Part shown: positions 1 through 64,000 of the stretch, piece after piece | How the letters are laid out: each line of letters opens with the position of its first letter | How positions within the stretch are numbered: the stretch's first letter is position 1 | From: Zhongshania marina | Lineage (GTDB): Bacteria; Pseudomonadota; Gammaproteobacteria; Pseudomonadales; Spongiibacteraceae | Assembly (NCBI RefSeq): GCF_002915595.1 | Contig: NZ_PQGG01000040.1 | Location: 124,001-188,000, forward strand | Direction: 5' to 3' | DNA: 64,000 nt | The notes under the pieces: model-generated | Database searches by the model: none | What the model was told of the DNA's origin: nothing | What the model saw: the letters and a program-made list of their open reading frames with translations, nothing else | Program-made: the position numbers and the translations under genes

Positions 1-1822
1 TCTGCTTATCTTCAACAGAGGCTTTTGCATTAAAGGAAATAACTGGCAGCAACTCCTCCGTACTAGAGAACATTTTTTTCTCAATGACTTCGCGTAATTT
101 TTCGTAGCTGGTCCAGCTTGGATTACGCCCTTCATTTTGCGCCCGTGCCCGCAGCACAAAATTAACGATCTCATTACGGAAATCTTTAGGATTAGCGATT
201 CCCGCAGGCTTCTCAATTTTTTCAAGCTCACCGTTTAATGTGCTGCGATCAAAAATTGCACCGGTCTCAGGATCGCGGTAATCCTCGTCCTGTATCCAGT
301 AATCTGCAAAGGTCACGTAGCGATCAAATATGTTTTGACCGTATTCTGAGTAAGATTCCAAGTAGGAGGTTTGAATCTCTTTCCCAACGTATTCGGCATA
401 GCGCACCGCAAGCCAACCCTTGATGAATTCAAGGTACACACGCTGGGTATCTTCTGGTAATTGCTCACGAAGAATTCGTTGCTCCAACACATACATTAAA
501 TGTACTGGGTTGGCCGCTATCTCTGAGTTGTCGTAATTAAACACCGCCGACAGCACCTTGAATGCAAAGCGGGTCGACATGCCGTTCATGCCCTCATCAA
601 TACCCGCATAATCGCGGTATTCTTGGAAGGATTTGGCTGCAGGGTCGGTGTCTTTCAAGGACTCGCCGTCATAGACCCGCATCTTAGAATATATACTGGA
701 GTTTTCTGGCTCACGCAGGCGCGACAATACCGAAAACTGCGCCAACATTTCCAGCGTTCCCGGTGCACAGGGCGCTTCAGAGAGCGAGCTATGGCGCAGC
801 AGCTTTTTGTAAATTTTAACCTCTTCGGTTACCTGCAAGCAGTAAGGCACTTTTACGATATAAACCCGATCGAGAAACGCTTCGTTATGCTTGTCATTCC
901 GGAAGCTCTGCCACTCAGATTCATTCGAGTGAGCGAGAATCACCCCCTGAAATGGAATGGCCGAAAAGCCCTCAGTACCTTTATAGTTACCCTCTTGGGT
1001 CGCGGTTAATAAAGGGTGCAGCATCTTAATAGGTGCTTTGAACATCTCTACAAATTCAAGCAAACCTTGGTTCGCAAGACACAAGCCACCTGAATAAGAA
1101 TAGGCGTCAGGATCGTCCTGGGCATAGGCCTCTAATTTACGAATATCGACCTTACCCACAAGGGTAGAAATATCTTGGTTATTCTCATCCCCAGGCTCGG
1201 TTTTGGTGACGGCAACCTGTTTCAAAACCGAGGGTTGAATTCTCACCACACGGAATTTGCTCAAATCACCTTCGTATTCTTCAAGGCGTTTGATCGCCCA
1301 AGGCGAGGACAAGCCAGTAAGGTAGCGCTGGGGAATGCCGTACTCCTCTTCCAGCTGCTTGCCGTCGCGCTGTGGGTCAAATAAACCTAGCGGCGACTCA
1401 TTAATTGGCGAGCCTTTAAGAGCATAAATCGGCGCTGCTTCCATTAGCTTTTTGAGGCGTTCAGCAATAGAAGACTTACCACCACCGACGGGGCCGAGCA
1501 AATAAAGTACCTGCTTGCGCTCTTCCAATCCCTGCGCGGCATGTTTAAAGAACGCCACGATCTGGGCAATAACATCTTCTAGCCCGTAGAACTCTTCAAA
1601 CGCGGGGTAGCGCGGAATAAGACGATTAGAAAAAATGCGAGATAAACGCGGGTCTTTGCGGGTGTCGATTAACTCCGGCTCGCCGATGGCGGCCAGCATA
1701 CGCTCAGCAGGGGTTGCGTAAGCAAGTGGGTCTTGACGGCACAGGTCAAGGTAGGCCTCTAGGGACATTTCTTCGTCACGCCCCTTTAGGTATTGCTCAC
1801 GAACATTATCAAGTATGCCCAT
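1..1822 (-). CDS. prkA: PrkA family serine protein kinase, C-terminus cut by window edge
   Basis: Reading from an ATG at 1822 leftwards, an uninterrupted frame of about 607 codons runs off the left edge, so only the last few dozen residues are missing (the family is about 640 aa). The N-terminus (MGILDNVREQYLKGRDEEMS) and the AAA-type Walker A GPVGGGKSS at residues 110-118 are characteristic of PrkA (E. coli YeaG), a cytosolic stress- and starvation-associated Ser/Thr kinase. The C-terminal kinase-like part includes the stretch around FDRYVTFADYWIQDEDYRDP. The start has a good ribosome-binding site (AAGGAG, 7 bases upstream). In relatives yeaH and spoVR follow prkA; they would lie left of this window. 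The identity is secure; the substrate is not predictable from sequence. Confidence 0.95.
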   Translation of the reverse strand, partial: MGILDNVREQYLKGRDEEMSLEAYLDLCRQDPLAYATPAERMLAAIGEPELIDTRKDPRLSRIFSNRLIPRYPAFEEFYGLEDVIAQIVAFFKHAAQGLEERKQVLYLLGPVGGGKSSIAERLKKLMEAAPIYALKGSPINESPLGLFDPQRDGKQLEEEYGIPQRYLTGLSSPWAIKRLEEYEGDLSKFRVVRIQPSVLKQVAVTKTEPGDENNQDISTLVGKVDIRKLEAYAQDDPDAYSYSGGLCLANQGLLEFVEMFKAPIKMLHPLLTATQEGNYKGTEGFSAIPFQGVILAHSNESEWQSFRNDKHNEAFLDRVYIVKVPYCLQVTEEVKIYKKLLRHSSLSEAPCAPGTLEMLAQFSVLSRLREPENSSIYSKMRVYDGESLKDTDPAAKSFQEYRDYAGIDEGMNGMSTRFAFKVLSAVFNYDNSEIAANPVHLMYVLEQRILREQLPEDTQRVYLEFIKGWLAVRYAEYVGKEIQTSYLESYSEYGQNIFDRYVTFADYWIQDEDYRDPETGAIFDRSTLNGELEKIEKPAGIANPKDFRNEIVNFVLRARAQNEGRNPSWTSYEKLREVIEKKMFSSTEELLPVISFNAKASVEDKQ

Positions 1823-2183
1823 CTTTGCAATCTCCTTCAGTGCTGTACTTCGACGTCCAGAATCACCTATCTAAAAGCTAATTCAAAACGCCTTATAAGT
1901 GTGCATGCATCTTTACTCTACTCTGATACGTAGCCGTCATCCAGTTGGTTTATCAATAATTTAGATAAAATTTTTTAAAAAAAAATTACGATATCTTAAA
2001 CATGAACTACGTCGCACCACGGTGAAAATAATCCTGCTAGCAAGAAAAATTCTCTATCTTGGATGCTACCTATTTGGGCGCACAATATACGTATGCCCAC
2101 CTCATTTTAGCGCCTCGGCCCAGCCTAACATCACAACTTAAACCAGCCATAACCCGGCGTATTCAATCCCGGCATAAAGCCAA
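1823..2183. other. Intergenic region upstream of prkA
   Basis: About 360 bases between the prkA start and the stop of the next minus-strand gene. It must carry the prkA promoter. It is A/T-rich, with a run of T and A near 1960-1990. I looked for a sigma-54 -24/-12 element on the minus strand, since E. coli yeaG is known to be under such control, and did not find a convincing one. No RNA gene or small reading frame could be supported. Confidence 0.6.
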
Positions 2184-2888
2184 TTAGCGCTCGATTTGAC
2201 CGAGATTAGCGTGTAATACACTGCCGTTAATCACGGGGTTATTGGCGCAGAAGTACAGGGTTTCTACAATCTCCGCCGGGTCAATCAAGCGCCCATAACT
2301 AACCATCCCCGTAATCGCCGCCATCACTGCAGGATCGTCGCCAAGATTCCCCCGCAGCATCGCCGTGTCGGTAAAGCCCGGACATATGCACGCTGTGTGA
2401 ATACCCAGCCCGACAAGATCTTGCGTCGTCGCCCGCATCAAGCCAACAACACCGTGCTTGCTCGCAATATAAGATGCACAACCCGCCACCGCCTTTTCAC
2501 TGAGTGTAGATCCCATATACAAAATTGCCGAACCTGCTTTCATCCACGGAATCAAGCGACTATTTAATTGCTGTGGCGCAATTAAGTTGACCTGCAACAC
2601 CTCGGCAAAATTTTCTGCTGACAAATCCCTCACTGTATCGCCATCGTGGCGAGCCGCGTTATGGAGTAGCACCACACTGTCTGCGGCCTTAACTATGGCC
2701 TCTAACTCGTGAATGCAATTATCCAGCCAATCGCGTTTTTGCATGTCTACGCCAATGTGCTCCGCACCGACCAAGTCAATAGCGCGGCGAGACAGATTAA
2801 TCACCCGATACCCTTCAGCCAGAAAGCGTTTCGCGGTGGCGTAGCCAATACCTTGACTACCACCGCTGAGTATTAAAACTTTGCTCAT
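2184..2888 (-). CDS. Short-chain dehydrogenase/reductase, possibly pterin-linked
   Basis: A 234-aa classical SDR. The Rossmann motif GGSQGIG lies at residues 9-15, the HNAA motif (NNAG equivalent) in the middle, a Ser upstream, and the catalytic YIASK further on. It should therefore be a cytosolic NAD(P)-dependent oxidoreductase. Its upstream neighbour, 122 bp away on the same strand, is a 6-pyruvoyltetrahydropterin-synthase-family protein. An SDR next to such an enzyme recalls sepiapterin or dihydromonapterin reductases, which belong to the same superfamily. That substrate assignment is inference from context; no substrate-specific motif was recognised. The ATG at 2888 is preceded only by a weak GAGAA ribosome site. 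Confidence 0.85.
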   Translation of the reverse strand: MSKVLILSGGSQGIGYATAKRFLAEGYRVINLSRRAIDLVGAEHIGVDMQKRDWLDNCIHELEAIVKAADSVVLLHNAARHDGDTVRDLSAENFAEVLQVNLIAPQQLNSRLIPWMKAGSAILYMGSTLSEKAVAGCASYIASKHGVVGLMRATTQDLVGLGIHTACICPGFTDTAMLRGNLGDDPAVMAAITGMVSYGRLIDPAEIVETLYFCANNPVINGSVLHANLGQIER

Positions 2889-3010
2889 GGGTTATTCTCG
2901 TTTAGTAAATAATAGGAAGGTTTAAGGTGCCATCGTAAACGCAATGCCATAGCTAGCTCGCCCGGTGCACCATTATGGAATGGCGATAATTGCCGCACGG
3001 CAATAGCGCG

Positions 3011-3508
3011 TTAGTCTCGTGTCCAGCTTGCAGAACCCCACTGCCCAGGGCCAGAGGACACTTTCATCACCAGCTCCCGTATCTCGTTGCCCTCAATAAA
3101 CGGCGCATCGGTAAGCAGCAATTCAAGCAAGTAGCGAGCGAACTCCTCTACAGTGGTATTGCGCACGGGTAAAACGAGGGTATCGGACTGCAGAAATGGA
3201 ATTTCTTCGCCGTTAAACTCGGCAATATAAAAATTACCTCGTTCCACAACCCGCATATAGGGTGATTCGGCGGGTAGCAGAGTATATTCGTCCAAACTCG
3301 CGCACAGTTTGCGCAGGCGCGTTTTGATTTCGACATAGCTAAAGCACATGCCGTTATCACCCACATCAGCAGTCAGTAATAAACTGACCTTAAAGTTGTG
3401 GCCATGAAGGCGCTCGCGGTCTGTTGCTGAAAAGATGGTGAAGTGGGCACCGGAGAATTTTAGGTCTTCTTTGCTAATTTCTATGTTGGTGTAGGCTTTT
3501 ACAGGCAT
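3011..3508 (-). CDS. 6-pyruvoyltetrahydropterin synthase / QueD family protein
   Basis: A PTPS-fold (COG0720) enzyme of 165 aa. Zinc-ligand histidines are visible in FSGAHF and in the HGHNF motif. The usual catalytic Cys of QueD (CxxxHGH) is absent: the residues before the motif read DRERLHGH, giving ExxHGH. In the family literature an ExxHGH signature marks the PTPS-III group, which can substitute for dihydroneopterin aldolase (FolB) in folate synthesis; I recall this signature rather than having checked it. An SDR follows in the same direction, which suggests a small pterin module. The start is ambiguous: ATG at 3508 (AAGGA 12 bases upstream, long) or an in-frame GTG at 3517 (AAGGA only 3 bases away). 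The family is clear, the exact product is not. Confidence 0.82.
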   Translation of the reverse strand: MPVKAYTNIEISKEDLKFSGAHFTIFSATDRERLHGHNFKVSLLLTADVGDNGMCFSYVEIKTRLRKLCASLDEYTLLPAESPYMRVVERGNFYIAEFNGEEIPFLQSDTLVLPVRNTTVEEFARYLLELLLTDAPFIEGNEIRELVMKVSSGPGQWGSASWTRD

Positions 3509-3631
3509 TACACTCACTATTCCTTATTGGCTCATTATTTTTTCTATCTGATCACGACCTCGGCGACGCCAGCGTCCTGAGGGGTGTTTGCTGCATATAG
3601 CTTAACCCAGCGCCACCAAGCCTTGCACCCC

Positions 3632-4153
3632 TTACTTATTGTATTCCACGAGGGAAGCCACCACCCTCGCCAATAGCCCTGCCTCGTCTAAATCGCTGCC
3701 ATCGACGCTAATATCTGCATAGCGGCGATAAAGCGGCAAGCGCTCAGTGTACACACCCTGCAAATCCTGACCAGGAGGGCCCGCAATTCCGCGCTCAGAG
3801 AAGTTGCTTACCCGCCGTATGATCTCAGCCAGAGGAATATCAATGAAAACACAGGGGCCAAATTGCCCTATGTGAGTCATCGCCGCAGCGCTATACACCG
3901 CACTCCCCCCTGTGGCGACCACCTTGTTTGAAAAGTCACTACTCTGTAACACATCCGCTTCTATTTTTCGCAGCGCTTGGTAGCCGTGCATATCCAAAAT
4001 AGCCTGCAGGCTTTTTCCCTCTCGCTGCTCGATGAGACGGTCGGTATCGACAAAGTCCTGGCCACGAGCAATCGCTAAAGCCTGACCAATGGTTGACTTA
4101 CCCGCGCCAGGCATACCAATAAGCACAACGCTGGATGGCGCATTTTCGGACAT
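3632..4153 (-). CDS. Shikimate-kinase-like P-loop kinase
   Basis: A 173-aa nucleoside-triphosphate-binding kinase of the AroK/AroL fold. The Walker A motif GMPGAGKST is at residues 13-21, DTD follows at about 37-39, and VATGGSAV marks the shikimate-contact loop. True AroK has GGG where this has GGS. The lid segment reads SERGIAGPPGQD and lacks the RPLL motif that supplies the lid arginine in AroK. The gene is not next to aroB, where the housekeeping aroK normally sits. It may be a second shikimate kinase or a related small-molecule kinase with another substrate. The ATG at 4153 has AGG 7 bases upstream. Fold assignment is secure, substrate less so. Confidence 0.7.
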   Translation of the reverse strand: MSENAPSSVVLIGMPGAGKSTIGQALAIARGQDFVDTDRLIEQREGKSLQAILDMHGYQALRKIEADVLQSSDFSNKVVATGGSAVYSAAAMTHIGQFGPCVFIDIPLAEIIRRVSNFSERGIAGPPGQDLQGVYTERLPLYRRYADISVDGSDLDEAGLLARVVASLVEYNK

Positions 4154-4235
4154 ATAACGACCTATTCATCACAATCATTAGCTGGGGTTTTACAGTGCCA
4201 CAAAACCTTGACCGCAAACACATAAAACCGCAAAC

Positions 4236-4269
4236 AAAAAAAAGACGGTAGCTATCGAAATAACTACCG
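4236..4269 (-). terminator. Rho-independent terminator of the valine operon
   Basis: CGGTAG (4246-4251) and CTACCG (4264-4269) form a stem. On the minus strand the stem is followed by TCTTTTTTTT (4236-4245). It lies just downstream of mmsB, the last gene of the operon. Confidence 0.75.
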
Positions 4270-4299
4270 CCAAAGCTACTACTTGAAGGGAACTGGATG

Positions 4300-4332
4300 A
4301 AGCTATAGCGAGGCAATTCCTCGCTATAGCTT
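4300..4332 (-). repeat. Perfect 14-bp inverted repeat overlapping the mmsB stop codon
   Basis: AAGCTATAGCGAGG (4300-4313) and CCTCGCTATAGCTT (4319-4332) pair perfectly around a 5-base loop. The stem takes in the last bases of the mmsB stop codon. No T-run follows on either strand, so it is not a classical terminator by itself. It sits about 30 bases before the T-run terminator and may protect the 3' end of the mRNA. Confidence 0.8.
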
Positions 4333-5215
4333 AAGACTGAAACATTTCTAAAATTGAAGAGAAATCACGCTGAGCGTTGCCCTTAGACGAGAACGATGCA
4401 TATAGACTGCGCGCTAGAGCACCCATTGGTACCGAGCTCTGCGTAGCTAGACTATTTTCCATTGCCAAACCAAGATCTTTTAGCATTAGCTGAACCATGA
4501 AGCCCGGCTTGTAATCATTTGATGCAGGCGCTGTTGGCATAACATCTGGATACGGGTTGTAGTTCTCTAATGACCAGTTTTTACCAGAGCTATTCAGCAT
4601 AATCTCTGACAAGACCTTAGGATCTAGGCCATTATTCGCGCCCAGTTGTAAGGCCTCTGCGGTACCGACCATATGCACAGCCAATAGCATATTGTTACAG
4701 ATCTTGGCGATTTGACCGGCGCCATGGTCGCCAGCATGGAATATATTTTTACCCATGCCCTCTAACACTAACTTACCACGAGCAAAGCCGTCCGCGCTGC
4801 CGCCACACATAAAGGCCAAGGTGCCAGCCTGAGCCGCTTTAACGCCACCAGATACCGGCGCATCAATCATTTGCAGACCGCGCGCAGCCGCTGCCTCACC
4901 AACACGACGAGCGGTTTCTGCGTCGATGGTACTGCAATCCATAAACAAGGTGCCATCTGCAGCTTTGGCGATAAGCCCCTCTTCACCTAAATACAATCCA
5001 GCAACATGCTTGCCTGCTGGCAGCATAGTGATCACGGTATCTGCACCCGCTAAAGCCTCAAGCGCGCTAGCTGCCTTGCCAGCACCCTGAGCAACAACGG
5101 CGTCCATTGCAGCTTCTACCAAGTCAAATACCGTCACCTGATGACCAGCCTTGACCAAATTGGCAGCCATTGGCCCGCCCATATTACCCAAACCAATAAA
5201 CGCTACCTTAGCCAT
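4331..5215 (-). CDS. mmsB: 3-hydroxyisobutyrate dehydrogenase
   Basis: A beta-hydroxyacid dehydrogenase that oxidises 3-hydroxyisobutyrate to methylmalonate semialdehyde with NAD in valine breakdown. The N-terminal Rossmann motif GLGNMGGPMA, the substrate-loop motif DAPVSGG and the catalytic-lysine region GQIAKICNN are all present. The length (294 aa) is typical. The ATG at 5215 was chosen because AGGTGAG lies 4 bases upstream; an in-frame GTG at 5224 has no such site and forms part of that ribosome site. It is the last gene of a four-gene operon with the acyl-CoA dehydrogenase, enoyl-CoA hydratase and 3-hydroxyisobutyryl-CoA hydrolase, whose products act in the order needed. Strong hairpins follow its stop codon. 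Confidence 0.93.
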   Translation of the reverse strand: MAKVAFIGLGNMGGPMAANLVKAGHQVTVFDLVEAAMDAVVAQGAGKAASALEALAGADTVITMLPAGKHVAGLYLGEEGLIAKAADGTLFMDCSTIDAETARRVGEAAAARGLQMIDAPVSGGVKAAQAGTLAFMCGGSADGFARGKLVLEGMGKNIFHAGDHGAGQIAKICNNMLLAVHMVGTAEALQLGANNGLDPKVLSEIMLNSSGKNWSLENYNPYPDVMPTAPASNDYKPGFMVQLMLKDLGLAMENSLATQSSVPMGALARSLYASFSSKGNAQRDFSSILEMFQS

Positions 5216-5336
5216 AATACTCACCTGTTTATTAGACTGCGGGCACTCTAATGAGCCCCCGTTTGATGTAAAAAATGAGACAGCCGAAACCGCCTCAAAA
5301 CTTGTATCCCTTTACCTTGCCGGTGCCGAACTCGCC

Positions 5337-6458
5337 TTAAAGATTACTCAAAGGGTTGTCTGGCCACGGTGCCGTAAAGTGATGTTCAATCAATTCCTGC
5401 GGTACTTCTGCCGGCGATGTGTGCTGCCAAGCGGGGTTTTTGTCCTTGTCTATCAACAAAGCGCGCACGCCCTCAGCAAACTCAGGCTGACGAATAATCG
5501 TTGTCGACAACAAGGCCTCAGCCTGAAAGGCAGCTTTCAAGCTCAAGCCCTTACAGCGTCGCAACTGCTCTGCAATCAAACGCGCGCTAAGTGGTGAGCC
5601 AGAGGCCAAAGTTGCCGCCGCCTTCTGAACCCAAGGATTGTCGGATTGGGCTGCGATAATATTATTAATCACCCCCAAATCGTCCTCAGCCGTGCACAGC
5701 GCCTCGATTTCGGCGGCCGCCGCCTCAACATTACCCGCTGGTAAAGCCGCTTTAGAGCGAGCTGCAAAACCAGCCATCAAATCAAATACACGCTCTTGGT
5801 TTTCAGCCACGCCAGTAGACCAAACCGTGTTGGTTAATGCGTTTAGCACCTCGCCAGCGTACTCATGCTCAATAAAGCCCTCGGCCAAACCAAGGTATAA
5901 GGCATCAGCAGCATTAAACGACGCTCCCGTCAAAGCGAGAAACAAACCGCTGTGACCAGGCATGCGATTTAAGAAATAGCTACCACCCACATCTGGATAC
6001 AGGCCAATGGTAATTTCAGGCATGGCAAGGCGAGTTTTTTCGGTAACAACGCGATAGCTGCCCGCCGCAAACACCCCCATGCCGCCACCCATAACAATAC
6101 CGTGACCCCAAACGATGACCGGCTTGTCGAATTGATGCAGCAAATAATCAACACGATATTCCTGCTCAAAAAATGCTTCCGCATATTCACAGGGGCCACC
6201 GGGCTGCTCAATCGATGACTTGTATAAAGCCTGAACATCACCGCCAGCACACAGTGCTTTCTGGCCAGCGCCGTGAATAAAGACACAGGCAATATCGCTG
6301 CGATCACGCCATTCACGGAGTTTTACCAGCATCAACTCAACCATATTCAGGGTGAGTGAATTCAGCGTCTTCTCTACATTCAGCGTAATAACACCAACTG
6401 CAGGGCCACTGGCGGAGCGGCGCTCTTCGAATAAAACTTCTTCTACGTGGCCAGTCAT
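5337..6458 (-). CDS. 3-hydroxyisobutyryl-CoA hydrolase (crotonase fold)
   Basis: A 373-aa crotonase-superfamily enzyme of the HIBYL-CoA hydrolase type, which removes CoA from 3-hydroxyisobutyryl-CoA so that toxic methacrylyl-CoA does not build up. Diagnostic stretches are ALCAGGDV (oxyanion hole), GIVMGGGMG, and MPEITIGLYPDVGGSYFLNR, which carries the catalytic Glu and Asp of this subgroup. The ATG at 6458 overlaps the preceding stop codon as TAATG, indicating translational coupling; a GTG at 6473 is less likely. GGAAG lies 8 bases before the ATG. Its place between enoyl-CoA hydratase and mmsB fits the valine pathway step exactly. A gap of about 120 bp separates it from mmsB. Confidence 0.92.
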   Translation of the reverse strand: MTGHVEEVLFEERRSASGPAVGVITLNVEKTLNSLTLNMVELMLVKLREWRDRSDIACVFIHGAGQKALCAGGDVQALYKSSIEQPGGPCEYAEAFFEQEYRVDYLLHQFDKPVIVWGHGIVMGGGMGVFAAGSYRVVTEKTRLAMPEITIGLYPDVGGSYFLNRMPGHSGLFLALTGASFNAADALYLGLAEGFIEHEYAGEVLNALTNTVWSTGVAENQERVFDLMAGFAARSKAALPAGNVEAAAAEIEALCTAEDDLGVINNIIAAQSDNPWVQKAAATLASGSPLSARLIAEQLRRCKGLSLKAAFQAEALLSTTIIRQPEFAEGVRALLIDKDKNPAWQHTSPAEVPQELIEHHFTAPWPDNPLSNL

Positions 6459-7249
6459 TAGGCGTTCTTCCACTCTGGGCTGCGTTTTTCAAGGAATGCG
6501 TTCACACCTTCTTTTTGGTCCAAGGTGTCAAACAACTGAATGAAGCGCTCACGCTCTAATAGCAAACCCTGTGGCATTACGGCTTCGCGTGGTTTGTGAA
6601 TCAGCTCTTTACAGAAAGTCACCGATACTGGGCTCTGCTGAGCAACCTGTGCCGCCAATGCCAGCGCCACGGTTTTAGCCGTACCGGATTCAACAACTTC
6701 CTCAACCAAACCTAAGCTCAAAGCCTTGTCAGCTTTAACACGCTCGCCGCATAAAATGATGCGCTTCGCCCAGCCCGGACCAACCAGGGCAGTCAAACGC
6801 TGAGTACCACCAGCGCAGGGCAGCAGACCCACTTTCGCTTCTGGCAGAGCCAACTGCGCATGGGTTTCAGCAATGCGGATGTCGCAGGCCAGAGCGCATT
6901 CCAAACCGCCACCCATAGCAAAGCCATTGATTGCCGCAATCGAAACACCACGGAAGTCAGCCAATGCTTCAAAAGCCTGACCAAATTTTAAACCGATATC
7001 CTGCGCAACCGCTTTGTCACCGCTGGCAAACATTTTTAAATCCGCACCCGCTGAGAAGAATTTCTCACCCGCGCCGGTAATAACAAGGCTGTAAATATTT
7101 TTGTCGGCATTCAAGTTGGCGATCAACTCGCGCATACCGCTCAAAGACTCAGCATCCCACGTGTTTGCACCAGGATTATCGATAGTAATCAAAGCGGTGT
7201 GGTCAATGATCTCTACTTTTAGTTTTTCTGTTGGGCTGTAGTTGCTCAC
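6458..7249 (-). CDS. Enoyl-CoA hydratase (methacrylyl-CoA hydratase role)
   Basis: A 263-aa crotonase. The oxyanion-hole motifs KFFSAGADLKMF and GFAMGGGLE and the two catalytic glutamates (GGGLECAL and ALPEAKVGLLP) are visible. In this operon it should hydrate methacrylyl-CoA to 3-hydroxyisobutyryl-CoA, although other short enoyl-CoAs are possible substrates. The start is a GTG at 7249 that overlaps the upstream acyl-CoA dehydrogenase stop as GTGA, so translation is coupled. Its own stop overlaps the next ATG. The family is certain; substrate preference is inferred from the neighbours. Confidence 0.92.
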   Translation of the reverse strand: MSNYSPTEKLKVEIIDHTALITIDNPGANTWDAESLSGMRELIANLNADKNIYSLVITGAGEKFFSAGADLKMFASGDKAVAQDIGLKFGQAFEALADFRGVSIAAINGFAMGGGLECALACDIRIAETHAQLALPEAKVGLLPCAGGTQRLTALVGPGWAKRIILCGERVKADKALSLGLVEEVVESGTAKTVALALAAQVAQQSPVSVTFCKELIHKPREAVMPQGLLLERERFIQLFDTLDQKEGVNAFLEKRSPEWKNA

Positions 7250-8406
7250 TTAATAACCTCCAAGGCGCCATCTATTAATAAACGTCGGCCAATAATGACC
7301 CGCATAATTTCATTTGTACCCTCTAGAATCTGATGAACGCGACTGTCACGAACATGGCGCTCTAGTGGGTATTCCTTAATGTACCCGTAACCGCCATGCA
7401 ATTGCAGGGCGTCATTACAGATTGTAAAACACACATCGGTAGCAAAACGTTTTGCCATTGCACAATACGTACTGGCATCTGGGTCGCCGCTATCAAGCTT
7501 GAATGCAGCCAAACGTACCATTTGTCGCGCCGCCACAAGATCGGTGGTCATGTCTGCCAGTTTAAATTGAGTATTTTGGAAATCGGCAATCGCCTGGCCA
7601 AACTGCCTACGCTCTTTCACGTATTCAATGGTGGTCTCCAGTGCGGCTTGGGCGGTACCAATTGAGCAGGTAGCGATATTAATACGCCCGCCATCCAAGC
7701 CCTTCATGGCAATCTTAAAGCCTTGGCCTTCGCTGCCGAGCATATTTGCGGCAGGAACCACCACGTCTTCAAAACTAACGGTGCGGGTCGGCTGACTATT
7801 CCAACCCATTTTTTCTTCTTTCTTACCGTAGCTTACGCCCGGCGCATTCGCTGGAATCGCAAAGGCGCTAATGCCCTTAGGGCCGTCGCCACCGGTGCGC
7901 AACATCACAACCAATAGATCGGTCGAACCCGCGCCGGAAATAAACATTTTGCTGCCGTTAACAATATAGTTGTCGCCCTCAGCACGGGCTGTACTGCGGA
8001 GGTTGCCGGCATCTGAACCTGCGTTGGGCTCAGTTAAACAGTAAGAAGCCAGCTTCTCACCCATCACCAAATCGCCGCACCACTCTTCTATCAAAGCGGG
8101 TTTACCGTAAGTGCCCACCATACTGGTGGCCATATTGTGAATGGTCAAAAATGCAGCGGTTGAGGTACAGCCCCGCGCGAGCTCTTCAACAATGACGCTG
8201 GTATCCAAGCGGCTCATACCCAAGCCGCCGGCATCTTCCGGCGTATACATACCCATAAAGCCCAGCTCGCCGGCTTGCTTTAGCGCGTCTTTAGGAAATA
8301 TATGTTCTGCGTCCCACTGGGCCGCATTTGGCTTAAACACGCCGTCTGCAAATGACCGCGCACTTTCGGCGAACGCTTTTTGGTCGTCAGAAAGATTAAA
8401 GTCCAT
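7246..8406 (-). CDS. Acyl-CoA dehydrogenase, probably isobutyryl-CoA dehydrogenase
   Basis: A 386-aa FAD flavoprotein that introduces the double bond into a short or branched acyl-CoA. Family motifs are present: YCLTEPNAGSDA (FAD/substrate), ISGAGSTDLLVVM, RRQFGQ, LQLHGGYGYIKEYPLER, and HQILEGTNEIMR, which supplies the catalytic Glu as in isobutyryl-CoA dehydrogenase. The gene order ahead of enoyl-CoA hydratase, hydroxyisobutyryl-CoA hydrolase and mmsB points to isobutyryl-CoA as substrate. Electrons would go to electron-transfer flavoprotein, encoded elsewhere. Its start is 70 bp downstream of the acylating aldehyde dehydrogenase, with an attenuator-like hairpin between them. Confidence 0.92.
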   Translation of the reverse strand: MDFNLSDDQKAFAESARSFADGVFKPNAAQWDAEHIFPKDALKQAGELGFMGMYTPEDAGGLGMSRLDTSVIVEELARGCTSTAAFLTIHNMATSMVGTYGKPALIEEWCGDLVMGEKLASYCLTEPNAGSDAGNLRSTARAEGDNYIVNGSKMFISGAGSTDLLVVMLRTGGDGPKGISAFAIPANAPGVSYGKKEEKMGWNSQPTRTVSFEDVVVPAANMLGSEGQGFKIAMKGLDGGRINIATCSIGTAQAALETTIEYVKERRQFGQAIADFQNTQFKLADMTTDLVAARQMVRLAAFKLDSGDPDASTYCAMAKRFATDVCFTICNDALQLHGGYGYIKEYPLERHVRDSRVHQILEGTNEIMRVIIGRRLLIDGALEVIK

Positions 8407-8434
8407 GTTGTTCTCTTTTTATTTACACCCAAAT

Positions 8435-8464
8435 AATGCAAAACGCCGCAATAAAGCGGCGTTT
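8435..8464 (-). terminator. Hairpin between aldehyde dehydrogenase and valine operon
   Basis: AAACGCCGC (8441-8449) and GCGGCGTTT (8456-8464) form a perfect 9-bp stem with a 6-base loop. On the minus strand it is followed by a short T-rich stretch (TGCATTATTT). It could partly end transcription from the upstream aldehyde dehydrogenase gene and so set the level of the four downstream genes. Confidence 0.6.
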
Positions 8465-8476
8465 ACACGCGACTTC

Positions 8477-9895
8477 TTACTTGAATTTATCCATTACTTT
8501 GCCAAACAGCACGTCGTCAGACGGAAGCTCTTTGGTCACAGCCAATGGCTTAGATACCCAAGTTTCGTTGATCAAATCGCGCCAGGTAATGTTGTTGTTG
8601 GTGCTGTTACCACCCCAAGAGCCACACCCCAAAGAGAAGGTTTGACGCATACCGTTCCACAAGTTACCGCTATTTGACGGTGCTTGTGGCTGGTTAACCA
8701 TAACCCGTGAGGTCTTAGTCGCGTAGGCGAACTTCATGATGTTCTCATCGCTGTATGAATAGATACCGCAAGAGTGGCCTTGACCTTGGTAGGCTTGAAT
8801 GGCGTTGGTCGTGGCTATCGCGCCATCAATATCTTTCACCGTGTAGAAGGCCATTACCACAGACATTTTCTCACCAGAGAATGGGTGCTCTGGGCCTGCG
8901 CCAGTTTCCGGTACGATGAAGAAAGTCTTGCCTTCTGGCAGATCAATACCTGCCATTTCCGCCAATACGCTTGCCGGCTGGGCAACGATACGTGCAGCAA
9001 TGTGGCCGTCTTCCCAAATAATGTTCTGCAATTTCGCCTTTTCTTCAGCGTTACAAATATAACCACCTTGGGCCTGAAGCTTTTCAAGCAAGGCTTCTAC
9101 ATTAGACTCAAAGGCAATAACCGCATTGTCAGAAGAGCATGAGGCGGCCAAATCCAACGTCTTAGAAATACGGATTTTTTCAGCTGCTTCATCCAAGTCC
9201 GCAGTGTCATCAACGGTGATAACCGCGTTGCCCGCGCCCACACCCAGCGCAGGTGTTCCGCTTGAGTATGCAGACTTAACCATTGGCGCGCCGCCGGTAG
9301 CCAGAATACGATCGCACTGTTTCATCAACTCTGCAGTACCTTCCATAGATGGGCTATCCATAGAGATAACCAAGTCTTCTGGCGCGCCGCAGGCTTTGAG
9401 CGCTTCGCGCATTAAATCGCAAATCATTTTATTGGTTAGCTTAGAGCGGGGATGCGGCGCAACAATAATTGAGTTGCGACCTTTGACCGCAGAGATAGCC
9501 TTAATCACCGGCGTAGCTTCTGGGTTAGTACAAGGAGTTAAGGCACCAATAACACCGACGGGCTTGGCGATCTTAACAATATTGCGCTCTTTGTCTTCTT
9601 CTAACACACCTACCGACTTATCATTGATAATGTCGAATAAGGCCGCACGGGTTTTCCTAAAAATCTTAAGGTACTTACCGTCGTAATTCCCTAGCTGGGT
9701 TTCTTCTACGGTGAACTTCGCAATTTTTTCTGCCACGTCCTGACGTGCAACCGACCACACCATAGCAGTGATCAATTCATCGACCTGCTCCTGGGTGTAA
9801 TTCGCAATCTGAGCCTGCGCTTTGCGTGAACGCTCGATCAGAGACTGTACAAGTTTTGCCTCTTCGGTAGTGGCTACGGCGGTTTCAGCGGCCAT
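8477..9895 (-). CDS. CoA-acylating aldehyde dehydrogenase (EutE/SauS/AdhE-N type)
   Basis: A 472-aa aldehyde dehydrogenase of the acylating group, which makes acyl-CoA rather than free acid. The catalytic Cys is C253 in LAASCSSDNAVI. TPCTNPEATP near residue 120 and the C-terminal GSWGGNSTNNN match the nucleotide/CoA-binding signatures of AdhE, EutE and sulfoacetaldehyde dehydrogenase SauS. The ATG at 9895 has GGAG 8 bases upstream; a longer frame to 9982 has no ribosome site. It lies at the head of the valine genes, where Pseudomonas-like operons usually have mmsA. It could process methylmalonate semialdehyde or form isobutyryl-CoA (or a similar acyl-CoA) from an aldehyde. A divergent AraC regulator and tandem repeats lie upstream. 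Confidence 0.85.
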   Translation of the reverse strand: MAAETAVATTEEAKLVQSLIERSRKAQAQIANYTQEQVDELITAMVWSVARQDVAEKIAKFTVEETQLGNYDGKYLKIFRKTRAALFDIINDKSVGVLEEDKERNIVKIAKPVGVIGALTPCTNPEATPVIKAISAVKGRNSIIVAPHPRSKLTNKMICDLMREALKACGAPEDLVISMDSPSMEGTAELMKQCDRILATGGAPMVKSAYSSGTPALGVGAGNAVITVDDTADLDEAAEKIRISKTLDLAASCSSDNAVIAFESNVEALLEKLQAQGGYICNAEEKAKLQNIIWEDGHIAARIVAQPASVLAEMAGIDLPEGKTFFIVPETGAGPEHPFSGEKMSVVMAFYTVKDIDGAIATTNAIQAYQGQGHSCGIYSYSDENIMKFAYATKTSRVMVNQPQAPSNSGNLWNGMRQTFSLGCGSWGGNSTNNNITWRDLINETWVSKPLAVTKELPSDDVLFGKVMDKFK

Positions 9896-10001
9896 GGTAT
9901 TTCTCCAGATTATTTTGTGGCTAACAAAAGTGCACCCAGATTTTTCTGTGTGCGCATAAACAGGGCAACTATATAAACACATCCCCGCAGGCGGTAGGAT
10001 T

Positions 10002-10033
10002 GACTATATTGCCGACTTGATGGACTATATTGC
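10002..10033. promoter_or_regulatory. Tandem operator, two GACTATATTGC repeats 21 bp apart
   Basis: GACTATATTGC occurs exactly at 10002-10012 and again at 10023-10033. The 21-bp period is two helical turns, the usual geometry for an AraC-family dimer on direct half-sites. The pair lies between the divergent aldehyde dehydrogenase and AraC genes. A possible minus-strand -10 (TTTATATAG, near 9967-9976) follows it without a good -35, as expected for an activator-dependent promoter. Confidence 0.7.
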
Positions 10034-10099
10034 GCAAGCAAGTAAGCGTATCTCTTTATCAAAAAAACATAAATTTATTATATTTATCAAAGGCTTATA

Positions 10100-10972
10100 A
10101 TGGCAATTACCTCGGATTGGCCACTACCACCACTTGGAATTCGCTTTCTTACGCCGCAATTTGTACAAACCCAGCTAGCGGGCCATCCCTTAAGCGAGGG
10201 ACTATTTCCCATCGCCATGGGTTATTACCCCGCCGCCTTCGGGCATCGAATGCACCGGCAGCAGGAAAACAGCTACCTACTTATTTATTGTATTGACGGT
10301 AAAGGCACCCTGATGTGCGACGACAAACGTTACCGAATCCGCAGCGGCGACATTATTTTACTGCCACCCAATCACCCCCACGCCTACAAGGCTGACACCA
10401 AGGATCCATGGACAATCTATTGGCTGCATTTTAATGGCCGCCTAGCTGACCACTTCTACCAGCACATTCAGCTCAGCACGCCCTCGTTTAATATTGGCGT
10501 CCAGCCCCGAGTAGTAAGAATTTTTGACGGGCTTTCTGAACTAAGGCGAAGTGGCTATCAATTTGCGGAATTTATTCAAGGCGGACATCAGCTCCAAGCA
10601 TTGCTTAGCTATATTGCACTGCTCGTTCGCCAGCAGCGCCCACAAAGCGGTAAAGCACTCAATTGGGAAAGGCTGCGCGCCACCATGCAGGAGCATGTAC
10701 ACGGCCAACTTAACTTGGATGAATTGGCCGCCAGCGCAAAGCTATCTAAATATCATTTCACTAAAAAATTTAAATCACATACGGGGCAATCACCGATCCA
10801 ATATTTTATTAATATGAAAATTCAACGATCCTGCTATTTATTGGACAGCACCAGTCAATCTGTAAAGCAAGTCGCGGCGGCGGTAGGCTACGACGATGCC
10901 TATTATTTTTCTCGGCTGTTTAAAAAAACCATCGGCGTGGCACCCAATGATTATCGAAAACATCGCCGCTAA
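10100..10972 (+). CDS. AraC-family transcriptional regulator
   Basis: A 290-aa regulator. The N-terminal cupin-like half (residues about 20-150) carries GKGTLMCDDKRYRIRSGDIILLPPNHPHAY, typical of ligand-sensing AraC arms. The C-terminal pair of helix-turn-helix motifs covers about residues 190-290, with LDELAASAKLSKYHFTKKFK and the signature VGYDDAYYFSRLFKKTIGVAPNDYR. It is divergent from the acylating aldehyde dehydrogenase with 204 bp between starts, and two 11-bp direct repeats lie in that gap. It therefore probably activates the aldehyde dehydrogenase and perhaps the valine genes in response to a small effector. The effector is unknown. AAAGG lies 6 bases before the ATG. Confidence 0.92.
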   Translation: MAITSDWPLPPLGIRFLTPQFVQTQLAGHPLSEGLFPIAMGYYPAAFGHRMHRQQENSYLLIYCIDGKGTLMCDDKRYRIRSGDIILLPPNHPHAYKADTKDPWTIYWLHFNGRLADHFYQHIQLSTPSFNIGVQPRVVRIFDGLSELRRSGYQFAEFIQGGHQLQALLSYIALLVRQQRPQSGKALNWERLRATMQEHVHGQLNLDELAASAKLSKYHFTKKFKSHTGQSPIQYFINMKIQRSCYLLDSTSQSVKQVAAAVGYDDAYYFSRLFKKTIGVAPNDYRKHRR

Positions 10973-11400
10973 GACCGCCCCCAAACACTGAAAGAACCCA
11001 AGCACCTTACCTGATTAAAATTTAATCACTTTATTCTCAAAAACACAAAAATGTGTCGTAGATACACGTCAATCCAAAACCTCACCAACACATCCCACCA
11101 ACTCTAAATAACAAAACATAAAAACTGTAACACTACCCAACACATATAAACATGTTTGTGTAATAGCGCCTGTTTTAAAGCACATAAGTACATCTACCAA
11201 TATAATTTTTAAAAATTTAAACACACTAAACGAGACCAAACGCACAAAAATAACAATCAACTATAGGCGCACGTTGTGACAAAAATTTATTTACGACAGA
11301 ATGAAATCGTTCGGAAAAAATGAGACCAGCGCTCACCGATGAAGACCTTAATCAGTATGACGCTAAATATGATCAGTCTTATCAATCACAAGGATTTATT
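10973..11400. other. A/T-rich intergenic leader of the repeat protein
   Basis: About 430 bases between the AraC gene and the repeat-protein start. The part from about 11030 to 11270 is distinctly A/T-rich and lacks a plausible gene on either strand. It presumably holds the promoter and 5' leader of the secreted repeat protein. A frame continuous with that gene extends upstream to 11320 but has no ribosome site or signal peptide at its start. Confidence 0.5.
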
Positions 11401-11991
11401 ATGAATAAGAAAATGAAAGCACTACTCGGCGGTTTGGCGATAGCTAGCTCAGCGATGACAGCACAGGCGCAAATACCTGTAGTGGGCGGTTTATTAAGCG
11501 GCTTGCCGGTCGTAGGCGGTATAGTTGGTGGCGACTTACTTGGCGGTGATCTACTTGGTGGCCTACCCGTCGTCGGCGGCCTAGCTGGCGGAGATCTACT
11601 TGGCAGCTTACCTGTTGTTGGCGGTCTGGCAGGCGGTGATTTACTCGGCGGATTACCCGTTGTTGGTGGCTTGGCAGGTGGCGGTTTACCCGTGCTTGGC
11701 GGCTTAACAGGTGGTGGCTTACCCATCATCGGCAGCCTGAGCGGTGGTGGACTACCTATAATCGGCGGCCTAACTAGCGGCGGCTTACCCGTCATCGGTG
11801 GCCTCACAGGTGGTGGCCTGCCCATTGTTGGCACCCTACCCGTTATTGGCGGCTTATTAGGCGGAGACCTACTTGGCGGTGGCTTACCTGTTGTTGGCGG
11901 CCTACTCGGTGGTGGCATCCCTCTTGTCGGCGGCTTGCCCGTAGTTGGTGGTGTAGTAAGTGGTTTGCCAATCGTTGGCGACATTCTATAA
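11401..11991 (+). CDS. Secreted glycine/leucine-rich LPVVGG-repeat protein
   Basis: A 196-aa protein of no family known to me. A clear signal peptide (MNKKMKALLGGLAIASSAMTAQA) precedes a mature part of about 173 residues built from only ten amino acids (G, L, V, P, I, D, S, A, T, Q). It has no aromatic, basic, Glu, Asn, Cys, His or Met residue. Fifteen copies of [IL]P[VIL][VIL]G[GSTD] are separated by linkers such as LAGGG, LTGGG or LAGGDLLGG, most often with an 11-residue period. The composition recalls elastin- or silk-like structural proteins; a fibre, matrix or surface role is a guess. The ATG at 11401 has AAGGA 6 bases upstream. A strong terminator follows, so it is a single-gene unit. 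Confidence 0.8.
   Translation: MNKKMKALLGGLAIASSAMTAQAQIPVVGGLLSGLPVVGGIVGGDLLGGDLLGGLPVVGGLAGGDLLGSLPVVGGLAGGDLLGGLPVVGGLAGGGLPVLGGLTGGGLPIIGSLSGGGLPIIGGLTSGGLPVIGGLTGGGLPIVGTLPVIGGLLGGDLLGGGLPVVGGLLGGGIPLVGGLPVVGGVVSGLPIVGDIL
11473..11985 (+). repeat. Degenerate 33-bp-class coding repeat (LPVVGG units)
   Basis: Tandem coding repeats encoding fifteen LPVVGG-type hexapeptides. The central part (about 11660-11830) has five successive units of 33 bp; flanking units are 18, 30, 45, 48 or 60 bp. Codons differ between copies while the peptide is kept, so the array is old and under protein-level selection rather than freshly expanded. Confidence 0.85.
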
Positions 11992-12016
11992 ACCACGTTG
12001 TCACAAATGCCCCATC

Positions 12017-12045
12017 AAAGCCGAGCACGACGCTCGGCTTTTTGC
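12017..12045 (+). terminator. Rho-independent terminator after the repeat protein
   Basis: AAAGCCGAGC (12017-12026) and GCTCGGCTTT (12032-12041) form a perfect 10-bp stem with a 5-base loop, followed by further T residues. Confidence 0.85.
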
Positions 12046-12097
12046 TTTCTGGGTATGGTAATTTTAAAGGCCAGAAATTAAATAGAGGCTAGAAGCA

Positions 12098-12120
12098 GCC
12101 CCAGCTTTCAATACTGGGGC
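12098..12120 (-). terminator. Terminator-like hairpin after yebC/yeeN
   Basis: GCCCCAG (12098-12104) and CTGGGGC (12114-12120) form a 7-bp stem downstream of the minus-strand yeeN-like gene. The T-tail on the minus strand is weak, so this is only a candidate. Confidence 0.45.
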
Positions 12121-12158
12121 GATGCTAAAGCTCAGCTAGGACCGAGCTAAAGGAACAA

Positions 12159-12881
12159 TTACGACTCTGGCAATTCCGCGTTATGGTAAACGTTTTGCAC
12201 GTCATCTAAATCGTTGAGCATATCCATGAATTTTTCAAACATGGGCAGATCATCACCGCCAACGGGGGATGTGTTTTGTGCTAAGAACTGAATTTCATCA
12301 ACATCGAATTCAGTAACACCCATTTCCATCAAGGCCTGCTTGGCTTTGAAGTAGTCGGTATTCGGTGCAAATACCGATATCTTTCCACCTTCGTTTTCAA
12401 TGTCGCTGACATCAACATCCGCTTCCATCAAGGCCTCTAATGTCGCCTCTTCATCATCACCACTAAATACAAAAATGGCGGAATGATCGAACATATGGCT
12501 GACACTACCCTGGGTGCCGATTTTGCTTTTGGTTTTAGTAAAGCATAAACGCACATCACCAAAGGTTCGGTTGGGATTGTCGGTAAGGCATTCGATGATA
12601 ACCATACAGTTGCCAGGACCATAACCTTCGTAGCGGGCTAGGGCGAAGTCTTCCCCAGCACCGCCCTTGGCCTTCTCTATGGCCTTTTCAATAACGTGAC
12701 TCGGTACTTGATCTTTCTTGGCACGTTCTATCATGCCACGTAGCGCCAAATTGCCAGTGGGGTCAAACCCACCTGCTTTAGCGCAGACGTAAATTTCACG
12801 TCCGTATTTGCTGTACACCTTGGCCTTGGCATCTGAGGTTTTGGCCATGGAATCTTTGCGGTTTTGGTAGGCTCTGCCCAT
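12159..12881 (-). CDS. YebC/PmpR (TACO1) family protein, YeeN subtype
   Basis: A 240-aa cytosolic protein of the YebC/TACO1 family. Members act as translation helpers or as DNA-binding regulators. The N-terminus [20 protein letters not shown] with [12 protein letters not shown], the central [12 protein letters not shown], the [14 protein letters not shown] stretch and [13 protein letters not shown] are characteristic. The MGR start and the YSKYGREIY segment fit the YeeN-like branch (YebC_II) better than YebC itself, which starts MAGHSKW. GGAG lies 8 bases before the ATG. It stands alone; the neighbouring genes do not suggest a specific target. Confidence 0.9.
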
Positions 12882-13032
12882 TGCGCTGCTCCGCTGAAAA
12901 TAACAAAAACACGGATTTTACAGACAGGTATTCAGATAGGGAAACATTTCGTCACATTCATTAGCCTCCAGCGCCGCAAAATGGCTTAACGGCGCAGGAT
13001 CGAGGGCCAAGCGGCCCGAATGGCAGGCTAGA

Positions 13033-13788
13033 TTAGCGTAAAAATGCCTGCCCACCATCTATTGGCAGGGTATGACCGGTAATATAAGCGGCATCTGGCC
13101 CGCATAAAAACACCACAACCCGCCCCACGTCTTCTTCGCAGTCACCTACTCGCCCTAGGGGAACCGTATCTAAAAAGTCCTCGACATCATCCCCGCCGCT
13201 TTCAACCCAACGGCTCATCGCCGGCGACATCGCTAAGGGCATGATGCAATTAACGCGGATATTGTCTTGCCCCCACTCACAGGCTGCAGCCCTGCTCAGT
13301 GCACGGGTCGCCTCTTTAGCTGCGGCGTAAGCCCCAAAGCCAGCAGAATCAGAGCGCATTGCCGCCGAACTGCCGACGTTCACGATGCTGCCATCGCCGC
13401 GCAAAAAGGGGTAACAGGCTTTCATAAATCGCAGGGTCGCCAAAGGGCCGGAGTCCATACCGTCGAGGTATTCGTCTTCATTGATTTCGAGGAGATTGCC
13501 AAGGGGCACGATCTGAGCGTTATTCACTAGAATGTCGACACCACCAAACTCATCGACTATTTCTAAAATCGCCGCATCGATGTCTTCTGCCACCGTAACG
13601 TCGCAAACAAAGGCTTGTGCCTCGCCGCCCCGCCGATGAATTTCTGCGCAGGTAGCCTCTAATGTGGCTAAGGTTCTACCCAGCACCGCAACAATTGCGC
13701 CCTCAGCCGCTAAGGCAAAGGCAATACCAGCACCGACACCTTGGCCGCCGCCCGTTACCACCGCTACTTTATTTTGCAAAATAGCCAT
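13033..13788 (-). CDS. Short-chain dehydrogenase/reductase in the meta-cleavage region
   Basis: A 251-aa classical SDR with cofactor motif TGGGQGVG near residue 13, NNAQ in place of NNAG, a catalytic Ser in VNVGSSAAM, and YAAAK. The C-terminal GHTLPIDGGQAF is the usual SDR ending. ATG at 13788 is chosen over a GTG at 13791 because GGGGAG lies 6-7 bases upstream. It follows a LuxR-type regulator by about 40 bp on the same strand and is probably co-transcribed with it. The nearby meta-cleavage genes suggest a hydroxysteroid, alcohol or ring-diol substrate, but this is inference. Confidence 0.85.
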   Translation of the reverse strand: MAILQNKVAVVTGGGQGVGAGIAFALAAEGAIVAVLGRTLATLEATCAEIHRRGGEAQAFVCDVTVAEDIDAAILEIVDEFGGVDILVNNAQIVPLGNLLEINEDEYLDGMDSGPLATLRFMKACYPFLRGDGSIVNVGSSAAMRSDSAGFGAYAAAKEATRALSRAAACEWGQDNIRVNCIMPLAMSPAMSRWVESGGDDVEDFLDTVPLGRVGDCEEDVGRVVVFLCGPDAAYITGHTLPIDGGQAFLR

Positions 13789-13829
13789 CACACACTCCCC
13801 TTACGACGAATGTGACCAGCTAAGCGAGT

Positions 13830-14951
13830 TTAGTCAGCTAGCTGTGCCACGCTTTTCAGAATCAACCGCACCAGCAGCGTTTGCCTGCTGACACCGGTTT
13901 TTGAAAAAATCGATCGCAGATGTGTGCGTGCGGTATTGCGGCTCATGCCAAGCGCCGCAGAAGCCTCATCAAGACTTAAACCATCGGCCAGCAGTAGCGA
14001 TAGCTGAGCTTCGGTTGGGGTAAAGCCAAATAACTGAATAATCACCGCCACCGGGGCTTCAGCTCCGTACTCGGGGTCGCTGATAAAGATAGCAACCGTG
14101 GGCACCGACTTACCTTCAGACCATTCAGTCACCGGTACGGGTCGCGCAATCACACCTAAATCAGAAAAATCGCCATCACGTGGCACCCGCATTGCTTCAA
14201 CCACCGTCGGCTCATCGCCGCTGCGATGCTCCAATATCCGATTAATCAAACGCTGCAATTTCTTGGTTGTCGCCTGATCGCCAAGAAGCAATTGACCATC
14301 TTCAACCCGAACATCTGGCTCGCGGATAATCAGGTGCTCCGCCATTCTATTGCAGCTAAGCACGCGACCATTTTCATCAAGAATAATAGTCGCCAATGAC
14401 AAACTTTCCACCGCGCCAGCGTACAAAGCCCGCTCAGATTCAACCTTGTTTAATCTGACATGAAAGCGCAGTGCACGTTCCAAATGCGGCACCAAGGCGT
14501 AGATCAAATCGCGGTCGGCCTGATCAAAGCTCGCGGAATGCTCGCCACGGGCGACCCGCAAGCCGGCGTTCATCTCACCGGGAACAACAATATCTACACC
14601 TAGCGAGTCGTACAGCCCCGCCGGTTTCATGCACAATTTATAGAGTTCGCTATCTAGCCAGCCTTCCCCAGGAACCATTTCCATCAAGCTTTTTACTTCG
14701 CCGGGGCGTAGCGACTGAAACGGGTCCATGGCAAATAAGCGCTCTTGATAGCGAGCCAGTGATTCAAGATTACCGCCCACTACCCGCAAAACCCCACGGC
14801 CTTTTTCGGATGGCTGATTCAATACCAGCGTCACCGACACCGCACTCATCATTTTGCACAGCACCGACAGGAAATCTTCCCACGGTTCCTCTTCTAAAGG
14901 GCCTTGGTAAATTGTCGCGATTACTTCATCAAAGGCGGGATCAATCAGCAT
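13830..14951 (-). CDS. LuxR-family transcriptional regulator
   Basis: A 373-aa protein with a C-terminal LuxR/FixJ-type helix-turn-helix at about residues 309-365 (TPTEAQLSLLLADGLSLDEA and ALGMSRNTARTHLRSIFSK). The N-terminal 300 residues look like a sensory region with a PAS-like part (ATIILDENGRVLSCNRMAEH); there is no phosphoreceiver domain or LuxI-type autoinducer signature that I recognise. LuxR-type regulators of this layout sit beside steroid meta-cleavage genes in Comamonas (TesR), and here it lies just beyond the hydratase/aldolase operon, so it probably controls that operon. A terminator separates the two units. The following SDR gene starts about 40 bp beyond its stop. Confidence 0.87.
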   Translation of the reverse strand: MLIDPAFDEVIATIYQGPLEEEPWEDFLSVLCKMMSAVSVTLVLNQPSEKGRGVLRVVGGNLESLARYQERLFAMDPFQSLRPGEVKSLMEMVPGEGWLDSELYKLCMKPAGLYDSLGVDIVVPGEMNAGLRVARGEHSASFDQADRDLIYALVPHLERALRFHVRLNKVESERALYAGAVESLSLATIILDENGRVLSCNRMAEHLIIREPDVRVEDGQLLLGDQATTKKLQRLINRILEHRSGDEPTVVEAMRVPRDGDFSDLGVIARPVPVTEWSEGKSVPTVAIFISDPEYGAEAPVAVIIQLFGFTPTEAQLSLLLADGLSLDEASAALGMSRNTARTHLRSIFSKTGVSRQTLLVRLILKSVAQLAD

Positions 14952-15012
14952 AACGGCAGCAAATGAACCTTATTAATTATTAGGGCCGCCAGTATAACCG
15001 AGAAAAGCCTAC

Positions 15013-15040
15013 AAAAAAGGCCTTAGAAGAAAGGCCTTTT
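15013..15040 (-). terminator. Rho-independent terminator of the meta-cleavage operon
   Basis: AAAAGGCCT (15015-15023) and AGGCCTTTT (15032-15040) pair perfectly. On the minus strand a T-run follows, so transcription from the aldolase gene would stop before luxR. Confidence 0.75.
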
Positions 15041-15083
15041 TAGATAGACAGATGTGGACTAGCTTAAATTGCCTAGAACTTAA

Positions 15084-16112
15084 CTAAATAAGCCCGCGCG
15101 CCTTTGCCATGTCTAGCGCAAGATCCTCAATCATATCCTCTTGACCGCCAACCGTGCGCCGACGGCCCAGCTCAACAAGAATATCACGCGAAGACAGCCC
15201 GTATTTTGCCGCCGCACGCTTGGCAAACAACAAGAATGACGAATACACACCCGCATAGCCAAGGGTTAAGGAGTCGCGATCGATACGGATGGGGCTATCC
15301 ATAATCGGCGTAACCAAATCCTCGGCGACATCCATAATTTTATACAGATCAATGCCGTGATTTACTTCCATACGCTCCATGACCGCCACCAGCACCTCAA
15401 GAGGCGTATTACCGGCACCGGCACCCAAACCCGCGACGGAGCCATCTATTCGATTTGCACCAGCCTCAACCGCCACCAATGAGTTCATCACCCCAAGACT
15501 AAGATTGTGATGGGCGTGAAACCCCAGCTCCGTTTCTGGTTTTAACTCACGGCGAAGCAACGCGATGCGCTCTTTGACCTGATCTGGCAGTAAATAGCCC
15601 GCAGAATCGGTGCAGTAAATACAATTAGCGCCATAGGACTCCATAAGTTTGGCCTGTTCAACAATCTGCTCCGCCTCGATCATATGGGTCATCATAAGAA
15701 AACCGACGGTATCCAATCCCATTTGCGCCGCCATACCGATGTGCTGTTCCGACACATCGGCTTCAGTGCAGTGGGTCGCCACGCGAATCGTCGTCACTCC
15801 TAAATCGGCGGCCATTTTAAGGTGATCGACAGTGCCGATACCGGGCAGAAGCAGCGCAGAAATTTTCGCGTTTTTCACCACACCTACAACAGCTTTTAAG
15901 TACTCCTCGTCGCTATGGGCGGGAAAGCCATAATTGACTGAAGAACCACCCAGACCATCGCCATGGGTTACTTCAATCAGCGGCATTCCCGCTTCATCTA
16001 AGCCCTTGGCGATAGACTTCATTTCGTCTAAAGAAATCTGATGTTGCTTGGCGTGCATGCCGTCGCGCAAGCACATATCGTGTAGCACTACTTTTTTACC
16101 GCGTAAATCCAT
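15084..16112 (-). CDS. 4-hydroxy-2-oxovalerate aldolase
   Basis: A 342-aa HMGL-like TIM-barrel aldolase of the DmpG/BphI/MhpE/TesG type. It splits 4-hydroxy-2-oxoacids to pyruvate and an aldehyde, the last but one step of meta-cleavage pathways. The N-terminal LRDGMHA holds the catalytic Arg and metal-ligand Asp, and GFHAHHN supplies the two metal-binding histidines. The C-terminal communication domain that pairs with the acylating dehydrogenase is present. The gene follows the dehydrogenase by 12 bp. In this family the two enzymes form a complex that channels the aldehyde. A terminator lies after it. Confidence 0.95.
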
Positions 16113-16124
16113 TATTCTCTCTCC

Positions 16125-17042
16125 TTAGACCGACGCTGTTGTACTAAGCGAAAAACGTCCGGCCAGCATTTCTTCCGCAAACATTTCTGCGGTGCGCAGG
16201 CCAGCCGCCGTCATAATGTCTAAGTTGCCGGCATACTTAGGTAGAAAGTCGCCTAACCCTTCTACCTCCATAAACATGGACACCCGATTGCCATCGAATA
16301 CAGGCCCATTTTTTAGGCGATAGCCAGGTACATACTTTTGTACCTCAGCCACCATCTCATCAACCGATTTACGGATTGCGTCCTGATCTGGTTCGTCGTC
16401 GGTAAGGCAGTGAATAGTGTCGCGCATAATGAGTGGTGGCTCGGCGGGGTTAATAACAATAATCGCCTTGCCCTTTCGCGCACCACCTACCATCTCGACT
16501 GCGCCTGCCGTGGTGCGGGTAAACTCATCAATATTTTTACGGGTTCCCGGGCCAACGGATTTAGAGCTTACCGTCGCCACGATTTCACCGTAGCTTACTG
16601 ACTGCACCCGCGACACCGCGGCGACCATTGGAATAGTTGCCTGTCCGCCACAGGTCACCATATTTACATTATTACTGCCCGCCGCGAGCGCGTCTTTCAA
16701 ATTAACCGGCGGTACGCAATAAGGGCCAATAGCTGCAGGGGTCAGGTCTATCATCAACGCACCCTGCTCATTCACCTTGCGGGAATTTTCAGCGTGCACA
16801 TAAGCCGACGTTGCATCAAAACAAATCTGCACACCGTCCGCTTTCATGGTGGCCAACATGCCATCTACACCGTCTGACGTCACTTTTAAGCCCATTTCGG
16901 CGGCGCGGGATAAACCCGGTGAATCGGGATCTACCCCAACCATCCACACCGGCTCAATCAACTCTGAGCGCAATGCCTTCATTAGCAAATCGGTGCCGAT
17001 ATTACCGGGGCCAATAATTGCCGCCTTAATTTTTCCTGTCAT
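16125..17042 (-). CDS. Acetaldehyde/propanal dehydrogenase (acylating)
   Basis: A 305-aa enzyme of the DmpF/BphJ/MhpF/TesF type, which turns the aldehyde released by the aldolase into acyl-CoA with NAD and CoA. The Rossmann motif GPGNIGTDL is at the N-terminus, and the catalytic Cys lies in [23 protein letters not shown] is a further family block. ATG at 17042 is chosen (GAGAG 8 bases upstream) over a GTG at 17051. It sits 38 bp after the hydratase and 12 bp before the partner aldolase. It belongs to a different superfamily from the acylating dehydrogenase at 8.5-9.9 kb, so the window encodes two unrelated solutions to aldehyde acylation. Confidence 0.95.
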
Positions 17043-17080
17043 GTGTTGCACTCTCTAAATTAACAGCGAGTAAACCCGCC

Positions 17081-17872
17081 TTATACAAACTTAATCGACG
17101 CTCGGCCAATGCCATGTAATTCCATTTCCATTTTGTCGCCAGCGACAACGGGCTCTAGCGGTACAAGCGATCCCGATAAAATCACCTCGCCAGCCTTAAA
17201 GGGAATACCAAAGCGTCCCAAGGTATTTGCCAACCATGCCACTGCCGTCAAGGGGTTGCCCTGCACTGCGCTGCCCAACCCCTCGCTAAGCAAGCTGCCA
17301 TTCTTCCAAACGGTAATTTTTAAATTAGGCAGGTCATGATCTTTAGGATCAGCACTCGCATCGCCCAAGACATAGACGCCGCAAGAGGCGTTGTCGGCAA
17401 TGGTATCTTGAATCCGAATATTCCAATCTTTAATGCGCGAATCGACAATTTCAAAACACGGCATAATGCATTCGGTAGCCGCCAACACATCCGCTTCGGT
17501 CACGCCTGGGCCCTGCAAATCAGCTTTTAATTTAAAGCCAATTTCCGCCTCAGCTCGTGGCTGAATCAAATTCCCAGCCACCGGAATTTCTGCACCGTTT
17601 GGATAAGCCATGGCATCGGTTAGAAAACCAAAATCCGGTTGATGAACCCCCAGCATGTCTTGTACTACTTTACTGGTCACACCAATTTTTTTGCCGACAA
17701 CGACCTCGCCATCATCTTCAACACGGCGCGCCAACATCCGCAAAGAGATGTAATAAGCATCGTCAATAGTGATATCTGGCGCCTGCTCAACTAAAGGCTG
17801 CAAAGGCCGAAAAGTCCGCATGGCCTTATACAAATCATCACCTAGTAACTCAATCAATCCTTTGTGCATCAT
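17081..17872 (-). CDS. 2-hydroxypenta-2,4-dienoate hydratase
   Basis: A 263-aa member of the fumarylacetoacetate-hydrolase-like fold, hydratase branch (DmpE/MhpD/BphH/TesE). It adds water to 2-hydroxydienoates made by the ring-cleavage hydrolase. The divalent-metal Glu residues are visible in RAEAEIGF and CFEIVDSRIKDW. GKKIGVTSKVVQDMLGV is a family block. The first ATG of a double ATG overlaps the upstream hydrolase stop (TAATG), so the two are translationally coupled. The chain hydrolase-hydratase-dehydrogenase-aldolase is the full lower meta-cleavage route to pyruvate and an acyl-CoA. Confidence 0.94.
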   Translation of the reverse strand: MMHKGLIELLGDDLYKAMRTFRPLQPLVEQAPDITIDDAYYISLRMLARRVEDDGEVVVGKKIGVTSKVVQDMLGVHQPDFGFLTDAMAYPNGAEIPVAGNLIQPRAEAEIGFKLKADLQGPGVTEADVLAATECIMPCFEIVDSRIKDWNIRIQDTIADNASCGVYVLGDASADPKDHDLPNLKITVWKNGSLLSEGLGSAVQGNPLTAVAWLANTLGRFGIPFKAGEVILSGSLVPLEPVVAGDKMEMELHGIGRASIKFV

Positions 17873-18705
17873 TAGCCGTTTCTCAAAAAATCATCGGTGC
17901 TGCGATTAAACATATCGCGGTGCTCTACCATTACCCAATGCCCGCACTGTGAAACCAGTGTTAAACGAATATTTGGGCAATTTTTTGCCAAGGTTTGAAT
18001 ACCCGTTTCCGGCATCATTTTTTCGTTCACACCCCAAAATGCCAGCACGGGGCAAGTTATCTCCTTCAAACGCGATGCCATATTGGGCACGACCATTGAA
18101 GTAATCACTTGGCTATTTTGCTGCTGAAAAATACCCCAACGCTCATTGATTAGCTGCTCGTCCACCACGCTGTCGTCATACACCAAACCGCGCCTAATAA
18201 AATCCTCTAAACGCTCAGGTGCCATCGGGCCAGAGGTGAACACCTCTTTCATCACCTGCATACCAGGCATATGAAAATAATCGGCCTGCTCTTCAAGTCC
18301 GCCGGGGGCCATTAACACCAGCTTGTCGACCTGTGCGGGATTATCCAAGGTAAATTTTATGGCGATCGCGCCGCCCAAAGAGTTGCCAATCAAGGCACAG
18401 GTGGAAACTTTTAAATGATCGAGCAACTGCTTAATGCACTCGACAAAAAAGTCGAGGTGATACTGGGCATCTTCTGGCTTATCTGAATAACCGTAACCGA
18501 TCAGGTCCGGCACAATTACCCGATATCCGCGCTCAGCCAAATAGGGATAGTTGTATTTAAAATTGCTGTGACCGCTAGCGCCACTGCCGCTGCCGTGCAG
18601 AAACACAACCACCGGCCCACTGCCATTGTCGATATAATGCAGACGCTGACCATTAGGCAGATCCGCATAGTGTGCTTCGGGCAAACCCGCGACTATCGCT
18701 GCCAT
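17872..18705 (-). CDS. Meta-cleavage product alpha/beta hydrolase
   Basis: A 277-aa alpha/beta-hydrolase of the C-C bond hydrolase group (BphD, MhpC, HsaD/TesD). The oxyanion region HGSGSGASG, the nucleophile elbow GNSLGG and the final His in SQCGHWVMVEH are all visible. The acid position is odd: the family pattern GxxDxxxP reads GVNEKMMP here, so Glu replaces the usual Asp. The ATG at 18705 has GGGGA 8 bases upstream; a longer TTG-started frame is unlikely. It is the first gene of the lower meta-cleavage operon. No ring-cleaving dioxygenase is in the window, so the aromatic or steroid substrate is not shown directly; the LuxR gene and SDR neighbours favour a steroid-type ring. Confidence 0.9.
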   Translation of the reverse strand: MAAIVAGLPEAHYADLPNGQRLHYIDNGSGPVVVFLHGSGSGASGHSNFKYNYPYLAERGYRVIVPDLIGYGYSDKPEDAQYHLDFFVECIKQLLDHLKVSTCALIGNSLGGAIAIKFTLDNPAQVDKLVLMAPGGLEEQADYFHMPGMQVMKEVFTSGPMAPERLEDFIRRGLVYDDSVVDEQLINERWGIFQQQNSQVITSMVVPNMASRLKEITCPVLAFWGVNEKMMPETGIQTLAKNCPNIRLTLVSQCGHWVMVEHRDMFNRSTDDFLRNG

Positions 18706-18750
18706 TATTATTTTCCCCAGTAGCAAATTTTGCAGATTTTAGAGTTTGAA

Positions 18751-18772
18751 TTGGCGTCTCGCAGCGCGCCAA
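18751..18772. promoter_or_regulatory. Possible operator upstream of the meta-cleavage operon
   Basis: TTGGCG (18751-18756) and CGCCAA (18767-18772) form a 22-bp dyad about 45 bases before the hydrolase start. Size and symmetry suit a LuxR-type dimer. No second copy was found, so this is tentative. Confidence 0.4.
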
Positions 18773-18881
18773 CAGTGACCTTATATTTGCAAGCAATGTT
18801 ACCGGCTTAGGCCATACACCCTAATACCTCAAACGGATGACAGCTATTTTGACTAGCTAAGATGATTGCCAAACGCCCCGC

Positions 18882-19742
18882 TTATTGAATAACAATGTCG
18901 GTGAACTGTGTTTCATCACCAAACATCAAGCGTGGCGACGGCGGCAAACGACCGTCAATATCGGCCAATCCATATTCCGCACCCAACTCAGCAGCAAAAT
19001 ACACCTTACCACTGCGTGTCATGCGCAATTTATCTGCCGCTAAAGCGGCGATAACACGGCCGGTAAATTCGGGAGATTCCACCATCGCCATCATTTCGCG
19101 GTATAAATCGGGATCCGCCGCAAACGCAGCTTGAGTGCGCTCGGTTTTCAGCAAGCCCATCCACAGCGAAACAACAGCAACCTGATGCGGCTCAAAATCG
19201 ACAGCCATATCATGCGCCATTTTATCAACACCGGCTTTGCCGGCACCGTAGGCCGGCCCGTGCATATAACTCCGACCACCGGGAGATGAAGTGTTTACCA
19301 GCAAGCCACCGCGCTTAATTAACAACGGAGCCGCGTAATACGCCGCCACATAGCTAGAACGCAGACCCACATTTAGAATATCTTGCAGATTTAAGGGCTT
19401 TTCCCAAAATGGGCCGGCCATCGTTAAAGCGTCGGGAACACATAAGGCGTTGTTAACGAGAATATCGAGTCTGCCGTGATCGTCCTCAATCTGCGCAAAC
19501 AAAGCAGCCACTTCGTCGTCATTCCCGTGATCGCATATCACCGCAACGCCTCGACCACCACGCTGATTAATCTCCTCAGCAGTAGCGAAGACCGTTCCCG
19601 GCAAGGCCGCATCACCCTCAGCCTGAGTTCGTCCCGTGACGTAAACCGTCGCGCCAGCATCCCCTAGCGCCAAAGCGATACCCTTACCGGCGCCACGACT
19701 CGCGCCGGTCACCAACGCAATACATTCACTCCCCAAAAACAT
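18882..19742 (-). CDS. Short-chain dehydrogenase/reductase (DHRS1-like)
   Basis: A 286-aa SDR with TGASRGAGKG at the cofactor site, NNAL replacing NNAG, the Ser in VNTSSPGG, and YGAGK as the catalytic Tyr-Lys motif. The long insert after the cofactor loop (TQAEGDAALPGTVFATAEEI) and the C-terminal extension resemble DHRS1-type SDRs. GGAG lies 7 bases before the ATG. It is upstream of, and in the same direction as, the meta-cleavage hydrolase with a 176-bp gap holding a dyad, so it may belong to the same regulon without sharing its transcript. Substrate unknown. Confidence 0.85.
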   Translation of the reverse strand: MFLGSECIALVTGASRGAGKGIALALGDAGATVYVTGRTQAEGDAALPGTVFATAEEINQRGGRGVAVICDHGNDDEVAALFAQIEDDHGRLDILVNNALCVPDALTMAGPFWEKPLNLQDILNVGLRSSYVAAYYAAPLLIKRGGLLVNTSSPGGRSYMHGPAYGAGKAGVDKMAHDMAVDFEPHQVAVVSLWMGLLKTERTQAAFAADPDLYREMMAMVESPEFTGRVIAALAADKLRMTRSGKVYFAAELGAEYGLADIDGRLPPSPRLMFGDETQFTDIVIQ

Positions 19743-19961
19743 AGCCGCTCCGTTCTCTGTTTTATTATCGGTTTAGACAGGCATCAAACTCACCGCAAGA
19801 CATGGAGTACATCAGCCGCAAATACGTGATCATAGTACGCCCTGTAAACGAACACCCTCCCACGGATAGACGAGATACACCGCCGCACCGAGCAATTGCT
19901 TTAAAGAAGCCATCAGATTATTTTAGGGGTGGCTAAATAACACCACCGCAGGGACTACACC

Positions 19962-20330
19962 ATGCTGACGTTCACACAGAATATCGCACCCCATGTAAAC
20001 AAAGAACTGGACTTGGCCGCTTCTGCCAGACGTGCCAACAAGCCAGAACAGGAATTTAAGCATCTGGAAAATGCCCATGTGCTGGGACAAGAATCGACCT
20101 ACCAACACACCAAAGTACACTGTCTAATGTTAATGTGGGGTTTGCGGCAACTAAATGGCCGAGAAGTGCTAGGACAGCTATTTAGAATAATTGGCGCCGC
20201 CACCAAAACGGCAATTGGCTTAGTGCCTAGCGGCAATACCGGAGGCAGCAATATCAGCCCCTTTGCGAAATTGCCGCTATCAGCGGAGCATCAACAAACT
20301 ATTTTGAAGGCCAAGCAGGGGCAATCATAA
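19962..20330 (+). CDS. DUF3703 family protein
   Basis: A 122-aa protein matching the pattern I know for DUF3703: an N-terminal helix of the type ELDLAASARRANKP, the conserved HLENAHVLGQ, an H-x3-H-rich stretch (YQHTKVHCLMLMWGLRQ), then EVLGQLFRIIGAATKTAIG and LVPSGNTGGSNISPF. The function is unknown. The conserved His and Glu residues could bind a metal, but that is only a suggestion. AGGGA lies 7 bases before the ATG. No operon partner lies on its strand; the next gene converges on it. Confidence 0.85.
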   Translation: MLTFTQNIAPHVNKELDLAASARRANKPEQEFKHLENAHVLGQESTYQHTKVHCLMLMWGLRQLNGREVLGQLFRIIGAATKTAIGLVPSGNTGGSNISPFAKLPLSAEHQQTILKAKQGQS

Positions 20331-20369
20331 GCGTTTCCGTCAAGCCCATTAAATAAGACCAAATAAGGC

Positions 20370-20714
20370 TTATGCCGCACCGCAGCATTTCTTATATTTT
20401 TTGCCACTGCCACAATGACAGGGCTCGTTGCGAGCCGGTGTTTTTTCAACGGTCTGGGTTCCGCTCATACTTAATAGTACAGTTAACTCACTAATATCTT
20501 CCACCGCCGACTCGCTGCTATCAACCTCAATCTCAGCATACAAACCCGCCTCCTCCAGCATCGCCTCCACCTCCTGCTTGCGCTGCTCAGTGTTCACCAC
20601 CACATTCAGTGGATATTTTTTACTTCCGGGTTTGGTGTTCGCCTTGCTTTGATAACCATGATTAATATGACTTTGACGCGCATCTTTGCGGCCTTTAAAG
20701 AAAAACTTAGACAC
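20370..20714 (-). CDS. SEC-C motif protein, PBPRA1643 family
   Basis: A 114-aa protein with a C-terminal SEC-C zinc motif, CHCGSGKKYKKCC, identical in style to the C-terminus of SecA. The N-terminal FFFKGRKDARQSHINHGYQS is typical of the small stand-alone SEC-C family called PBPRA1643. The central part is acidic (AEIEVDSSESAVEDISE). Zinc binding is well supported; the cellular role is unknown. Its stop faces the DUF3703 gene across 39 bp, where a weak AAGCC/GGCTT stem may end transcription both ways. Confidence 0.88.
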   Translation of the reverse strand: MSKFFFKGRKDARQSHINHGYQSKANTKPGSKKYPLNVVVNTEQRKQEVEAMLEEAGLYAEIEVDSSESAVEDISELTVLLSMSGTQTVEKTPARNEPCHCGSGKKYKKCCGAA

Positions 20715-21256
20715 GTTGACGACCTTGATAAAGTATCGGATGTGGACAGAGCGCCCAGACCATTAAAATTGCTGACGGCACAATACGTCGATATTTGCTT
20801 TTTGTCGCTATAAACCTAGGGAATCTTTTCAAAATTTGCCAACACTCAAGATTTAACAGTCCCCCACCTAACAAGACATGAGAACACCATCCAAAAGATA
20901 AGGACAATGCATACATTGAGGTAATAACTGAGACTTGCCACTATGGGGTACGATAGCTTTTTAGTACTTAGCCGCAGACCGAATTGCTAGTTCAAAAGAA
21001 AACGCGTCGTATGCCTGAATAATACCAATCTCCTCGACCTCTCCTAAAAGCTGTCGATACCCTCTCCCACAGAAATAGAACCGCTGCGTCACCTATACTA
21101 AGCACCAATATCAATTTGGTGGATACGTCAGGTGATGGGCGTAAGTAAGGCAAGGGACTCCTCATATATCCTTTACCTTTCAGCGACATTTTAGTCACAT
21201 TGACGGTGTTAACCTTCCAACCAAATAATACAGTCGATTATTGGAGGATTAACTCT
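20715..21256. other. Intergenic region before the TonB receptor operon
   Basis: About 540 bases without a gene I can support. A small minus-strand frame (20992-21198) lacks a ribosome site and family features. A CACCAA/TTGGTG dyad lies near 21103-21121. The right end holds a likely promoter for the TonB receptor gene. Confidence 0.5.
21200..21229 (+). promoter_or_regulatory. Candidate sigma-70 promoter of the TonB receptor/two-component operon
   Basis: TTGACG (21200-21205) and AATAAT (21224-21229) are 18 bases apart, placing transcription start near 21236 and the ATG at 21257. GGTGTTAACC between the boxes is partly symmetric and could be an operator. Confidence 0.4.
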
Positions 21257-23662
21257 ATGGGCAGGCAATTAAACACTTATAACAAGAATCTCAGACAGAT
21301 GTCGTGGCTAACGATTTCGGTACTCCTAATCGGCCTTCCACTTTTTGCCCTCGCAGCAGAAGCACCCGGTGGTATGACTTTTTTAGTAAAGGATCAGATT
21401 ACCGATCGGCCACTCTCAGCCGTGCAGATCAAGATCACGGAACGGGAAACCAATTCCACACAATCATTAGAGACCGACAAGCAAGGTCGTGTCGCCATTG
21501 AACAACTTGACCCCGGCCTCTACTCGGTGAACGTCGTCAAACGCGGGTACGCATCAAGCTATGAACCAAGTGTACGCGTAATTACTCGGAAGAATATCAA
21601 GATTGAATTCGAACTAAGAGCACAGGCTGTTGAGGAAGTGATAGTTCGCGGATGGATGACTGATCCATCTACATCAGCTTCTAGCACCTATCTAGACAGA
21701 GAAGCATTGCGAAGTGCTGTAGGCGGGGGCGCAGATCCGCTACTCTCGTTAGATGGATTGCCTGGTCTGGCTTCCGCTAGTGAATTCGCAAGCTTTAGTG
21801 TTCGCGGTCGAGGTCCGAGAGATAATTTATTGTTTGTTGATGATTTTCCCTTCGATAAAGCGGTGCACTTTGATGCGACCCTAGGTGAAGAGGAAGATGT
21901 CGGTGGTGGTGGCCGCTTCTCGATTTTCGCACCGAATGTTATCAGTGGAGCATCATTCTCACCGGGTGGATGGGGGGCGGCTTATGGTGGCCGCGCAGCA
22001 TCGCTACTCAAACTGGAAGTCGCTGATGGCAATCCAAGCCCTTCAGCAAGTTTCCGCTACGACCTTGCCGGCTATGAAGTGGGTTATGACGGCCCGATCG
22101 GTATCACTGAAGAGGCTACTTTGCTGGTTTCTGCTCGACAGCTAGACTTCGGCGCGTTGTTTGAAACTATTGAAGAGCTAGACATTGGAGAGCCTGTCTT
22201 AAGAGACGTCATCGTAAAGTCGGTTATACCCATCAATCAGAACAACACCTTTGAAATTCTACTGATAGATACACACGAGGACTATACACGCGGTGTAATT
22301 CACGTTTTTGAATCGCCCAATTTCGAAGATGCTTCGCTTCAAGATGCGGAACAAGATAGCGATTTGTTCGGCCTTACATTACGATCACTCATCGGTGAAA
22401 AATCAGTCTGGACCAACAAGGTTTACTATCGTTCAAGCGACAAAATCAGTTCAGAGGGCGAAGCTTTCCCCGACCTCGTCCCAGCAGGATCACCCGCGTC
22501 TAGTTTCCCTGTGCGGGAAGACATTATTACCATCGCCGAAGATGAAACGGAGATGGGCTGGCGAAGCGATTTCGAAACCGTAAATCAATGGGGTGTGTTC
22601 AGTTCCGGTATCCGAGTAACGCAAATTAAACTTGATTACAGCACAGTCTTAGATGGCGAATGGAACCGATTTATCTACGACGACGATGATTTTAGAGAAG
22701 ATCCCGAACAGCGCTATATCGTACTGACTCCTGAGAACATCAACTCTTCAATAAGCCAAAATGAAACGAGCTATGTTGGCTATGTCGATCAAGTTTTTGA
22801 ATTCGGTGATTGGGAATTTGGCACTGGCTTACGATTTGAGCGGGACGGCTTTGCAGACGAAAGCTTTGCGTCACCGAGGCTCAGCGTAAATTGGCAGCCG
22901 AGTACATTAGTTAGATATTTCGCGACCGCAGGGCTCTTTCATCAATCGCCACGGTTTTTAGAACTTGCGGCTAACGATTCAAACGAGCTTAAAACCGAAA
23001 AAATAACGCATCATAGTATCGGTTTAAAATATTTCCCAAACAATAACTGGTCAGTATTACTGGAGGCCTATTATCAACATCTCGACGAGCTTGTGGTAGA
23101 CCTTGATCGAGCAAATGGAACATTTGCCAATATTGGTGACGGCACGTCGTACGGCATCGACTTCGTCGTCGACGGTACGATCCGCGAAGGTCTTTACGCA
23201 AGCGCAAGCTATTCCTACAACGACGCCGTGGTTGACCGGAAAGATGGGCGCGGTGACGTAGCTGCTGAATTTAGTCGCGAGCACGTCGCCACCCTCGGCC
23301 TTACTTGGGAAATTAACGACCGCTGGAAGATCGCTGGACGCTACAAATATCTTTCTGGCAGACCAGACGACGAGTTCATAATTCACTCAGACGTGCTAGG
23401 ACCAGGACAACCGCTACGCTACTCAAAGGAAATCACTGAGCGCAACGTCGGCCGTAAAAGTGGTTCCAGTTTAGTGAATGTCCGTGTTGACTACAGACGC
23501 GCATTTGGCCCCATAGATGTTACAACCTTTCTCGATATCATCAACGTAACAGCTTCATCATCAAGCGACGACACCGAGTTTGACTACCGCAGAGGCATTG
23601 AAGTAAAAGACGACAGCGAAGCCGAGCCATTGATCGGTCTGCGACTGGATTACGCCTGGTAA
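21257..23662 (+). CDS. TonB-dependent receptor with carboxypeptidase-regulatory-like domain
   Basis: An outer-membrane receptor of 801 aa. After a signal peptide ending near ALAAEA, a small beta-sandwich domain (about residues 37-112; LVKDQITDRPLSAVQIKITE to IKIEFELRAQ) resembles CarboxypepD_reg. A plug domain follows (VEEVIVRG to about residue 250, with FSVRGRGPRDNLLFVDD), then a beta-barrel ending in the aromatic DYAW. ATG at 21257 has GGAGG 9 bases upstream; a frame to 21200 lacks one. Barrel and plug match TonB-dependent import; the ligand is unknown. It overlaps no other gene but is followed after 13 bp by a response regulator and its kinase, suggesting that the system senses its own substrate. 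Confidence 0.9.
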   Translation: MGRQLNTYNKNLRQMSWLTISVLLIGLPLFALAAEAPGGMTFLVKDQITDRPLSAVQIKITERETNSTQSLETDKQGRVAIEQLDPGLYSVNVVKRGYASSYEPSVRVITRKNIKIEFELRAQAVEEVIVRGWMTDPSTSASSTYLDREALRSAVGGGADPLLSLDGLPGLASASEFASFSVRGRGPRDNLLFVDDFPFDKAVHFDATLGEEEDVGGGGRFSIFAPNVISGASFSPGGWGAAYGGRAASLLKLEVADGNPSPSASFRYDLAGYEVGYDGPIGITEEATLLVSARQLDFGALFETIEELDIGEPVLRDVIVKSVIPINQNNTFEILLIDTHEDYTRGVIHVFESPNFEDASLQDAEQDSDLFGLTLRSLIGEKSVWTNKVYYRSSDKISSEGEAFPDLVPAGSPASSFPVREDIITIAEDETEMGWRSDFETVNQWGVFSSGIRVTQIKLDYSTVLDGEWNRFIYDDDDFREDPEQRYIVLTPENINSSISQNETSYVGYVDQVFEFGDWEFGTGLRFERDGFADESFASPRLSVNWQPSTLVRYFATAGLFHQSPRFLELAANDSNELKTEKITHHSIGLKYFPNNNWSVLLEAYYQHLDELVVDLDRANGTFANIGDGTSYGIDFVVDGTIREGLYASASYSYNDAVVDRKDGRGDVAAEFSREHVATLGLTWEINDRWKIAGRYKYLSGRPDDEFIIHSDVLGPGQPLRYSKEITERNVGRKSGSSLVNVRVDYRRAFGPIDVTTFLDIINVTASSSSDDTEFDYRRGIEVKDDSEAEPLIGLRLDYAW

Positions 23663-23675
23663 GGAGGAATTGCGC

Positions 23676-24380
23676 ATGGCACATGCGTTTGCTACAGCGC
23701 CGATTAGAGCCTTGATTGTCGAAGACAACCGCGATATTTGTGAAAATATTGCGGCATATCTCGAAAAGCATAGCTATATACTCGATTTTGCCTATGACGG
23801 TATCAGTGCGATGCATTTGGCGTTAACGAATCCATTCGACGTGATCGTGCTGGATCTAATGCTGCCAGGGATGAGTGGCTTGAATTTCTGCAAAAAGCTG
23901 CGAACGGATGCCAAAATAGAAACACCTGTTCTTATGCTAACGGCGAGGGACACACTTGACGATAAACTTAAGGGGTTCGAGGCAGGCGCCGATGATTATT
24001 TGGTCAAACCATTCGCATTACAGGAACTGCATGTGCGATTACAGGCCCTTTACAAACGCAGTCGCGGAAAAACCGACGAGCTGTTAACTGTTGGTGACCT
24101 GACCCTGAACCGTTCCACACTACAAGTCCATCGCGCGGGACAGCGCGTCGACCTCAACCCCGCTTGTATGAAACTGCTGCAACGATTAATGGAAGTTGCG
24201 CCGTCTGTTGTGTCTCGTGATGATCTCGAAACTTTGCTATGGGCAGACGAACGCCCAGATGGTGACGCACTTCGCTCACACTTATACAAGCTGCGACAAG
24301 CTATCGATAGGCCTTTTGATAACCCCTTAGTTCATACCGTACATCGCATCGGCTACCGAATTGCAGAGGATGTTAAGTAA
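23676..24380 (+). CDS. OmpR-family response regulator
   Basis: A 234-aa two-component regulator. The receiver domain has the acidic pair in IVEDN, the phosphoacceptor D60 in VIVLDLMLPGMSG, a conserved Thr in MLTARD and Lys in LVKPF. The C-terminal winged-helix DNA-binding domain ends with VHTVHRIGYRI. AAGGAGG lies 8 bases before the ATG at 23676, so the earlier TTG at 23670 is not the start. It is 13 bp after the TonB receptor stop, and its own stop overlaps the kinase ATG as TAATG. It is therefore part of one operon and its likely target is the receptor promoter or a linked uptake function. Confidence 0.93.
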   Translation: MAHAFATAPIRALIVEDNRDICENIAAYLEKHSYILDFAYDGISAMHLALTNPFDVIVLDLMLPGMSGLNFCKKLRTDAKIETPVLMLTARDTLDDKLKGFEAGADDYLVKPFALQELHVRLQALYKRSRGKTDELLTVGDLTLNRSTLQVHRAGQRVDLNPACMKLLQRLMEVAPSVVSRDDLETLLWADERPDGDALRSHLYKLRQAIDRPFDNPLVHTVHRIGYRIAEDVK

Positions 24381-25633
24381 TGTACCGGCACAGTTTGCGT
24401 ACGCGTGTCGCCATTGCATTTACTATATGTGTAGCAGTACTTAGCATAGCCTGGGGATTCGCGTTCTTCGCGGCAATCAGATTAAGCGAAGATCGTGTGT
24501 TAGTGAATCAGTTACAACGTGCCGCCGAAAGCTACCCTTTTTTGCCGACAAATCTACGCGGATACGATGATGCTGCTAGCCTGCCGGCATCACTCAAGGA
24601 GTGGGCGCAAACAAACCCCGACGAGGGATTGTACGAATTCCATGCCGATGAGTTACATGTCGCGGTGCTTTCTGTCGACAACGGAAATCCGGCGACTGAC
24701 ATTGAACAGCAAAACGCATTTGTGGTTTTCAACGTTGCTGGGATTGAGGCTGAGTCATCAGAGGATTGGTGGTGGCTACTACTTATTATCGGTATCGTCG
24801 TTACTCTCGGTGTGCTGGGTTTCGCACTGGGAATTATTGTGATGCGTAAAGCTATCGCCCCAGTCGCGCAACTTGCCAAAGTAGTTGCAGATATAGATCC
24901 GCAACAACTCTCTGCCGACGATTATAAGCGTATACAATCTAGCAGGTTCGGTGATGATGAGGTTGGCGTGCTTGCTAGAACCATTGAAACGACGCTTGAG
25001 CGTATCAGCGCATTCGTTGCAAGGGAGCGATACTTTACCGATTCAGCCAGTCATGAGTTGCGCACGCCAATCACAGTAATAACCGGCGCACTTGAACTGT
25101 TAGAGCAAAGCGAACTGTCAGCGACTGATGTGAAGGCACTAAATCGAGTAAGGCGTGCCACGCTCGACATGAAAACCACAATAGAAATGTTCTTGGCCCT
25201 CGCTCGCGAAACCGACGACGGATTATATGATGAGCAGTTTTTGGTGATGCCACTGGTAAGCAAGGCGATAGATCAGCAACGCTACCTATTGAACAGCAAG
25301 TTGGTCGATGTTGATATCGACCAACTTGCCAATCCCAAAGTCTGCGGACATCAGCAGGCTTTTTCTATCGCGGTCAATAATCTGGTACGAAATGCATTCG
25401 AGCACACGCTCGACGGGCAGAGACCAATCACGATTCACATCAAAGAACACGAGCTATTCGTCACCAATCAGGTACGCAGTGAAACTGATGCGCAACGCAC
25501 ACAACCCGAGGAGTCTCCGCCAAACGGATATGGCCTAGGTTTGGGCATAGTGCAAAGGCTGTGTGAACGAAATGGCTGGTCATTTTCTCTACATGCTGAC
25601 GAGACTTGTGTAGCCGCCCGTCTTTCATGGTAG
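24380..25633 (+). CDS. Sensor histidine kinase
   Basis: A 417-aa inner-membrane kinase with TM1 at about residues 8-33 and TM2 at about 129-154, enclosing a periplasmic sensor region of roughly 95 residues. A HAMP linker follows, then the phosphoacceptor H225 in SASHELRTP and an ATPase domain with N-box NNLVRNAFEHT and glycine motif GYGLGLGIVQRL. The ATG overlaps the response regulator stop. The sensor region has no domain I recognise. Proximity to the TonB receptor suggests a ligand entering through that receptor, which is inference. Confidence 0.92.
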   Translation: MYRHSLRTRVAIAFTICVAVLSIAWGFAFFAAIRLSEDRVLVNQLQRAAESYPFLPTNLRGYDDAASLPASLKEWAQTNPDEGLYEFHADELHVAVLSVDNGNPATDIEQQNAFVVFNVAGIEAESSEDWWWLLLIIGIVVTLGVLGFALGIIVMRKAIAPVAQLAKVVADIDPQQLSADDYKRIQSSRFGDDEVGVLARTIETTLERISAFVARERYFTDSASHELRTPITVITGALELLEQSELSATDVKALNRVRRATLDMKTTIEMFLALARETDDGLYDEQFLVMPLVSKAIDQQRYLLNSKLVDVDIDQLANPKVCGHQQAFSIAVNNLVRNAFEHTLDGQRPITIHIKEHELFVTNQVRSETDAQRTQPEESPPNGYGLGLGIVQRLCERNGWSFSLHADETCVAARLSW

Positions 25634-25801
25634 AGACAAAAGACAAGCAGGTAGTAGCTTTTAGATAGCTACAGTTCAAGTGCTTTAATGATGTAAAACA
25701 CCGCCTGATAACTTACTTGGTGTCCGGCCAGATGCACGTTACGAATGAATCAACAGACAGTATTTTAAATAAAATCAGCGCTGCCCATATAGTTCGCCTG
25801 A

Positions 25802-26749
25802 CTAGGTCTGCGACTGACTCTGGGTTTGGCTGGGAGCCGGCGCTACGGTGTTAAATCCAATGGCATTGCCCAGTTCAACTCTTGCAACGTCTACCGCTAC
25901 AGACAAGATCTGCTTTCCTCCTCCGCCAAACACCACGCCTTTTAGGGGAGTCACATCTGAATAGTCGCGCCCCCAGGCAGTTGTTATGTGTTGATCTGCG
26001 GGCATGACGTCGTTGGTAGGGTCAAAATCCTGCCAGTCATCCCCCGGAATATAAACCGCAAACCAAGCATGTGAGGCATCTGCCCCCTGCATTTTAACCT
26101 GGCCTGGTGGTGGCAATGTTTCCAGATAACCACTTACATAGCGGGCAGCAAAGCCAAGACTACGCATTACGCCAATGGCCAAGTGGGCAAAATCTTGGCA
26201 CACGCCACGACGGTTTTTTAGTACATCAACTAAGGGGGTTGCGACCGTTGAAAAGCCAGGATCGTATTTAAAATCCTTAAAAATACGGGAATTTAATTCC
26301 CCCACCGCCTCTAAAAAAGACCTTTCGGGACGGAATAGGTCGCGACCAAAATCAGCTAGCTGAGGGCTGGTGGCAATCATCGGTGAGTTAAAGGAAAACT
26401 CTGTCGCCGACATGTCTTCTAATTCACTACCAGATTTTAAAGCTGCTAACACTTCTGCGCAGGTGATTCCGCCGCCTAGTAGGCGCGGCTCAGATGGCGC
26501 GATTTCAACCTCGCTGTCCACAATAACCTCTAAGGATTGGTGCGGTCGCTCTACCGTAAAATGGCAGACTACATTGCCAAAATAATCAACGCGCTTAATT
26601 CTACTCGTCGGTGCAGGAATGATACGAATATCACTATAATTTACCCGTTGCCCATTACATTCGCGGGGAATTAAGTACGCGACGTTATATCCCTGATTCA
26701 CCTGATCGGCATATTCGTAGCGGGTTGAATGCCTTACCCGATATTTCAT
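25802..26749 (-). CDS. Transglutaminase-like cysteine protease
   Basis: A 315-aa protein of the bacterial transglutaminase-like superfamily. The N-terminal MKYRVRHSTRYEYADQVNQG is the usual N-domain start. The catalytic triad is C184 in RGVCQDFAH, H227 in ASHAWF and D243 in FDPTN. There is no signal peptide, so it should act in the cytosol. It is the last gene of the ATP-grasp/alpha-E operon, and its ATG overlaps the stop of the fused gene as ATGA. Published genome-context work (Iyer, Aravind and colleagues) proposed that such peptidases process peptides made by the ATP-grasp ligases. The C-terminus has a short Gln/Ser-rich tail. Confidence 0.93.
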   Translation of the reverse strand: MKYRVRHSTRYEYADQVNQGYNVAYLIPRECNGQRVNYSDIRIIPAPTSRIKRVDYFGNVVCHFTVERPHQSLEVIVDSEVEIAPSEPRLLGGGITCAEVLAALKSGSELEDMSATEFSFNSPMIATSPQLADFGRDLFRPERSFLEAVGELNSRIFKDFKYDPGFSTVATPLVDVLKNRRGVCQDFAHLAIGVMRSLGFAARYVSGYLETLPPPGQVKMQGADASHAWFAVYIPGDDWQDFDPTNDVMPADQHITTAWGRDYSDVTPLKGVVFGGGGKQILSVAVDVARVELGNAIGFNTVAPAPSQTQSQSQT

Positions 26750-29271
26750 GAAACACCTCTGCCACTCATTTCAACGGGTTGCGGCCCCATAGCGTGATCG
26801 AAATAGCGATCTGCCAAAGCTTGGGATGCCGCCTTCAGGTCAGCGTCTAACTGGTCAAGTAATGCGCCCAACTTTAAATGGTTGCCGGTTTTCTCGTCGC
26901 GTTTGGCAATCTCTTCCAGCGGCGTGAGTAATAGATTATTTGTTGCACGTAAAATACAACGCATATCATCGCTCAGCTGAATACTCTTGTTCGCACCTTC
27001 AACGTCTTCTAAATGATTGCGTAAACTTTCGAGCTGAAACATCAGCGAACGCGGGTTTTGACGATCAAACAAAAGCAGCTCCATACCCTTGTCTAAGCGG
27101 TAGCCACTCCGGTAATAGCGCTTGTAAACGATGCGCGATTCCAAGCTCGCCAACACCGGCTTTAATAGCGGAACGCCCTGACTATCACCCTTGTCGTTAA
27201 CTAAGACATGACTTAGTAGTTCAACAGTTTGTTGCGCGCGCTCTAAGCGTCGGCCCATCTCCATAAACCGCCAAGCGCGGCTACGCACCATGCTTTCTTG
27301 GCTTAAACCACAGAGCGCTAACAAGCTGGTAATCAATGGGTCGAGTAATTCCTCTGGCGCGGCCTGCAAACTACTTTCAAGATTTTTATTCAGATACTCC
27401 ATGCCGTCGCGAATATCGTTTACCAAGCGCAGCATGTCATTTGACAGCAGCTCTTTTACACCATCGGCGGAATGCAGAATCGCTTCTAGGCAATGGGCAA
27501 TACTGCCAGGTCTTGAGCGGTTTGAAACTATGTCGAGCAGCTCATGCTCAGGAGTTTCAAAATCCGCATCTTTCGCGGTAAAGCCTGGAAAGGTGCCGGT
27601 GACCTTGGTAACTGAGCACAGCAGTACGCGGCGGTTTTCTGGCGACAGGGGCTCAATACTATTGAGTTCTTCAAAAACGGTTCGAACCAAACGCAAACCT
27701 GATTCCGCCCGCTCCGCGTAACGACCAAACCAAAATAAATTGTCGATAACACGGCTTGGCAAGCTGAAATTGCGATCCATTTTTTGGCGCGCTAATTTTT
27801 CAGGCTCGAATACGCTGTCTTCTATTTCTGGCTCAGACGCCAAAATCCACGTGTCTTTGCTACCGCCGCTGTACTGGCTAACAATATGCTGGGTGTCGGT
27901 GTGAGTGCCAATATGGGTAAGCCCACCGGGCATAACACTATATGAGCTGCCGCTGGCAACGGTAAAGCCACGCATTACCAAGGGGCGACTGCTAAAGACC
28001 TTGCCATCTAAAGCCGGTGTTTGCGAAGGACGCACGGCACTTTGCGCCACATAATCGATGGGGTTTGCCAAGACCTTTGCCAACAAGTCTGCGCGCTCTT
28101 GGGGATTTAGCTCCGCTACAAACTGGCTGTGACGCCCTGGCACTCGGCAGGTATGACGAATCAGTAGGTCGTCGAAATGGGCCTTAACATACTCTAAATC
28201 AGTTGCATCGCCGCACCACCAGGTTGGTACCGAACTTAGCCGCAAGTCGCGACCAAGAAAATGGCGGGCAATTGCCGGCATGTATTTAGCCAGTACTGGG
28301 CTTTCTAATATGCCGCTGCCGAGAGGGTTGGCGATAATAACACCACCGGCGCGGGCCACTTCAGTTAAGCCCGGCACACCCTGCCCAAAACTCTGCCGCG
28401 ACACCACGGGGTCGGCTACGCTGTCATCTATTCTGCGAAGCACCACGTCAACTTTGCGCAGACCGTCTAGCGACTTTAACCATAGAGCGCCTTTGCGAAC
28501 AGTTAAATCCCGACCCTGTACCAAGGGATAGCCCAAGTAGTTCGCGAGATAAGCGTCTTCAAAGGAGTTTTCCTTGAACGCACCCTGCGTGAGGTAAACC
28601 ACCAATGGCGCGTCTTTGGTCGGGCTAAGCTCCGCTAATTTACGGCGCCACTGCAAAAAGAAATTAGACAGGCGGTGAACGTGGGCGTCGCGGAATAAGC
28701 TGGGCATCACCCGCCGCAATACAGTTCTGTTCTCTAGGGCGTAGCCTGTTCCCGATGGCGCTTGGGTTCTGTCGCCAATGACCAACCACTCGCCACTGGC
28801 CGAGCGCACCAAATCTGCGGCGTGAAATATCAGCTGATGTTCGCCCGGCAAGCGAATGCCGTCGCAGGCCCGCAGAAAACCTGGGTGACTAAAAATAGCC
28901 GCCGGTGGGATGACTTTGTTATGGATGAGCGTGCGCTCACCGTAAAGATCACTCAGGATTAAATTGAGAAGCTCAGAGCGTTCGCGAAGGGCATTTTCTA
29001 TAGACTCCCACTCCTGACTCGACAGGATCATGGGGAGTAAATCTAAGCTCCAGGTGTGACTAACATTGAGCTGGTCCCCGGGGCTGTAGCTAGCGCCGTC
29101 GTCGCGAAGAATACGCTTGGCGGTGCGCTGCCGTTCAAGGAGGGCATCCATACCCATAGCATTAAGTACCCGCATAGGATAATGCCAATGTTCGCGAACA
29201 TTGCCATCGGCTCCGATGACCTCGTCGTATTGGTCATGCTGCGGTTTATAAACAAAGCGTTCAGTTAACAT
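26746..29271 (-). CDS. Fused circularly permuted ATP-grasp (type 2) and alpha-E protein
   Basis: An 841-aa two-part protein. Residues about 20-480 align by eye with the stand-alone ATP-grasp protein encoded at 30.4-31.9 kb (shared LRRIDD, PSGTGYALENR, GGSKDTWIL). Residues about 503-830 match the alpha-E (DUF403) family (SRVIDNLFWFGRYAERAES, RRLERAQQTVELL). The ATP-grasp half looks degenerate: the metal-binding ED of the active enzyme reads G166-D167 here, the ATP-contacting Lys position is Arg (LLIRH, about residue 372), and the following glycine loop is gone. It may be a structural partner of the active enzyme. Its stop overlaps the transglutaminase ATG. A 225-bp gap separates it from the alpha-E gene upstream. 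Confidence 0.88.
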   Translation of the reverse strand: MLTERFVYKPQHDQYDEVIGADGNVREHWHYPMRVLNAMGMDALLERQRTAKRILRDDGASYSPGDQLNVSHTWSLDLLPMILSSQEWESIENALRERSELLNLILSDLYGERTLIHNKVIPPAAIFSHPGFLRACDGIRLPGEHQLIFHAADLVRSASGEWLVIGDRTQAPSGTGYALENRTVLRRVMPSLFRDAHVHRLSNFFLQWRRKLAELSPTKDAPLVVYLTQGAFKENSFEDAYLANYLGYPLVQGRDLTVRKGALWLKSLDGLRKVDVVLRRIDDSVADPVVSRQSFGQGVPGLTEVARAGGVIIANPLGSGILESPVLAKYMPAIARHFLGRDLRLSSVPTWWCGDATDLEYVKAHFDDLLIRHTCRVPGRHSQFVAELNPQERADLLAKVLANPIDYVAQSAVRPSQTPALDGKVFSSRPLVMRGFTVASGSSYSVMPGGLTHIGTHTDTQHIVSQYSGGSKDTWILASEPEIEDSVFEPEKLARQKMDRNFSLPSRVIDNLFWFGRYAERAESGLRLVRTVFEELNSIEPLSPENRRVLLCSVTKVTGTFPGFTAKDADFETPEHELLDIVSNRSRPGSIAHCLEAILHSADGVKELLSNDMLRLVNDIRDGMEYLNKNLESSLQAAPEELLDPLITSLLALCGLSQESMVRSRAWRFMEMGRRLERAQQTVELLSHVLVNDKGDSQGVPLLKPVLASLESRIVYKRYYRSGYRLDKGMELLLFDRQNPRSLMFQLESLRNHLEDVEGANKSIQLSDDMRCILRATNNLLLTPLEEIAKRDEKTGNHLKLGALLDQLDADLKAASQALADRYFDHAMGPQPVEMSGRGVS

Positions 29272-29344
29272 GGATGTGGCGCCAAAAGCGTGCGTCGAGT
29301 AAAAGAAATACCCAGAATTAAAGGAATATCACTACGGTCACATC

Positions 29345-29401
29345 CGCGATTCCCAAACCGTAAACACCACGATCTTGCACCATGTTGGTGCTGGAATCGC
29401 G
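29345..29401. repeat. Nested inverted repeat inside the ATP-grasp operon
   Basis: CGCGATTCC (29345-29353) and GGAATCGCG (29393-29401) pair perfectly, with an inner CACCA/TGGTG stem. The element fills the only sizeable gap in the operon. No T-run follows on the minus strand. It could be an RNA processing or control element, or a protein-binding site. Confidence 0.6.
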
Positions 29402-29496
29402 ACCGCCACCAACAGCAAATCACGATGGAGAAGACTACCGTAAGTCCCTAATCTGGGCAAACCCATGCGGCTGCTAGATTTACCTACTAACACTAA

Positions 29497-30429
29497 TTAT
29501 GCTGGCTGAAACCATGTCCCCTGAATGGCTTTGTGAATCACCAGTGAGTTTTTTTCCAGCTCGGTGAGATAGCTGGGAAAACCCACCGATACATCGCTGT
29601 AATCACTGCCCTTGGTAACCGTTTTCAAAAAACTGTCCAAACAAGCCACAACGTTTTCATTAGACGGCAACTGCTTGGCGGAATCTTGCATCCGTAACAA
29701 ACCGCAACTCACGGAGCGTGGGAATAGCGTGTCTTCCAGTAAAAAGCGTGCGGCATCGTCACCGTTAATCGCCACCTTCATTGTTCGCCGGTAAGGCATG
29801 GTGGCATTCAAGGTGCCAAGCACACTCCCCCACACCGCATCTAAAACGTGGTTGGTGTCATTTTCAATAAAGTCGCTAGACATACTCGCACCTGCCTCCA
29901 AAATCCGGAGGGTCATATCGGCCCGCTCTAAGCTGCGCCCCATATTCAAAAAATGCCATGCCGCATCGCGACGCATAGTATCGGCGATTAGGCCATTGAT
30001 CTGCTGACAGGTTTTAATAATGTCCTCTAGAAACTCATGGCGGTATCGGCGATTAACACCTTGGGTGATATTTTCTGAGACAAAAATCTGGAACTCGTTC
30101 ACCAGCTCCCAGCTCTCCTGCGGCACTATGTCTCTGGTGGTGCGAATATTTTCCCGCACCATACGCAGTGACGAAGCCAGCGAACTTGGGTTGCTAAGAT
30201 CCTCTAATAAAAACTTCACGACCCGCTTTTCGTCCTGAACGGTAAAACGCCGGTTATATTCCCCGTGACTGCCGCTGGCAATGACCAAGTTATGCCAGCT
30301 AATGCCGGTATCCCGTGGGAGGTCGAATAATAGCCCAGTATAAACCTGAATCAGGCGGGCCATACTTTCAACACGCTCTAAGTAGCGCGCAAACCAATAC
30401 ACTCGCTCTGCAACTCGAGATAGCATCAT
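29497..30429 (-). CDS. Alpha-E domain protein (DUF403)
   Basis: A 310-aa all-helical alpha-E protein. The signature MLSRVAERVYWFARYLERVES starts the protein, and the second conserved block (AWHFLNMGRSLERADMTLRI) lies in the middle. The role is unknown; the family occurs almost always with circularly permuted ATP-grasp proteins and is thought to assist them. Its ATG overlaps the ATP-grasp stop as TAATG, which indicates coupled, roughly equal synthesis. A second alpha-E domain is fused to the degenerate ATP-grasp protein encoded next in the operon. Confidence 0.93.
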   Translation of the reverse strand: MMLSRVAERVYWFARYLERVESMARLIQVYTGLLFDLPRDTGISWHNLVIASGSHGEYNRRFTVQDEKRVVKFLLEDLSNPSSLASSLRMVRENIRTTRDIVPQESWELVNEFQIFVSENITQGVNRRYRHEFLEDIIKTCQQINGLIADTMRRDAAWHFLNMGRSLERADMTLRILEAGASMSSDFIENDTNHVLDAVWGSVLGTLNATMPYRRTMKVAINGDDAARFLLEDTLFPRSVSCGLLRMQDSAKQLPSNENVVACLDSFLKTVTKGSDYSDVSVGFPSYLTELEKNSLVIHKAIQGTWFQPA

Positions 30430-31913
30430 TATTTTGCGCCCCCTTCCGCGATAATCCAGGTATCTTTACTACCACCACCCTGTGACGAATTAACGACAAG
30501 CGAGCCTTTTTTCAAGGCTACCCGTGTTAAACCACCTGTCGTTACCGCCAAGTCTGTGCCCTGTAAAACAAAGGGTCGCAAATCTAAATGTCGCGGTTCG
30601 GCCTCTCCTGGCCCGGTGACCACCGGTGCGGTAGAAAGCATCAGTGTAGGCTGGGCGATATAATTGCGGGGATTTTCCTGAACTAATTTACGAAATTCTT
30701 CATGATCTTTTTTGGTGGCATGGGGGCCGACCATCATGCCGTAACCGCCCGATTCATTGGCGGGCTTAACCACCAATTTTTCGATATTTTCTACAACGTA
30801 TTTAAGCTGCTCTGGATCGTCGCAAAGATAGGTTTCGACATTGGGCAGAATCGCTTTTTCGCCCAAATAGTATTCGATCATTTTCGGCACATAGGCGTAG
30901 ACCACTTTGTCATCTGCCACACCGGCACCGGGGGCATTTACCAAGGTCACATTACCCGCCTGCCAAGCGCGCATGATCCCCGGCACCCCTAAAATCGAGT
31001 CGGGATGAAAGGCTTCCGGATCTAGGAACAAGTCATCTATCCGCCGATAAACGACATCAACCCGCTCAAGACCGGAAATGGTTTTCATGTACACGCAGTC
31101 ATCGGTATCGACAAATAAGTCGCTACCCTCCACCAACTCAACCCCCAACTGCTGGGCCAAATAGGCGTGCTCAAAATAAGCCGAGTTATAAATACCCGGC
31201 GTGAGAATGACAATCTCTGGTTGGCGCACCTTACGCGGCGACACCGAGGCCAACATATTAAATAGCTTGGCGGGGTAATCATCGACGGGGAGGATATTGT
31301 TAGTCTCAAATAACTCTGGCAATACGCGCTTGCTGATCTCGCGGTTTTCCAGCATATAGGCGACACCTGAGGGAACCCGCAAATTATCTTCTAAAACATA
31401 AAATTTGCCGTCAGCATCACGTACCAAATCACAACCGCATATATGCGCCCACACACCTTTCGGTGGATTAATACCCACACACTCCGGACGAAAATTTTTA
31501 GAATCCTTAATCAGGTATTCCGGTACCACGCCGTCTTTAAAAATCTTCTGCTCGTGGTATACATCATTAATAAACAGGTTTAACGCCCGCACCCTTTGCA
31601 TCAGCCCACTGGCGGTCTGCTCCCACTCCTTGGCGCTAATCACTCGCGGAATAAGGTCGAAGGGCCATGTGCGGTCGATATTCTCACCATCGGAATACAC
31701 CGTAAAACTCACACCCATGTCGCGCACTGTGCTTTCAGCCGCCACCCGCCGGCTCTCTAACTCTTCACGACTAAGTTGCGCTAAATGTTTTACTACGCGC
31801 TGACTAGCGCGGCGAGCCCCTCCTTTGGGCGTGATCATTTCATCGAAAAAACCATCGGCTTGATACTGACTCCAATCGATACCGCCAGATTCCTTGTCTG
31901 CACCTTTCGTCAT
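30429..31913 (-). CDS. Circularly permuted ATP-grasp protein (predicted peptide ligase)
   Basis: A 494-aa predicted amidoligase. ATP-grasp residues appear intact: VLEDNLRVPSG (E175, D176), YRRIDD at 289-294, and VVKPANESGGYGM (381-393) with K383 and the glycine loop; GGGSKDTWI closes the fold. By analogy with the superfamily it would join a carboxylate to an amine using ATP, but its substrate is unknown. It is the first gene of the operon with alpha-E, the fused pseudo-ATP-grasp/alpha-E protein and a transglutaminase-like protease. A sigma-54-type promoter lies about 150 bp upstream. ATG start at 31913. Confidence 0.92.
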   Translation of the reverse strand: MTKGADKESGGIDWSQYQADGFFDEMITPKGGARRASQRVVKHLAQLSREELESRRVAAESTVRDMGVSFTVYSDGENIDRTWPFDLIPRVISAKEWEQTASGLMQRVRALNLFINDVYHEQKIFKDGVVPEYLIKDSKNFRPECVGINPPKGVWAHICGCDLVRDADGKFYVLEDNLRVPSGVAYMLENREISKRVLPELFETNNILPVDDYPAKLFNMLASVSPRKVRQPEIVILTPGIYNSAYFEHAYLAQQLGVELVEGSDLFVDTDDCVYMKTISGLERVDVVYRRIDDLFLDPEAFHPDSILGVPGIMRAWQAGNVTLVNAPGAGVADDKVVYAYVPKMIEYYLGEKAILPNVETYLCDDPEQLKYVVENIEKLVVKPANESGGYGMMVGPHATKKDHEEFRKLVQENPRNYIAQPTLMLSTAPVVTGPGEAEPRHLDLRPFVLQGTDLAVTTGGLTRVALKKGSLVVNSSQGGGSKDTWIIAEGGAK

Positions 31914-32064
31914 CTATAAAACACCTTGCTGGAAATTATTTTCCTCTCAATCGCAGCGCACCAAAATAGAGCAACCTCGATCAGAGTCTCGCTATGTGTT
32001 AGCGCATAATCGATTTCTTTTCTCTCTTATGCCCCGAATATACCCAATACTTATGACACTCAGC

Positions 32065-32081
32065 AGCAATAGGCAGGCCAA
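32065..32081 (-). promoter_or_regulatory. Candidate sigma-54 promoter of the ATP-grasp operon
   Basis: Read on the minus strand, TTGGCCTGCCTATTGCT has the invariant GG and GC spaced by 10 bases and matches TGGC..G-N4-TTGC of the RpoN consensus at nearly every position. Transcription would start near 32054, about 140 bases before the ATP-grasp ATG. The rest of the 374-bp gap (31914-32287) has no gene; I saw no clear activator-binding site upstream. Confidence 0.6.
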
Positions 32082-32287
32082 CTTGCACAAATTTGACACG
32101 TGCTAATCAATTTTTTTAGCTAGCATATCGGCCCAGATACTCAAACCAGCATACTCGGCTTTTGGGCAGAACTGCAGCCATAAAAGCACACTCTGTGGAT
32201 TTCACCCAAAATACTGATGCCAATGTTTAGACAAACCGATTCGTATTAAATTTAACGGTTTAGAGATGCTATTAAGAAAGGGCCGTC

Positions 32288-33343
32288 TTATGCCGCTTTA
32301 ATGCGTTTTTTGAACAAAAATTTCTCTTCCGCCAAGCCCTCGGCAATTTTTTCGGTAGACATATTGCTCGCACTAGAGCGGGTAAATACCTCTAGCAATG
32401 TATCGGCAATTGTTGCGATATGCGCCGAGGTATTCGCAGAGCTCCCCTCTGCACGCTGGTAATACACATCAATAATACCGCCAGCATTAATCACAAAATC
32501 TGGGACGTATAAAATCCCCCGCTGCAATAAGCGCTCGCCCTGAGCATCGCTGGCTAGCTGATTATTTGCGGCACCAGCGACGATACCCGCTTGAATACTC
32601 TCTACAGAAATTGAATTGATAGCCGCCCCCATTGCGCAGGGAGCAAGTACATCGGCCTTAAAACCTAGCACCTCGTCACAGCCAATTATCGTAGCGCCAG
32701 CTTGACGCGCCAAATCGGAATTTTGGGGATTCACATCGGCGACAAAGACTTGAGCACCTTCGCCAATCAGCAGAGCAATCAAGTGCCGCCCCACTGCGCC
32801 CGCGCCCTGCACCGCAACACGAACTCCAGACAAACAATCGCTGCCACATTTAAATTTTAAGGCGGCTTTTATTCCGTAAAATACTCCCTGTGCAGTATAG
32901 GGCGACGGATCACCGCCAAAGCGACCACCCTCCATGACACCCGACACATAGGAAGTACGCTCTGCAATAATTTTTAAATCACTTACCGTAGTACCTGAAT
33001 CTTCCGCCGTGATATAGCGCCCGGCTAAATCATCAACAAAGCTGCCCATCGCTAACAGCAAGTCTCGGGACTTTATTTTGTTGGGATCACCAATAATGAC
33101 CGCCTTGCCGCCGCCCAAGGGCAAGCCGGCCAAAGCAGATTTATAGCTCATTCCCCTCGACAAACGCAGCACGTCATTCAGCGCATCGTCATCATTTGCA
33201 TAGGGGTACATTCGACAACCGCCCAGGGCCGGCCCTAGATTTGAGTTATGTACCGCTACGATAGCGCGCAAACCGCTGCGCTCGTCGTGTTTAAACGAGA
33301 TGAGCTCGTGGCCATCGAAATAAGGCGAGTTAAACACCGTCAT
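32288..33343 (-). CDS. Leucine/branched-chain amino acid dehydrogenase
   Basis: A 351-aa member of the Glu/Leu/Phe/Val dehydrogenase family that oxidatively deaminates a branched-chain (or aromatic) amino acid to its 2-oxoacid with NAD. LGPALGGCRMYPY is the substrate-binding block, the catalytic Lys is in LPLGGGKAVI, and AEDSGT and the Rossmann motif VQGAGAVGRHL are typical of leucine dehydrogenase. It follows the fused ferredoxin oxidoreductase gene by 20 bp on the same strand, so the two are co-transcribed: the dehydrogenase would supply the 2-oxoacid the oxidoreductase uses. A divergent Lrp regulator lies beyond. Confidence 0.93.
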   Translation of the reverse strand: MTVFNSPYFDGHELISFKHDERSGLRAIVAVHNSNLGPALGGCRMYPYANDDDALNDVLRLSRGMSYKSALAGLPLGGGKAVIIGDPNKIKSRDLLLAMGSFVDDLAGRYITAEDSGTTVSDLKIIAERTSYVSGVMEGGRFGGDPSPYTAQGVFYGIKAALKFKCGSDCLSGVRVAVQGAGAVGRHLIALLIGEGAQVFVADVNPQNSDLARQAGATIIGCDEVLGFKADVLAPCAMGAAINSISVESIQAGIVAGAANNQLASDAQGERLLQRGILYVPDFVINAGGIIDVYYQRAEGSSANTSAHIATIADTLLEVFTRSSASNMSTEKIAEGLAEEKFLFKKRIKAA

Positions 33344-33363
33344 TACTCACTCCCTTTTAACTA

Positions 33364-36300
33364 TTACGCCGCGTCGTGAACGTCCACAAGTTGGACAACA
33401 TCGCCACTCAAACGCTTGATAAGATGCTCGCGACGCAGACGATATTGATTTATAGCAGCCTCTTTTACATGACCGAAGCCGCGCACATCATCAATTAAGG
33501 CAAACAACTCGACGGCGACATTAATATTTTTCTCATTCAACTTGATCAGTACATCATCAAGATCGCCTATAAATTCATCACGCAGGGCACGCTCCGCCTT
33601 TCGCTCTGCGGAGTAAGCAAACACATCCCAGCGCGTTCCACGAAGAGATTTTAATTTCGCAAGCAAGGTAAAAGCGCTTAGCATCCACGACGAAAATGTT
33701 CTCTTAACAGGAAAGCCGTCAGAACCTATTTTAGCCATCAGCGGCGGCGCCATATGAAACTGCAATTTATAATCGCCTTCAAAGGCCTCATTGAGCTTTT
33801 TAGCAAAGTCGCCATCACTGTACAGACGCGCCACTTCGTACTCGTCTTTGTAAGCCATGAGCTTATGTAGCGATTTAGCAAAGCTCGTCGTTAGCTCAGC
33901 CGCCACTCCGCAAATTTCTTCTTCCTTTGCTTTTACCCTATTCAACATTGCCAAATACTTGTCGGCATAATTTTTATCTTGGTATTTCAACAGATGGTCA
34001 TAGCGATACTGAATAATCTCATCTAGCTCACTCAATGGTGACCAATGTTCAACTTCTACACCCGCCGCTTGGCGAACTGCGTCGATATCGTGTGCTGCAC
34101 GACGGCCCCACAAAAACGCCTGTTTGTTAAAGTCTATCGCCACGCCATTTAGCTCAATGGCTCTATCAATGGCGTCGTAACTGATCGGCACATAGCCTTT
34201 TTGAAATGCGTAGCCCAACATAAAAAAATTGCTCGCCAAAGTGTCACCCAATAAATGGCTAGCTAATTCAGTGGCATCCACAAAACTCACTTTGCCTTCA
34301 CCCACTTCGTCGACAATCAATTGCTTCATAGTATCCGCGGGGAATTCTGCATCGCGCTTATAAATAAATTCCGCTGTGGTCATTTCGGTATCATTGACAA
34401 CCGCCACGGTGCGCTCAATATTGACCTTGGCGATCGCCTCATCAGAGGCCGCCACGACTAAATCGCAACCTAATAACAGGTCTGCATCACCAGCGGGAAT
34501 TCTTACGGCATTAATATCGTCTTGATTATTGGCGACTCTCAAGTGGCTCACTACCGGCCCGAATTTTTGTGCCAAACCAGTCTGGTTCATGGTGGCGCAG
34601 CCCTTGCCCTCTATATGCGCCGCCATACCCAATACTGCGGTAATGGTTAGCACGCCGGTGCCACCCACACCGGTAACAACAAGATTCCAAGGTCGTGTAA
34701 TACTTGGCAAACTGGGCAGTGGAATTTCTGCAAAGCCATCCGTCGCGACGGCAGTATTTTTCCGTGGCGTGCCTCCGATAACCGAGACAAAGCTCGGACA
34801 AAAGCCGTTCACACAGGAATAGTCCTTATTACAAGCGCTTTGATCGATCTGGCGTTTGCGCCCCAGTTCTGTTTCCTTAGGTAAAACGGACAGGCAATTT
34901 GATTTCTTACCGCAATCGCCACAGCCTTCACAGATAGCATCGTTAATAAAAATACGGCGATTAGGATCAAGCATTGTGCCTTTTTTGCGGCGACGACGTT
35001 TTTCTGCAGCACAGGTTTGTTCATAGATCAGCACCGACGCACCAGTGACGTTTTGCAATTCCTTTTCAATAGCCAACAAATCGTCGCGATGGCTAATAGT
35101 AAAACCATCTTTTTGTGGCCAAGAATAATTCTCGGGATGATCAGACACCAAGGCGATGCGTTTAATCCCCTCGCCCCGCAATTGCAAAATAAGTTGCTCA
35201 ACGCTTAGCGAACCATCAAGCGGCTGGCCACCCGTCATCGCCACCGCGTCGTTATACAGAATTTTGTAGGTGATATTGACACCCGCCGCGACGGCCTGAC
35301 GAATCGCCAAGCTACCGGAGTGAAAGTATGTGCCATCACCCAAGTTCTGAAAGACGTGTTTATTCTCCGTAAACGCGGCCTGCCCCACCCACGTTACACC
35401 TTCACCGCCCATTTGGGTAAAGGTAGTCGCTGGGCGCGTAGGCATCCATGTACTCATATAATGACAACCGATACCGCCGAGCACCACGCTGCCCTCAGGT
35501 GCAACAGTCGAGGAGTTGTGCGGACAACCAGAACAATAATGCGGGGTGCGGTTAATTACACCGTGTTTATTAGCAATAGATTGCTCTTTTTGCTCATAAA
35601 ACCGCAGGCGTTTTTCAATGTAGTCACTCTTATAGAAACGGCGAATACGCGCGGCAATAGCCCGCGCCACCATCGCCGGCGTGAGTTCACTTAGATTAGG
35701 TAAAAGATCTTTACCTTGCTCATCAAACTCGCCAATAACGCGCGGACGGTCGGCCACCGGCCAGTTATAGAGTTGGCCTGTAATCTGATCTTCAATCACC
35801 GAACGCTTTTCTTCAACTACCAGTATTTCTTCCAAACCCGCTGCAAACTCATGGGTTGTTAAAGGCTCAAGCGGCCAAGGCATGCCAACTTTGTAAACCC
35901 GCAAGCCAATAGCTGCGGCCTGCTGCTTATCAATACCCAAGTCTTCGAGGGCCTGCAGCACATCGAGATAAGCCTTGCCACTGGTGACAATTCCCAAACG
36001 AGCCTTGGGACTGTCAATCACAATGCGATTCAAATTATTCGCCCGCGCAAAAGCCCGCGCAGCATAAATTTTGTATTTATTGAGCCTTAGCTCTTGTGCC
36101 AAGGGTGAGTCTGGCCAGCGCGCATGTACGCCGTCCGGTGGCATCACAAAGTCCTCTGGCAGCACAATATTGACTCGGCGCGGGTCAATTTCTGCTGAGA
36201 TTGCCGAATCCATATTTTCAGTAATGGCCTTTAATCCCACCCAACAACCTGAGTAGCGAGACAACTCCCAACCGTAAATGCCTAAGTCCAACACTTCCTG

Positions 36301-36840
36301 CACATTGGCCGGCGCCAGTACCGGAATAGACGCCCCCATAAACATATGTTCAGACTGATGGGGCAAGGTAGATGACTTAGCCGCGTGGTCATCACCCGCC
36401 ACCGCCAATACTCCGCCAAACTTTGAGGTGCCGACCGCATTGGCGTGCTTAATAACATCCATACTGCGATCAACACCCGGCCCCTTGCCGTACCACATAC
36501 CAAATACGCCGTCGTATTTAGCATTGGGGAACAGGCCCACCTCCTGACTGCCGCGCACAGCCGTCGCAGCCAAATCTTCATTTACCCCAGGTACAAATTG
36601 AATATGGTGTTTTTCGAGGTATTTCTTGGCGCTCCACATGGCCTGATCAACATTACCCAGCGGCGAACCACGGTAGCCAGAGATAAACCCCGCCGTATTC
36701 AATCCACGCTCCAAATCGCGCTGATGCTGCAACATCGGCAGGCGCACCAATGCCTCAATGCCGGTCATATAGGCACGGCTACTGTCCAACATATATTTGT
36801 CTTCTAAAGAGATCTTAAGAGCATTGTCAGAAAGAGGCAT
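33364..36840 (-). CDS. Fused indolepyruvate-type ferredoxin oxidoreductase
   Basis: A 1158-aa single-chain 2-oxoacid:ferredoxin oxidoreductase. Thiamine-diphosphate halves fill residues 1-610 (CSGCPHN at 436-442; GDGTYFHSG at 501 with NDAVAMTGGQP at 530-540). A 4Fe-4S motif CEGCGDCGKKSNC lies at 637-649, with further cysteines to about 681, and the gamma domain starts near NLVVTGVGGTGV (719). It would decarboxylate aryl- or branched 2-oxoacids to acyl-CoA, reducing ferredoxin. The adjacent leucine dehydrogenase favours branched-chain or aromatic amino acid breakdown. ATG at 36840; the gene is divergent from an Lrp regulator. Exact 2-oxoacid preference cannot be read from sequence. Confidence 0.93.
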   Translation of the reverse strand: MPLSDNALKISLEDKYMLDSSRAYMTGIEALVRLPMLQHQRDLERGLNTAGFISGYRGSPLGNVDQAMWSAKKYLEKHHIQFVPGVNEDLAATAVRGSQEVGLFPNAKYDGVFGMWYGKGPGVDRSMDVIKHANAVGTSKFGGVLAVAGDDHAAKSSTLPHQSEHMFMGASIPVLAPANVQEVLDLGIYGWELSRYSGCWVGLKAITENMDSAISAEIDPRRVNIVLPEDFVMPPDGVHARWPDSPLAQELRLNKYKIYAARAFARANNLNRIVIDSPKARLGIVTSGKAYLDVLQALEDLGIDKQQAAAIGLRVYKVGMPWPLEPLTTHEFAAGLEEILVVEEKRSVIEDQITGQLYNWPVADRPRVIGEFDEQGKDLLPNLSELTPAMVARAIAARIRRFYKSDYIEKRLRFYEQKEQSIANKHGVINRTPHYCSGCPHNSSTVAPEGSVVLGGIGCHYMSTWMPTRPATTFTQMGGEGVTWVGQAAFTENKHVFQNLGDGTYFHSGSLAIRQAVAAGVNITYKILYNDAVAMTGGQPLDGSLSVEQLILQLRGEGIKRIALVSDHPENYSWPQKDGFTISHRDDLLAIEKELQNVTGASVLIYEQTCAAEKRRRRKKGTMLDPNRRIFINDAICEGCGDCGKKSNCLSVLPKETELGRKRQIDQSACNKDYSCVNGFCPSFVSVIGGTPRKNTAVATDGFAEIPLPSLPSITRPWNLVVTGVGGTGVLTITAVLGMAAHIEGKGCATMNQTGLAQKFGPVVSHLRVANNQDDINAVRIPAGDADLLLGCDLVVAASDEAIAKVNIERTVAVVNDTEMTTAEFIYKRDAEFPADTMKQLIVDEVGEGKVSFVDATELASHLLGDTLASNFFMLGYAFQKGYVPISYDAIDRAIELNGVAIDFNKQAFLWGRRAAHDIDAVRQAAGVEVEHWSPLSELDEIIQYRYDHLLKYQDKNYADKYLAMLNRVKAKEEEICGVAAELTTSFAKSLHKLMAYKDEYEVARLYSDGDFAKKLNEAFEGDYKLQFHMAPPLMAKIGSDGFPVKRTFSSWMLSAFTLLAKLKSLRGTRWDVFAYSAERKAERALRDEFIGDLDDVLIKLNEKNINVAVELFALIDDVRGFGHVKEAAINQYRLRREHLIKRLSGDVVQLVDVHDAA

Positions 36841-36912
36841 GGCGTGAATCCCGTTATTATTGAAGCATCATTAGGATGAATCTTATCTCTTAATATTGGC
36901 TATAGTTATTTT

Positions 36913-36984
36913 AATAAGACCCAAAAACCAACCATTATTAAAATATTTATGCAATTTTACATTTCAATACGCATAAATAAGACC
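36913..36984. promoter_or_regulatory. Two AATAAGACC repeats in the Lrp divergent promoter region
   Basis: AATAAGACC occurs at 36913-36921 and 36976-36984, 63 bp or six helical turns apart, in the A/T-rich gap between the divergent lrp-type and oxidoreductase genes. They could be sites for the Lrp protein, which binds phased A/T-rich sites, but two short copies can also arise by chance. Confidence 0.35.
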
Positions 36985-37054
36985 TATCGATATTGATAAA
37001 TGAGTAATTGCAGCTATTCTGAGAATACTGTTTGCAAACAAGATGGAGACCACA

Positions 37055-37531
37055 GTGAGCGCAGAACTAAGCAAGCAAGACATTGGCATTCTCAGCGTCC
37101 TGCAATCCGATGCCAGCAAATCGTCTAGCGACGTTGCCGACTTAGTCGGTATGTCGCAATCGCCATGCTGGCGGCGTATCAATCGCATTGAGCAGGAAGG
37201 CGTTATCAAGAAAAAAGTCGCGCTGCTAGACCGCCACGCTCTAGGAATGGATTTAGTGGTATTCGCAACCATTAACTTAACCACTTCGGGCCGCCAAAAT
37301 TTAGAAGAATTTGAGCAGTCAATTGAAAACTTTGACGAGGTGATGGAGTGCTACACCATGACGGGGATTTGGGATTACATGCTTAAAATTATTGTGAAGG
37401 ATATTCGCAACTACGAAAGTTTTGTGCGCGACCGACTGCTATGTTTACCGATGATTCGAGAAATTCATTCTCATATCGCTGTCACAGAAATAAAGAACAC
37501 CACCGAGCTGCCATTAAAAACTCAGCTTTAA
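37055..37531 (+). CDS. Lrp/AsnC-family regulator
   Basis: A 158-aa Lrp-type regulator. The N-terminal helix-turn-helix (SKQDIGILSVLQSDA to PCWRRINRIEQEGVIKKKVALLD) is followed by the RAM/AsnC ligand domain (CYTMTGIWDYMLKIIVKD). A GTG at 37055 is preferred: GGAG lies 6 bases upstream, inside the segment that an ATG at 37043 would translate. It is divergent from the oxidoreductase/leucine dehydrogenase operon, so it probably controls that operon in response to an amino acid, as BkdR does for branched-chain oxoacid genes. The effector is not known. Confidence 0.9.
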   Translation: MSAELSKQDIGILSVLQSDASKSSSDVADLVGMSQSPCWRRINRIEQEGVIKKKVALLDRHALGMDLVVFATINLTTSGRQNLEEFEQSIENFDEVMECYTMTGIWDYMLKIIVKDIRNYESFVRDRLLCLPMIREIHSHIAVTEIKNTTELPLKTQL

Positions 37532-37953
37532 AATGATTTATTCGGGTAGGTATCAACGTCTATCTTGCGAGAAAATTTCATTCGAGCTAGGTGAGCCACA
37601 AAATGTAAGAGGTAAAATCTAAGGTTTGGAAAGGACGATGAAGGTGGCACATCCCTGTGCCCCCTCATACACCGACGCAGTGGCCGACCCATGAGATGGC
37701 GAGCAGCGATATTAAGTATGTACGGGAAACATAGCGAATATCAAAAGACTCAATAAAATGTTGATTATGAGTACGATAGCTCTGCGCAAAAATTTAACGG
37801 AGTTACTGCGTCAGCACATCCCCCCATTCAGGGGGGATGATGGCGATTATAATAATTATGTCAGTATATAAAATGCCGCTTTACACCTTTACTCAAGCTA
37901 TACTGCATACACCTCCCAAAACCCACACATATAAACACTGCTGGAACCATGTT
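37532..37953. other. Intergenic region with strong hairpin
   Basis: About 420 bases. CATCCCCCC (37817-37825) and GGGGGGATG (37831-37839) form a perfect 9-bp stem with a 5-base loop; a smaller GGCACA/TGTGCC hairpin lies near 37647-37662. TATAAT at about 37849-37854 could be a -10 for the next gene. No reading frame here is convincing, and no RNA family was recognised. Confidence 0.5.
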
Positions 37954-38298
37954 ATGAGGGTAACGCTAAGAATCAGCGCAATCGTTCTTACACTGCTTTT
38001 AAGCGGTGTCTGCTACGGACAAACAAGAGATTTCAGCAACGCTCATAAAAAAATCGAACGCGCCCTAGAAGGCTCTGCAGAATTCCCCGGCAGCGATGCG
38101 ATTTGGGTAAAGCACGACACACTGCTAATTGCGGTGGCCAAGAATACAATCAATGAAAAGAAATATGCCGAGCAAGTTTGCGACTCTTTAAAAGCCTACG
38201 GCTTTGGCAGCCAGAACGTACAGCTTATTATTGTTGATCAAGATGAGCTGAGGAGCCGCAACCAGTGGTCACAGCTCGCCGAGCGTCAATGCAAATAA
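37954..38298 (+). CDS. Small secreted protein of unknown function
   Basis: A 114-aa protein with a clear signal peptide (MRVTLRISAIVLTLLLSGVCYG before QTRDF), so it should be periplasmic or exported. The mature part is hydrophilic, mixes alpha and beta tendencies (IWVKHDTLLIAVAKN, NVQLIIVDQDE) and has two cysteines (QVCDSL and the near-terminal RQCK) that could form a disulfide. I recognise no family. The ATG at 37954 was chosen because the signal peptide begins there; an upstream in-frame extension to 37837 has no export signal. Its stop is 1 bp from the stop of the convergent transporter gene. Confidence 0.65.
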   Translation: MRVTLRISAIVLTLLLSGVCYGQTRDFSNAHKKIERALEGSAEFPGSDAIWVKHDTLLIAVAKNTINEKKYAEQVCDSLKAYGFGSQNVQLIIVDQDELRSRNQWSQLAERQCK

Positions 38299-38299
38299 A

Positions 38300-40072
38300 T
38301 TAAAACGGCCAAACTATTGGTGCGATTAACACAGTTGAAACCCCGACTATGATCGTAAGCGGTATGCCAATTTTAAAGAAATCGCTAAACCGATAATCCC
38401 CAGGACCATAAACCATCAAGTTGGTTTGATAGCCGATAGGCGTTGCAAAGCTAGCCGACGCCGCCATCATTAACGTAACCGCAAACGGCAACATACTGAC
38501 ATCAAGCTGCTGACTTGCCGCCAAGGCAATCGGAAAGACGATTACCGCCGCCGCCAAGTTTGAGATCACCGCAGAGAACAAGGTGGTAACAATAAAAATG
38601 GCCGCCAATGTCGCCATCGGTGAACCCACAGCCAAGCCTATTATTTGTTGTGCAATAACAGAGGCCGCCCCTGTTGACTCCAAAGAGCCGCCAAGGGCAA
38701 TTGAAGCAGCTATCACCAATAATATTTGCCAATCAACACTGCGGCGCGCATCAGCGGCTCGAATACAGCGTGTAGCCACCATCAGCCCCGCAGCCAAAAA
38801 CGCGGCTTTCAACATTGATAGCCAGCCAAAAGCTACAGCCAATACCATAGCGACCATGATAATACCGGCACGGCCACGGTGCTCATGACGCACTGGACGC
38901 GAATTTTCTATGGCGCTAACCAGCAGAAAATCGCGAGAGTAGCGCTGATTGGGAACAAAATCCTCGTAAGCTTCTAGCAACAGAGTATCACCCGGCTCTA
39001 GCTCTAAATCACCGATTTTGCCCTTTAAATGCTCACCATTACGAGAAACAGCAATGATCGCCGCACCGTAATTATTGCGGAAACGCATTTCACGAATTAA
39101 TCGCCCCAAGTGTGGAAAATTAGGGGATATCACCACCTCAACCAAGCAGCGCGATAAGTTATTCGCATCTAATTTGAATGCCTGATCCTCCGCCAAGCGA
39201 AGACCGTGGAAGTTTTTAAGATCAACAACTGAACGCACGTCTCCTGCGAAAATAAGTCGATCCCCCGCCATCAAAATTTCCTTTGGCGATACCACCGTCA
39301 TTAAACGCTCGTCACGAACAATTTCGATCAAGAACATCGCCGGCAATTGCCGCAAACCCGCTTCCTCGATAGATTGGCCAATCATTGGACTGCCAGGCTC
39401 AACGAGCATCTCAACAATATATTGCCGCGTATCGCCAAAACGCTCTGCCTTGCCGTTGCTGGTCGGCAATAAATATCGACTAGTAATAATGGTAAATGCG
39501 GTAACCAAGACAACACACGGCAAACCAACCCAGGCGATATCAAACATACCCAAGGCCTGCCCCGGTATTGCCTCGATCATCATGCCGTTTACTACTAGGT
39601 TGGTACTGGTACCAACCAAGGTACATGTGCCCCCCACAATCGCCGCATAGCTCAGGGGAATCATCAGCTGCGAAACGGGTAAATTATTGCGCTTTGCCCA
39701 ATCCCGCACAGCGGGGATCATCATCGCCACAACGGGGGTGTTATTTAATATGGAGCTGAACATTGCCACCGGCGCCATCAATCGAAACTGCGCCAAGCGA
39801 ACCGATTTAGGCCGTCCCAACACGTTTAGCGATATCCAATTGACAACACCAGTCTCAGACAAGGCCTGAGCAACAATGAATAACACCCCAACGGTGACCA
39901 TCCCCTCATTGGCCATGCCCGCCAAGGCCTCCTTGGGTGATAGAACACCTGCCAGCAACAGAATCACCACACCACCACACAAAATCATATCCGGTGGCCG
40001 CCGTGTAAAAATTAAAGCCAGCAAACAACCAGCGATGACACTCAGGGCAATCCACGCATCAAGGGTGAACAT
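38300..40072 (-). CDS. SLC13/DASS-type transporter with two TrkA-C domains
   Basis: A 590-aa inner-membrane carrier with about 11-12 hydrophobic segments split by a soluble insert of about 200 residues (roughly 210-400) holding two RCK_C/TrkA-C domains (VEMLVEPGSPMIGQSIEEAG and VEVVISPNFPHLGRLIREM). The transport repeats show the anion-transporter motifs SILNNTPVVAMMIP and GTSTNLVVNG in the first half and SNLAAAVIVFP and TPIGYQTNLMVYGPG in the second. Such proteins carry sulfate, di- or tricarboxylates; the substrate is not clear here. It starts 1 base beyond the stop of the upstream DHH gene and is probably co-transcribed. Confidence 0.88.
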   Translation of the reverse strand: MFTLDAWIALSVIAGCLLALIFTRRPPDMILCGGVVILLLAGVLSPKEALAGMANEGMVTVGVLFIVAQALSETGVVNWISLNVLGRPKSVRLAQFRLMAPVAMFSSILNNTPVVAMMIPAVRDWAKRNNLPVSQLMIPLSYAAIVGGTCTLVGTSTNLVVNGMMIEAIPGQALGMFDIAWVGLPCVVLVTAFTIITSRYLLPTSNGKAERFGDTRQYIVEMLVEPGSPMIGQSIEEAGLRQLPAMFLIEIVRDERLMTVVSPKEILMAGDRLIFAGDVRSVVDLKNFHGLRLAEDQAFKLDANNLSRCLVEVVISPNFPHLGRLIREMRFRNNYGAAIIAVSRNGEHLKGKIGDLELEPGDTLLLEAYEDFVPNQRYSRDFLLVSAIENSRPVRHEHRGRAGIIMVAMVLAVAFGWLSMLKAAFLAAGLMVATRCIRAADARRSVDWQILLVIAASIALGGSLESTGAASVIAQQIIGLAVGSPMATLAAIFIVTTLFSAVISNLAAAVIVFPIALAASQQLDVSMLPFAVTLMMAASASFATPIGYQTNLMVYGPGDYRFSDFFKIGIPLTIIVGVSTVLIAPIVWPF

Positions 40073-40073
40073 A

Positions 40074-41045
40074 TTAGCTCGACAAGCTCCGATAGAACTT
40101 TTGGAATTTCTCTACAAAATCATTAAGACTGGTTACGGGTAAATCATTGATCCCCGCTGCCGCAGCTCGTCCACCACCAGTAGGAAACTGCCGGCAAAAC
40201 TCGTCTGCGCCCTGCTTATTATTAAGCGGCGCTCGAATACTTACTAGATAGTTGCCATCTTTTTTTTCTGTTAAAACTGCATGAGCTCGATCAGGAAAAT
40301 CATTTGCTAAATCGTTGCTATAGACACCGCTCACACGTCGCGCCCAGCGCTCATTTGGGAGAATAAAAACAGCGCTAAGCTCGTCGGCATGCACTGCGGG
40401 CAACTGACCTGCCGCGCCCATATCATTGCTATACCCCTCCTCCAATTGCGCAAAGGTATCTGCCGCTTCTTTCATAAACTGGCGCGGACTAGCAAAGGGC
40501 GCAATACGGCGATAAAGCTCAGCAGGATCAAAATGTAAATCCTCTATACTCACGCCATAACCATTGTAGTTAAGGTATATGCCTAAATTTTCCAACTGCT
40601 GCAGTTCGTCCGCGGTTAAACCCAAGGGCTTTGCCACCGCCATCGCACTCTTGCGAAGATTATCTCCGAATGCACCCACAACAGCCCACTCTGCGAATTG
40701 ACCTTTCAATATGCCGTTTACCAATAAGCTGGTGCAAACATCCGCTGCGGGATTGATATTTACACTTAGCTTGTCATGCTCTGGAATATCGCCGGCAAAA
40801 TGGTGATCCACATACACCACCTCGGCACCCGCCTCCAACACACTATTCAAGGCATCGCGGTTTTTATCTAAAGACACATCCAATACGGTAATTTGATCAC
40901 CAGATTTTGCTGATACTCGGTCTAGCAAATTGATATCGCGTTTAACGCCAGTAACCAAGGTACTCTCTTGCGGGCTCGCATTTCGCAACTGCACCAAGGC
41001 GCACAGGCCGTCCGCGTCCCCATTAAATACATCAATTACCGCCAT
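40074..41045 (-). CDS. DHH/DHHA1-family phosphoesterase
   Basis: A 323-aa DHH-superfamily protein with a metal site starting at NGDADGLCAL and the DHH motif YVDHHFAG, plus a C-terminal DHHA1 substrate domain (FPTGGGRAAAAGIN). Relatives hydrolyse nanoRNAs, cyclic dinucleotides or act as RecJ-like nucleases; this short form could be any of the first two. The ATG at 41045 was chosen because GGGGAG lies 7 bases upstream; a TTG at 41051 is not needed. It lies about 40 bp after pyrF on the same strand and adjoins the transporter gene. Confidence 0.85.
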   Translation of the reverse strand: MAVIDVFNGDADGLCALVQLRNASPQESTLVTGVKRDINLLDRVSAKSGDQITVLDVSLDKNRDALNSVLEAGAEVVYVDHHFAGDIPEHDKLSVNINPAADVCTSLLVNGILKGQFAEWAVVGAFGDNLRKSAMAVAKPLGLTADELQQLENLGIYLNYNGYGVSIEDLHFDPAELYRRIAPFASPRQFMKEAADTFAQLEEGYSNDMGAAGQLPAVHADELSAVFILPNERWARRVSGVYSNDLANDFPDRAHAVLTEKKDGNYLVSIRAPLNNKQGADEFCRQFPTGGGRAAAAGINDLPVTSLNDFVEKFQKFYRSLSS

Positions 41046-41084
41046 TACCAAACTCCCCTATTTTTATAAATAAATTTACTAGCG

Positions 41085-41786
41085 CTAATAGCCAAGTGAC
41101 GCGTTAATCTCTTTCAAACTCGCTAATGGATCCGCACTTCTTGTAATCGGTCGCCCAACCACCAAATAATTACTACCCATCGCAATAGCATCACTGGGCG
41201 TCGCAACCCGCTGCTGATCGCCAAGCTCGCTTCCCGCTGGCCGAATTCCAGGTGTCACAAGTAAAAAATCTTTTGGAATCAGCGTACGCAATACCGAAAC
41301 TTCACGGGCCGAACAGACTACGCCGTCCAAGCCACTCTCTGCACTCAAGCGCGCCAAGCGCCCCACTTGCGCCAACGCGTCTCCGCCAACACCGATTGAC
41401 GCCAATTCTTCGCTTTGCATTGACGTAAGAACCGTTACGCCAATCAAAAGCGGTGCATCTTTGCCATAAGCTTGCAAAGCAGCTTTTGCCGCCGTCATCA
41501 TTTTCATACCGCCCGAGGCATGTACATTTACCATCCACACCCCCATATCAGCGGCGGCCGCCACTGCGGCTGCGGTGGTGTTGGGAATGTCGTGAAATTT
41601 TAAATCTAAAAAAACGTCAAACCCACGTTTATGCAAGTCCCGCACAATATCTGGGCCGTACAAGGTAAACAACTCTTTACCGACCTTTACGCGGCAAAGC
41701 GAAGGGTCTAGTTTTTCCAGCAAAGCATCAAGTTCAGCGCGCACGGCAAAATCCAGCGCAACAATTAGCGGAGATTTTTCAGTCAT
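41085..41786 (-). CDS. pyrF: Orotidine 5'-phosphate decarboxylase
   Basis: A 233-aa TIM-barrel enzyme for the last step of UMP synthesis. The N-terminal IVALDF, the catalytic Asp-Lys-Asp cluster in [14 protein letters not shown], and the phosphate-binding VTPGIRP and VVGRPIT loops are conserved. The ATG at 41786 has no good ribosome site; an in-frame TTG at 41798 overlaps the lapB stop, so the start is not quite certain. lapA-lapB-pyrF is a common gammaproteobacterial order, and it shares the transcript with lapB. Confidence 0.95.
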
Positions 41787-41794
41787 AACGTAAA

Positions 41795-42997
41795 TCAATC
41801 ACCTAGTATTCCTCGGATGGGCGCAATGGTACCCCACTGCTCACAGCTGGGACACAACCAGTGCAGTTTTTGCCCAGAAAATCCGCAATGCCGACACCGG
41901 TAAACGGGACGCTCGGCTTTAAGCTGGTCTAATAATTGTCTTACCAAGGCACCACTCTGCCTACGCTCTCCTTCAGGCTTATTTAGTACCTCAGACAGCA
42001 AACCAAAGGTCGGGCGCTGCAATGCCACCTCATGCAAAAATTGCAGGGCCGACTCCTGCCCCTTACATTCGGCCATTACCTGTGCGCACTCGATATTAAA
42101 CGCAGTGCTAGATGTTTTTTGCGCCGCTCGCTGAAGTGCATCCAGATAAGCAGCCTGATTAGCAAAGCCAAGAAATGCCTTACGGAAAATGGGAACAACT
42201 TCACTAGCAAATGCAGGCTGTCGATCTATTACCGAGTGCAGCAAATCCAAGGCCTGCTGTGGCTTGTTTTGACTTATAGCTAAGTCCGCCGACAGCAAAT
42301 ACGCCCGGACATTATTACCGTCGTAATTGCGTGCCAACTGCAGTTCCTTTGAGGCCGCCTTAACGTCACTTGCAAGTAATAAAGGCTTCACTTTCTCGCA
42401 GTGATAATGGCTCAGGGAGCATTCGACCGCCCGCTCAGTTGCGGTAAGCACGGTTTGCTTTTTGAGCCAGCTCCGCTGTGGCAGTCGCAAGCGCGCTACC
42501 GCAATGGCCTGATCCCACTCCTTTTCGCTCTGATAGATATTTTGCAGATGCTCCAAAGCGTCCATGCGATATATTGCTGACTCATCTACAACATCCCTCA
42601 GCAAGCGCTCGGCGCGATCTAACAGTCCCGCAGAAATATAGTCTCTAGCCAACTCAAGGTGGACTTGGTAGAGCTTGTCTCTTGGTAAACTCGGACGTGA
42701 TAATAAATTTTGATGGATACGAATTGCGCCATCCACCTCACCCTTGCTGCGCATTAAATTCCCTAAGGCCAAATGCGTGGGCAGGGTTTCAATATTTACT
42801 GGCAGCTCATTAATCACCGTCATAACGGCCGCACCAGCTTGCTCACTCAGTAAGTAGTTTAGGCCTTTGTAGTAGGAGCTCGCATTGTCATCATTTTTTT
42901 TTGCGTGCCGCCATTTCGGACGATAGAAATAGCCGATCAACCAGCCACTCGCAACCGCTGCAAGAATACAAAGAAATTGGATTAACTCAGCGCTCAT
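41795..42997 (-). CDS. lapB: Lipopolysaccharide assembly protein B
   Basis: A 400-aa LapB (YciM) protein. It has one N-terminal membrane helix (about residues 7-25), a series of TPR helices, and a C-terminal rubredoxin-like metal knuckle (CRHCGF and CPSCEQW). In E. coli it works with FtsH and PbgA/YejM to set LpxC levels and so lipopolysaccharide synthesis. It is 6 bp after lapA. The domain order and neighbours are the usual ones, so identity is firm. Confidence 0.95.
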
Positions 42998-43003
42998 GCC
43001 AAA

Positions 43004-43297
43004 TTAGCTACTTACAAGCTGAGTGCGCTCAAGCTTGGATTTTTCACTACTTAATAAGCGGCGCAAACGCAGACGCGAAGCCTGCAATCGTAAAATAACG
43101 ACGGTGCTCGCCGCCAAACCAGCAAAACCACCAAGAAAAAAAGACAATATAATCCACGTTGACAAGCGCTGTGCCGGAAGCTCAGCAACCAGTACATTGA
43201 GCGGCACTAGCACATCATTCTGAATGGTAAATAGCAGCCCAAGCGCAAGAACAAGGAGCAGCAACAGTAGTACTAAAATTGAACGGATCAGACGCAT
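43004..43297 (-). CDS. lapA: Lipopolysaccharide assembly protein A (DUF1049)
   Basis: A 97-aa inner-membrane protein with two hydrophobic segments (about residues 4-24 and 47-70) and a basic C-terminal tail rich in Arg and Leu. The TIQNDVLVPLNVLVAELP segment is typical of LapA (YciS). It partners LapB in the inner membrane. A terminator lies between ihfB and this gene, so lapA may have its own promoter or rely on read-through. Confidence 0.92.
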   Translation of the reverse strand: MRLIRSILVLLLLLLVLALGLLFTIQNDVLVPLNVLVAELPAQRLSTWIILSFFLGGFAGLAASTVVILRLQASRLRLRRLLSSEKSKLERTQLVSS

Positions 43298-43310
43298 CTA
43301 ACCTTTTTCC

Positions 43311-43346
43311 AAAAAAAAAACGGCATGGCCAATGACCATACCGTTT
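43311..43346 (-). terminator. Rho-independent terminator after ihfB
   Basis: CGGCATGG (43321-43328) and CCATACCG (43336-43343), allowing one G-T pair in RNA, form a stem extended by A/T pairs. On the minus strand ten T residues follow (43311-43320). It lies 30 bases past ihfB. Confidence 0.85.
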
Positions 43347-43374
43347 CTTTAATCATAACGCTAGTAGTGCAGAG

Positions 43375-43671
43375 CTAAGTGCCTGACTGCAGGCTCAAAT
43401 TTACGCGCTCTCGCAACTCTTTGCCGGGCTTAAAATGCGGCACATATTTACCGGGCAACTCTACAGTTTCACCTGTTTTAGGGTTACGCCCCATGCGGGG
43501 TTCTCGGTAATGCAGAGAAAAACTACCAAAACCTCGAATTTCAATACGATCACCCGTGGCTAAAACCGTCGACATATGTTCGATCATAGTTTTAACCGCC
43601 AACTCAACGTCCTTATGGGACAGCTGCGGCTGACGCTCAGTAATCAACTCAATTAATTCAGACTTGGTCAT
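43375..43671 (-). CDS. ihfB: Integration host factor subunit beta
   Basis: A 98-aa HU/IHF protein. The beta-arm GRNPKTGE carries the intercalating proline, preceded by [15 protein letters not shown]. The [10 protein letters not shown] start and the C-terminal length fit IhfB rather than HU. It is a DNA-bending nucleoid protein that acts with IhfA. It follows rpsA by 121 bp, the order seen in Pseudomonas and E. coli. A GCATTTA/TAAATGC hairpin near 43744-43764 lies in that gap. Confidence 0.96.
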
Positions 43672-43792
43672 AGCTTGTTCCCGTTGTTTCCAACACTCAA
43701 GCCTAGCTTAGCATTTTTTTGCATGTAAGCCAGATAGTTACGAGCATTTAGCTCAAGTAAATGCCCGTAACCTGCGACTCAGATCAAAGACC

Positions 43793-45472
43793 TTAGTCTT
43801 TGTTTTCCATCTGAGCCTTGATCAAGTCGCCGATTGTTGCTGGAGCAGCAGTTTCGACTTCTTTTTCACGCAGTGACTTAACAGCTTCTTTCTCGTCATC
43901 AACGTCCTTGGCTTTAATAGACAAGGTCATTGCGCGGTTTTTGCGATCTACACTGATGATCTTAACTTCAACAGCATCGCCCACTTTTAAGACGTTACGC
44001 GCGTCTTCAACTTTGTCGCGGCTGATTTCAGACGCTTTTAACACGCCTTCAACTTCTTCGCTCAGCACAACAATAGCGGCTTTCGCATCGACTTCTTTAA
44101 CAACACCATTAACAATGGCGCCTTTGTCGTTTTCAGCAACGTAGTTAGAGAACGGGTCGTCTTCAAGCTGCTTGATGCCTAAAGAAATGCGCTCGCGCTC
44201 TGGGTCGATAGACAGAATAACTGTCTCGATCTCGTCGCCCTTCTTGAACTTACGTACGGCTTCTTCGCCAGTTTCGTTCCAAGAAATGTCAGACAAGTGA
44301 ACCAGACCGTCGATGTTGCCATCTAGACCAATGAAGATACCGAAGTCAGTAATAGATTTGATAGCACCTTTGATCTTGTCGCCTTTGGTGAATTGGCCAC
44401 CGAAAGCATCCCACGGGTTTTGCTGGCACTGTTTGATACCTAGAGAAATACGACGACGCTCTTCGTCGATATCCAGAATCATCACTTCTACTTCGTCGCC
44501 AACATTAACCACTTTAGATGGGTGAATGTTTTTGTTAGTCCAGTCCATTTCAGAAACGTGAACCAAACCTTCAACGCCTTCTTCGATCTCAGCGAAACAG
44601 CCGTAATCAGTCAGGTTAGTAACCTTAGCTTTAACGCGTGAGTTCTCTGGGTAGCGGGCTTTGATAGCAACCCATGGATCTTCACCCAATTGCTTCAGAC
44701 CCAATGAAACGCGGTTGCGCTCACGGTCGAACTTAAGAATACGTACGTCGATTTCATGACCCACTTCAACGATTTCACTTGGGTGCTTAATGCGCTTCCA
44801 AGCCATATCAGTGATGTGCAACAGGCCATCGATACCACCCAAATCTACGAATGCACCGTAGTCGGTCAAGTTCTTAACGATACCTTTAACAACCATACCT
44901 TCTTGCAGAGATTCGAGTAGCGCTTCGCGCTCTTCGCTGTTTACGCTCTCAAGAACGGCGCGGCGCGAAACAACAACGTTGTTGCGCTTTTGGTCCAGCT
45001 TAATGACTTTGAATTCAAGCTCTTTGCCTTCCAAGTGCGCTGTATCGCGAACTGGACGAACATCTACCAAAGAACCGGGCAGGAAGGCACGGATGCTGTT
45101 GATATCGACAGTAAAACCGCCTTTGACCTTGCCATTGATAATACCAACAACAGTCTCTTCAGCTTCGTACGCTGCTTCAAGAGTAGTCCACGCCTCAGCG
45201 CGCTTGGCTTTTTCACGTGATAGCTTGGTTTCACCGAAGCCGTCTTCAACAGACTCAAGCGCAACCTGCACTTCGTCGCCGATAGACAGAGTGAATTCGC
45301 CGCTTTCGCTTAGGAACTGCTCGCGGGGAATAACACCTTCAGATTTCAGGCCTGCGTGTACAGTTACCCAATCGCTATCAAAATCAATTACAACACCGGT
45401 TACGATTGAACCGGGTTTCATATCAATGGTTTTTAAACTTTCTTCAAATAGATCAGCAAAGCTCTCGCTCAT
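43793..45472 (-). CDS. rpsA: 30S ribosomal protein S1
   Basis: A 559-aa protein with six S1 RNA-binding domains; the repeated blocks (for example [22 protein letters not shown], here only partly quoted as [16 protein letters not shown], and [20 protein letters not shown]) are easy to see. It draws mRNA leaders to the small ribosomal subunit. The N-terminal [13 protein letters not shown] is the usual one. AGG lies 9 bases before the ATG. It sits between cmk and ihfB as in most gammaproteobacteria. Confidence 0.98.
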
Positions 45473-45610
45473 TAGTCATTACCTGAGTATTAAATAGTGG
45501 CAACGCCACCGTATCGCCGTATATCCAGCTTACACGGGTCAATTCATATTGCCTCAATACAACGCCAGCTGGTATTTGCGCTGCATGCGACGGTTTTTAG
45601 TTAGTTCAAT

Positions 45611-46309
45611 TTACAAACTAACAAGACGAGCGTTGACTTCCGCCAACACTCGGTTAAACACTTCTTCTATACCCAATCCGCTGCTATCTATCTGCACAGC
45701 GTCGTCTGCGGGCTTTAAAGGGGCGAGTTCACGCTCAGAATCTCGCTTATCGCGAGCGCGTATCTCCCCTAAAAGGGTCGCGAGGTTAACATCATCGCCC
45801 TGCGATTTCAACTGATTATAGCGCCGCTCGGCACGCTCCTCGGCACTTGCGGTGAGGAATATCTTAACTGGCGCGGTCGTGAAAACGACGGTTCCCATAT
45901 CGCGGCCATCAGCAACCAAACCCGGCGCTTTGGCGAAATCGCGCTGCCGCCCTAACAAAGCACTGCGAACAGCGGGTAATACCGCCACTTTAGAAGCCAG
46001 CATACCGGTGATTTCTGTGCGTAAATCGGCACTCACATCCTCGCCTTCGAGCAGAACCCGGGTCGGCTCACCCGCCGCACCTGGGACAAATTCGACATCA
46101 AGATTAGCCGCCAATTCAGCGATTGCAGCTTCGTCGTCAAAGGCGCAACCGTGTTTATCCGCCGCCATACCAACAAGGCGATACAAGGCTCCGCTATCTA
46201 ATAAATGCCACCCTAAATGTCGTGCCAAGCTTTGACACAAGGTGCCCTTTCCAGATCCGCTGGGACCATCAATAGCAATAACCGGAGCAGCTAGTGTCGC
46301 GTCTCTCAT
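45611..46309 (-). CDS. cmk: Cytidylate kinase
   Basis: A 232-aa (d)CMP kinase. The P-loop GPSGSGKGT is at the N-terminus, LDSGALYR binds the nucleotide, and [12 protein letters not shown] with [15 protein letters not shown] completes the NMP- and lid-domain motifs. The ATG at 46309 is used because AGG lies 7 bases upstream; the TTG at 46315 overlaps the aroA stop. The gene follows aroA almost without a gap and precedes rpsA. Confidence 0.97.
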
Positions 46310-46311
46310 GC

Positions 46312-47613
46312 TCAAGCCTGCACCTCTATATTCATACCTAGACCTGCAGCCAAGCTTACAAAGTTTGGAAATGAAGTCGCGACGTTATCGCAACCCGTCA
46401 CCCGAATTGGATCAGTAGCGCGTAAAGACGCCACCGCAAATGACATGGCGATACGGTGATCGTGATGACTTTCTACCGTTGCTCCGGTGATCTGCCCGCC
46501 TTGAATCACAATGCCGTCTTCTGTCGGCTTAGCATCTATACCCATCGCCTGCAGGCCATCAGCCATTACTTGAATACGGTCACTCTCTTTAACCCGCAAC
46601 TCCTCCGCGCCGCTCAAGACCGTTTGCCCTTCCGCACAGGCTGCAGCGACAAACAACACAGGGAATTCATCAATTGCCAAGGGCACCTGATCTTCAGGAA
46701 TATTAATACCCTTGAGCTGAGCATGGCGAATACGAATATCCGCAACGGGTTCACCACCCACTTCGCGCTCATTAAATACCGTGATGTCGCCACCCATCGC
46801 ACGCAGAATATTGATCACGCCAATGCGAGTTGGATTGATGCCAACGTGCTCAAGAGTTAAATCTGCATCCGGGGTAATACTCGCCGCCACCATGAAGAAA
46901 GCTGCAGAAGAAATATCTGCCGGCACATCTATATGCACCGCCGTCAAACGTCCGCCGCCCTGCAATTTAGCTACTGGCCCATCGACCTCAACATCGTAAC
47001 CAAAGCCGCGCAACATGCGCTCGCTGTGATCGCGGGTTGGTGCCGGCTCAGTGGTACGGGTTTCGCCTTCGGCATATAAACCCGCCAACAAAACACAGGA
47101 TTTCACCTGCGCACTCGCCATTGGCAATACATAATCAATTGCCTTTAATGATTGACCACCGCGCAGTGTTAATGGCGGACGCCCACCCTCAGCAGTTTCT
47201 ACTACCGCCCCCATTTCCCGCAAAGGCTTGGCAACTCGCTCCATCGGACGCTTACTCAATGACACATCGCCGGTCATCGTCACGTCAAACTTTTGCCCCG
47301 CCAACAGACCGGCAAGCAAGCGCATTGAGGTGCCAGAATTTCCAACATACACATCACCCAGCGGCGCTTTCAAACCATCGCGACCAACACCGTGAATACG
47401 CACGCGGCCATTTTCTGGGCCCTCAATTTCTACACCCATCGCCCGAAATGCATTAAGCGTCGACAGCGCATCCTCGCCTTCCAAAAAGCCGTCTACGGTA
47501 GTAACACCGTCGGCAATCGCTCCCAGCATAATAGAGCGATGCGAAATTGACTTATCTCCCGGAACGCGGGCCGTGCCACGTATTTGACCACCGGGCTGTA
47601 ATAGGAAATCCAC
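46312..47613 (-). CDS. aroA: 3-phosphoshikimate 1-carboxyvinyltransferase (EPSP synthase)
   Basis: A 433-aa enzyme of the shikimate pathway that joins phosphoenolpyruvate to shikimate 3-phosphate. [10 protein letters not shown] and [10 protein letters not shown] are the substrate loops, with LSKRPMERV, the ESDRI motif and HDHRIAMS near the end. The residue after the conserved Arg in the GTSMR loop is Leu where E. coli AroA has Pro101, and Ser replaces Ala98, so it belongs to the divergent Pseudomonas-like class of the enzyme. In Pseudomonas, tyrA and aroA are fused; here they are separate, 39 bp apart. Confidence 0.97.
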
Positions 47614-47652
47614 GATAAAGCTCTCTTTTAATGGAATCAGAAAAATATGAAA

Positions 47653-48549
47653 TTACGATGAAGGGGATTTTTTTTGACGACTGAGATACTGCCCCAAAAA
47701 ATGCTCATCACGGGCGCGCTTAGCGCGATCAAAGCTCGCAAAAATAGCCTCGCCATCACCCTCTTCTATCGCTTTACGAACAAGCGCTAGGTGCGCACTA
47801 AAACTATCTATGCCCTGCAAAATCGCTTCGCGATTGGCTAGGGCTATGTCGTGCCACATGGTCGGGTCGCTGGACGCAATCCGCGTAAAATCGCGAAACC
47901 CGCCCGCGGCAAATTTAAAAATATCAGCAGCGGCGCCATTTTGCGCCAGCGCATCCACCAAGGTGTAGGCCAATACGTGGGGAAGATGACTGGTCGCCGC
48001 AAGTACCGCATCATGCTCTGCTACATCCATGCACAGCACCTCAGCCCCGCAGGACTCCCACATTGCGCGAATCAAGGCAACGGCCTCACTCGCGGTATTT
48101 TCAAGCGGCGTTAAAATAACTCGGTGATCAAGAAACAAATCAACCGAAGAGGCCTCCACCCCACTTTGCTCAGACCCTGCAATGGGATGCCCCAAGACAA
48201 AGTTAGCGGGAACCTCACCAAAAATTCGCTCTGCCGCGCGCTGGATATTGCCTTTCACACTTGCCACATCGGTGACAATGATATTGGGCGTTAAGAGTGG
48301 CGCTAAATCCGCCATCACTTTTTCGGCAACCAGTGTTGGCGTTGCAATCACTACCACGTCGGCGCCGGCGACTGCCTCAGCCATATCTAGGGTATAAGAA
48401 TCTATCACCCCTAGCTGCACGCCACGCTCCAGTGACTCTGCGCGGCGCCCAGTAGCGACCACTTCGCCAACCGCAGCTTGCGCTTTTAAGGCCTTGGCTA
48501 AGGAGCCACCCATCAGCCCCAAGCCAATAATGGTGAGCTTATTAATCAA
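47653..48549 (-). CDS. tyrA: Prephenate dehydrogenase
   Basis: A 298-aa NAD-dependent dehydrogenase for tyrosine synthesis (prephenate or arogenate as substrate). The Rossmann motif GLGLMGGSLAKAL is at the N-terminus, and GHPIAGSEQSG and HDAVLAATSHLPH contain the catalytic His residues. I chose a TTG at 48549 that overlaps the hisC stop (TTGATTAA), because GAGG lies about 7 bases upstream; a GTG at 48561 has no ribosome site. The protein lacks the chorismate-mutase domain of enteric TyrA. Confidence 0.93.
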   Translation of the reverse strand: MINKLTIIGLGLMGGSLAKALKAQAAVGEVVATGRRAESLERGVQLGVIDSYTLDMAEAVAGADVVVIATPTLVAEKVMADLAPLLTPNIIVTDVASVKGNIQRAAERIFGEVPANFVLGHPIAGSEQSGVEASSVDLFLDHRVILTPLENTASEAVALIRAMWESCGAEVLCMDVAEHDAVLAATSHLPHVLAYTLVDALAQNGAAADIFKFAAGGFRDFTRIASSDPTMWHDIALANREAILQGIDSFSAHLALVRKAIEEGDGEAIFASFDRAKRARDEHFLGQYLSRQKKSPSS

Positions 48550-49657
48550 GAACACCCTCACTTTTTAATTTTTGCAGCGCATTCAAACACCGCGCATTCT
48601 CATGCTCCAAGCCAATGGAAATCCGCAGGTGTTTTGGCATTTGATACACCCCCACCGGCCTGACTATCACGCCCTCTTTTAATAGGGCCTGATACACCGG
48701 CATAGCGTCGCAGGGTAATTCAAGTGCAACGAAATTTCCCACCGACGGTATATAGCTCAAGCCCAAGGCCTCAAAGCCGGCACACAACTGCTGCATACCT
48801 GCACTATTTACTTGCTGGCTGCGGCTTAAATAATCGTCATCATCCAACACCGCCTGGGCCGCCGACATCGCGGGAATACTAACGTTGAACGGCGCTCGTA
48901 CGCGGTTTAATAAATCAGCGATTTGCGGGCTGCTCACACTGTAGCCAATACGCAGCCCAGCCAAACCATAGGCTTTAGAGAAGGTCCGCGTAACAATAAT
49001 ATTGGGATACTTGCTTAGAAAGGTCAGCCCATCAGGAAAATCTTCTACACCGGCAAACTCTATATAGGCCTCATCAAGCACAACAATAACGCGCTCAGGC
49101 ACCTTGGCCAAAAACGCACTCAGGCTTGCACGGTCAAGGTAATTTCCGGTGGGATTATTAGGGTTAGCAATAAAGACCACTTTGGTATCGGGCTCAATGG
49201 CTGCCGCCATCGCATCTAGGTCATGCCCCCAATTTTTTGCTGGGGTGACTATAGCCCGCGCACCAACCGCTTGAACCGCAATGGGGTACACGATAAACGC
49301 GTATTGGGAAAACACCGCCGAACTACCTGCACTCAAAAAGGTGCGAGCAATCAGATCTAAGACATCATTAGAGCCATTACCAAGCGTGAACTGGTTTTCG
49401 CTGACGCCTAATTTAAGTGCGAGCTTTTTCTTTAAATCAAAACCGCTCGCATCGGGATAGAGATGCGACTGCTTTAAGGCAGCTTGTGCAGCGGCCATTG
49501 CCAACGGCGACGGTCCCAAAGGGTTTTCATTGCTCGCCAATTTAACAATGCTAGTCAAACCCAGCTCGCGCTGCAGCTCTTCTATTGGCTTACCCGGTTG
49601 ATAGGGATGCAAGCCCTGAACGCCAACATTTGCCAACGCAAACACATCACACGCCAC
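48542..49657 (-). CDS. hisC: Histidinol-phosphate/aromatic aminotransferase
   Basis: A 371-aa fold-type I PLP aminotransferase. SNENPLGPSP, NPNNPTGNY, the Asp in VVLDEAYIEF and the PLP Lys in TFSKAYGLAGLRIGY are the HisC hallmarks. In this aromatic operon the copy may act on phenylpyruvate/hydroxyphenylpyruvate as well as imidazole-acetol phosphate. It starts at a GTG (49657) with GAGGGTG 9 bases before. It lies between pheA and tyrA. Confidence 0.93.
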   Translation of the reverse strand: MACDVFALANVGVQGLHPYQPGKPIEELQRELGLTSIVKLASNENPLGPSPLAMAAAQAALKQSHLYPDASGFDLKKKLALKLGVSENQFTLGNGSNDVLDLIARTFLSAGSSAVFSQYAFIVYPIAVQAVGARAIVTPAKNWGHDLDAMAAAIEPDTKVVFIANPNNPTGNYLDRASLSAFLAKVPERVIVVLDEAYIEFAGVEDFPDGLTFLSKYPNIIVTRTFSKAYGLAGLRIGYSVSSPQIADLLNRVRAPFNVSIPAMSAAQAVLDDDDYLSRSQQVNSAGMQQLCAGFEALGLSYIPSVGNFVALELPCDAMPVYQALLKEGVIVRPVGVYQMPKHLRISIGLEHENARCLNALQKLKSEGVLD

Positions 49658-49684
49658 TCGTTACACCCTCACCAAACACCATCG

Positions 49685-50830
49685 TTAAATTGCCGCCTTT
49701 GGGTAAGATCCCAAGACTTTAAACATAATGGAATGCTGCTCGATATCCTTGAGAATATCGACAATGATGGCATCGTCACGATGCCCTTCAAACTCTATAA
49801 AAAACACGTAGGTCCACGGCTCGGTGCGCGATGGTCGCGTGTCGATACGCGTGAGCATGACATCTGCCTTTTGAAACGGCTCTAGTAATTTAAACAGCGC
49901 GCCGGGGCGATTACGCGCAGACACCACCAAAGAAGTTTTATCGCGCCCGCTGGCCGCCACATCCTCACGACCAATGATCAAAAAGCGTGTCGTATTATCC
50001 GGCTGATCTTCAATATTTGCCGCCAACTGTAATAAGCCATACTGCTGTTCAGCCATATCGCCGGCAACCGCTGCAACGCCCTCTTCCTCGGCAGCCATTC
50101 TCGCCGCCTCACCGTTGCTACTCACCGCAGAACGCTCGATACCAGGATAATGCCCATCCAACCAGCGCCGGCTCTGCGCCAAGGCTTGTTGATGCGCGCA
50201 AATCCGCGTGATTGGCTTATCTTTGCCGTCTTTCCCCACCAGCAAGTGCAGACGAATACGCAATTCCAATTCACCGCAAATTTTTAAAGGCGAATTGATA
50301 AACGCATCAAGCGTATGAGAAACCATACCTTCGGTAGAATTTTCTACCGGCACCACGCCGTAATGGCACTGACCATTAGCCACCTTGGCAAACACTTCAT
50401 CTATAGAGGTTTGCGGCACACTAATAACAGCATGACCAAAATGCTTGAGCGCAGCAGCCTGGCTAAATGTACCCATTGGCCCCAGATAAGCCACTTCCAT
50501 CGGCTTTTCTAAGGCCAAACAGGCCGACATAATTTCGCGAAAAATAAACGCCACCGTGTCGTCAGCCAAAGGGCCTTTATTTGCCGCCTTCACCCGCGCC
50601 AAAACCTGCGCTTCGCGCTCGGGCCGATAAAATAGTAGCTGCTGTGAACTACTGCTGTCGGCACTCGACTCAAATTGCTGAGCTGCGGCAAACTCCCGCA
50701 ATTTCACTTCGGCAACCTGCTGAGCGCAGCTAGCACGGCGATTCAGCAGGTCGTGAATCTGGGTGTCGATGCTATCGATGTCCTGACGTAAATCGTCCAG
50801 ACTTATCGGCGGCGTGTTGGATTCGCTCAT
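49685..50830 (-). CDS. pheA: Chorismate mutase / prephenate dehydratase (P-protein)
   Basis: A bifunctional 381-aa enzyme for phenylalanine synthesis. The N-terminal AroQ mutase domain (LDDLRQDIDSIDTQIHDLLNRR region) is followed by a prephenate dehydratase domain (AYLGPMGTFSQAAALKHFG, VVPVENSTEGMV, and TTRFLIIG near the end) and a C-terminal ACT regulatory domain (RPGALFKLLEPF). A Ser/Gln-rich stretch (QQFESSADSSSSQQ, about residues 50-65) lengthens the mutase loop. The ATG at 50830 is 4 bases past the serC stop, so the two are coupled. Confidence 0.96.
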   Translation of the reverse strand: MSESNTPPISLDDLRQDIDSIDTQIHDLLNRRASCAQQVAEVKLREFAAAQQFESSADSSSSQQLLFYRPEREAQVLARVKAANKGPLADDTVAFIFREIMSACLALEKPMEVAYLGPMGTFSQAAALKHFGHAVISVPQTSIDEVFAKVANGQCHYGVVPVENSTEGMVSHTLDAFINSPLKICGELELRIRLHLLVGKDGKDKPITRICAHQQALAQSRRWLDGHYPGIERSAVSSNGEAARMAAEEEGVAAVAGDMAEQQYGLLQLAANIEDQPDNTTRFLIIGREDVAASGRDKTSLVVSARNRPGALFKLLEPFQKADVMLTRIDTRPSRTEPWTYVFFIEFEGHRDDAIIVDILKDIEQHSIMFKVLGSYPKAAI

Positions 50831-50834
50831 AATC

Positions 50835-51914
50835 TCAGCCGTTCTTTTGTGCAAAATCTTTCATATAGGCGATCAAGGCGTCTACCGCTTCTTCAGGCAC
50901 AGCGTTATATACGCTAGCGCGCATCCCGCCCACCGAGCGATGACCTTTCAAATTCAGCAAACCGGCCTCTTCCGCGCCCGCTAAAAACGCCTTGTCTAAA
51001 CTCGCGTCCGCCAACACAAAGGGGATATTCATTAAAGAGCGGCTAGCGACCTCAACGGGGTTGCTATAAAAACCGCTGGCATCAATATAGCTATATAGCT
51101 TTTCTGCCTTGCGACGGTTAATACGCTCCATCGCCTCTAAGCCACCCTGGGCCTTCAGCCACTTGAATACCAAGCCAGCCAAATACCACGCCAAGGTTGG
51201 CGGTGTGTTGTACATAGAATCGTTATCAGCAGCGGTTTTATAATCCATCATGGTTGGCGTGATTGGGCTGGCTTTGCCCAGCAAATCTTTACGAACAATC
51301 ACAATAGTCAAACCAGCGGGGCCGATATTCTTTTGAGCGCCTGCGTAAATCAACGCAAATTTATTTACATCGATGGGACGCGACAAAATAGTGGACGACA
51401 TATCCGCCACCAAAGGCACCTTGCTGTCTGGCGTCCAGAAAAACTCCAGACCACCAATCGTTTCGTTTGGCGTGTAGTGCAAATAAGCTGCGTCGTCACT
51501 TAAATTCCAGCTATCAAATGCAGGAATCGTAGTGAAATTAGTATCCTCAGAGGACGCTACCACATTTACTTTAGCGTAGCGCTTTGCTTCTTTAATGGCT
51601 TTCTTAGACCACTCCCCAGTGTTGACGTAATCAACAACCTTGCCTTCACCCATCAAGTTCAAGGGCACGGCCGAGAATTGGCTGCTTGCGCCGCCCTGCA
51701 GAAACAGTACCGCGTAATCGTCAGAGATCCCCATCAGCTCACGCAGATCCGCTTCGGCCTCTTTCGCAATGCCAACCATTTCATCGGAACGGTGGCTCAT
51801 CTCCATGACCGACAAGCCGCGGCCCTGCCAATCCATTAGCTGCTCGCTGGCTTCCGCCAATACTGATTCAGGAATTGAAGCCGGACCTGCACAAAAATTA
51901 AAACGACGCGCCAT
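50835..51914 (-). CDS. serC: Phosphoserine aminotransferase
   Basis: A 359-aa PLP enzyme of serine and vitamin B6 synthesis. The N-terminal FNFCAGPASIPE and the PLP Lys in YAGAQKNIGPAGL are diagnostic. ATG at 51914. It begins a run serC-pheA-hisC-tyrA-aroA-cmk-rpsA with overlaps or short gaps, the gammaproteobacterial aromatic-superoperon order. A terminator separates it from gyrA. Confidence 0.97.
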   Translation of the reverse strand: MARRFNFCAGPASIPESVLAEASEQLMDWQGRGLSVMEMSHRSDEMVGIAKEAEADLRELMGISDDYAVLFLQGGASSQFSAVPLNLMGEGKVVDYVNTGEWSKKAIKEAKRYAKVNVVASSEDTNFTTIPAFDSWNLSDDAAYLHYTPNETIGGLEFFWTPDSKVPLVADMSSTILSRPIDVNKFALIYAGAQKNIGPAGLTIVIVRKDLLGKASPITPTMMDYKTAADNDSMYNTPPTLAWYLAGLVFKWLKAQGGLEAMERINRRKAEKLYSYIDASGFYSNPVEVASRSLMNIPFVLADASLDKAFLAGAEEAGLLNLKGHRSVGGMRASVYNAVPEEAVDALIAYMKDFAQKNG

Positions 51915-51939
51915 CTTGAATCGCCACTCCGAAAGATTA

Positions 51940-51972
51940 AAAAATATAAAAACAAACGGCGCCAGCGGCGCC
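51940..51972 (-). terminator. Rho-independent terminator of gyrA
   Basis: GGCGCC (51958-51963) and GGCGCC (51967-51972) form a GC-rich stem with a 3-base loop. On the minus strand it is followed by GTTTGTTTTTATATTTTTT. Confidence 0.85.
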
Positions 51973-52014
51973 GCAACTCGTTACTCAGTTATAGCAAAGC
52001 AATATCGACAAAAA

Positions 52015-54669
52015 TTACTCGTCGCCGCCATCATCCGCTGGCGCTGCTGCATCACCGTCAGTGCTCGCCGCTTCGCCGGCAATCACATCGTCTGATGAGG
52101 CAGTTTCTGCATCGTCACCGGCGCCCAACAACTTCTCGTCATCTTCTTCCTCAACACGCTGAACGCCAACCAAATGCTCGTCTTCTTTCAAACGAATAAC
52201 ACGAACACCCTGTGTATTACGGCTGAGGATAGAAACCTCGTCCGTGCGTGTGCGCACCAAAGTGCCCTGGTCACTGATCAGCATCAGATCGTCGCCTTCA
52301 AAGACCTGCACCGCACCAACCAAAGGCCCGTTACGCTCACTCATAGCCATCGCAATAACGCCGCGATTACCACGACCTTTAGCAGGGAAATCTTCAACCA
52401 AGGTACGCTTACCGTAGCCGTTCTCAGAGACGGTCAAAACCCGACCACCCTCTTGCGGAATAATCATCGCGATAGCGCGTTGCTCATCATCCATACGGAT
52501 ACCGCGCACACCGCGAGCAGTACGACCCATAGCGCGAACGGCTGTTTCTGGGAATCTCGCCGCCTTACCCGCACTGGTTAATAGCAAAATATCATTCTCG
52601 CCATTGGTGATCGCGGTGCCAATCAGCACATCGCCTTCATCGAGCTCAATTGCGCGTAAACCAACACTGCGCTGACGAGAGAATGCCTCTAACGGGGTCT
52701 TTTTCACGGTACCAAAACTGGTCGCCATGAAGATGAAATAGCCTTCGGTGTATTCATTAACCGGCAAAATAGACGTAATGCGCTCATTCTCATCCAGCGG
52801 CAATAAATTCACCATTGGCCGACCGCGAGAGTTACGGCCCGCAACAGGAATTTGATAGGCCCGCAGCCAATACACTTTACCTATATTGCTGAAACACAAA
52901 ATCGTGGTATGGGTGTTCACCACTAATAAATGCTCAACAAAATCTTCGTCTTTCACCGAGGTCGCCGACTTACCCATACCACCGCGACGCTGGGCTTGGT
53001 AGGTATCTAAGGGCTGCGACTTAGCGTAACCACCGTTAGAAATAGTGACCACGCGGTCTTCTTCTGGAATCAAATCTTCGTGATTAAGATCGAGCTGCGA
53101 CGCCACAATTTCACTGCGACGCTCGTCACCGTAATCCGCTACAACCTGCTCTAATTCACCACGAATAACCGCAATAAGCACGTCTGGGTTGGCCAGAATA
53201 TTTAAATACTCAGCAATTTCCAGCAGGCGCTCTTGGTACTCGCCCAGTAATTTTTCGTGCTCAAGACCCGTTAATTTCTGTAGACGTAAATCAAGAATCG
53301 CCTGCACCTGTACCGGCGACAGGAAGTACTGCCCATCCCGCAGGCCGTACTGATCTTCAAGATCATCAGGGCGACAGGCATTTTCGCCGGCGCGCTCTAA
53401 CATGCCTGCTACATCGCCTAATTTCCACGGCCGAGAGATCAAGCTGTCTTTTGCTTCTTGGGTCGTTGCAGAAGCTTTAATAGTGGCGATAATTTCATCG
53501 ATATTTGAAATCGCAACCGCCAAACCTTCCAGCACATGACCGCGCTCACGCGCCTTGCGCAGCAAGAAAACCGTACGGCGAGTAACGACTTCGCGACGGT
53601 GGCGAATAAAGTATTCAAGCAGCTGCTTGAGGTTCAAAATACGCGGCTGGTTGTCGACCAAGGCCACAATATTAATACCAAATACGTTTTGCAGCTGGGT
53701 CTGGGCGTAAAGATTGTTCAGAATGACTTCGCCGCTTTCGCCGCGCTTCATTTCTATAACAACACGCATACCGTCTTTATCAGACTCATCGCGCAGCTCA
53801 GAAATACCTTCTATCTTCTTCTCTTTAACCAGCTCAGCAATTTTCTCAATCAAACGCGCCTTGTTAACTTGGTAAGGCAGTTCGTGAATAAGAATGGTTT
53901 CGCGATGGGTCTTTTCGTCGACGATGACCTCAGCGCGGGCGCGAACATATATACGGCCACGGCCTGTTCTATAGGCTTCAACAATGCCGGCACGGCCGTT
54001 GATGATCGCCGCAGTTGGGAAGTCTGGGCCAGGAATATGCTCCATCAACTGATCAACAGTAATATCTGGATCATCCAGCAGGGCCAAACAGCCATTAATA
54101 ACTTCAGTTAAGTTATGTGGCGGAATATTCGTCGCCATACCAACCGCAATACCCGAAGAGCCATTAATTAATAGCGCGGGGATTTTGGTAGGCATAACCG
54201 CTGGAATTTGCTCGGTGCCGTCGTAGTTGGGCACCCAATCAACGGTTTCTTTATCTAGATCAGCAAGAATTTCATGGGCAATTTTGCGCATACGAATTTC
54301 GGTATAACGCATGGCCGCCGCATTATCGCCATCGATGGAACCGAAATTACCCTGACCGTCGACCAGCATATAGCGCAGTGAAAACGGCTGCGCCATCCGA
54401 ACGATGGTGTCGTATACCGCTGAGTCACCATGAGGGTGATATTTACCGATTACGTCCCCCACCACACGGGCAGACTTTTTATAGCCTTTATTCCAGTCAT
54501 TACCGAGCTCGCTCATAGCGAATAGCACGCGGCGGTGAACTGGTTTTAGACCGTCTCGCACATCGGGCAGTGCCCGACCGACGATAACGCTCATTGCATA
54601 ATCAAGGTAGGACTGCTTTAACTCGTCCTCGATATTTACCGGCAGAATCTCTTTAGCTATATCAGCCAT
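52015..54669 (-). CDS. gyrA: DNA gyrase subunit A
   Basis: An 884-aa type II topoisomerase subunit. The quinolone-resistance region reads [12 protein letters not shown] with Ser83 and Asp87 at the E. coli numbering, the usual drug-sensitive residues. The active-site Tyr122 is in [10 protein letters not shown]. The C-terminal beta-pinwheel has the GyrA box QRRGGMGK. An acidic, Ala-rich tail of about 40 residues ends the protein. It is the first gene of its strand block, divergent from the mtaD-ubiG operon. Confidence 0.98.
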
Positions 54670-54942
54670 GAATCGGGTAATTCCTTATTATGGATAGTCG
54701 TCACGTGGCAGTGTCGCCTCGAAATCGGCCTTATCCGGTATTTAACTCACCACTGTCGCCGCCTCCGCCGACGGCGCAGCTGGTCTAAGCGGAAAATAAA
54801 GCGGCAATCATAGCATAAATCTCAAGCCCGTAGACAGTTCAAAATCGCCGTAAATCAATGTACTACCGCAGCAAAAGGCACCCACAGCGGTGGCGTTAAC
54901 GGGTATACTTGCGCCTTTGCGTAAACAGATACGGACAGCCCC

Positions 54943-56271
54943 ATGCCTGCCCAAAGCCAACACCCCGTCGACACCCTCATATTTGCACGTTGGATTATTC
55001 CCGTTGCGCCCAACTGCACGCCGCTAGTTGAGCACGCACTGGCCATTCGCAATGGCGAAATTTGCGCCATCCTACCCGCAAAAGAAGCAGAAGCCATTGA
55101 GGCCGCCGACGTACTACGGCTAGATAACCACGTGCTAATGCCGGGGCTAATCAATGCCCACGGCCACGCGGCCATGAGCCTATTTCGCGGCATGGCCGAC
55201 GACAAACCACTACACACTTGGCTTAACGACCACATTTGGCCTGCAGAGGGGCGCTGGGTAGACGAGGCATTTGTTCGCGACGGCTGCGAGCTAGCCATTG
55301 CAGAAATGCTGCGCAGCGGCACGACCACCTTCAGCGATATGTATTTTTTCCCGGAGGCCGCCGCTGGCATCATTCGCAAAGCTGGCATTCGCGCCCAACT
55401 TAGCTTCCCCATCTTCGACTTCCCCTGCGCCTGGGGCAGCGGCCCCGACGAGTATCTGCGCAAAGGCCTCGCCCTGCGGGACGAGCTAAAACACAGCAAA
55501 CTCATAACCGTTGCCTTTGGCCCACACGCACCCTACACAGTTGGCGACGACGCGATGCAGCGAGTAGCCACCCTCGCCGCCGAAGCAGACGCCGCAATTC
55601 AAATTCATCTACACGAAACCCAGCAAGAAATAGATGATGCCGTCGCCCAAGCCGGCAAACGGCCCATCCAGCGTTTGGCAGAACTAGGCTTACTCGGCCC
55701 CAAAACCCAGTGCGTACACCTTGCAGCCCTGAATGATGACGACATCGCCACCCTCGCTAATTTTGGCTGCCATGCGGTGCACTGCCCTGAGTCAAATATG
55801 AAACTGGCCAGCGGCTTTTCTCCGGTAGAAAAAATGCGGGCCGCCGGCATTAACGTCGCAATCGGCACCGATGGCGCCGCGAGCAATAACGACCTCGATC
55901 TATTCAGCGAAATGCGCAGCGCAGCACTGCTGGGCAAGGTGGTTGCCGGTGATGCCAGCGCACTACCAGACCACTACGCACTCACCATGGCCACCCTGAA
56001 TGGCGCCAAAGCGCTAGGCATAGACCATCTCGTCGGCAGCCTCGAAGTAGGCAAACAAGCCGATGTGATCGCCATAGATTTATCAGCACTAGAACAGCAG
56101 CCGGTTTACAGCCCCGTATCACAACTGGTGTATACCAATATCAGTCATCAGGTTCGCTATAGCTGGATCATGGGCCGCAAGGTACTGGATAATGGCGAAC
56201 TGACCACGCTAGACCGCCGAGACATTATTGCTCGCGCAGAACTCTGGCGCTCAAGAATTAGCGGAGAATAA
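54943..56271 (+). CDS. mtaD: 5'-methylthioadenosine/S-adenosylhomocysteine deaminase (TRZ/ATZ family)
   Basis: A 442-aa amidohydrolase with metal-binding HGH in [31 protein letters not shown] and the Asp in [13 protein letters not shown], the pattern of the adenosine-type deaminases acting on MTA/SAH. It recycles S-adenosylmethionine by-products; that fits its place before ubiG, a methyltransferase gene. ATG at 54943. The same mtaD-ubiG-mupP-yciK order is known in Pseudomonas. Confidence 0.92.
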
Positions 56272-56272
56272 A

Positions 56273-57004
56273 ATGCAGCACGCGGAATCGCAGCAACAAC
56301 ACAGAAACAACGTCGATCCGGCAGAAATCGCCAAGTTTGAAGAACTGGCCCATCGCTGGTGGGATCGCAATAGCGAGTTCAAACCCCTGCACGATATTAA
56401 CCCCCTGCGAGTCAATTATATTGACGAACGCTCACCACTCGCGGAACGCCGAGTAGTGGATGTAGGTTGCGGCGGCGGCATTTTATCAGAGGCCATGTTT
56501 CAACGCGGTGCCAGTGTTAAAGGTATCGACATGGGCGAAGCCCCGCTGAGTGTCGCGCGCTTACACCAACTAGAGTCCGGCGCCAAGGTTGAATATGTGC
56601 AAACCACGGCGGAAGAACTCGCCGCAGAAGAAGCCGCAAGCTATGACGTCGTGACCTGTCTAGAGATGCTAGAACATGTTCCCGATCCCTCATCGGTTAT
56701 TCGCGCCTGCGCGGCCCTGTGCAAACCCGGTGGCGATATTTACTTTTCCACCATAAATCGCAACCCCAAAGCCTTTATGTTTGCCATTGTCGGTGCCGAG
56801 TATTTATTAAAAATGCTACCCAAGGGTACCCACGACTTCAGCCGCTTTATTCGCCCTGCGGAACTAGGTAACTGGGTTCGCGACGCCGGTCTGCAAATGC
56901 AACACATGACGGGACTCACCTATAACCCGCTGCTGCGCACCTATCGACTGAACGACAACGACGTCGATGTAAACTATATGATTCACGTTAAGAAACCCGC
57001 CTGA
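56273..57004 (+). CDS. ubiG: Bifunctional 2-polyprenyl-6-hydroxyphenol methylase / 3-demethylubiquinol 3-O-methyltransferase
   Basis: A 243-aa SAM-dependent methyltransferase for both O-methylations in ubiquinone synthesis. Conserved blocks are [31 protein letters not shown], the SAM loop [15 protein letters not shown], and [15 protein letters not shown]. The ATG at 56273 with GGAG 6 bases upstream is used; an upstream extension into mtaD (from 56228) is not. Its stop overlaps the mupP start as TGATG. Confidence 0.96.
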
Positions 57005-57669
57005 TGCTGCACGCCGTATTATTTGACCTTGATGGCACTCTGCTCGATACCGCCGCCGACTTCACCGCGGTACTCAACAGCATGCTCGACGAACACAGTC
57101 GCCCGCAACAGAGCTACGACGCCGTGCGTCGCAAGGTTTCCGACGGCGCCCGCGCGGTCGTCAGCCTAGGGTTTGAGCAAACCGAAGGTAGCGACGGCTT
57201 TGCCGATTTACTCAATGAGTTTCTCGACCGCTATCTTGCCCAGCTCTCGGTCAGCACAACCCTCTTTCCCGGCATGGCCGACGTGCTAAGCCACATAGAG
57301 TCTCAGGGATTAAAGTGGGGAATTGTCACCAACAAGCCGTCGCGCTTTACCGAACCACTGCTTGCGGCAATGCAGTTGCAGACGCGTTGCGGCACCGCAA
57401 TTTGCCCCGACCACGTTACGCATCGCAAACCGCATCCCGAGCCCATATATCTGGCCTGCAAAGAAATCGACTGCCTACCAGCAAACGCGATCTATGTAGG
57501 GGATCATCAACGCGACATCGACGCGGGGCGCAATGCCAGTATGCGCACCGTCGCTTGTCGCTACGGCTATATTTTAGAAAATGACAGCGCCGACAACTGG
57601 GGCGCCAATTACGTGGTCGACACCGCCAGCGATCTTATTCCACTCATCAACAAATTACTGCAGTCATAA
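57004..57669 (+). CDS. mupP: HAD phosphatase, N-acetylmuramate 6-phosphate phosphatase type
   Basis: A 221-aa HAD-IA phosphatase with nucleophile D8 and D10 in LFDLDGTLLDT, TNKP, the Lys in HRKPHPEP and GDHQRDIDAG. By motifs alone it could be phosphoglycolate phosphatase (Gph). In Pseudomonas the gene in this exact place, directly after ubiG and before the SDR gene, is MupP of the peptidoglycan-recycling pathway, so I follow the context. It is coupled to ubiG by overlap. Confidence 0.87.
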   Translation: MLHAVLFDLDGTLLDTAADFTAVLNSMLDEHSRPQQSYDAVRRKVSDGARAVVSLGFEQTEGSDGFADLLNEFLDRYLAQLSVSTTLFPGMADVLSHIESQGLKWGIVTNKPSRFTEPLLAAMQLQTRCGTAICPDHVTHRKPHPEPIYLACKEIDCLPANAIYVGDHQRDIDAGRNASMRTVACRYGYILENDSADNWGANYVVDTASDLIPLINKLLQS

Positions 57670-57684
57670 ACCCGAGGATTTTAC

Positions 57685-58446
57685 GTGCCTTTAATGCTTC
57701 CCCCAGATTTTGTCGCCGCGCCGCAGTGCCTTGAAAACAAAGTCATACTCGTAACCGGCGCTGGCGACGGCATCGGCCGCGCCGCTGCACTGAGCTACGC
57801 CCAACACGGTGCCACAGTAATTTTGCTAGGCCGCACCATTGAGAAGCTTGAAGCCGTATATGATGAGATAGAAGCCGCTGGCTACCCACAAGCAGCGATA
57901 TATCCCGTGCATTTGCGCGGCGCCGCAATGAAAGATTACGAAGAACTGGCAAACACCATAGAACGCGAATTTGGCCGCCTAGACGGTTTACTACATAACG
58001 CTGGCGTACTCGGCCAACGCCGCACCCTAGCTCAAACTACCGTAGACAGCTGGGACGAGGTATTGCACGTAAATTTGACCGCGCCGTTTATGATGACTCA
58101 GGCGCTACTGCCCATGCTGGCTGCTGCAGAAAATGCCTCTATTATTCTTACCTCTTCTAGCGTTGGCCGCAAAGGTCGGGCATTTTGGGGAGCCTATGCG
58201 GTATCAAAATTTGGCACAGAAGGCATGATGCAAATTTTGGCAGAGGAAGAGTTTGAACTTAACAATATCCGCGTTAACAGCATTAACCCTGGCGCCACCC
58301 AAACTGTTATGCGACGCACCGCCTATCCCGGTGAAAATCCGCAAAACAACCCTCTGCCAGAGGTCATTATGCCGCTTTATCTCTATTTAATGAGCGATGC
58401 CAGTAAGACCGTCAACGGTCAACAGTTTGACGCTCAGAGCAAATAA
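57685..58446 (+). CDS. YciK family SDR oxidoreductase
   Basis: A 253-aa SDR with TGAGDGIG, LLHNAGVLGQ, the Ser in LTSSSVGRKG and YAVSKF as catalytic motif, and DGLLHNAG style of the YciK group. The start is a GTG at 57685 with GAGG 8 bases upstream; an ATG at 57694 is also possible. It is the last gene of the mtaD-ubiG-mupP run. Its substrate is unknown in all species that I know. Confidence 0.9.
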   Translation: MPLMLPPDFVAAPQCLENKVILVTGAGDGIGRAAALSYAQHGATVILLGRTIEKLEAVYDEIEAAGYPQAAIYPVHLRGAAMKDYEELANTIEREFGRLDGLLHNAGVLGQRRTLAQTTVDSWDEVLHVNLTAPFMMTQALLPMLAAAENASIILTSSSVGRKGRAFWGAYAVSKFGTEGMMQILAEEEFELNNIRVNSINPGATQTVMRRTAYPGENPQNNPLPEVIMPLYLYLMSDASKTVNGQQFDAQSK

Positions 58447-58473
58447 CAGAGCATCTACAGGTATGATTGGTTT

Positions 58474-58571
58474 TGTAGGAGGCCGCACTGAGGCCGATGG
58501 AATTACGCTTAAGTATTGTTCGCGGCAATCGCGGTCGGCGCCCACTCCTTGTGCGCCCTAGCTCGGGCGCA
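58474..58571. repeat. REP-like palindromic element
   Basis: After TGTAGGAG (58474-58481), short inverted pieces (GGCC/GGCC; CGCG/CGCG) lead to an outward copy ending CACTCCTTG, and a TGCGCCC/GGGCGCA hairpin (58552-58571) follows. The TGTAGGAG head and stem arrangement resemble the intergenic REP/BIME elements of Pseudomonas and relatives. Only one copy was found in this window. Confidence 0.45.
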
Positions 58572-58582
58572 ATAGAGGTAAA

Positions 58583-59449
58583 TCAATCGCGCAACAAGCC
58601 CTGCATCGCTTCTATTTGCTGCTGATATCCTTCACTGGTATCTGGAGTCACGGGCAAACCTAGGCGAGCAAAGGCCGTTACCGTCGACCAATCCACACTT
58701 GCCAAGGGGTGTTCGCTACCCACATAGCTATGCAAATTCGCAACCGTGACTAAATCAACATAATCACCTTCCGGTGCTTCACGATTAAAATCCATATGTT
58801 GCGTCGGTACCACCACCAGCTCTTCTGCAAAACCCCAGGCCTCAAGAATTCGACTGCCAACCTCGGGGCTGAGGCTAATCAATATGTGATCAAGTAAATT
58901 GGGATGATCACGCAAAAACCCGCGCCCCACCGCGTATGACAAAACAGGCAAGGTACCCACTTGGTGAACAATACCCGCCAGTGTCGCCATCTCTGGCTTT
59001 AAATGTGGCTGTGATTTAGCGAGGGTATGGCATATCGCCGCCACGTCGGTGCTGTGCATCCAAATCGCACGCATACGCTGATTCAGCGCCTCTTTGGTCG
59101 ACAAAAATATTTGCTGCATCGCCAAGGTCGTCACCAGCGTGCTGGTATAGGCGAGACCAATTCGACCTATAGCTGACTTTACGTCGTGAATAGGCTGAAA
59201 CCCCCTTAATAAGGAGCTATTGGCAATACGCAAAATGCGGGTCGCAATTGAACTGTCGTTTTCGATGATCGTCGCCAACATACCAACATTCACATCGGGA
59301 TCGCTGGCCGCCTCGCGAATCTCTAGCGCGACTTCTGGCAAAGTCGGCAAGACTATCGAATCATTTTCAATGGCGTCTAATAGGTCAAGCCGAACCTGTT
59401 CGACCAAGGGATTACTTAGGGACACATTTATAAGCTCACTGCTAGACAT
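58583..59449 (-). CDS. HDOD-domain signalling protein
   Basis: A 288-aa protein covered almost fully by an HDOD domain (LPTLPEVALEIREAASDPDV, IENDSSIATRILRIANSS, IGRIGLAYTSTLV, WMHSTDVAAICHTLA, LAGIVHQVGTLPVL). The HD metal pair of true HD phosphohydrolases is missing, as in other HDOD proteins, which are thought to be regulatory. No output domain is attached. ATG at 59449. Neighbours give no clue to its pathway. Confidence 0.88.
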   Translation of the reverse strand: MSSSELINVSLSNPLVEQVRLDLLDAIENDSIVLPTLPEVALEIREAASDPDVNVGMLATIIENDSSIATRILRIANSSLLRGFQPIHDVKSAIGRIGLAYTSTLVTTLAMQQIFLSTKEALNQRMRAIWMHSTDVAAICHTLAKSQPHLKPEMATLAGIVHQVGTLPVLSYAVGRGFLRDHPNLLDHILISLSPEVGSRILEAWGFAEELVVVPTQHMDFNREAPEGDYVDLVTVANLHSYVGSEHPLASVDWSTVTAFARLGLPVTPDTSEGYQQQIEAMQGLLRD

Positions 59450-59512
59450 AAAGAGAGACTAGCAAAAGCCTAGGCACATCATCAGTGCTAAAAATACCTA
59501 TAGTGAAGATAC

Positions 59513-59552
59513 AAAAATGCCGAACCAATGAAGACCATCAGCTCGGCATTTT
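59513..59552 (-). terminator. Rho-independent terminator after the aminotransferase
   Basis: AAAATGCCGA (59514-59523) and TCGGCATTTT (59543-59552) form a 10-bp stem with a 19-base loop, followed on the minus strand by further T residues. Confidence 0.75.
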
Positions 59553-59569
59553 GCTTAGCTATTTTAAAA

Positions 59570-60748
59570 TTAAACTAAGGCCGCTTGCGCAGCTGCAATG
59601 GCTTTCTCAGCATCACAGGCAAGACCTTGCTCTGTCATTGCCGCAGCCAGTGCCTTTAACAACAGGCTAATATTCTCCATTCTGGCGCTGTAGCCCATCA
59701 ACCCAATTCGCCACACTTTACCAGCAAGATCACCCAAGCCCGCGCCGATCTCCAAGTCGTAATTCGCAAGCAGGTATTGACGGGTGGTCGCGTCATCAAT
59801 GCCCTCTGGAATATAAACGCTGTTTAACTGCGGCAAGCGGTGATCCGCATCAACCACAAAACGAATTCCCAGCGTTTCTAGCCCAGCCGCCAAGGCTTTG
59901 TGCATCGTGGCATGACGCTGCCAAGCATTTTCCAGGCCCTCTTCCTGCAGCATAACCAAGGATTCATGCAAGCCGTAAAGTGCATTCACCGGTGCAGTAT
60001 GGTGGTAAGCGCGCTTTCCGCCCTCACCCCAATAACCCAAAATCAAGTTCATATCCAAAAACCAACTTTGCACTGGGTGCTTACGCGCCTTTATGGCTGC
60101 CACCGCGGCATCACTAAAGGTAACGGGCGACAAACCCGGCGTGCACGACAGGCACTTTTGACTGCCGGAATACACCGCGTCGGCCTGCCACTCATCTACC
60201 ATCAGCGGCACACCGCCCATTGAGGTAACCGCATCAACAATACTCAAGGCATTGTATTGCTTCGCCAAGCCACACAATGTTTTTGCATCACTGAGTGCGC
60301 CCGTTGAGGTCTCGGCATGAACAAAAGCCAAAACTTTAATATCGCCGTGCTCTTTTAAAGCTGCCTCAACCGCCGCCGGCTCTACCGCCGTCCCCCAAGC
60401 AAAATCGAGTCGCACAGCAGTAGCGCCGCAACGCGTCACGTTCTCAATCATACGATTGCCAAACACGCCGTTCACACACACCAGCACCTTGTCACCGGGC
60501 TCAACAAGGTTAACAAAACAGGCTTCCATACCGGCAGAACCTGGTGCAGAAATTGGGAGAGTCAGCTCATTACTGGTCTGAAACGCATACTTTAGCAAGG
60601 CCTTGGTTTCATCCATCATGCCCACAAATAAAGGATCTAAATGCCCCAGCGTTGGCCGGCCAAGAGCCTCTAAAATCCGAGGGTGTACATCTGAAGGACC
60701 GGGGCCCATCAAGGTACGACGAGGAGGATGGAACGAAGAAATTGCCAT
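59570..60748 (-). CDS. Serine/alanine-glyoxylate aminotransferase family protein
   Basis: A 392-aa PLP enzyme of the class-V AGXT type. MGPGPSDVHPRI, GSAGMEACFVNL, HAETSTGAL, VDAVTSMGG and the PLP Lys in SGSQKCLSCTPG are its family blocks. Likely reactions are serine or alanine with glyoxylate or pyruvate. GAGAT lies 6 bases before the ATG. It is a single-gene unit with its own terminator. Confidence 0.9.
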   Translation of the reverse strand: MAISSFHPPRRTLMGPGPSDVHPRILEALGRPTLGHLDPLFVGMMDETKALLKYAFQTSNELTLPISAPGSAGMEACFVNLVEPGDKVLVCVNGVFGNRMIENVTRCGATAVRLDFAWGTAVEPAAVEAALKEHGDIKVLAFVHAETSTGALSDAKTLCGLAKQYNALSIVDAVTSMGGVPLMVDEWQADAVYSGSQKCLSCTPGLSPVTFSDAAVAAIKARKHPVQSWFLDMNLILGYWGEGGKRAYHHTAPVNALYGLHESLVMLQEEGLENAWQRHATMHKALAAGLETLGIRFVVDADHRLPQLNSVYIPEGIDDATTRQYLLANYDLEIGAGLGDLAGKVWRIGLMGYSARMENISLLLKALAAAMTEQGLACDAEKAIAAAQAALV

Positions 60749-60884
60749 AATATAATCTCGCTAATCTGCAACGACGCCAACAACCAAAGAGCAATGATTG
60801 ATTGTGGCCAATAAAGTTGACAGCGATTATACCTGAATACCCCGCCCTGTTAGAAACCGCATTTATAAAGCGGCAAACAAGTCC

Positions 60885-62357
60885 CTACACCGCGAAAAAA
60901 TCGGACAAGGTCTGGCAGGGCAATTCATCAATAAAGGCCTTTATCAGTCGATAGTGCTCATACTGAAAATCTTTAACCTGCTCACACCGCCGTTGAGCAC
61001 TCTCTAGGTCTATCTGCGCCTCACCCTCTTCACGAGGCACAATGTGCTCACGCATTAACTTAGCGTCGGCATCCCATACAAAACTGCCGTAGTATCGCCA
61101 GTCATTAACCAAATGCCACTCAGCAAAGCCCGACGCATTCCGCTCGCAAATAAATACCGGCTCCTCGAAAGGCCACGGCGTATACAAATAGCTAGACAGC
61201 GCCGCTATAATTTTTTGATTGGTGTTCTGCGGCTCGACAGCTCCATTTATAGGAACGCCATCATTAGGCAGAGCACAATTCGCACAGGCGCACTGCTCAC
61301 CCTCGGCAAGAATATCCAGTAAATACAAGCACAGACCGGACTCCTTAGCCAACTCAGCGACACGGGCTTTGGCCTGCTTTCTATCGCGAAAAATGGCAAA
61401 TAGCTCCCCCGACTGAACGACACTTGCCGGTAAACCAGAGCGAAATCGCAACTGAGTAAGATCATTCTCATTTACAACAAAACGCACACAGCAGGGCTTG
61501 CCAGCAGCCTTTGGGCGACGCTGCATTAGCGGTGTCTCATAACGCAAAGCGGTACTCAAATAAAAACCCACTGACAAGTCACCCGCCAATACCTGCCACT
61601 GAATACCCCAAACTCGCCGCGCCAATTTAGTCGCCTTGCTATCGCCGGAACAATTAGCGAAATGATGAAGCACCTGCGCTTGCAGCGACGTCGCCCCACC
61701 TAAATACAACAGCTCCCCAGCCTCACCCAATAAGCGGTAAACACCGGGCTGACGAGGAATAGCGTCAATATCTTCCTGACTCAGTGACGGCGGTAATACC
61801 GGCAGCCCCAACTGCAAACCCAGCTCAAAATTAAAAACCGCCTCGCCCTTATCTTCCCTCGCATAATCCAAAAATGCCTTCATCGCATCAACGTCAGCCA
61901 TCGCTCTGTGATGCACCGGAGAATAAAAGCCAATACGATGACAAATTGCCTCTAAGCCATGCTTAGGCCAGTCGGGATATAGGGTCCGCGCCAACTTCAA
62001 AGTACACAAAACCTTGGGCTCATACTCATACCCAAAGGACCGCAAATGATGCCGCAAAAAACCCGCATCAAATTTTGCATTATGCGCGACCAATATCGCG
62101 CCCTCTAAATACCCCCACACCGTATCCACCACGTCCGCGAAGCGTGGCTGACCACGCACCGTAGCCGGGCTAATACCCGTGAGATTCTGAATAAAAAAAG
62201 GAATAGAACACTGAGGATCAACAAGCGACTGCCACTGCCCAAGAGAACGCCCACAACCATCGTCAAGACGTATCGCAATCTCCATAATCTGATCGTCACG
62301 CGCCTGACCGCCAGTGGTTTCAAGATCAACTAAGGCAAAGCGATATTGATCAAGCAT
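60885..62357 (-). CDS. DnaQ-like 3'-5' exonuclease fused to GIY-YIG nuclease domain
   Basis: A 490-aa protein. Residues about 8-170 are a DEDDh exonuclease: VDLETTGG with the first acidic pair, HNAKFDAGFLRHHL, and HRAMADVDA. Residues about 208-290 form a UvrC/Cho-type GIY-YIG domain (QPGVYRLLGEAGELLYLGG). The C-terminal 200 residues have a Cys cluster (CACANC) and no family I know. Such DnaQ-UvrC-like fusions suggest a DNA-repair nuclease. ATG at 62357 is used (no clear ribosome site; a TTG at 62369 is possible). Confidence 0.87.
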   Translation of the reverse strand: MLDQYRFALVDLETTGGQARDDQIMEIAIRLDDGCGRSLGQWQSLVDPQCSIPFFIQNLTGISPATVRGQPRFADVVDTVWGYLEGAILVAHNAKFDAGFLRHHLRSFGYEYEPKVLCTLKLARTLYPDWPKHGLEAICHRIGFYSPVHHRAMADVDAMKAFLDYAREDKGEAVFNFELGLQLGLPVLPPSLSQEDIDAIPRQPGVYRLLGEAGELLYLGGATSLQAQVLHHFANCSGDSKATKLARRVWGIQWQVLAGDLSVGFYLSTALRYETPLMQRRPKAAGKPCCVRFVVNENDLTQLRFRSGLPASVVQSGELFAIFRDRKQAKARVAELAKESGLCLYLLDILAEGEQCACANCALPNDGVPINGAVEPQNTNQKIIAALSSYLYTPWPFEEPVFICERNASGFAEWHLVNDWRYYGSFVWDADAKLMREHIVPREEGEAQIDLESAQRRCEQVKDFQYEHYRLIKAFIDELPCQTLSDFFAV

Positions 62358-62600
62358 AAAATTTAGCAATCATGTAATTAACAACCGTTATAAGCTATTT
62401 ATAAAGCCAAGAAATATGTAAATCTAGATGGGAAAAACTAAAGACAAGGGACCAAATCCTAGAAACAGCATGTATCCACGTCACTTGCAAAGGTCTTTGC
62501 AGATGATCTGAACTTCTATTCAATTAGTATATAGTGTCTTACAACTCAAATTTGAGTATAAGCTTACACATCCATTTTACAAATGAAAGCGTGGTGATAT

Positions 62601-63164
62601 ATGTCCATCTTACTTAGGTTTAAGCCTACACTGTGCTTGCTTGGCCTGCTGTGCAGTTACAATGCTGTTGCATGGGAATGTCCAGAAAACCTAAAGCAAT
62701 CCCGCCCGACCTTAGAAGCTGGCGAACTCAATCTTTGCGATACAGTAAAAAGCGCCAAAGTGCTGCTGGTGGTAAATACCGCCAGTATGTGCGGTTTCAC
62801 TCCGCAATTTGAAGGCTTGGAAGCGTTATACCAAGAATTTAAAGAGCAAGGCTTGTTGGTATTGGGTGTACCCACCGCAGATTTTGGCGGTCAGGAATAC
62901 GAGGATGCAGAGAAAACCTCAAAGGTGTGCCATGCAAATTATGGCGTAAGTTTTCCGGTGTTTCATAAATCATGTATTCGTTGCGACAGCCCCGACCCCT
63001 TACTCAAATTAGTTGCGGATGCCAGTGACACAACACCCAAATGGAATTTTTATAAATATGTTTTCGATCCTGCTACGGGAGAATCAGAGAGTTTCAGCTC
63101 AATGACGAAGCCAGATTCAAACTCACTGCGCAATGCCATTACTAATCGGCTTGAAATTAAATAA
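62601..63164 (+). CDS. Glutathione-peroxidase-like thiol peroxidase, periplasmic
   Basis: A 187-aa protein. A signal peptide ends near AVA (residue 24), so the enzyme is exported. The GPx block VNTASMCGFTPQFEGLEALY contains the peroxidatic C64, and WNFYKYVF (148-155) has the Trp-Asn pair. The catalytic Gln site is Asp: FGGQE is preceded by TAD where cytosolic enzymes have CNQ. Further cysteines (KVCHANYG and SCIRCDS) could resolve C64. It is followed by a lipoprotein gene on the same strand. Confidence 0.88.
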   Translation: MSILLRFKPTLCLLGLLCSYNAVAWECPENLKQSRPTLEAGELNLCDTVKSAKVLLVVNTASMCGFTPQFEGLEALYQEFKEQGLLVLGVPTADFGGQEYEDAEKTSKVCHANYGVSFPVFHKSCIRCDSPDPLLKLVADASDTTPKWNFYKYVFDPATGESESFSSMTKPDSNSLRNAITNRLEIK

Positions 63165-63185
63165 TTTAAACAGCGAATAATGTGC

Positions 63186-64000
63186 ATGCGCCAGAATAAA
63201 ACTACTGCAATCCGTCTTGCGCTTTTGCTGTGTTTTATTTTACTACTTGCCAGCTGCGCAGACCGAGGCGAGTTAGAATCTAGTTGGCTAGATTACATCT
63301 CTAGAGTAAGCCGCGTACTCGATAGAGATACGAGCAGTGCTAATATTGATGCAAGCTTGCACTTTCCGAGGCCGCGCGATCTGGCTTTAACTTTTGAAAC
63401 CAGCAATATCGATTTACTCGATTTTTTGCGCCTGCGCCGCTGCGCCCTGAGAGAAACCATAGCCCAGCGTAACAGTATTCTCGGTCGCCACGGTGATGCC
63501 AGTGCAAAACTTATTTTTGATCTGCGCTTTTTAAATGAAGCAGAAGACTGTATCCAGATATTAAATAGCGATGGCAAGAACAGCCTCGCCACTCAACTAC
63601 GTGAAGCCGTCAATTTAAAAAGACGCGAACTACCTAGCCGTATATTTTTGGCAAGTATCGCAGGTGCTGAGTTTCGGGAATTTTGGCAAGCACCACCAGA
63701 CTTACGTGCTTACCCTAATGATGGCAAAGACCCAAGCATTGCGGCGCTCGCCCGTTGGCAATACTGGCAACAACAATGGCTAAGTGGAAATTGGCAACAT
63801 AATGCTGATGACGTCTTACTAACATTAGGAGAAATTCGCTTAGGTGGTGGCGGCGCATTACTACGTGCCCAGCAATTGAATACTCATGAACTTGCACGCG
63901 CCAGTGACATTATTTCACAAAGACTTAGCGGCCGACCTTTGTGTCTAAAGCCTTCGCCAACACCAGCGGCAGAACAATTTCGCAATGTGCTTAGCAGCCA
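63186..64000 (+). CDS. DUF3080 family lipoprotein, 3' end cut by window edge
   Basis: A frame of 271 codons that is still open at the window end. The signal peptide MRQNKTTAIRLALLLCFILL ends in a lipobox (LLASC), so the protein is a lipoprotein. WLDYISRVSRVLD, FLRLRRCALRETIAQRNSILG and the later WQYWQQQWLSG fit the DUF3080 pattern as I remember it. The function is unknown. ATG at 63180 is a second possible start. It lies 21 bp after the GPx-like gene and is likely co-transcribed. Confidence 0.78.
   Translation, partial: MRQNKTTAIRLALLLCFILLLASCADRGELESSWLDYISRVSRVLDRDTSSANIDASLHFPRPRDLALTFETSNIDLLDFLRLRRCALRETIAQRNSILGRHGDASAKLIFDLRFLNEAEDCIQILNSDGKNSLATQLREAVNLKRRELPSRIFLASIAGAEFREFWQAPPDLRAYPNDGKDPSIAALARWQYWQQQWLSGNWQHNADDVLLTLGEIRLGGGGALLRAQQLNTHELARASDIISQRLSGRPLCLKPSPTPAAEQFRNVLSS

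Follow-up and report, generated by a model that had tools for sequence, protein, structure and literature searches.

A conserved ATP-grasp/alpha-E fusion protein lacking the presumed catalytic residues in a probably nitrogen-linked gene cluster of Zhongshania marina

Judged by its residues, the fused ATP-grasp/alpha-E protein FUS of Zhongshania marina is incapable of the normal ATP-grasp reaction, as the presumed Mg ligands and the glycine loop are gone. The pseudo domain evolves about as slowly as the intact stand-alone ligase AG of the same cluster and is under strong purifying selection. As the catalytic residues are lost, yet the protein is strongly preserved across many bacteria, FUS in all likelihood performs a function of its own. 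At roughly even odds (about 0.5) we read the cluster as a split amide ligation/hydrolysis system induced under nitrogen limitation, in which FUS would be a non-catalytic ligase-like subunit serving the transglutaminase-like Cys hydrolase TG and an unlinked TG-DUF2126 protein. The system as such is already known; what is new are the points on FUS and on the wiring.

The cluster occupies positions 25802-31913 of the reverse strand in the window, by which we mean the whole 64,000 nt stretch of DNA analysed. An initial annotation made from the sequence had predicted four ORFs holding two circularly permuted ATP-grasp and two alpha-E domains, and the ORF positions and Pfam matches, all far above cut-off, confirm this (Table 1). 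AG and AE overlap by 1 nt in TAATG and FUS and TG overlap in ATGA, indicating tight pairwise coupling, and a 225-bp gap (29272-29496) separates the two pairs. CP_ATPgrasp, Alpha-E and Transglut domains thus lie in neighbouring genes, the combination by which the system is recognised. The order AG, AE, FUS, TG is unchanged in all 15 same-genus loci fetched, and FUS was found in the window, in these 15 loci and in loci from several phyla; two genus genomes (G013 and G014) are without alpha-E. Of 299 genomes sampled from the phylum, 156 have alpha-E, taken as marker of the system. Upstream on the same strand (32288-36840) lie a Glu/Leu/Phe/Val dehydrogenase and a 1158-aa POR/TPP oxidoreductase with DUF6537. 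On the opposite strand, 21200-25633 holds an 820-aa protein with carboxypeptidase-regulatory-like and weak outer-membrane barrel matches, followed by a response regulator and a histidine kinase.

Table 1. Genes, motifs and promoter-type elements of the cluster, in window coordinates.
Feature	Position	Strand	Basis
AG, intact stand-alone circularly permuted ATP-grasp ligase (predicted), 494 aa	30429..31913	-	Pfam CP_ATPgrasp_2 1e-168
AE, stand-alone alpha-E protein, 310 aa	29497..30429	-	Pfam Alpha-E 1.4e-72
FUS, pseudo-ATP-grasp (residues about 12-478) + alpha-E (about 504-824), 841 aa	26746..29271	-	Pfam CP_ATPgrasp_2 4.8e-133 + Alpha-E 2.3e-67
TG, transglutaminase-like Cys hydrolase (predicted), 315 aa, C184/H227/D243	25802..26749	-	Pfam Bact_transglu_N + Transglut_core
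AG motif EDNLRVPSG (EDN = 175-177)	31365-31391	-	sequence comparison
AG VVKPANESGGYGM (residues 381-393)	30735-30773	-	sequence comparison
FUS-specific motif GDRTQAPSG (166-174; GDR 166-168), in place of EDNLRVPSG	28750..28776	-	sequence comparison
FUS stretch LIRHTCRVPGRHSQF (370-384), in place of ATP lysine/glycine loop	28120..28164	-	sequence comparison
sigma54-type -24/-12 site TTGGCCTGCCTATTGCT, starts 168 bp before AG start	32065..32081	-	GG-N10-GC match
sigma70-type element TTGCCC-17-TAGTCT in AE-FUS gap, genus-conserved	29432..29460	-	pattern match
dyad AGCACCAACATGGTGCA, NtrC-site-like, in AE-FUS gap	29376..29392	.	only some close relatives; within chance as pattern

Unless noted, residue counts given here rest on 65 AG and 104 FUS different sequences, where L077, being the same record as L034, was counted once; the entropy ranks, the gene overlaps and the alpha-E comparison include this duplicate. 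AG had been described as keeping VLEDN, VVKPANESGGYGM and YRRIDD, and all three are in place, the last at residues 289-294. E175, D176, N177, R179, D334, D335 and K336 are each found in 65 of 65 stand-alone proteins, and so the whole EDN is as well; the glycine loop is kept in nearly all of them. We take metal binding by E and N, and phosphate binding by K383 and the glycine loop, to be as in glutathione and glutathionylspermidine synthetases. With the roles so assigned, AG carries the ExN metal ligands, lysine and glycine loop expected of an active ATP-grasp ligase. The only PDB sequence relative found, 3n6x, a putative glutathionylspermidine synthase of Methylobacillus flagellatus (E 1.4e-165 to AG and 2.2e-70 to FUS), groups with AG in that it reads VLEDN and SGGYGM, whereas FUS reads neither.

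By the same comparison FUS would not pass as an active ligase, on account of both the ExN metal ligands and the glycine loop. Neither the E nor the N of EDN, nor an equivalent of K336, occurs in any of the 104 fused proteins, and equivalents of D335 and D444 were not seen in this main set. Where EDNLR is expected the family mostly reads [GAS]DRTQ, as part of the motif [GAS]DRTQxPSG (position by position, 87 of the 104 have G/A/S, 102 D, 98 R, 91 T and 98 Q), and YRRIDD is LRRIDD in FUS (residues 278-283). Three FUS-specific changes are near-invariant, R for N (94%), Q for R (94%) and E for D334 (95%). The glycine loop, by contrast, has entropy ranks of 83-100% and so belongs to the most variable parts of the family. 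These residue counts together with the drift of the glycine loop indicate that the catalytic apparatus was lost, and that the site was in part rewritten and has since been kept constant. The change of ED to GD proposed earlier is thus seen, though the more conserved replacement of N by R had been overlooked; loss of the glycine loop, which has no conserved replacement, also holds, though G390 persists in 46 of 104. The change of the ATP-contact Lys to Arg is on the other hand not general, the K383 equivalent being K in 69 and R in 31 of the 104. In a confident structure model the ATP-grasp half of FUS has a complete, glutathione-synthetase-like ATP-grasp fold.

The 80 named loci were gathered with a FUS profile, which may have passed over fused proteins whose site is intact. 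The plasmid search was FUS-based as well; seven of 117 records were fetched, six with fused proteins and one with separate genes, and the six fused proteins are all without E and N and more variable in the motif. Two short AG pieces of L057 were excluded. One further sequence, L056, was rejected as stand-alone AG (AG rows 67 to 66), as it belongs to a fused protein whose gene is broken into two overlapping ORFs; in its genome (G042) these measure 631 and 523 aa, reflecting either a draft assembly error or a real break. In the tree, which holds 104 rows after thinning, one long branch (length 1.58, SH-aLRT 100) divides AG from FUS with L056 read as FUS, where it should be noted that three long-branch FUS rows are of unsure place and that clade status of FUS depends on the root. 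The 65 AG and 104 FUS sequences, the six additional fused proteins, the tree and the modelled fold support the earlier suggestion of a putatively active ligase with a catalytically dead fused paralogue, the scaffold role also suggested for the latter being putative. The word degenerate seems misleading in this connection, since a new and conserved motif has taken over the site, with strong purifying selection acting on it. The replacement rate of the ATP-grasp half of FUS was lower than that of AG in six of eight genus pairs and slightly higher in the other two; dN/dS ratios are only indicative, as synonymous sites are saturated in most of these pairs.

Both ER motifs persist in the alpha-E half of FUS, but several residues fixed in stand-alone alpha-E do not. 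In TG the predicted triad C184/H227/D243 is intact, and the triad and the ATGA overlap with FUS are as first described. Two-gene FUS-TG pairs with no AG or DUF2126 nearby occur in Tsukamurella, Sphingomonas and on pSymB of S. meliloti (L174, L175 and L177), with the motifs ADRTQ, ADHLR and SDRTE. The Z. marina genome has TG-like genes elsewhere (L075, L076), among them two tandem small transglutaminase-like genes (267 and 283 aa; L075:3905-5589), none of which was tied to the system.

A fifth component of the system, sharing presence and absence with the operon, is the TG-DUF2126 protein. In Z. marina it has 1120 aa and is encoded on another contig (L074:3885-7247), beyond what the initial annotation could see, and where a genus genome is a single contig (G004, G011 and G015) its distance from the operon exceeds 1 megabase. 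Sixteen of 18 genus genomes have both operon and DUF2126, and the remaining two, which are those without alpha-E, have neither. In other bacteria FUS is commonly preceded by a TG-DUF2126 gene (about 1100 aa). Of the 80 named loci, 61 have DUF2126 in view and 19 do not, several of the latter on cut contigs, and 36 have stand-alone AG with alpha-E in view. Among the 299 phylum genomes DUF2126 is found in none of the 143 without alpha-E, and in 76 of 87 with at least two alpha-E against 8 of 69 with one (p 9e-23, relatedness ignored). The protein is called an amidoligase by Pfam name only, and a literature search on DUF2126 as a term found no papers.

To the promoters we applied a sigma54 matrix drawn up from the general consensus, and it should be noted that orthologous upstreams are not independent. 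Equivalents of the site before AG, differing in the inner bases, were found in all 16 genus loci with the operon at a score of at least 29, which none of 147 control ORFs reached. Before the DUF2126 gene a site of this type occurs in 16 of 16 genomes at a score of at least 26 (controls 12/147) and in 15 of 16 at 27 or above (controls 3/147), its upstream having been scanned up to 540 bases against 380 for controls. In the named loci 14 of 37 AG upstreams reach 29 (13 of 36 without the duplicate L077) against 10 of 1276 controls, and 23 of the 37 stay below. Within the AE-FUS gap the sigma70-type pair with 17-bp spacing occurs in 15 of the 16 genus loci, L038 fitting with a 16-bp spacing, and in none of 147 control upstreams, the pattern having been drawn up after the sites had been seen. 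As FUS-TG has this sigma70-type site of its own, the cluster probably forms two transcription units, and the term "one operon" is doubtful. Dyads similar to AGCACCAACATGGTGCA are found in five of 16 genus loci; in L039 the change is paired (GCACTAATACAGTGC), a hint that the dyad or hairpin is under selection. Upstream of AG the 64-kb window yielded no NtrC dyad.

Both RpoN (TIGR02395, 507.4 bits) and NtrC (TIGR01818, 748.9 bits) are encoded, above cut-off. In B. cenocepacia the cluster I35_5080-83 is reported to be under NtrC and sigma54 control (PMC5491218), while PP_2686-2688 of P. putida, genes of an Anbu-type operon, are described as induced under nitrogen limitation (PMC7801951; PMC3325844), with NtrC control of that operon (PMC7801951). 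For Bradyrhizobium an RpoN-box-like sequence is tabulated before a CP_ATPgrasp_1 gene (PMC13207237). The cluster is probably switched on under nitrogen scarcity.

As described by citing papers, the circularly permuted ATP-grasp/alpha-E/transglutaminase system of Iyer et al. 2009 (PMC3268129) shares its domain set and gene adjacency with Zhongshania, and a role in peptide synthesis or modification was proposed for it; going by the same descriptions Zhongshania differs in having DUF2126 away from the operon and a separate promoter-like element for FUS-TG. The same family names recur in the Anbu operon (ATP-grasp, alpha-E, TG, Anbu), which as described has four genes and lacks a fused pseudo-ligase, unlike the present locus (PMC6376114). 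No Anbu was found in this genome, where the sole PF00227 proteasome-family match is HslV beside HslU. For the ATP-grasp protein of the Yersinia bercovieri Anbu operon, release of orthophosphate from ATP was measured, in an assay that does not distinguish amide formation from hydrolysis; pull-down reportedly yielded no specific complex and Anbu had no peptidase activity in the reported tests (PMC6376114). This measurement, along with the reported NtrC/sigma54 control (PMC5491218, PMC7801951), corrects the earlier statement that published work consisted of context analysis only. Among the matches listed in our literature search we found no description of a pseudo-ligase for this system, though an earlier mention in Iyer et al. 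2009 is possible, and the literature found, as far as its retrieved text goes, names no product.

Identity to glutathionylspermidine synthetase/amidase and eukaryotic-type glutathione synthetase is 6-14% over the aligned part. We take the former to be the nearest working analogue, with the difference that here ligase and hydrolase are spread over several proteins, the hydrolase being a separate transglutaminase-like protein and one ligase copy seemingly dead. In the split amide system that we favour, AG would join a carboxylate and an amine using Mg-ATP, a role suggested by its family, its intact site and the Pi release by a homologue. TG-DUF2126, going by its Pfam name, may be a second ligase. 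FUS would bind without activating, holding a ligase substrate, product or partner, and would work with TG, whose gene overlaps its own; TG may then trim or cleave the amide, or transfer it, as in a split version of glutathionylspermidine synthetase/amidase. As AG-AE and DUF2126 look sigma54-driven and FUS-TG sigma70-driven, the hydrolase half may be constant and the ligases made only when nitrogen is short. Against this explanation speak the Y. bercovieri pull-down without a complex as reported (PMC6376114), the FUS-TG pairs without AG or DUF2126, the 19 named loci without DUF2126 in view, the 23 AG upstreams below 29, the missing NtrC dyad before AG and a gap dyad within chance.

The loss of catalytic residues might also suggest that FUS is simply a decaying duplicate, but its presence in the window, all 15 genus loci and several phyla, a dN as low as that of the enzyme and a conserved new motif already contradict this, and we find the idea hardly credible. 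It is also very improbable that FUS retains a complete Mg-ATP site through shifted residues: the fold appears intact in the model and several equivalents are kept (D162 in 99/104, R446 in 104/104, R290 and D298 in 105/105 each with the duplicate included, besides K383), but E at 175 and N at 177 are missing throughout, K336 is lost in 104/104 and the glycine loop has no conserved substitute. The alignment check proposed for such a shifted site leaves the pseudo-enzyme claim standing.

A possible though doubtful alternative makes FUS a neo-enzyme or ligand sensor, its site rebuilt around R168, Q170, D167, D153, E323, R279, R434 and K472-D473 for another ligand or for metal-free chemistry. In a set of 70 FUS sequences the listed residues show 90-100% conservation, and the FUS-specific ones are near-invariant while the glycine loop is free to vary; such residues may however serve folding or protein contacts, their spatial clustering is putative, and the motif is more variable in the six plasmid-borne proteins. 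Rather unlikely in our view is a degradative system for protein or peptide turnover under nitrogen starvation, with ligases that tag and TG (and Anbu elsewhere) that cleaves. The Anbu authors prefer degradation to peptide synthesis (PMC5666114), and the nitrogen limitation and NtrC control reported for P. putida and B. cenocepacia (PMC5491218, PMC7801951, PMC3325844) would fit; on the other side stand the genome search, which found no Anbu but only HslV beside HslU, and the reported Anbu tests without peptidase activity (PMC6376114).

Further, we speculate, on balance with some disbelief, that the fused ATP-grasp domains belong to one ancient pseudo-ligase family that spans phyla and whose ATP/Mg site was rebuilt into another conserved binding or catalytic site ([GAS]DRTQxPSG), with FUS as the hub that links two ligases to a Cys hydrolase in a pathway producing an amide under nitrogen starvation. 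As pseudoenzymes go, ATP-grasp pseudo-ligases retained across several phyla would make an unusual class, and what was a prediction from gene context is now testable through its key residues, an unlinked member gene and an inducing growth condition.
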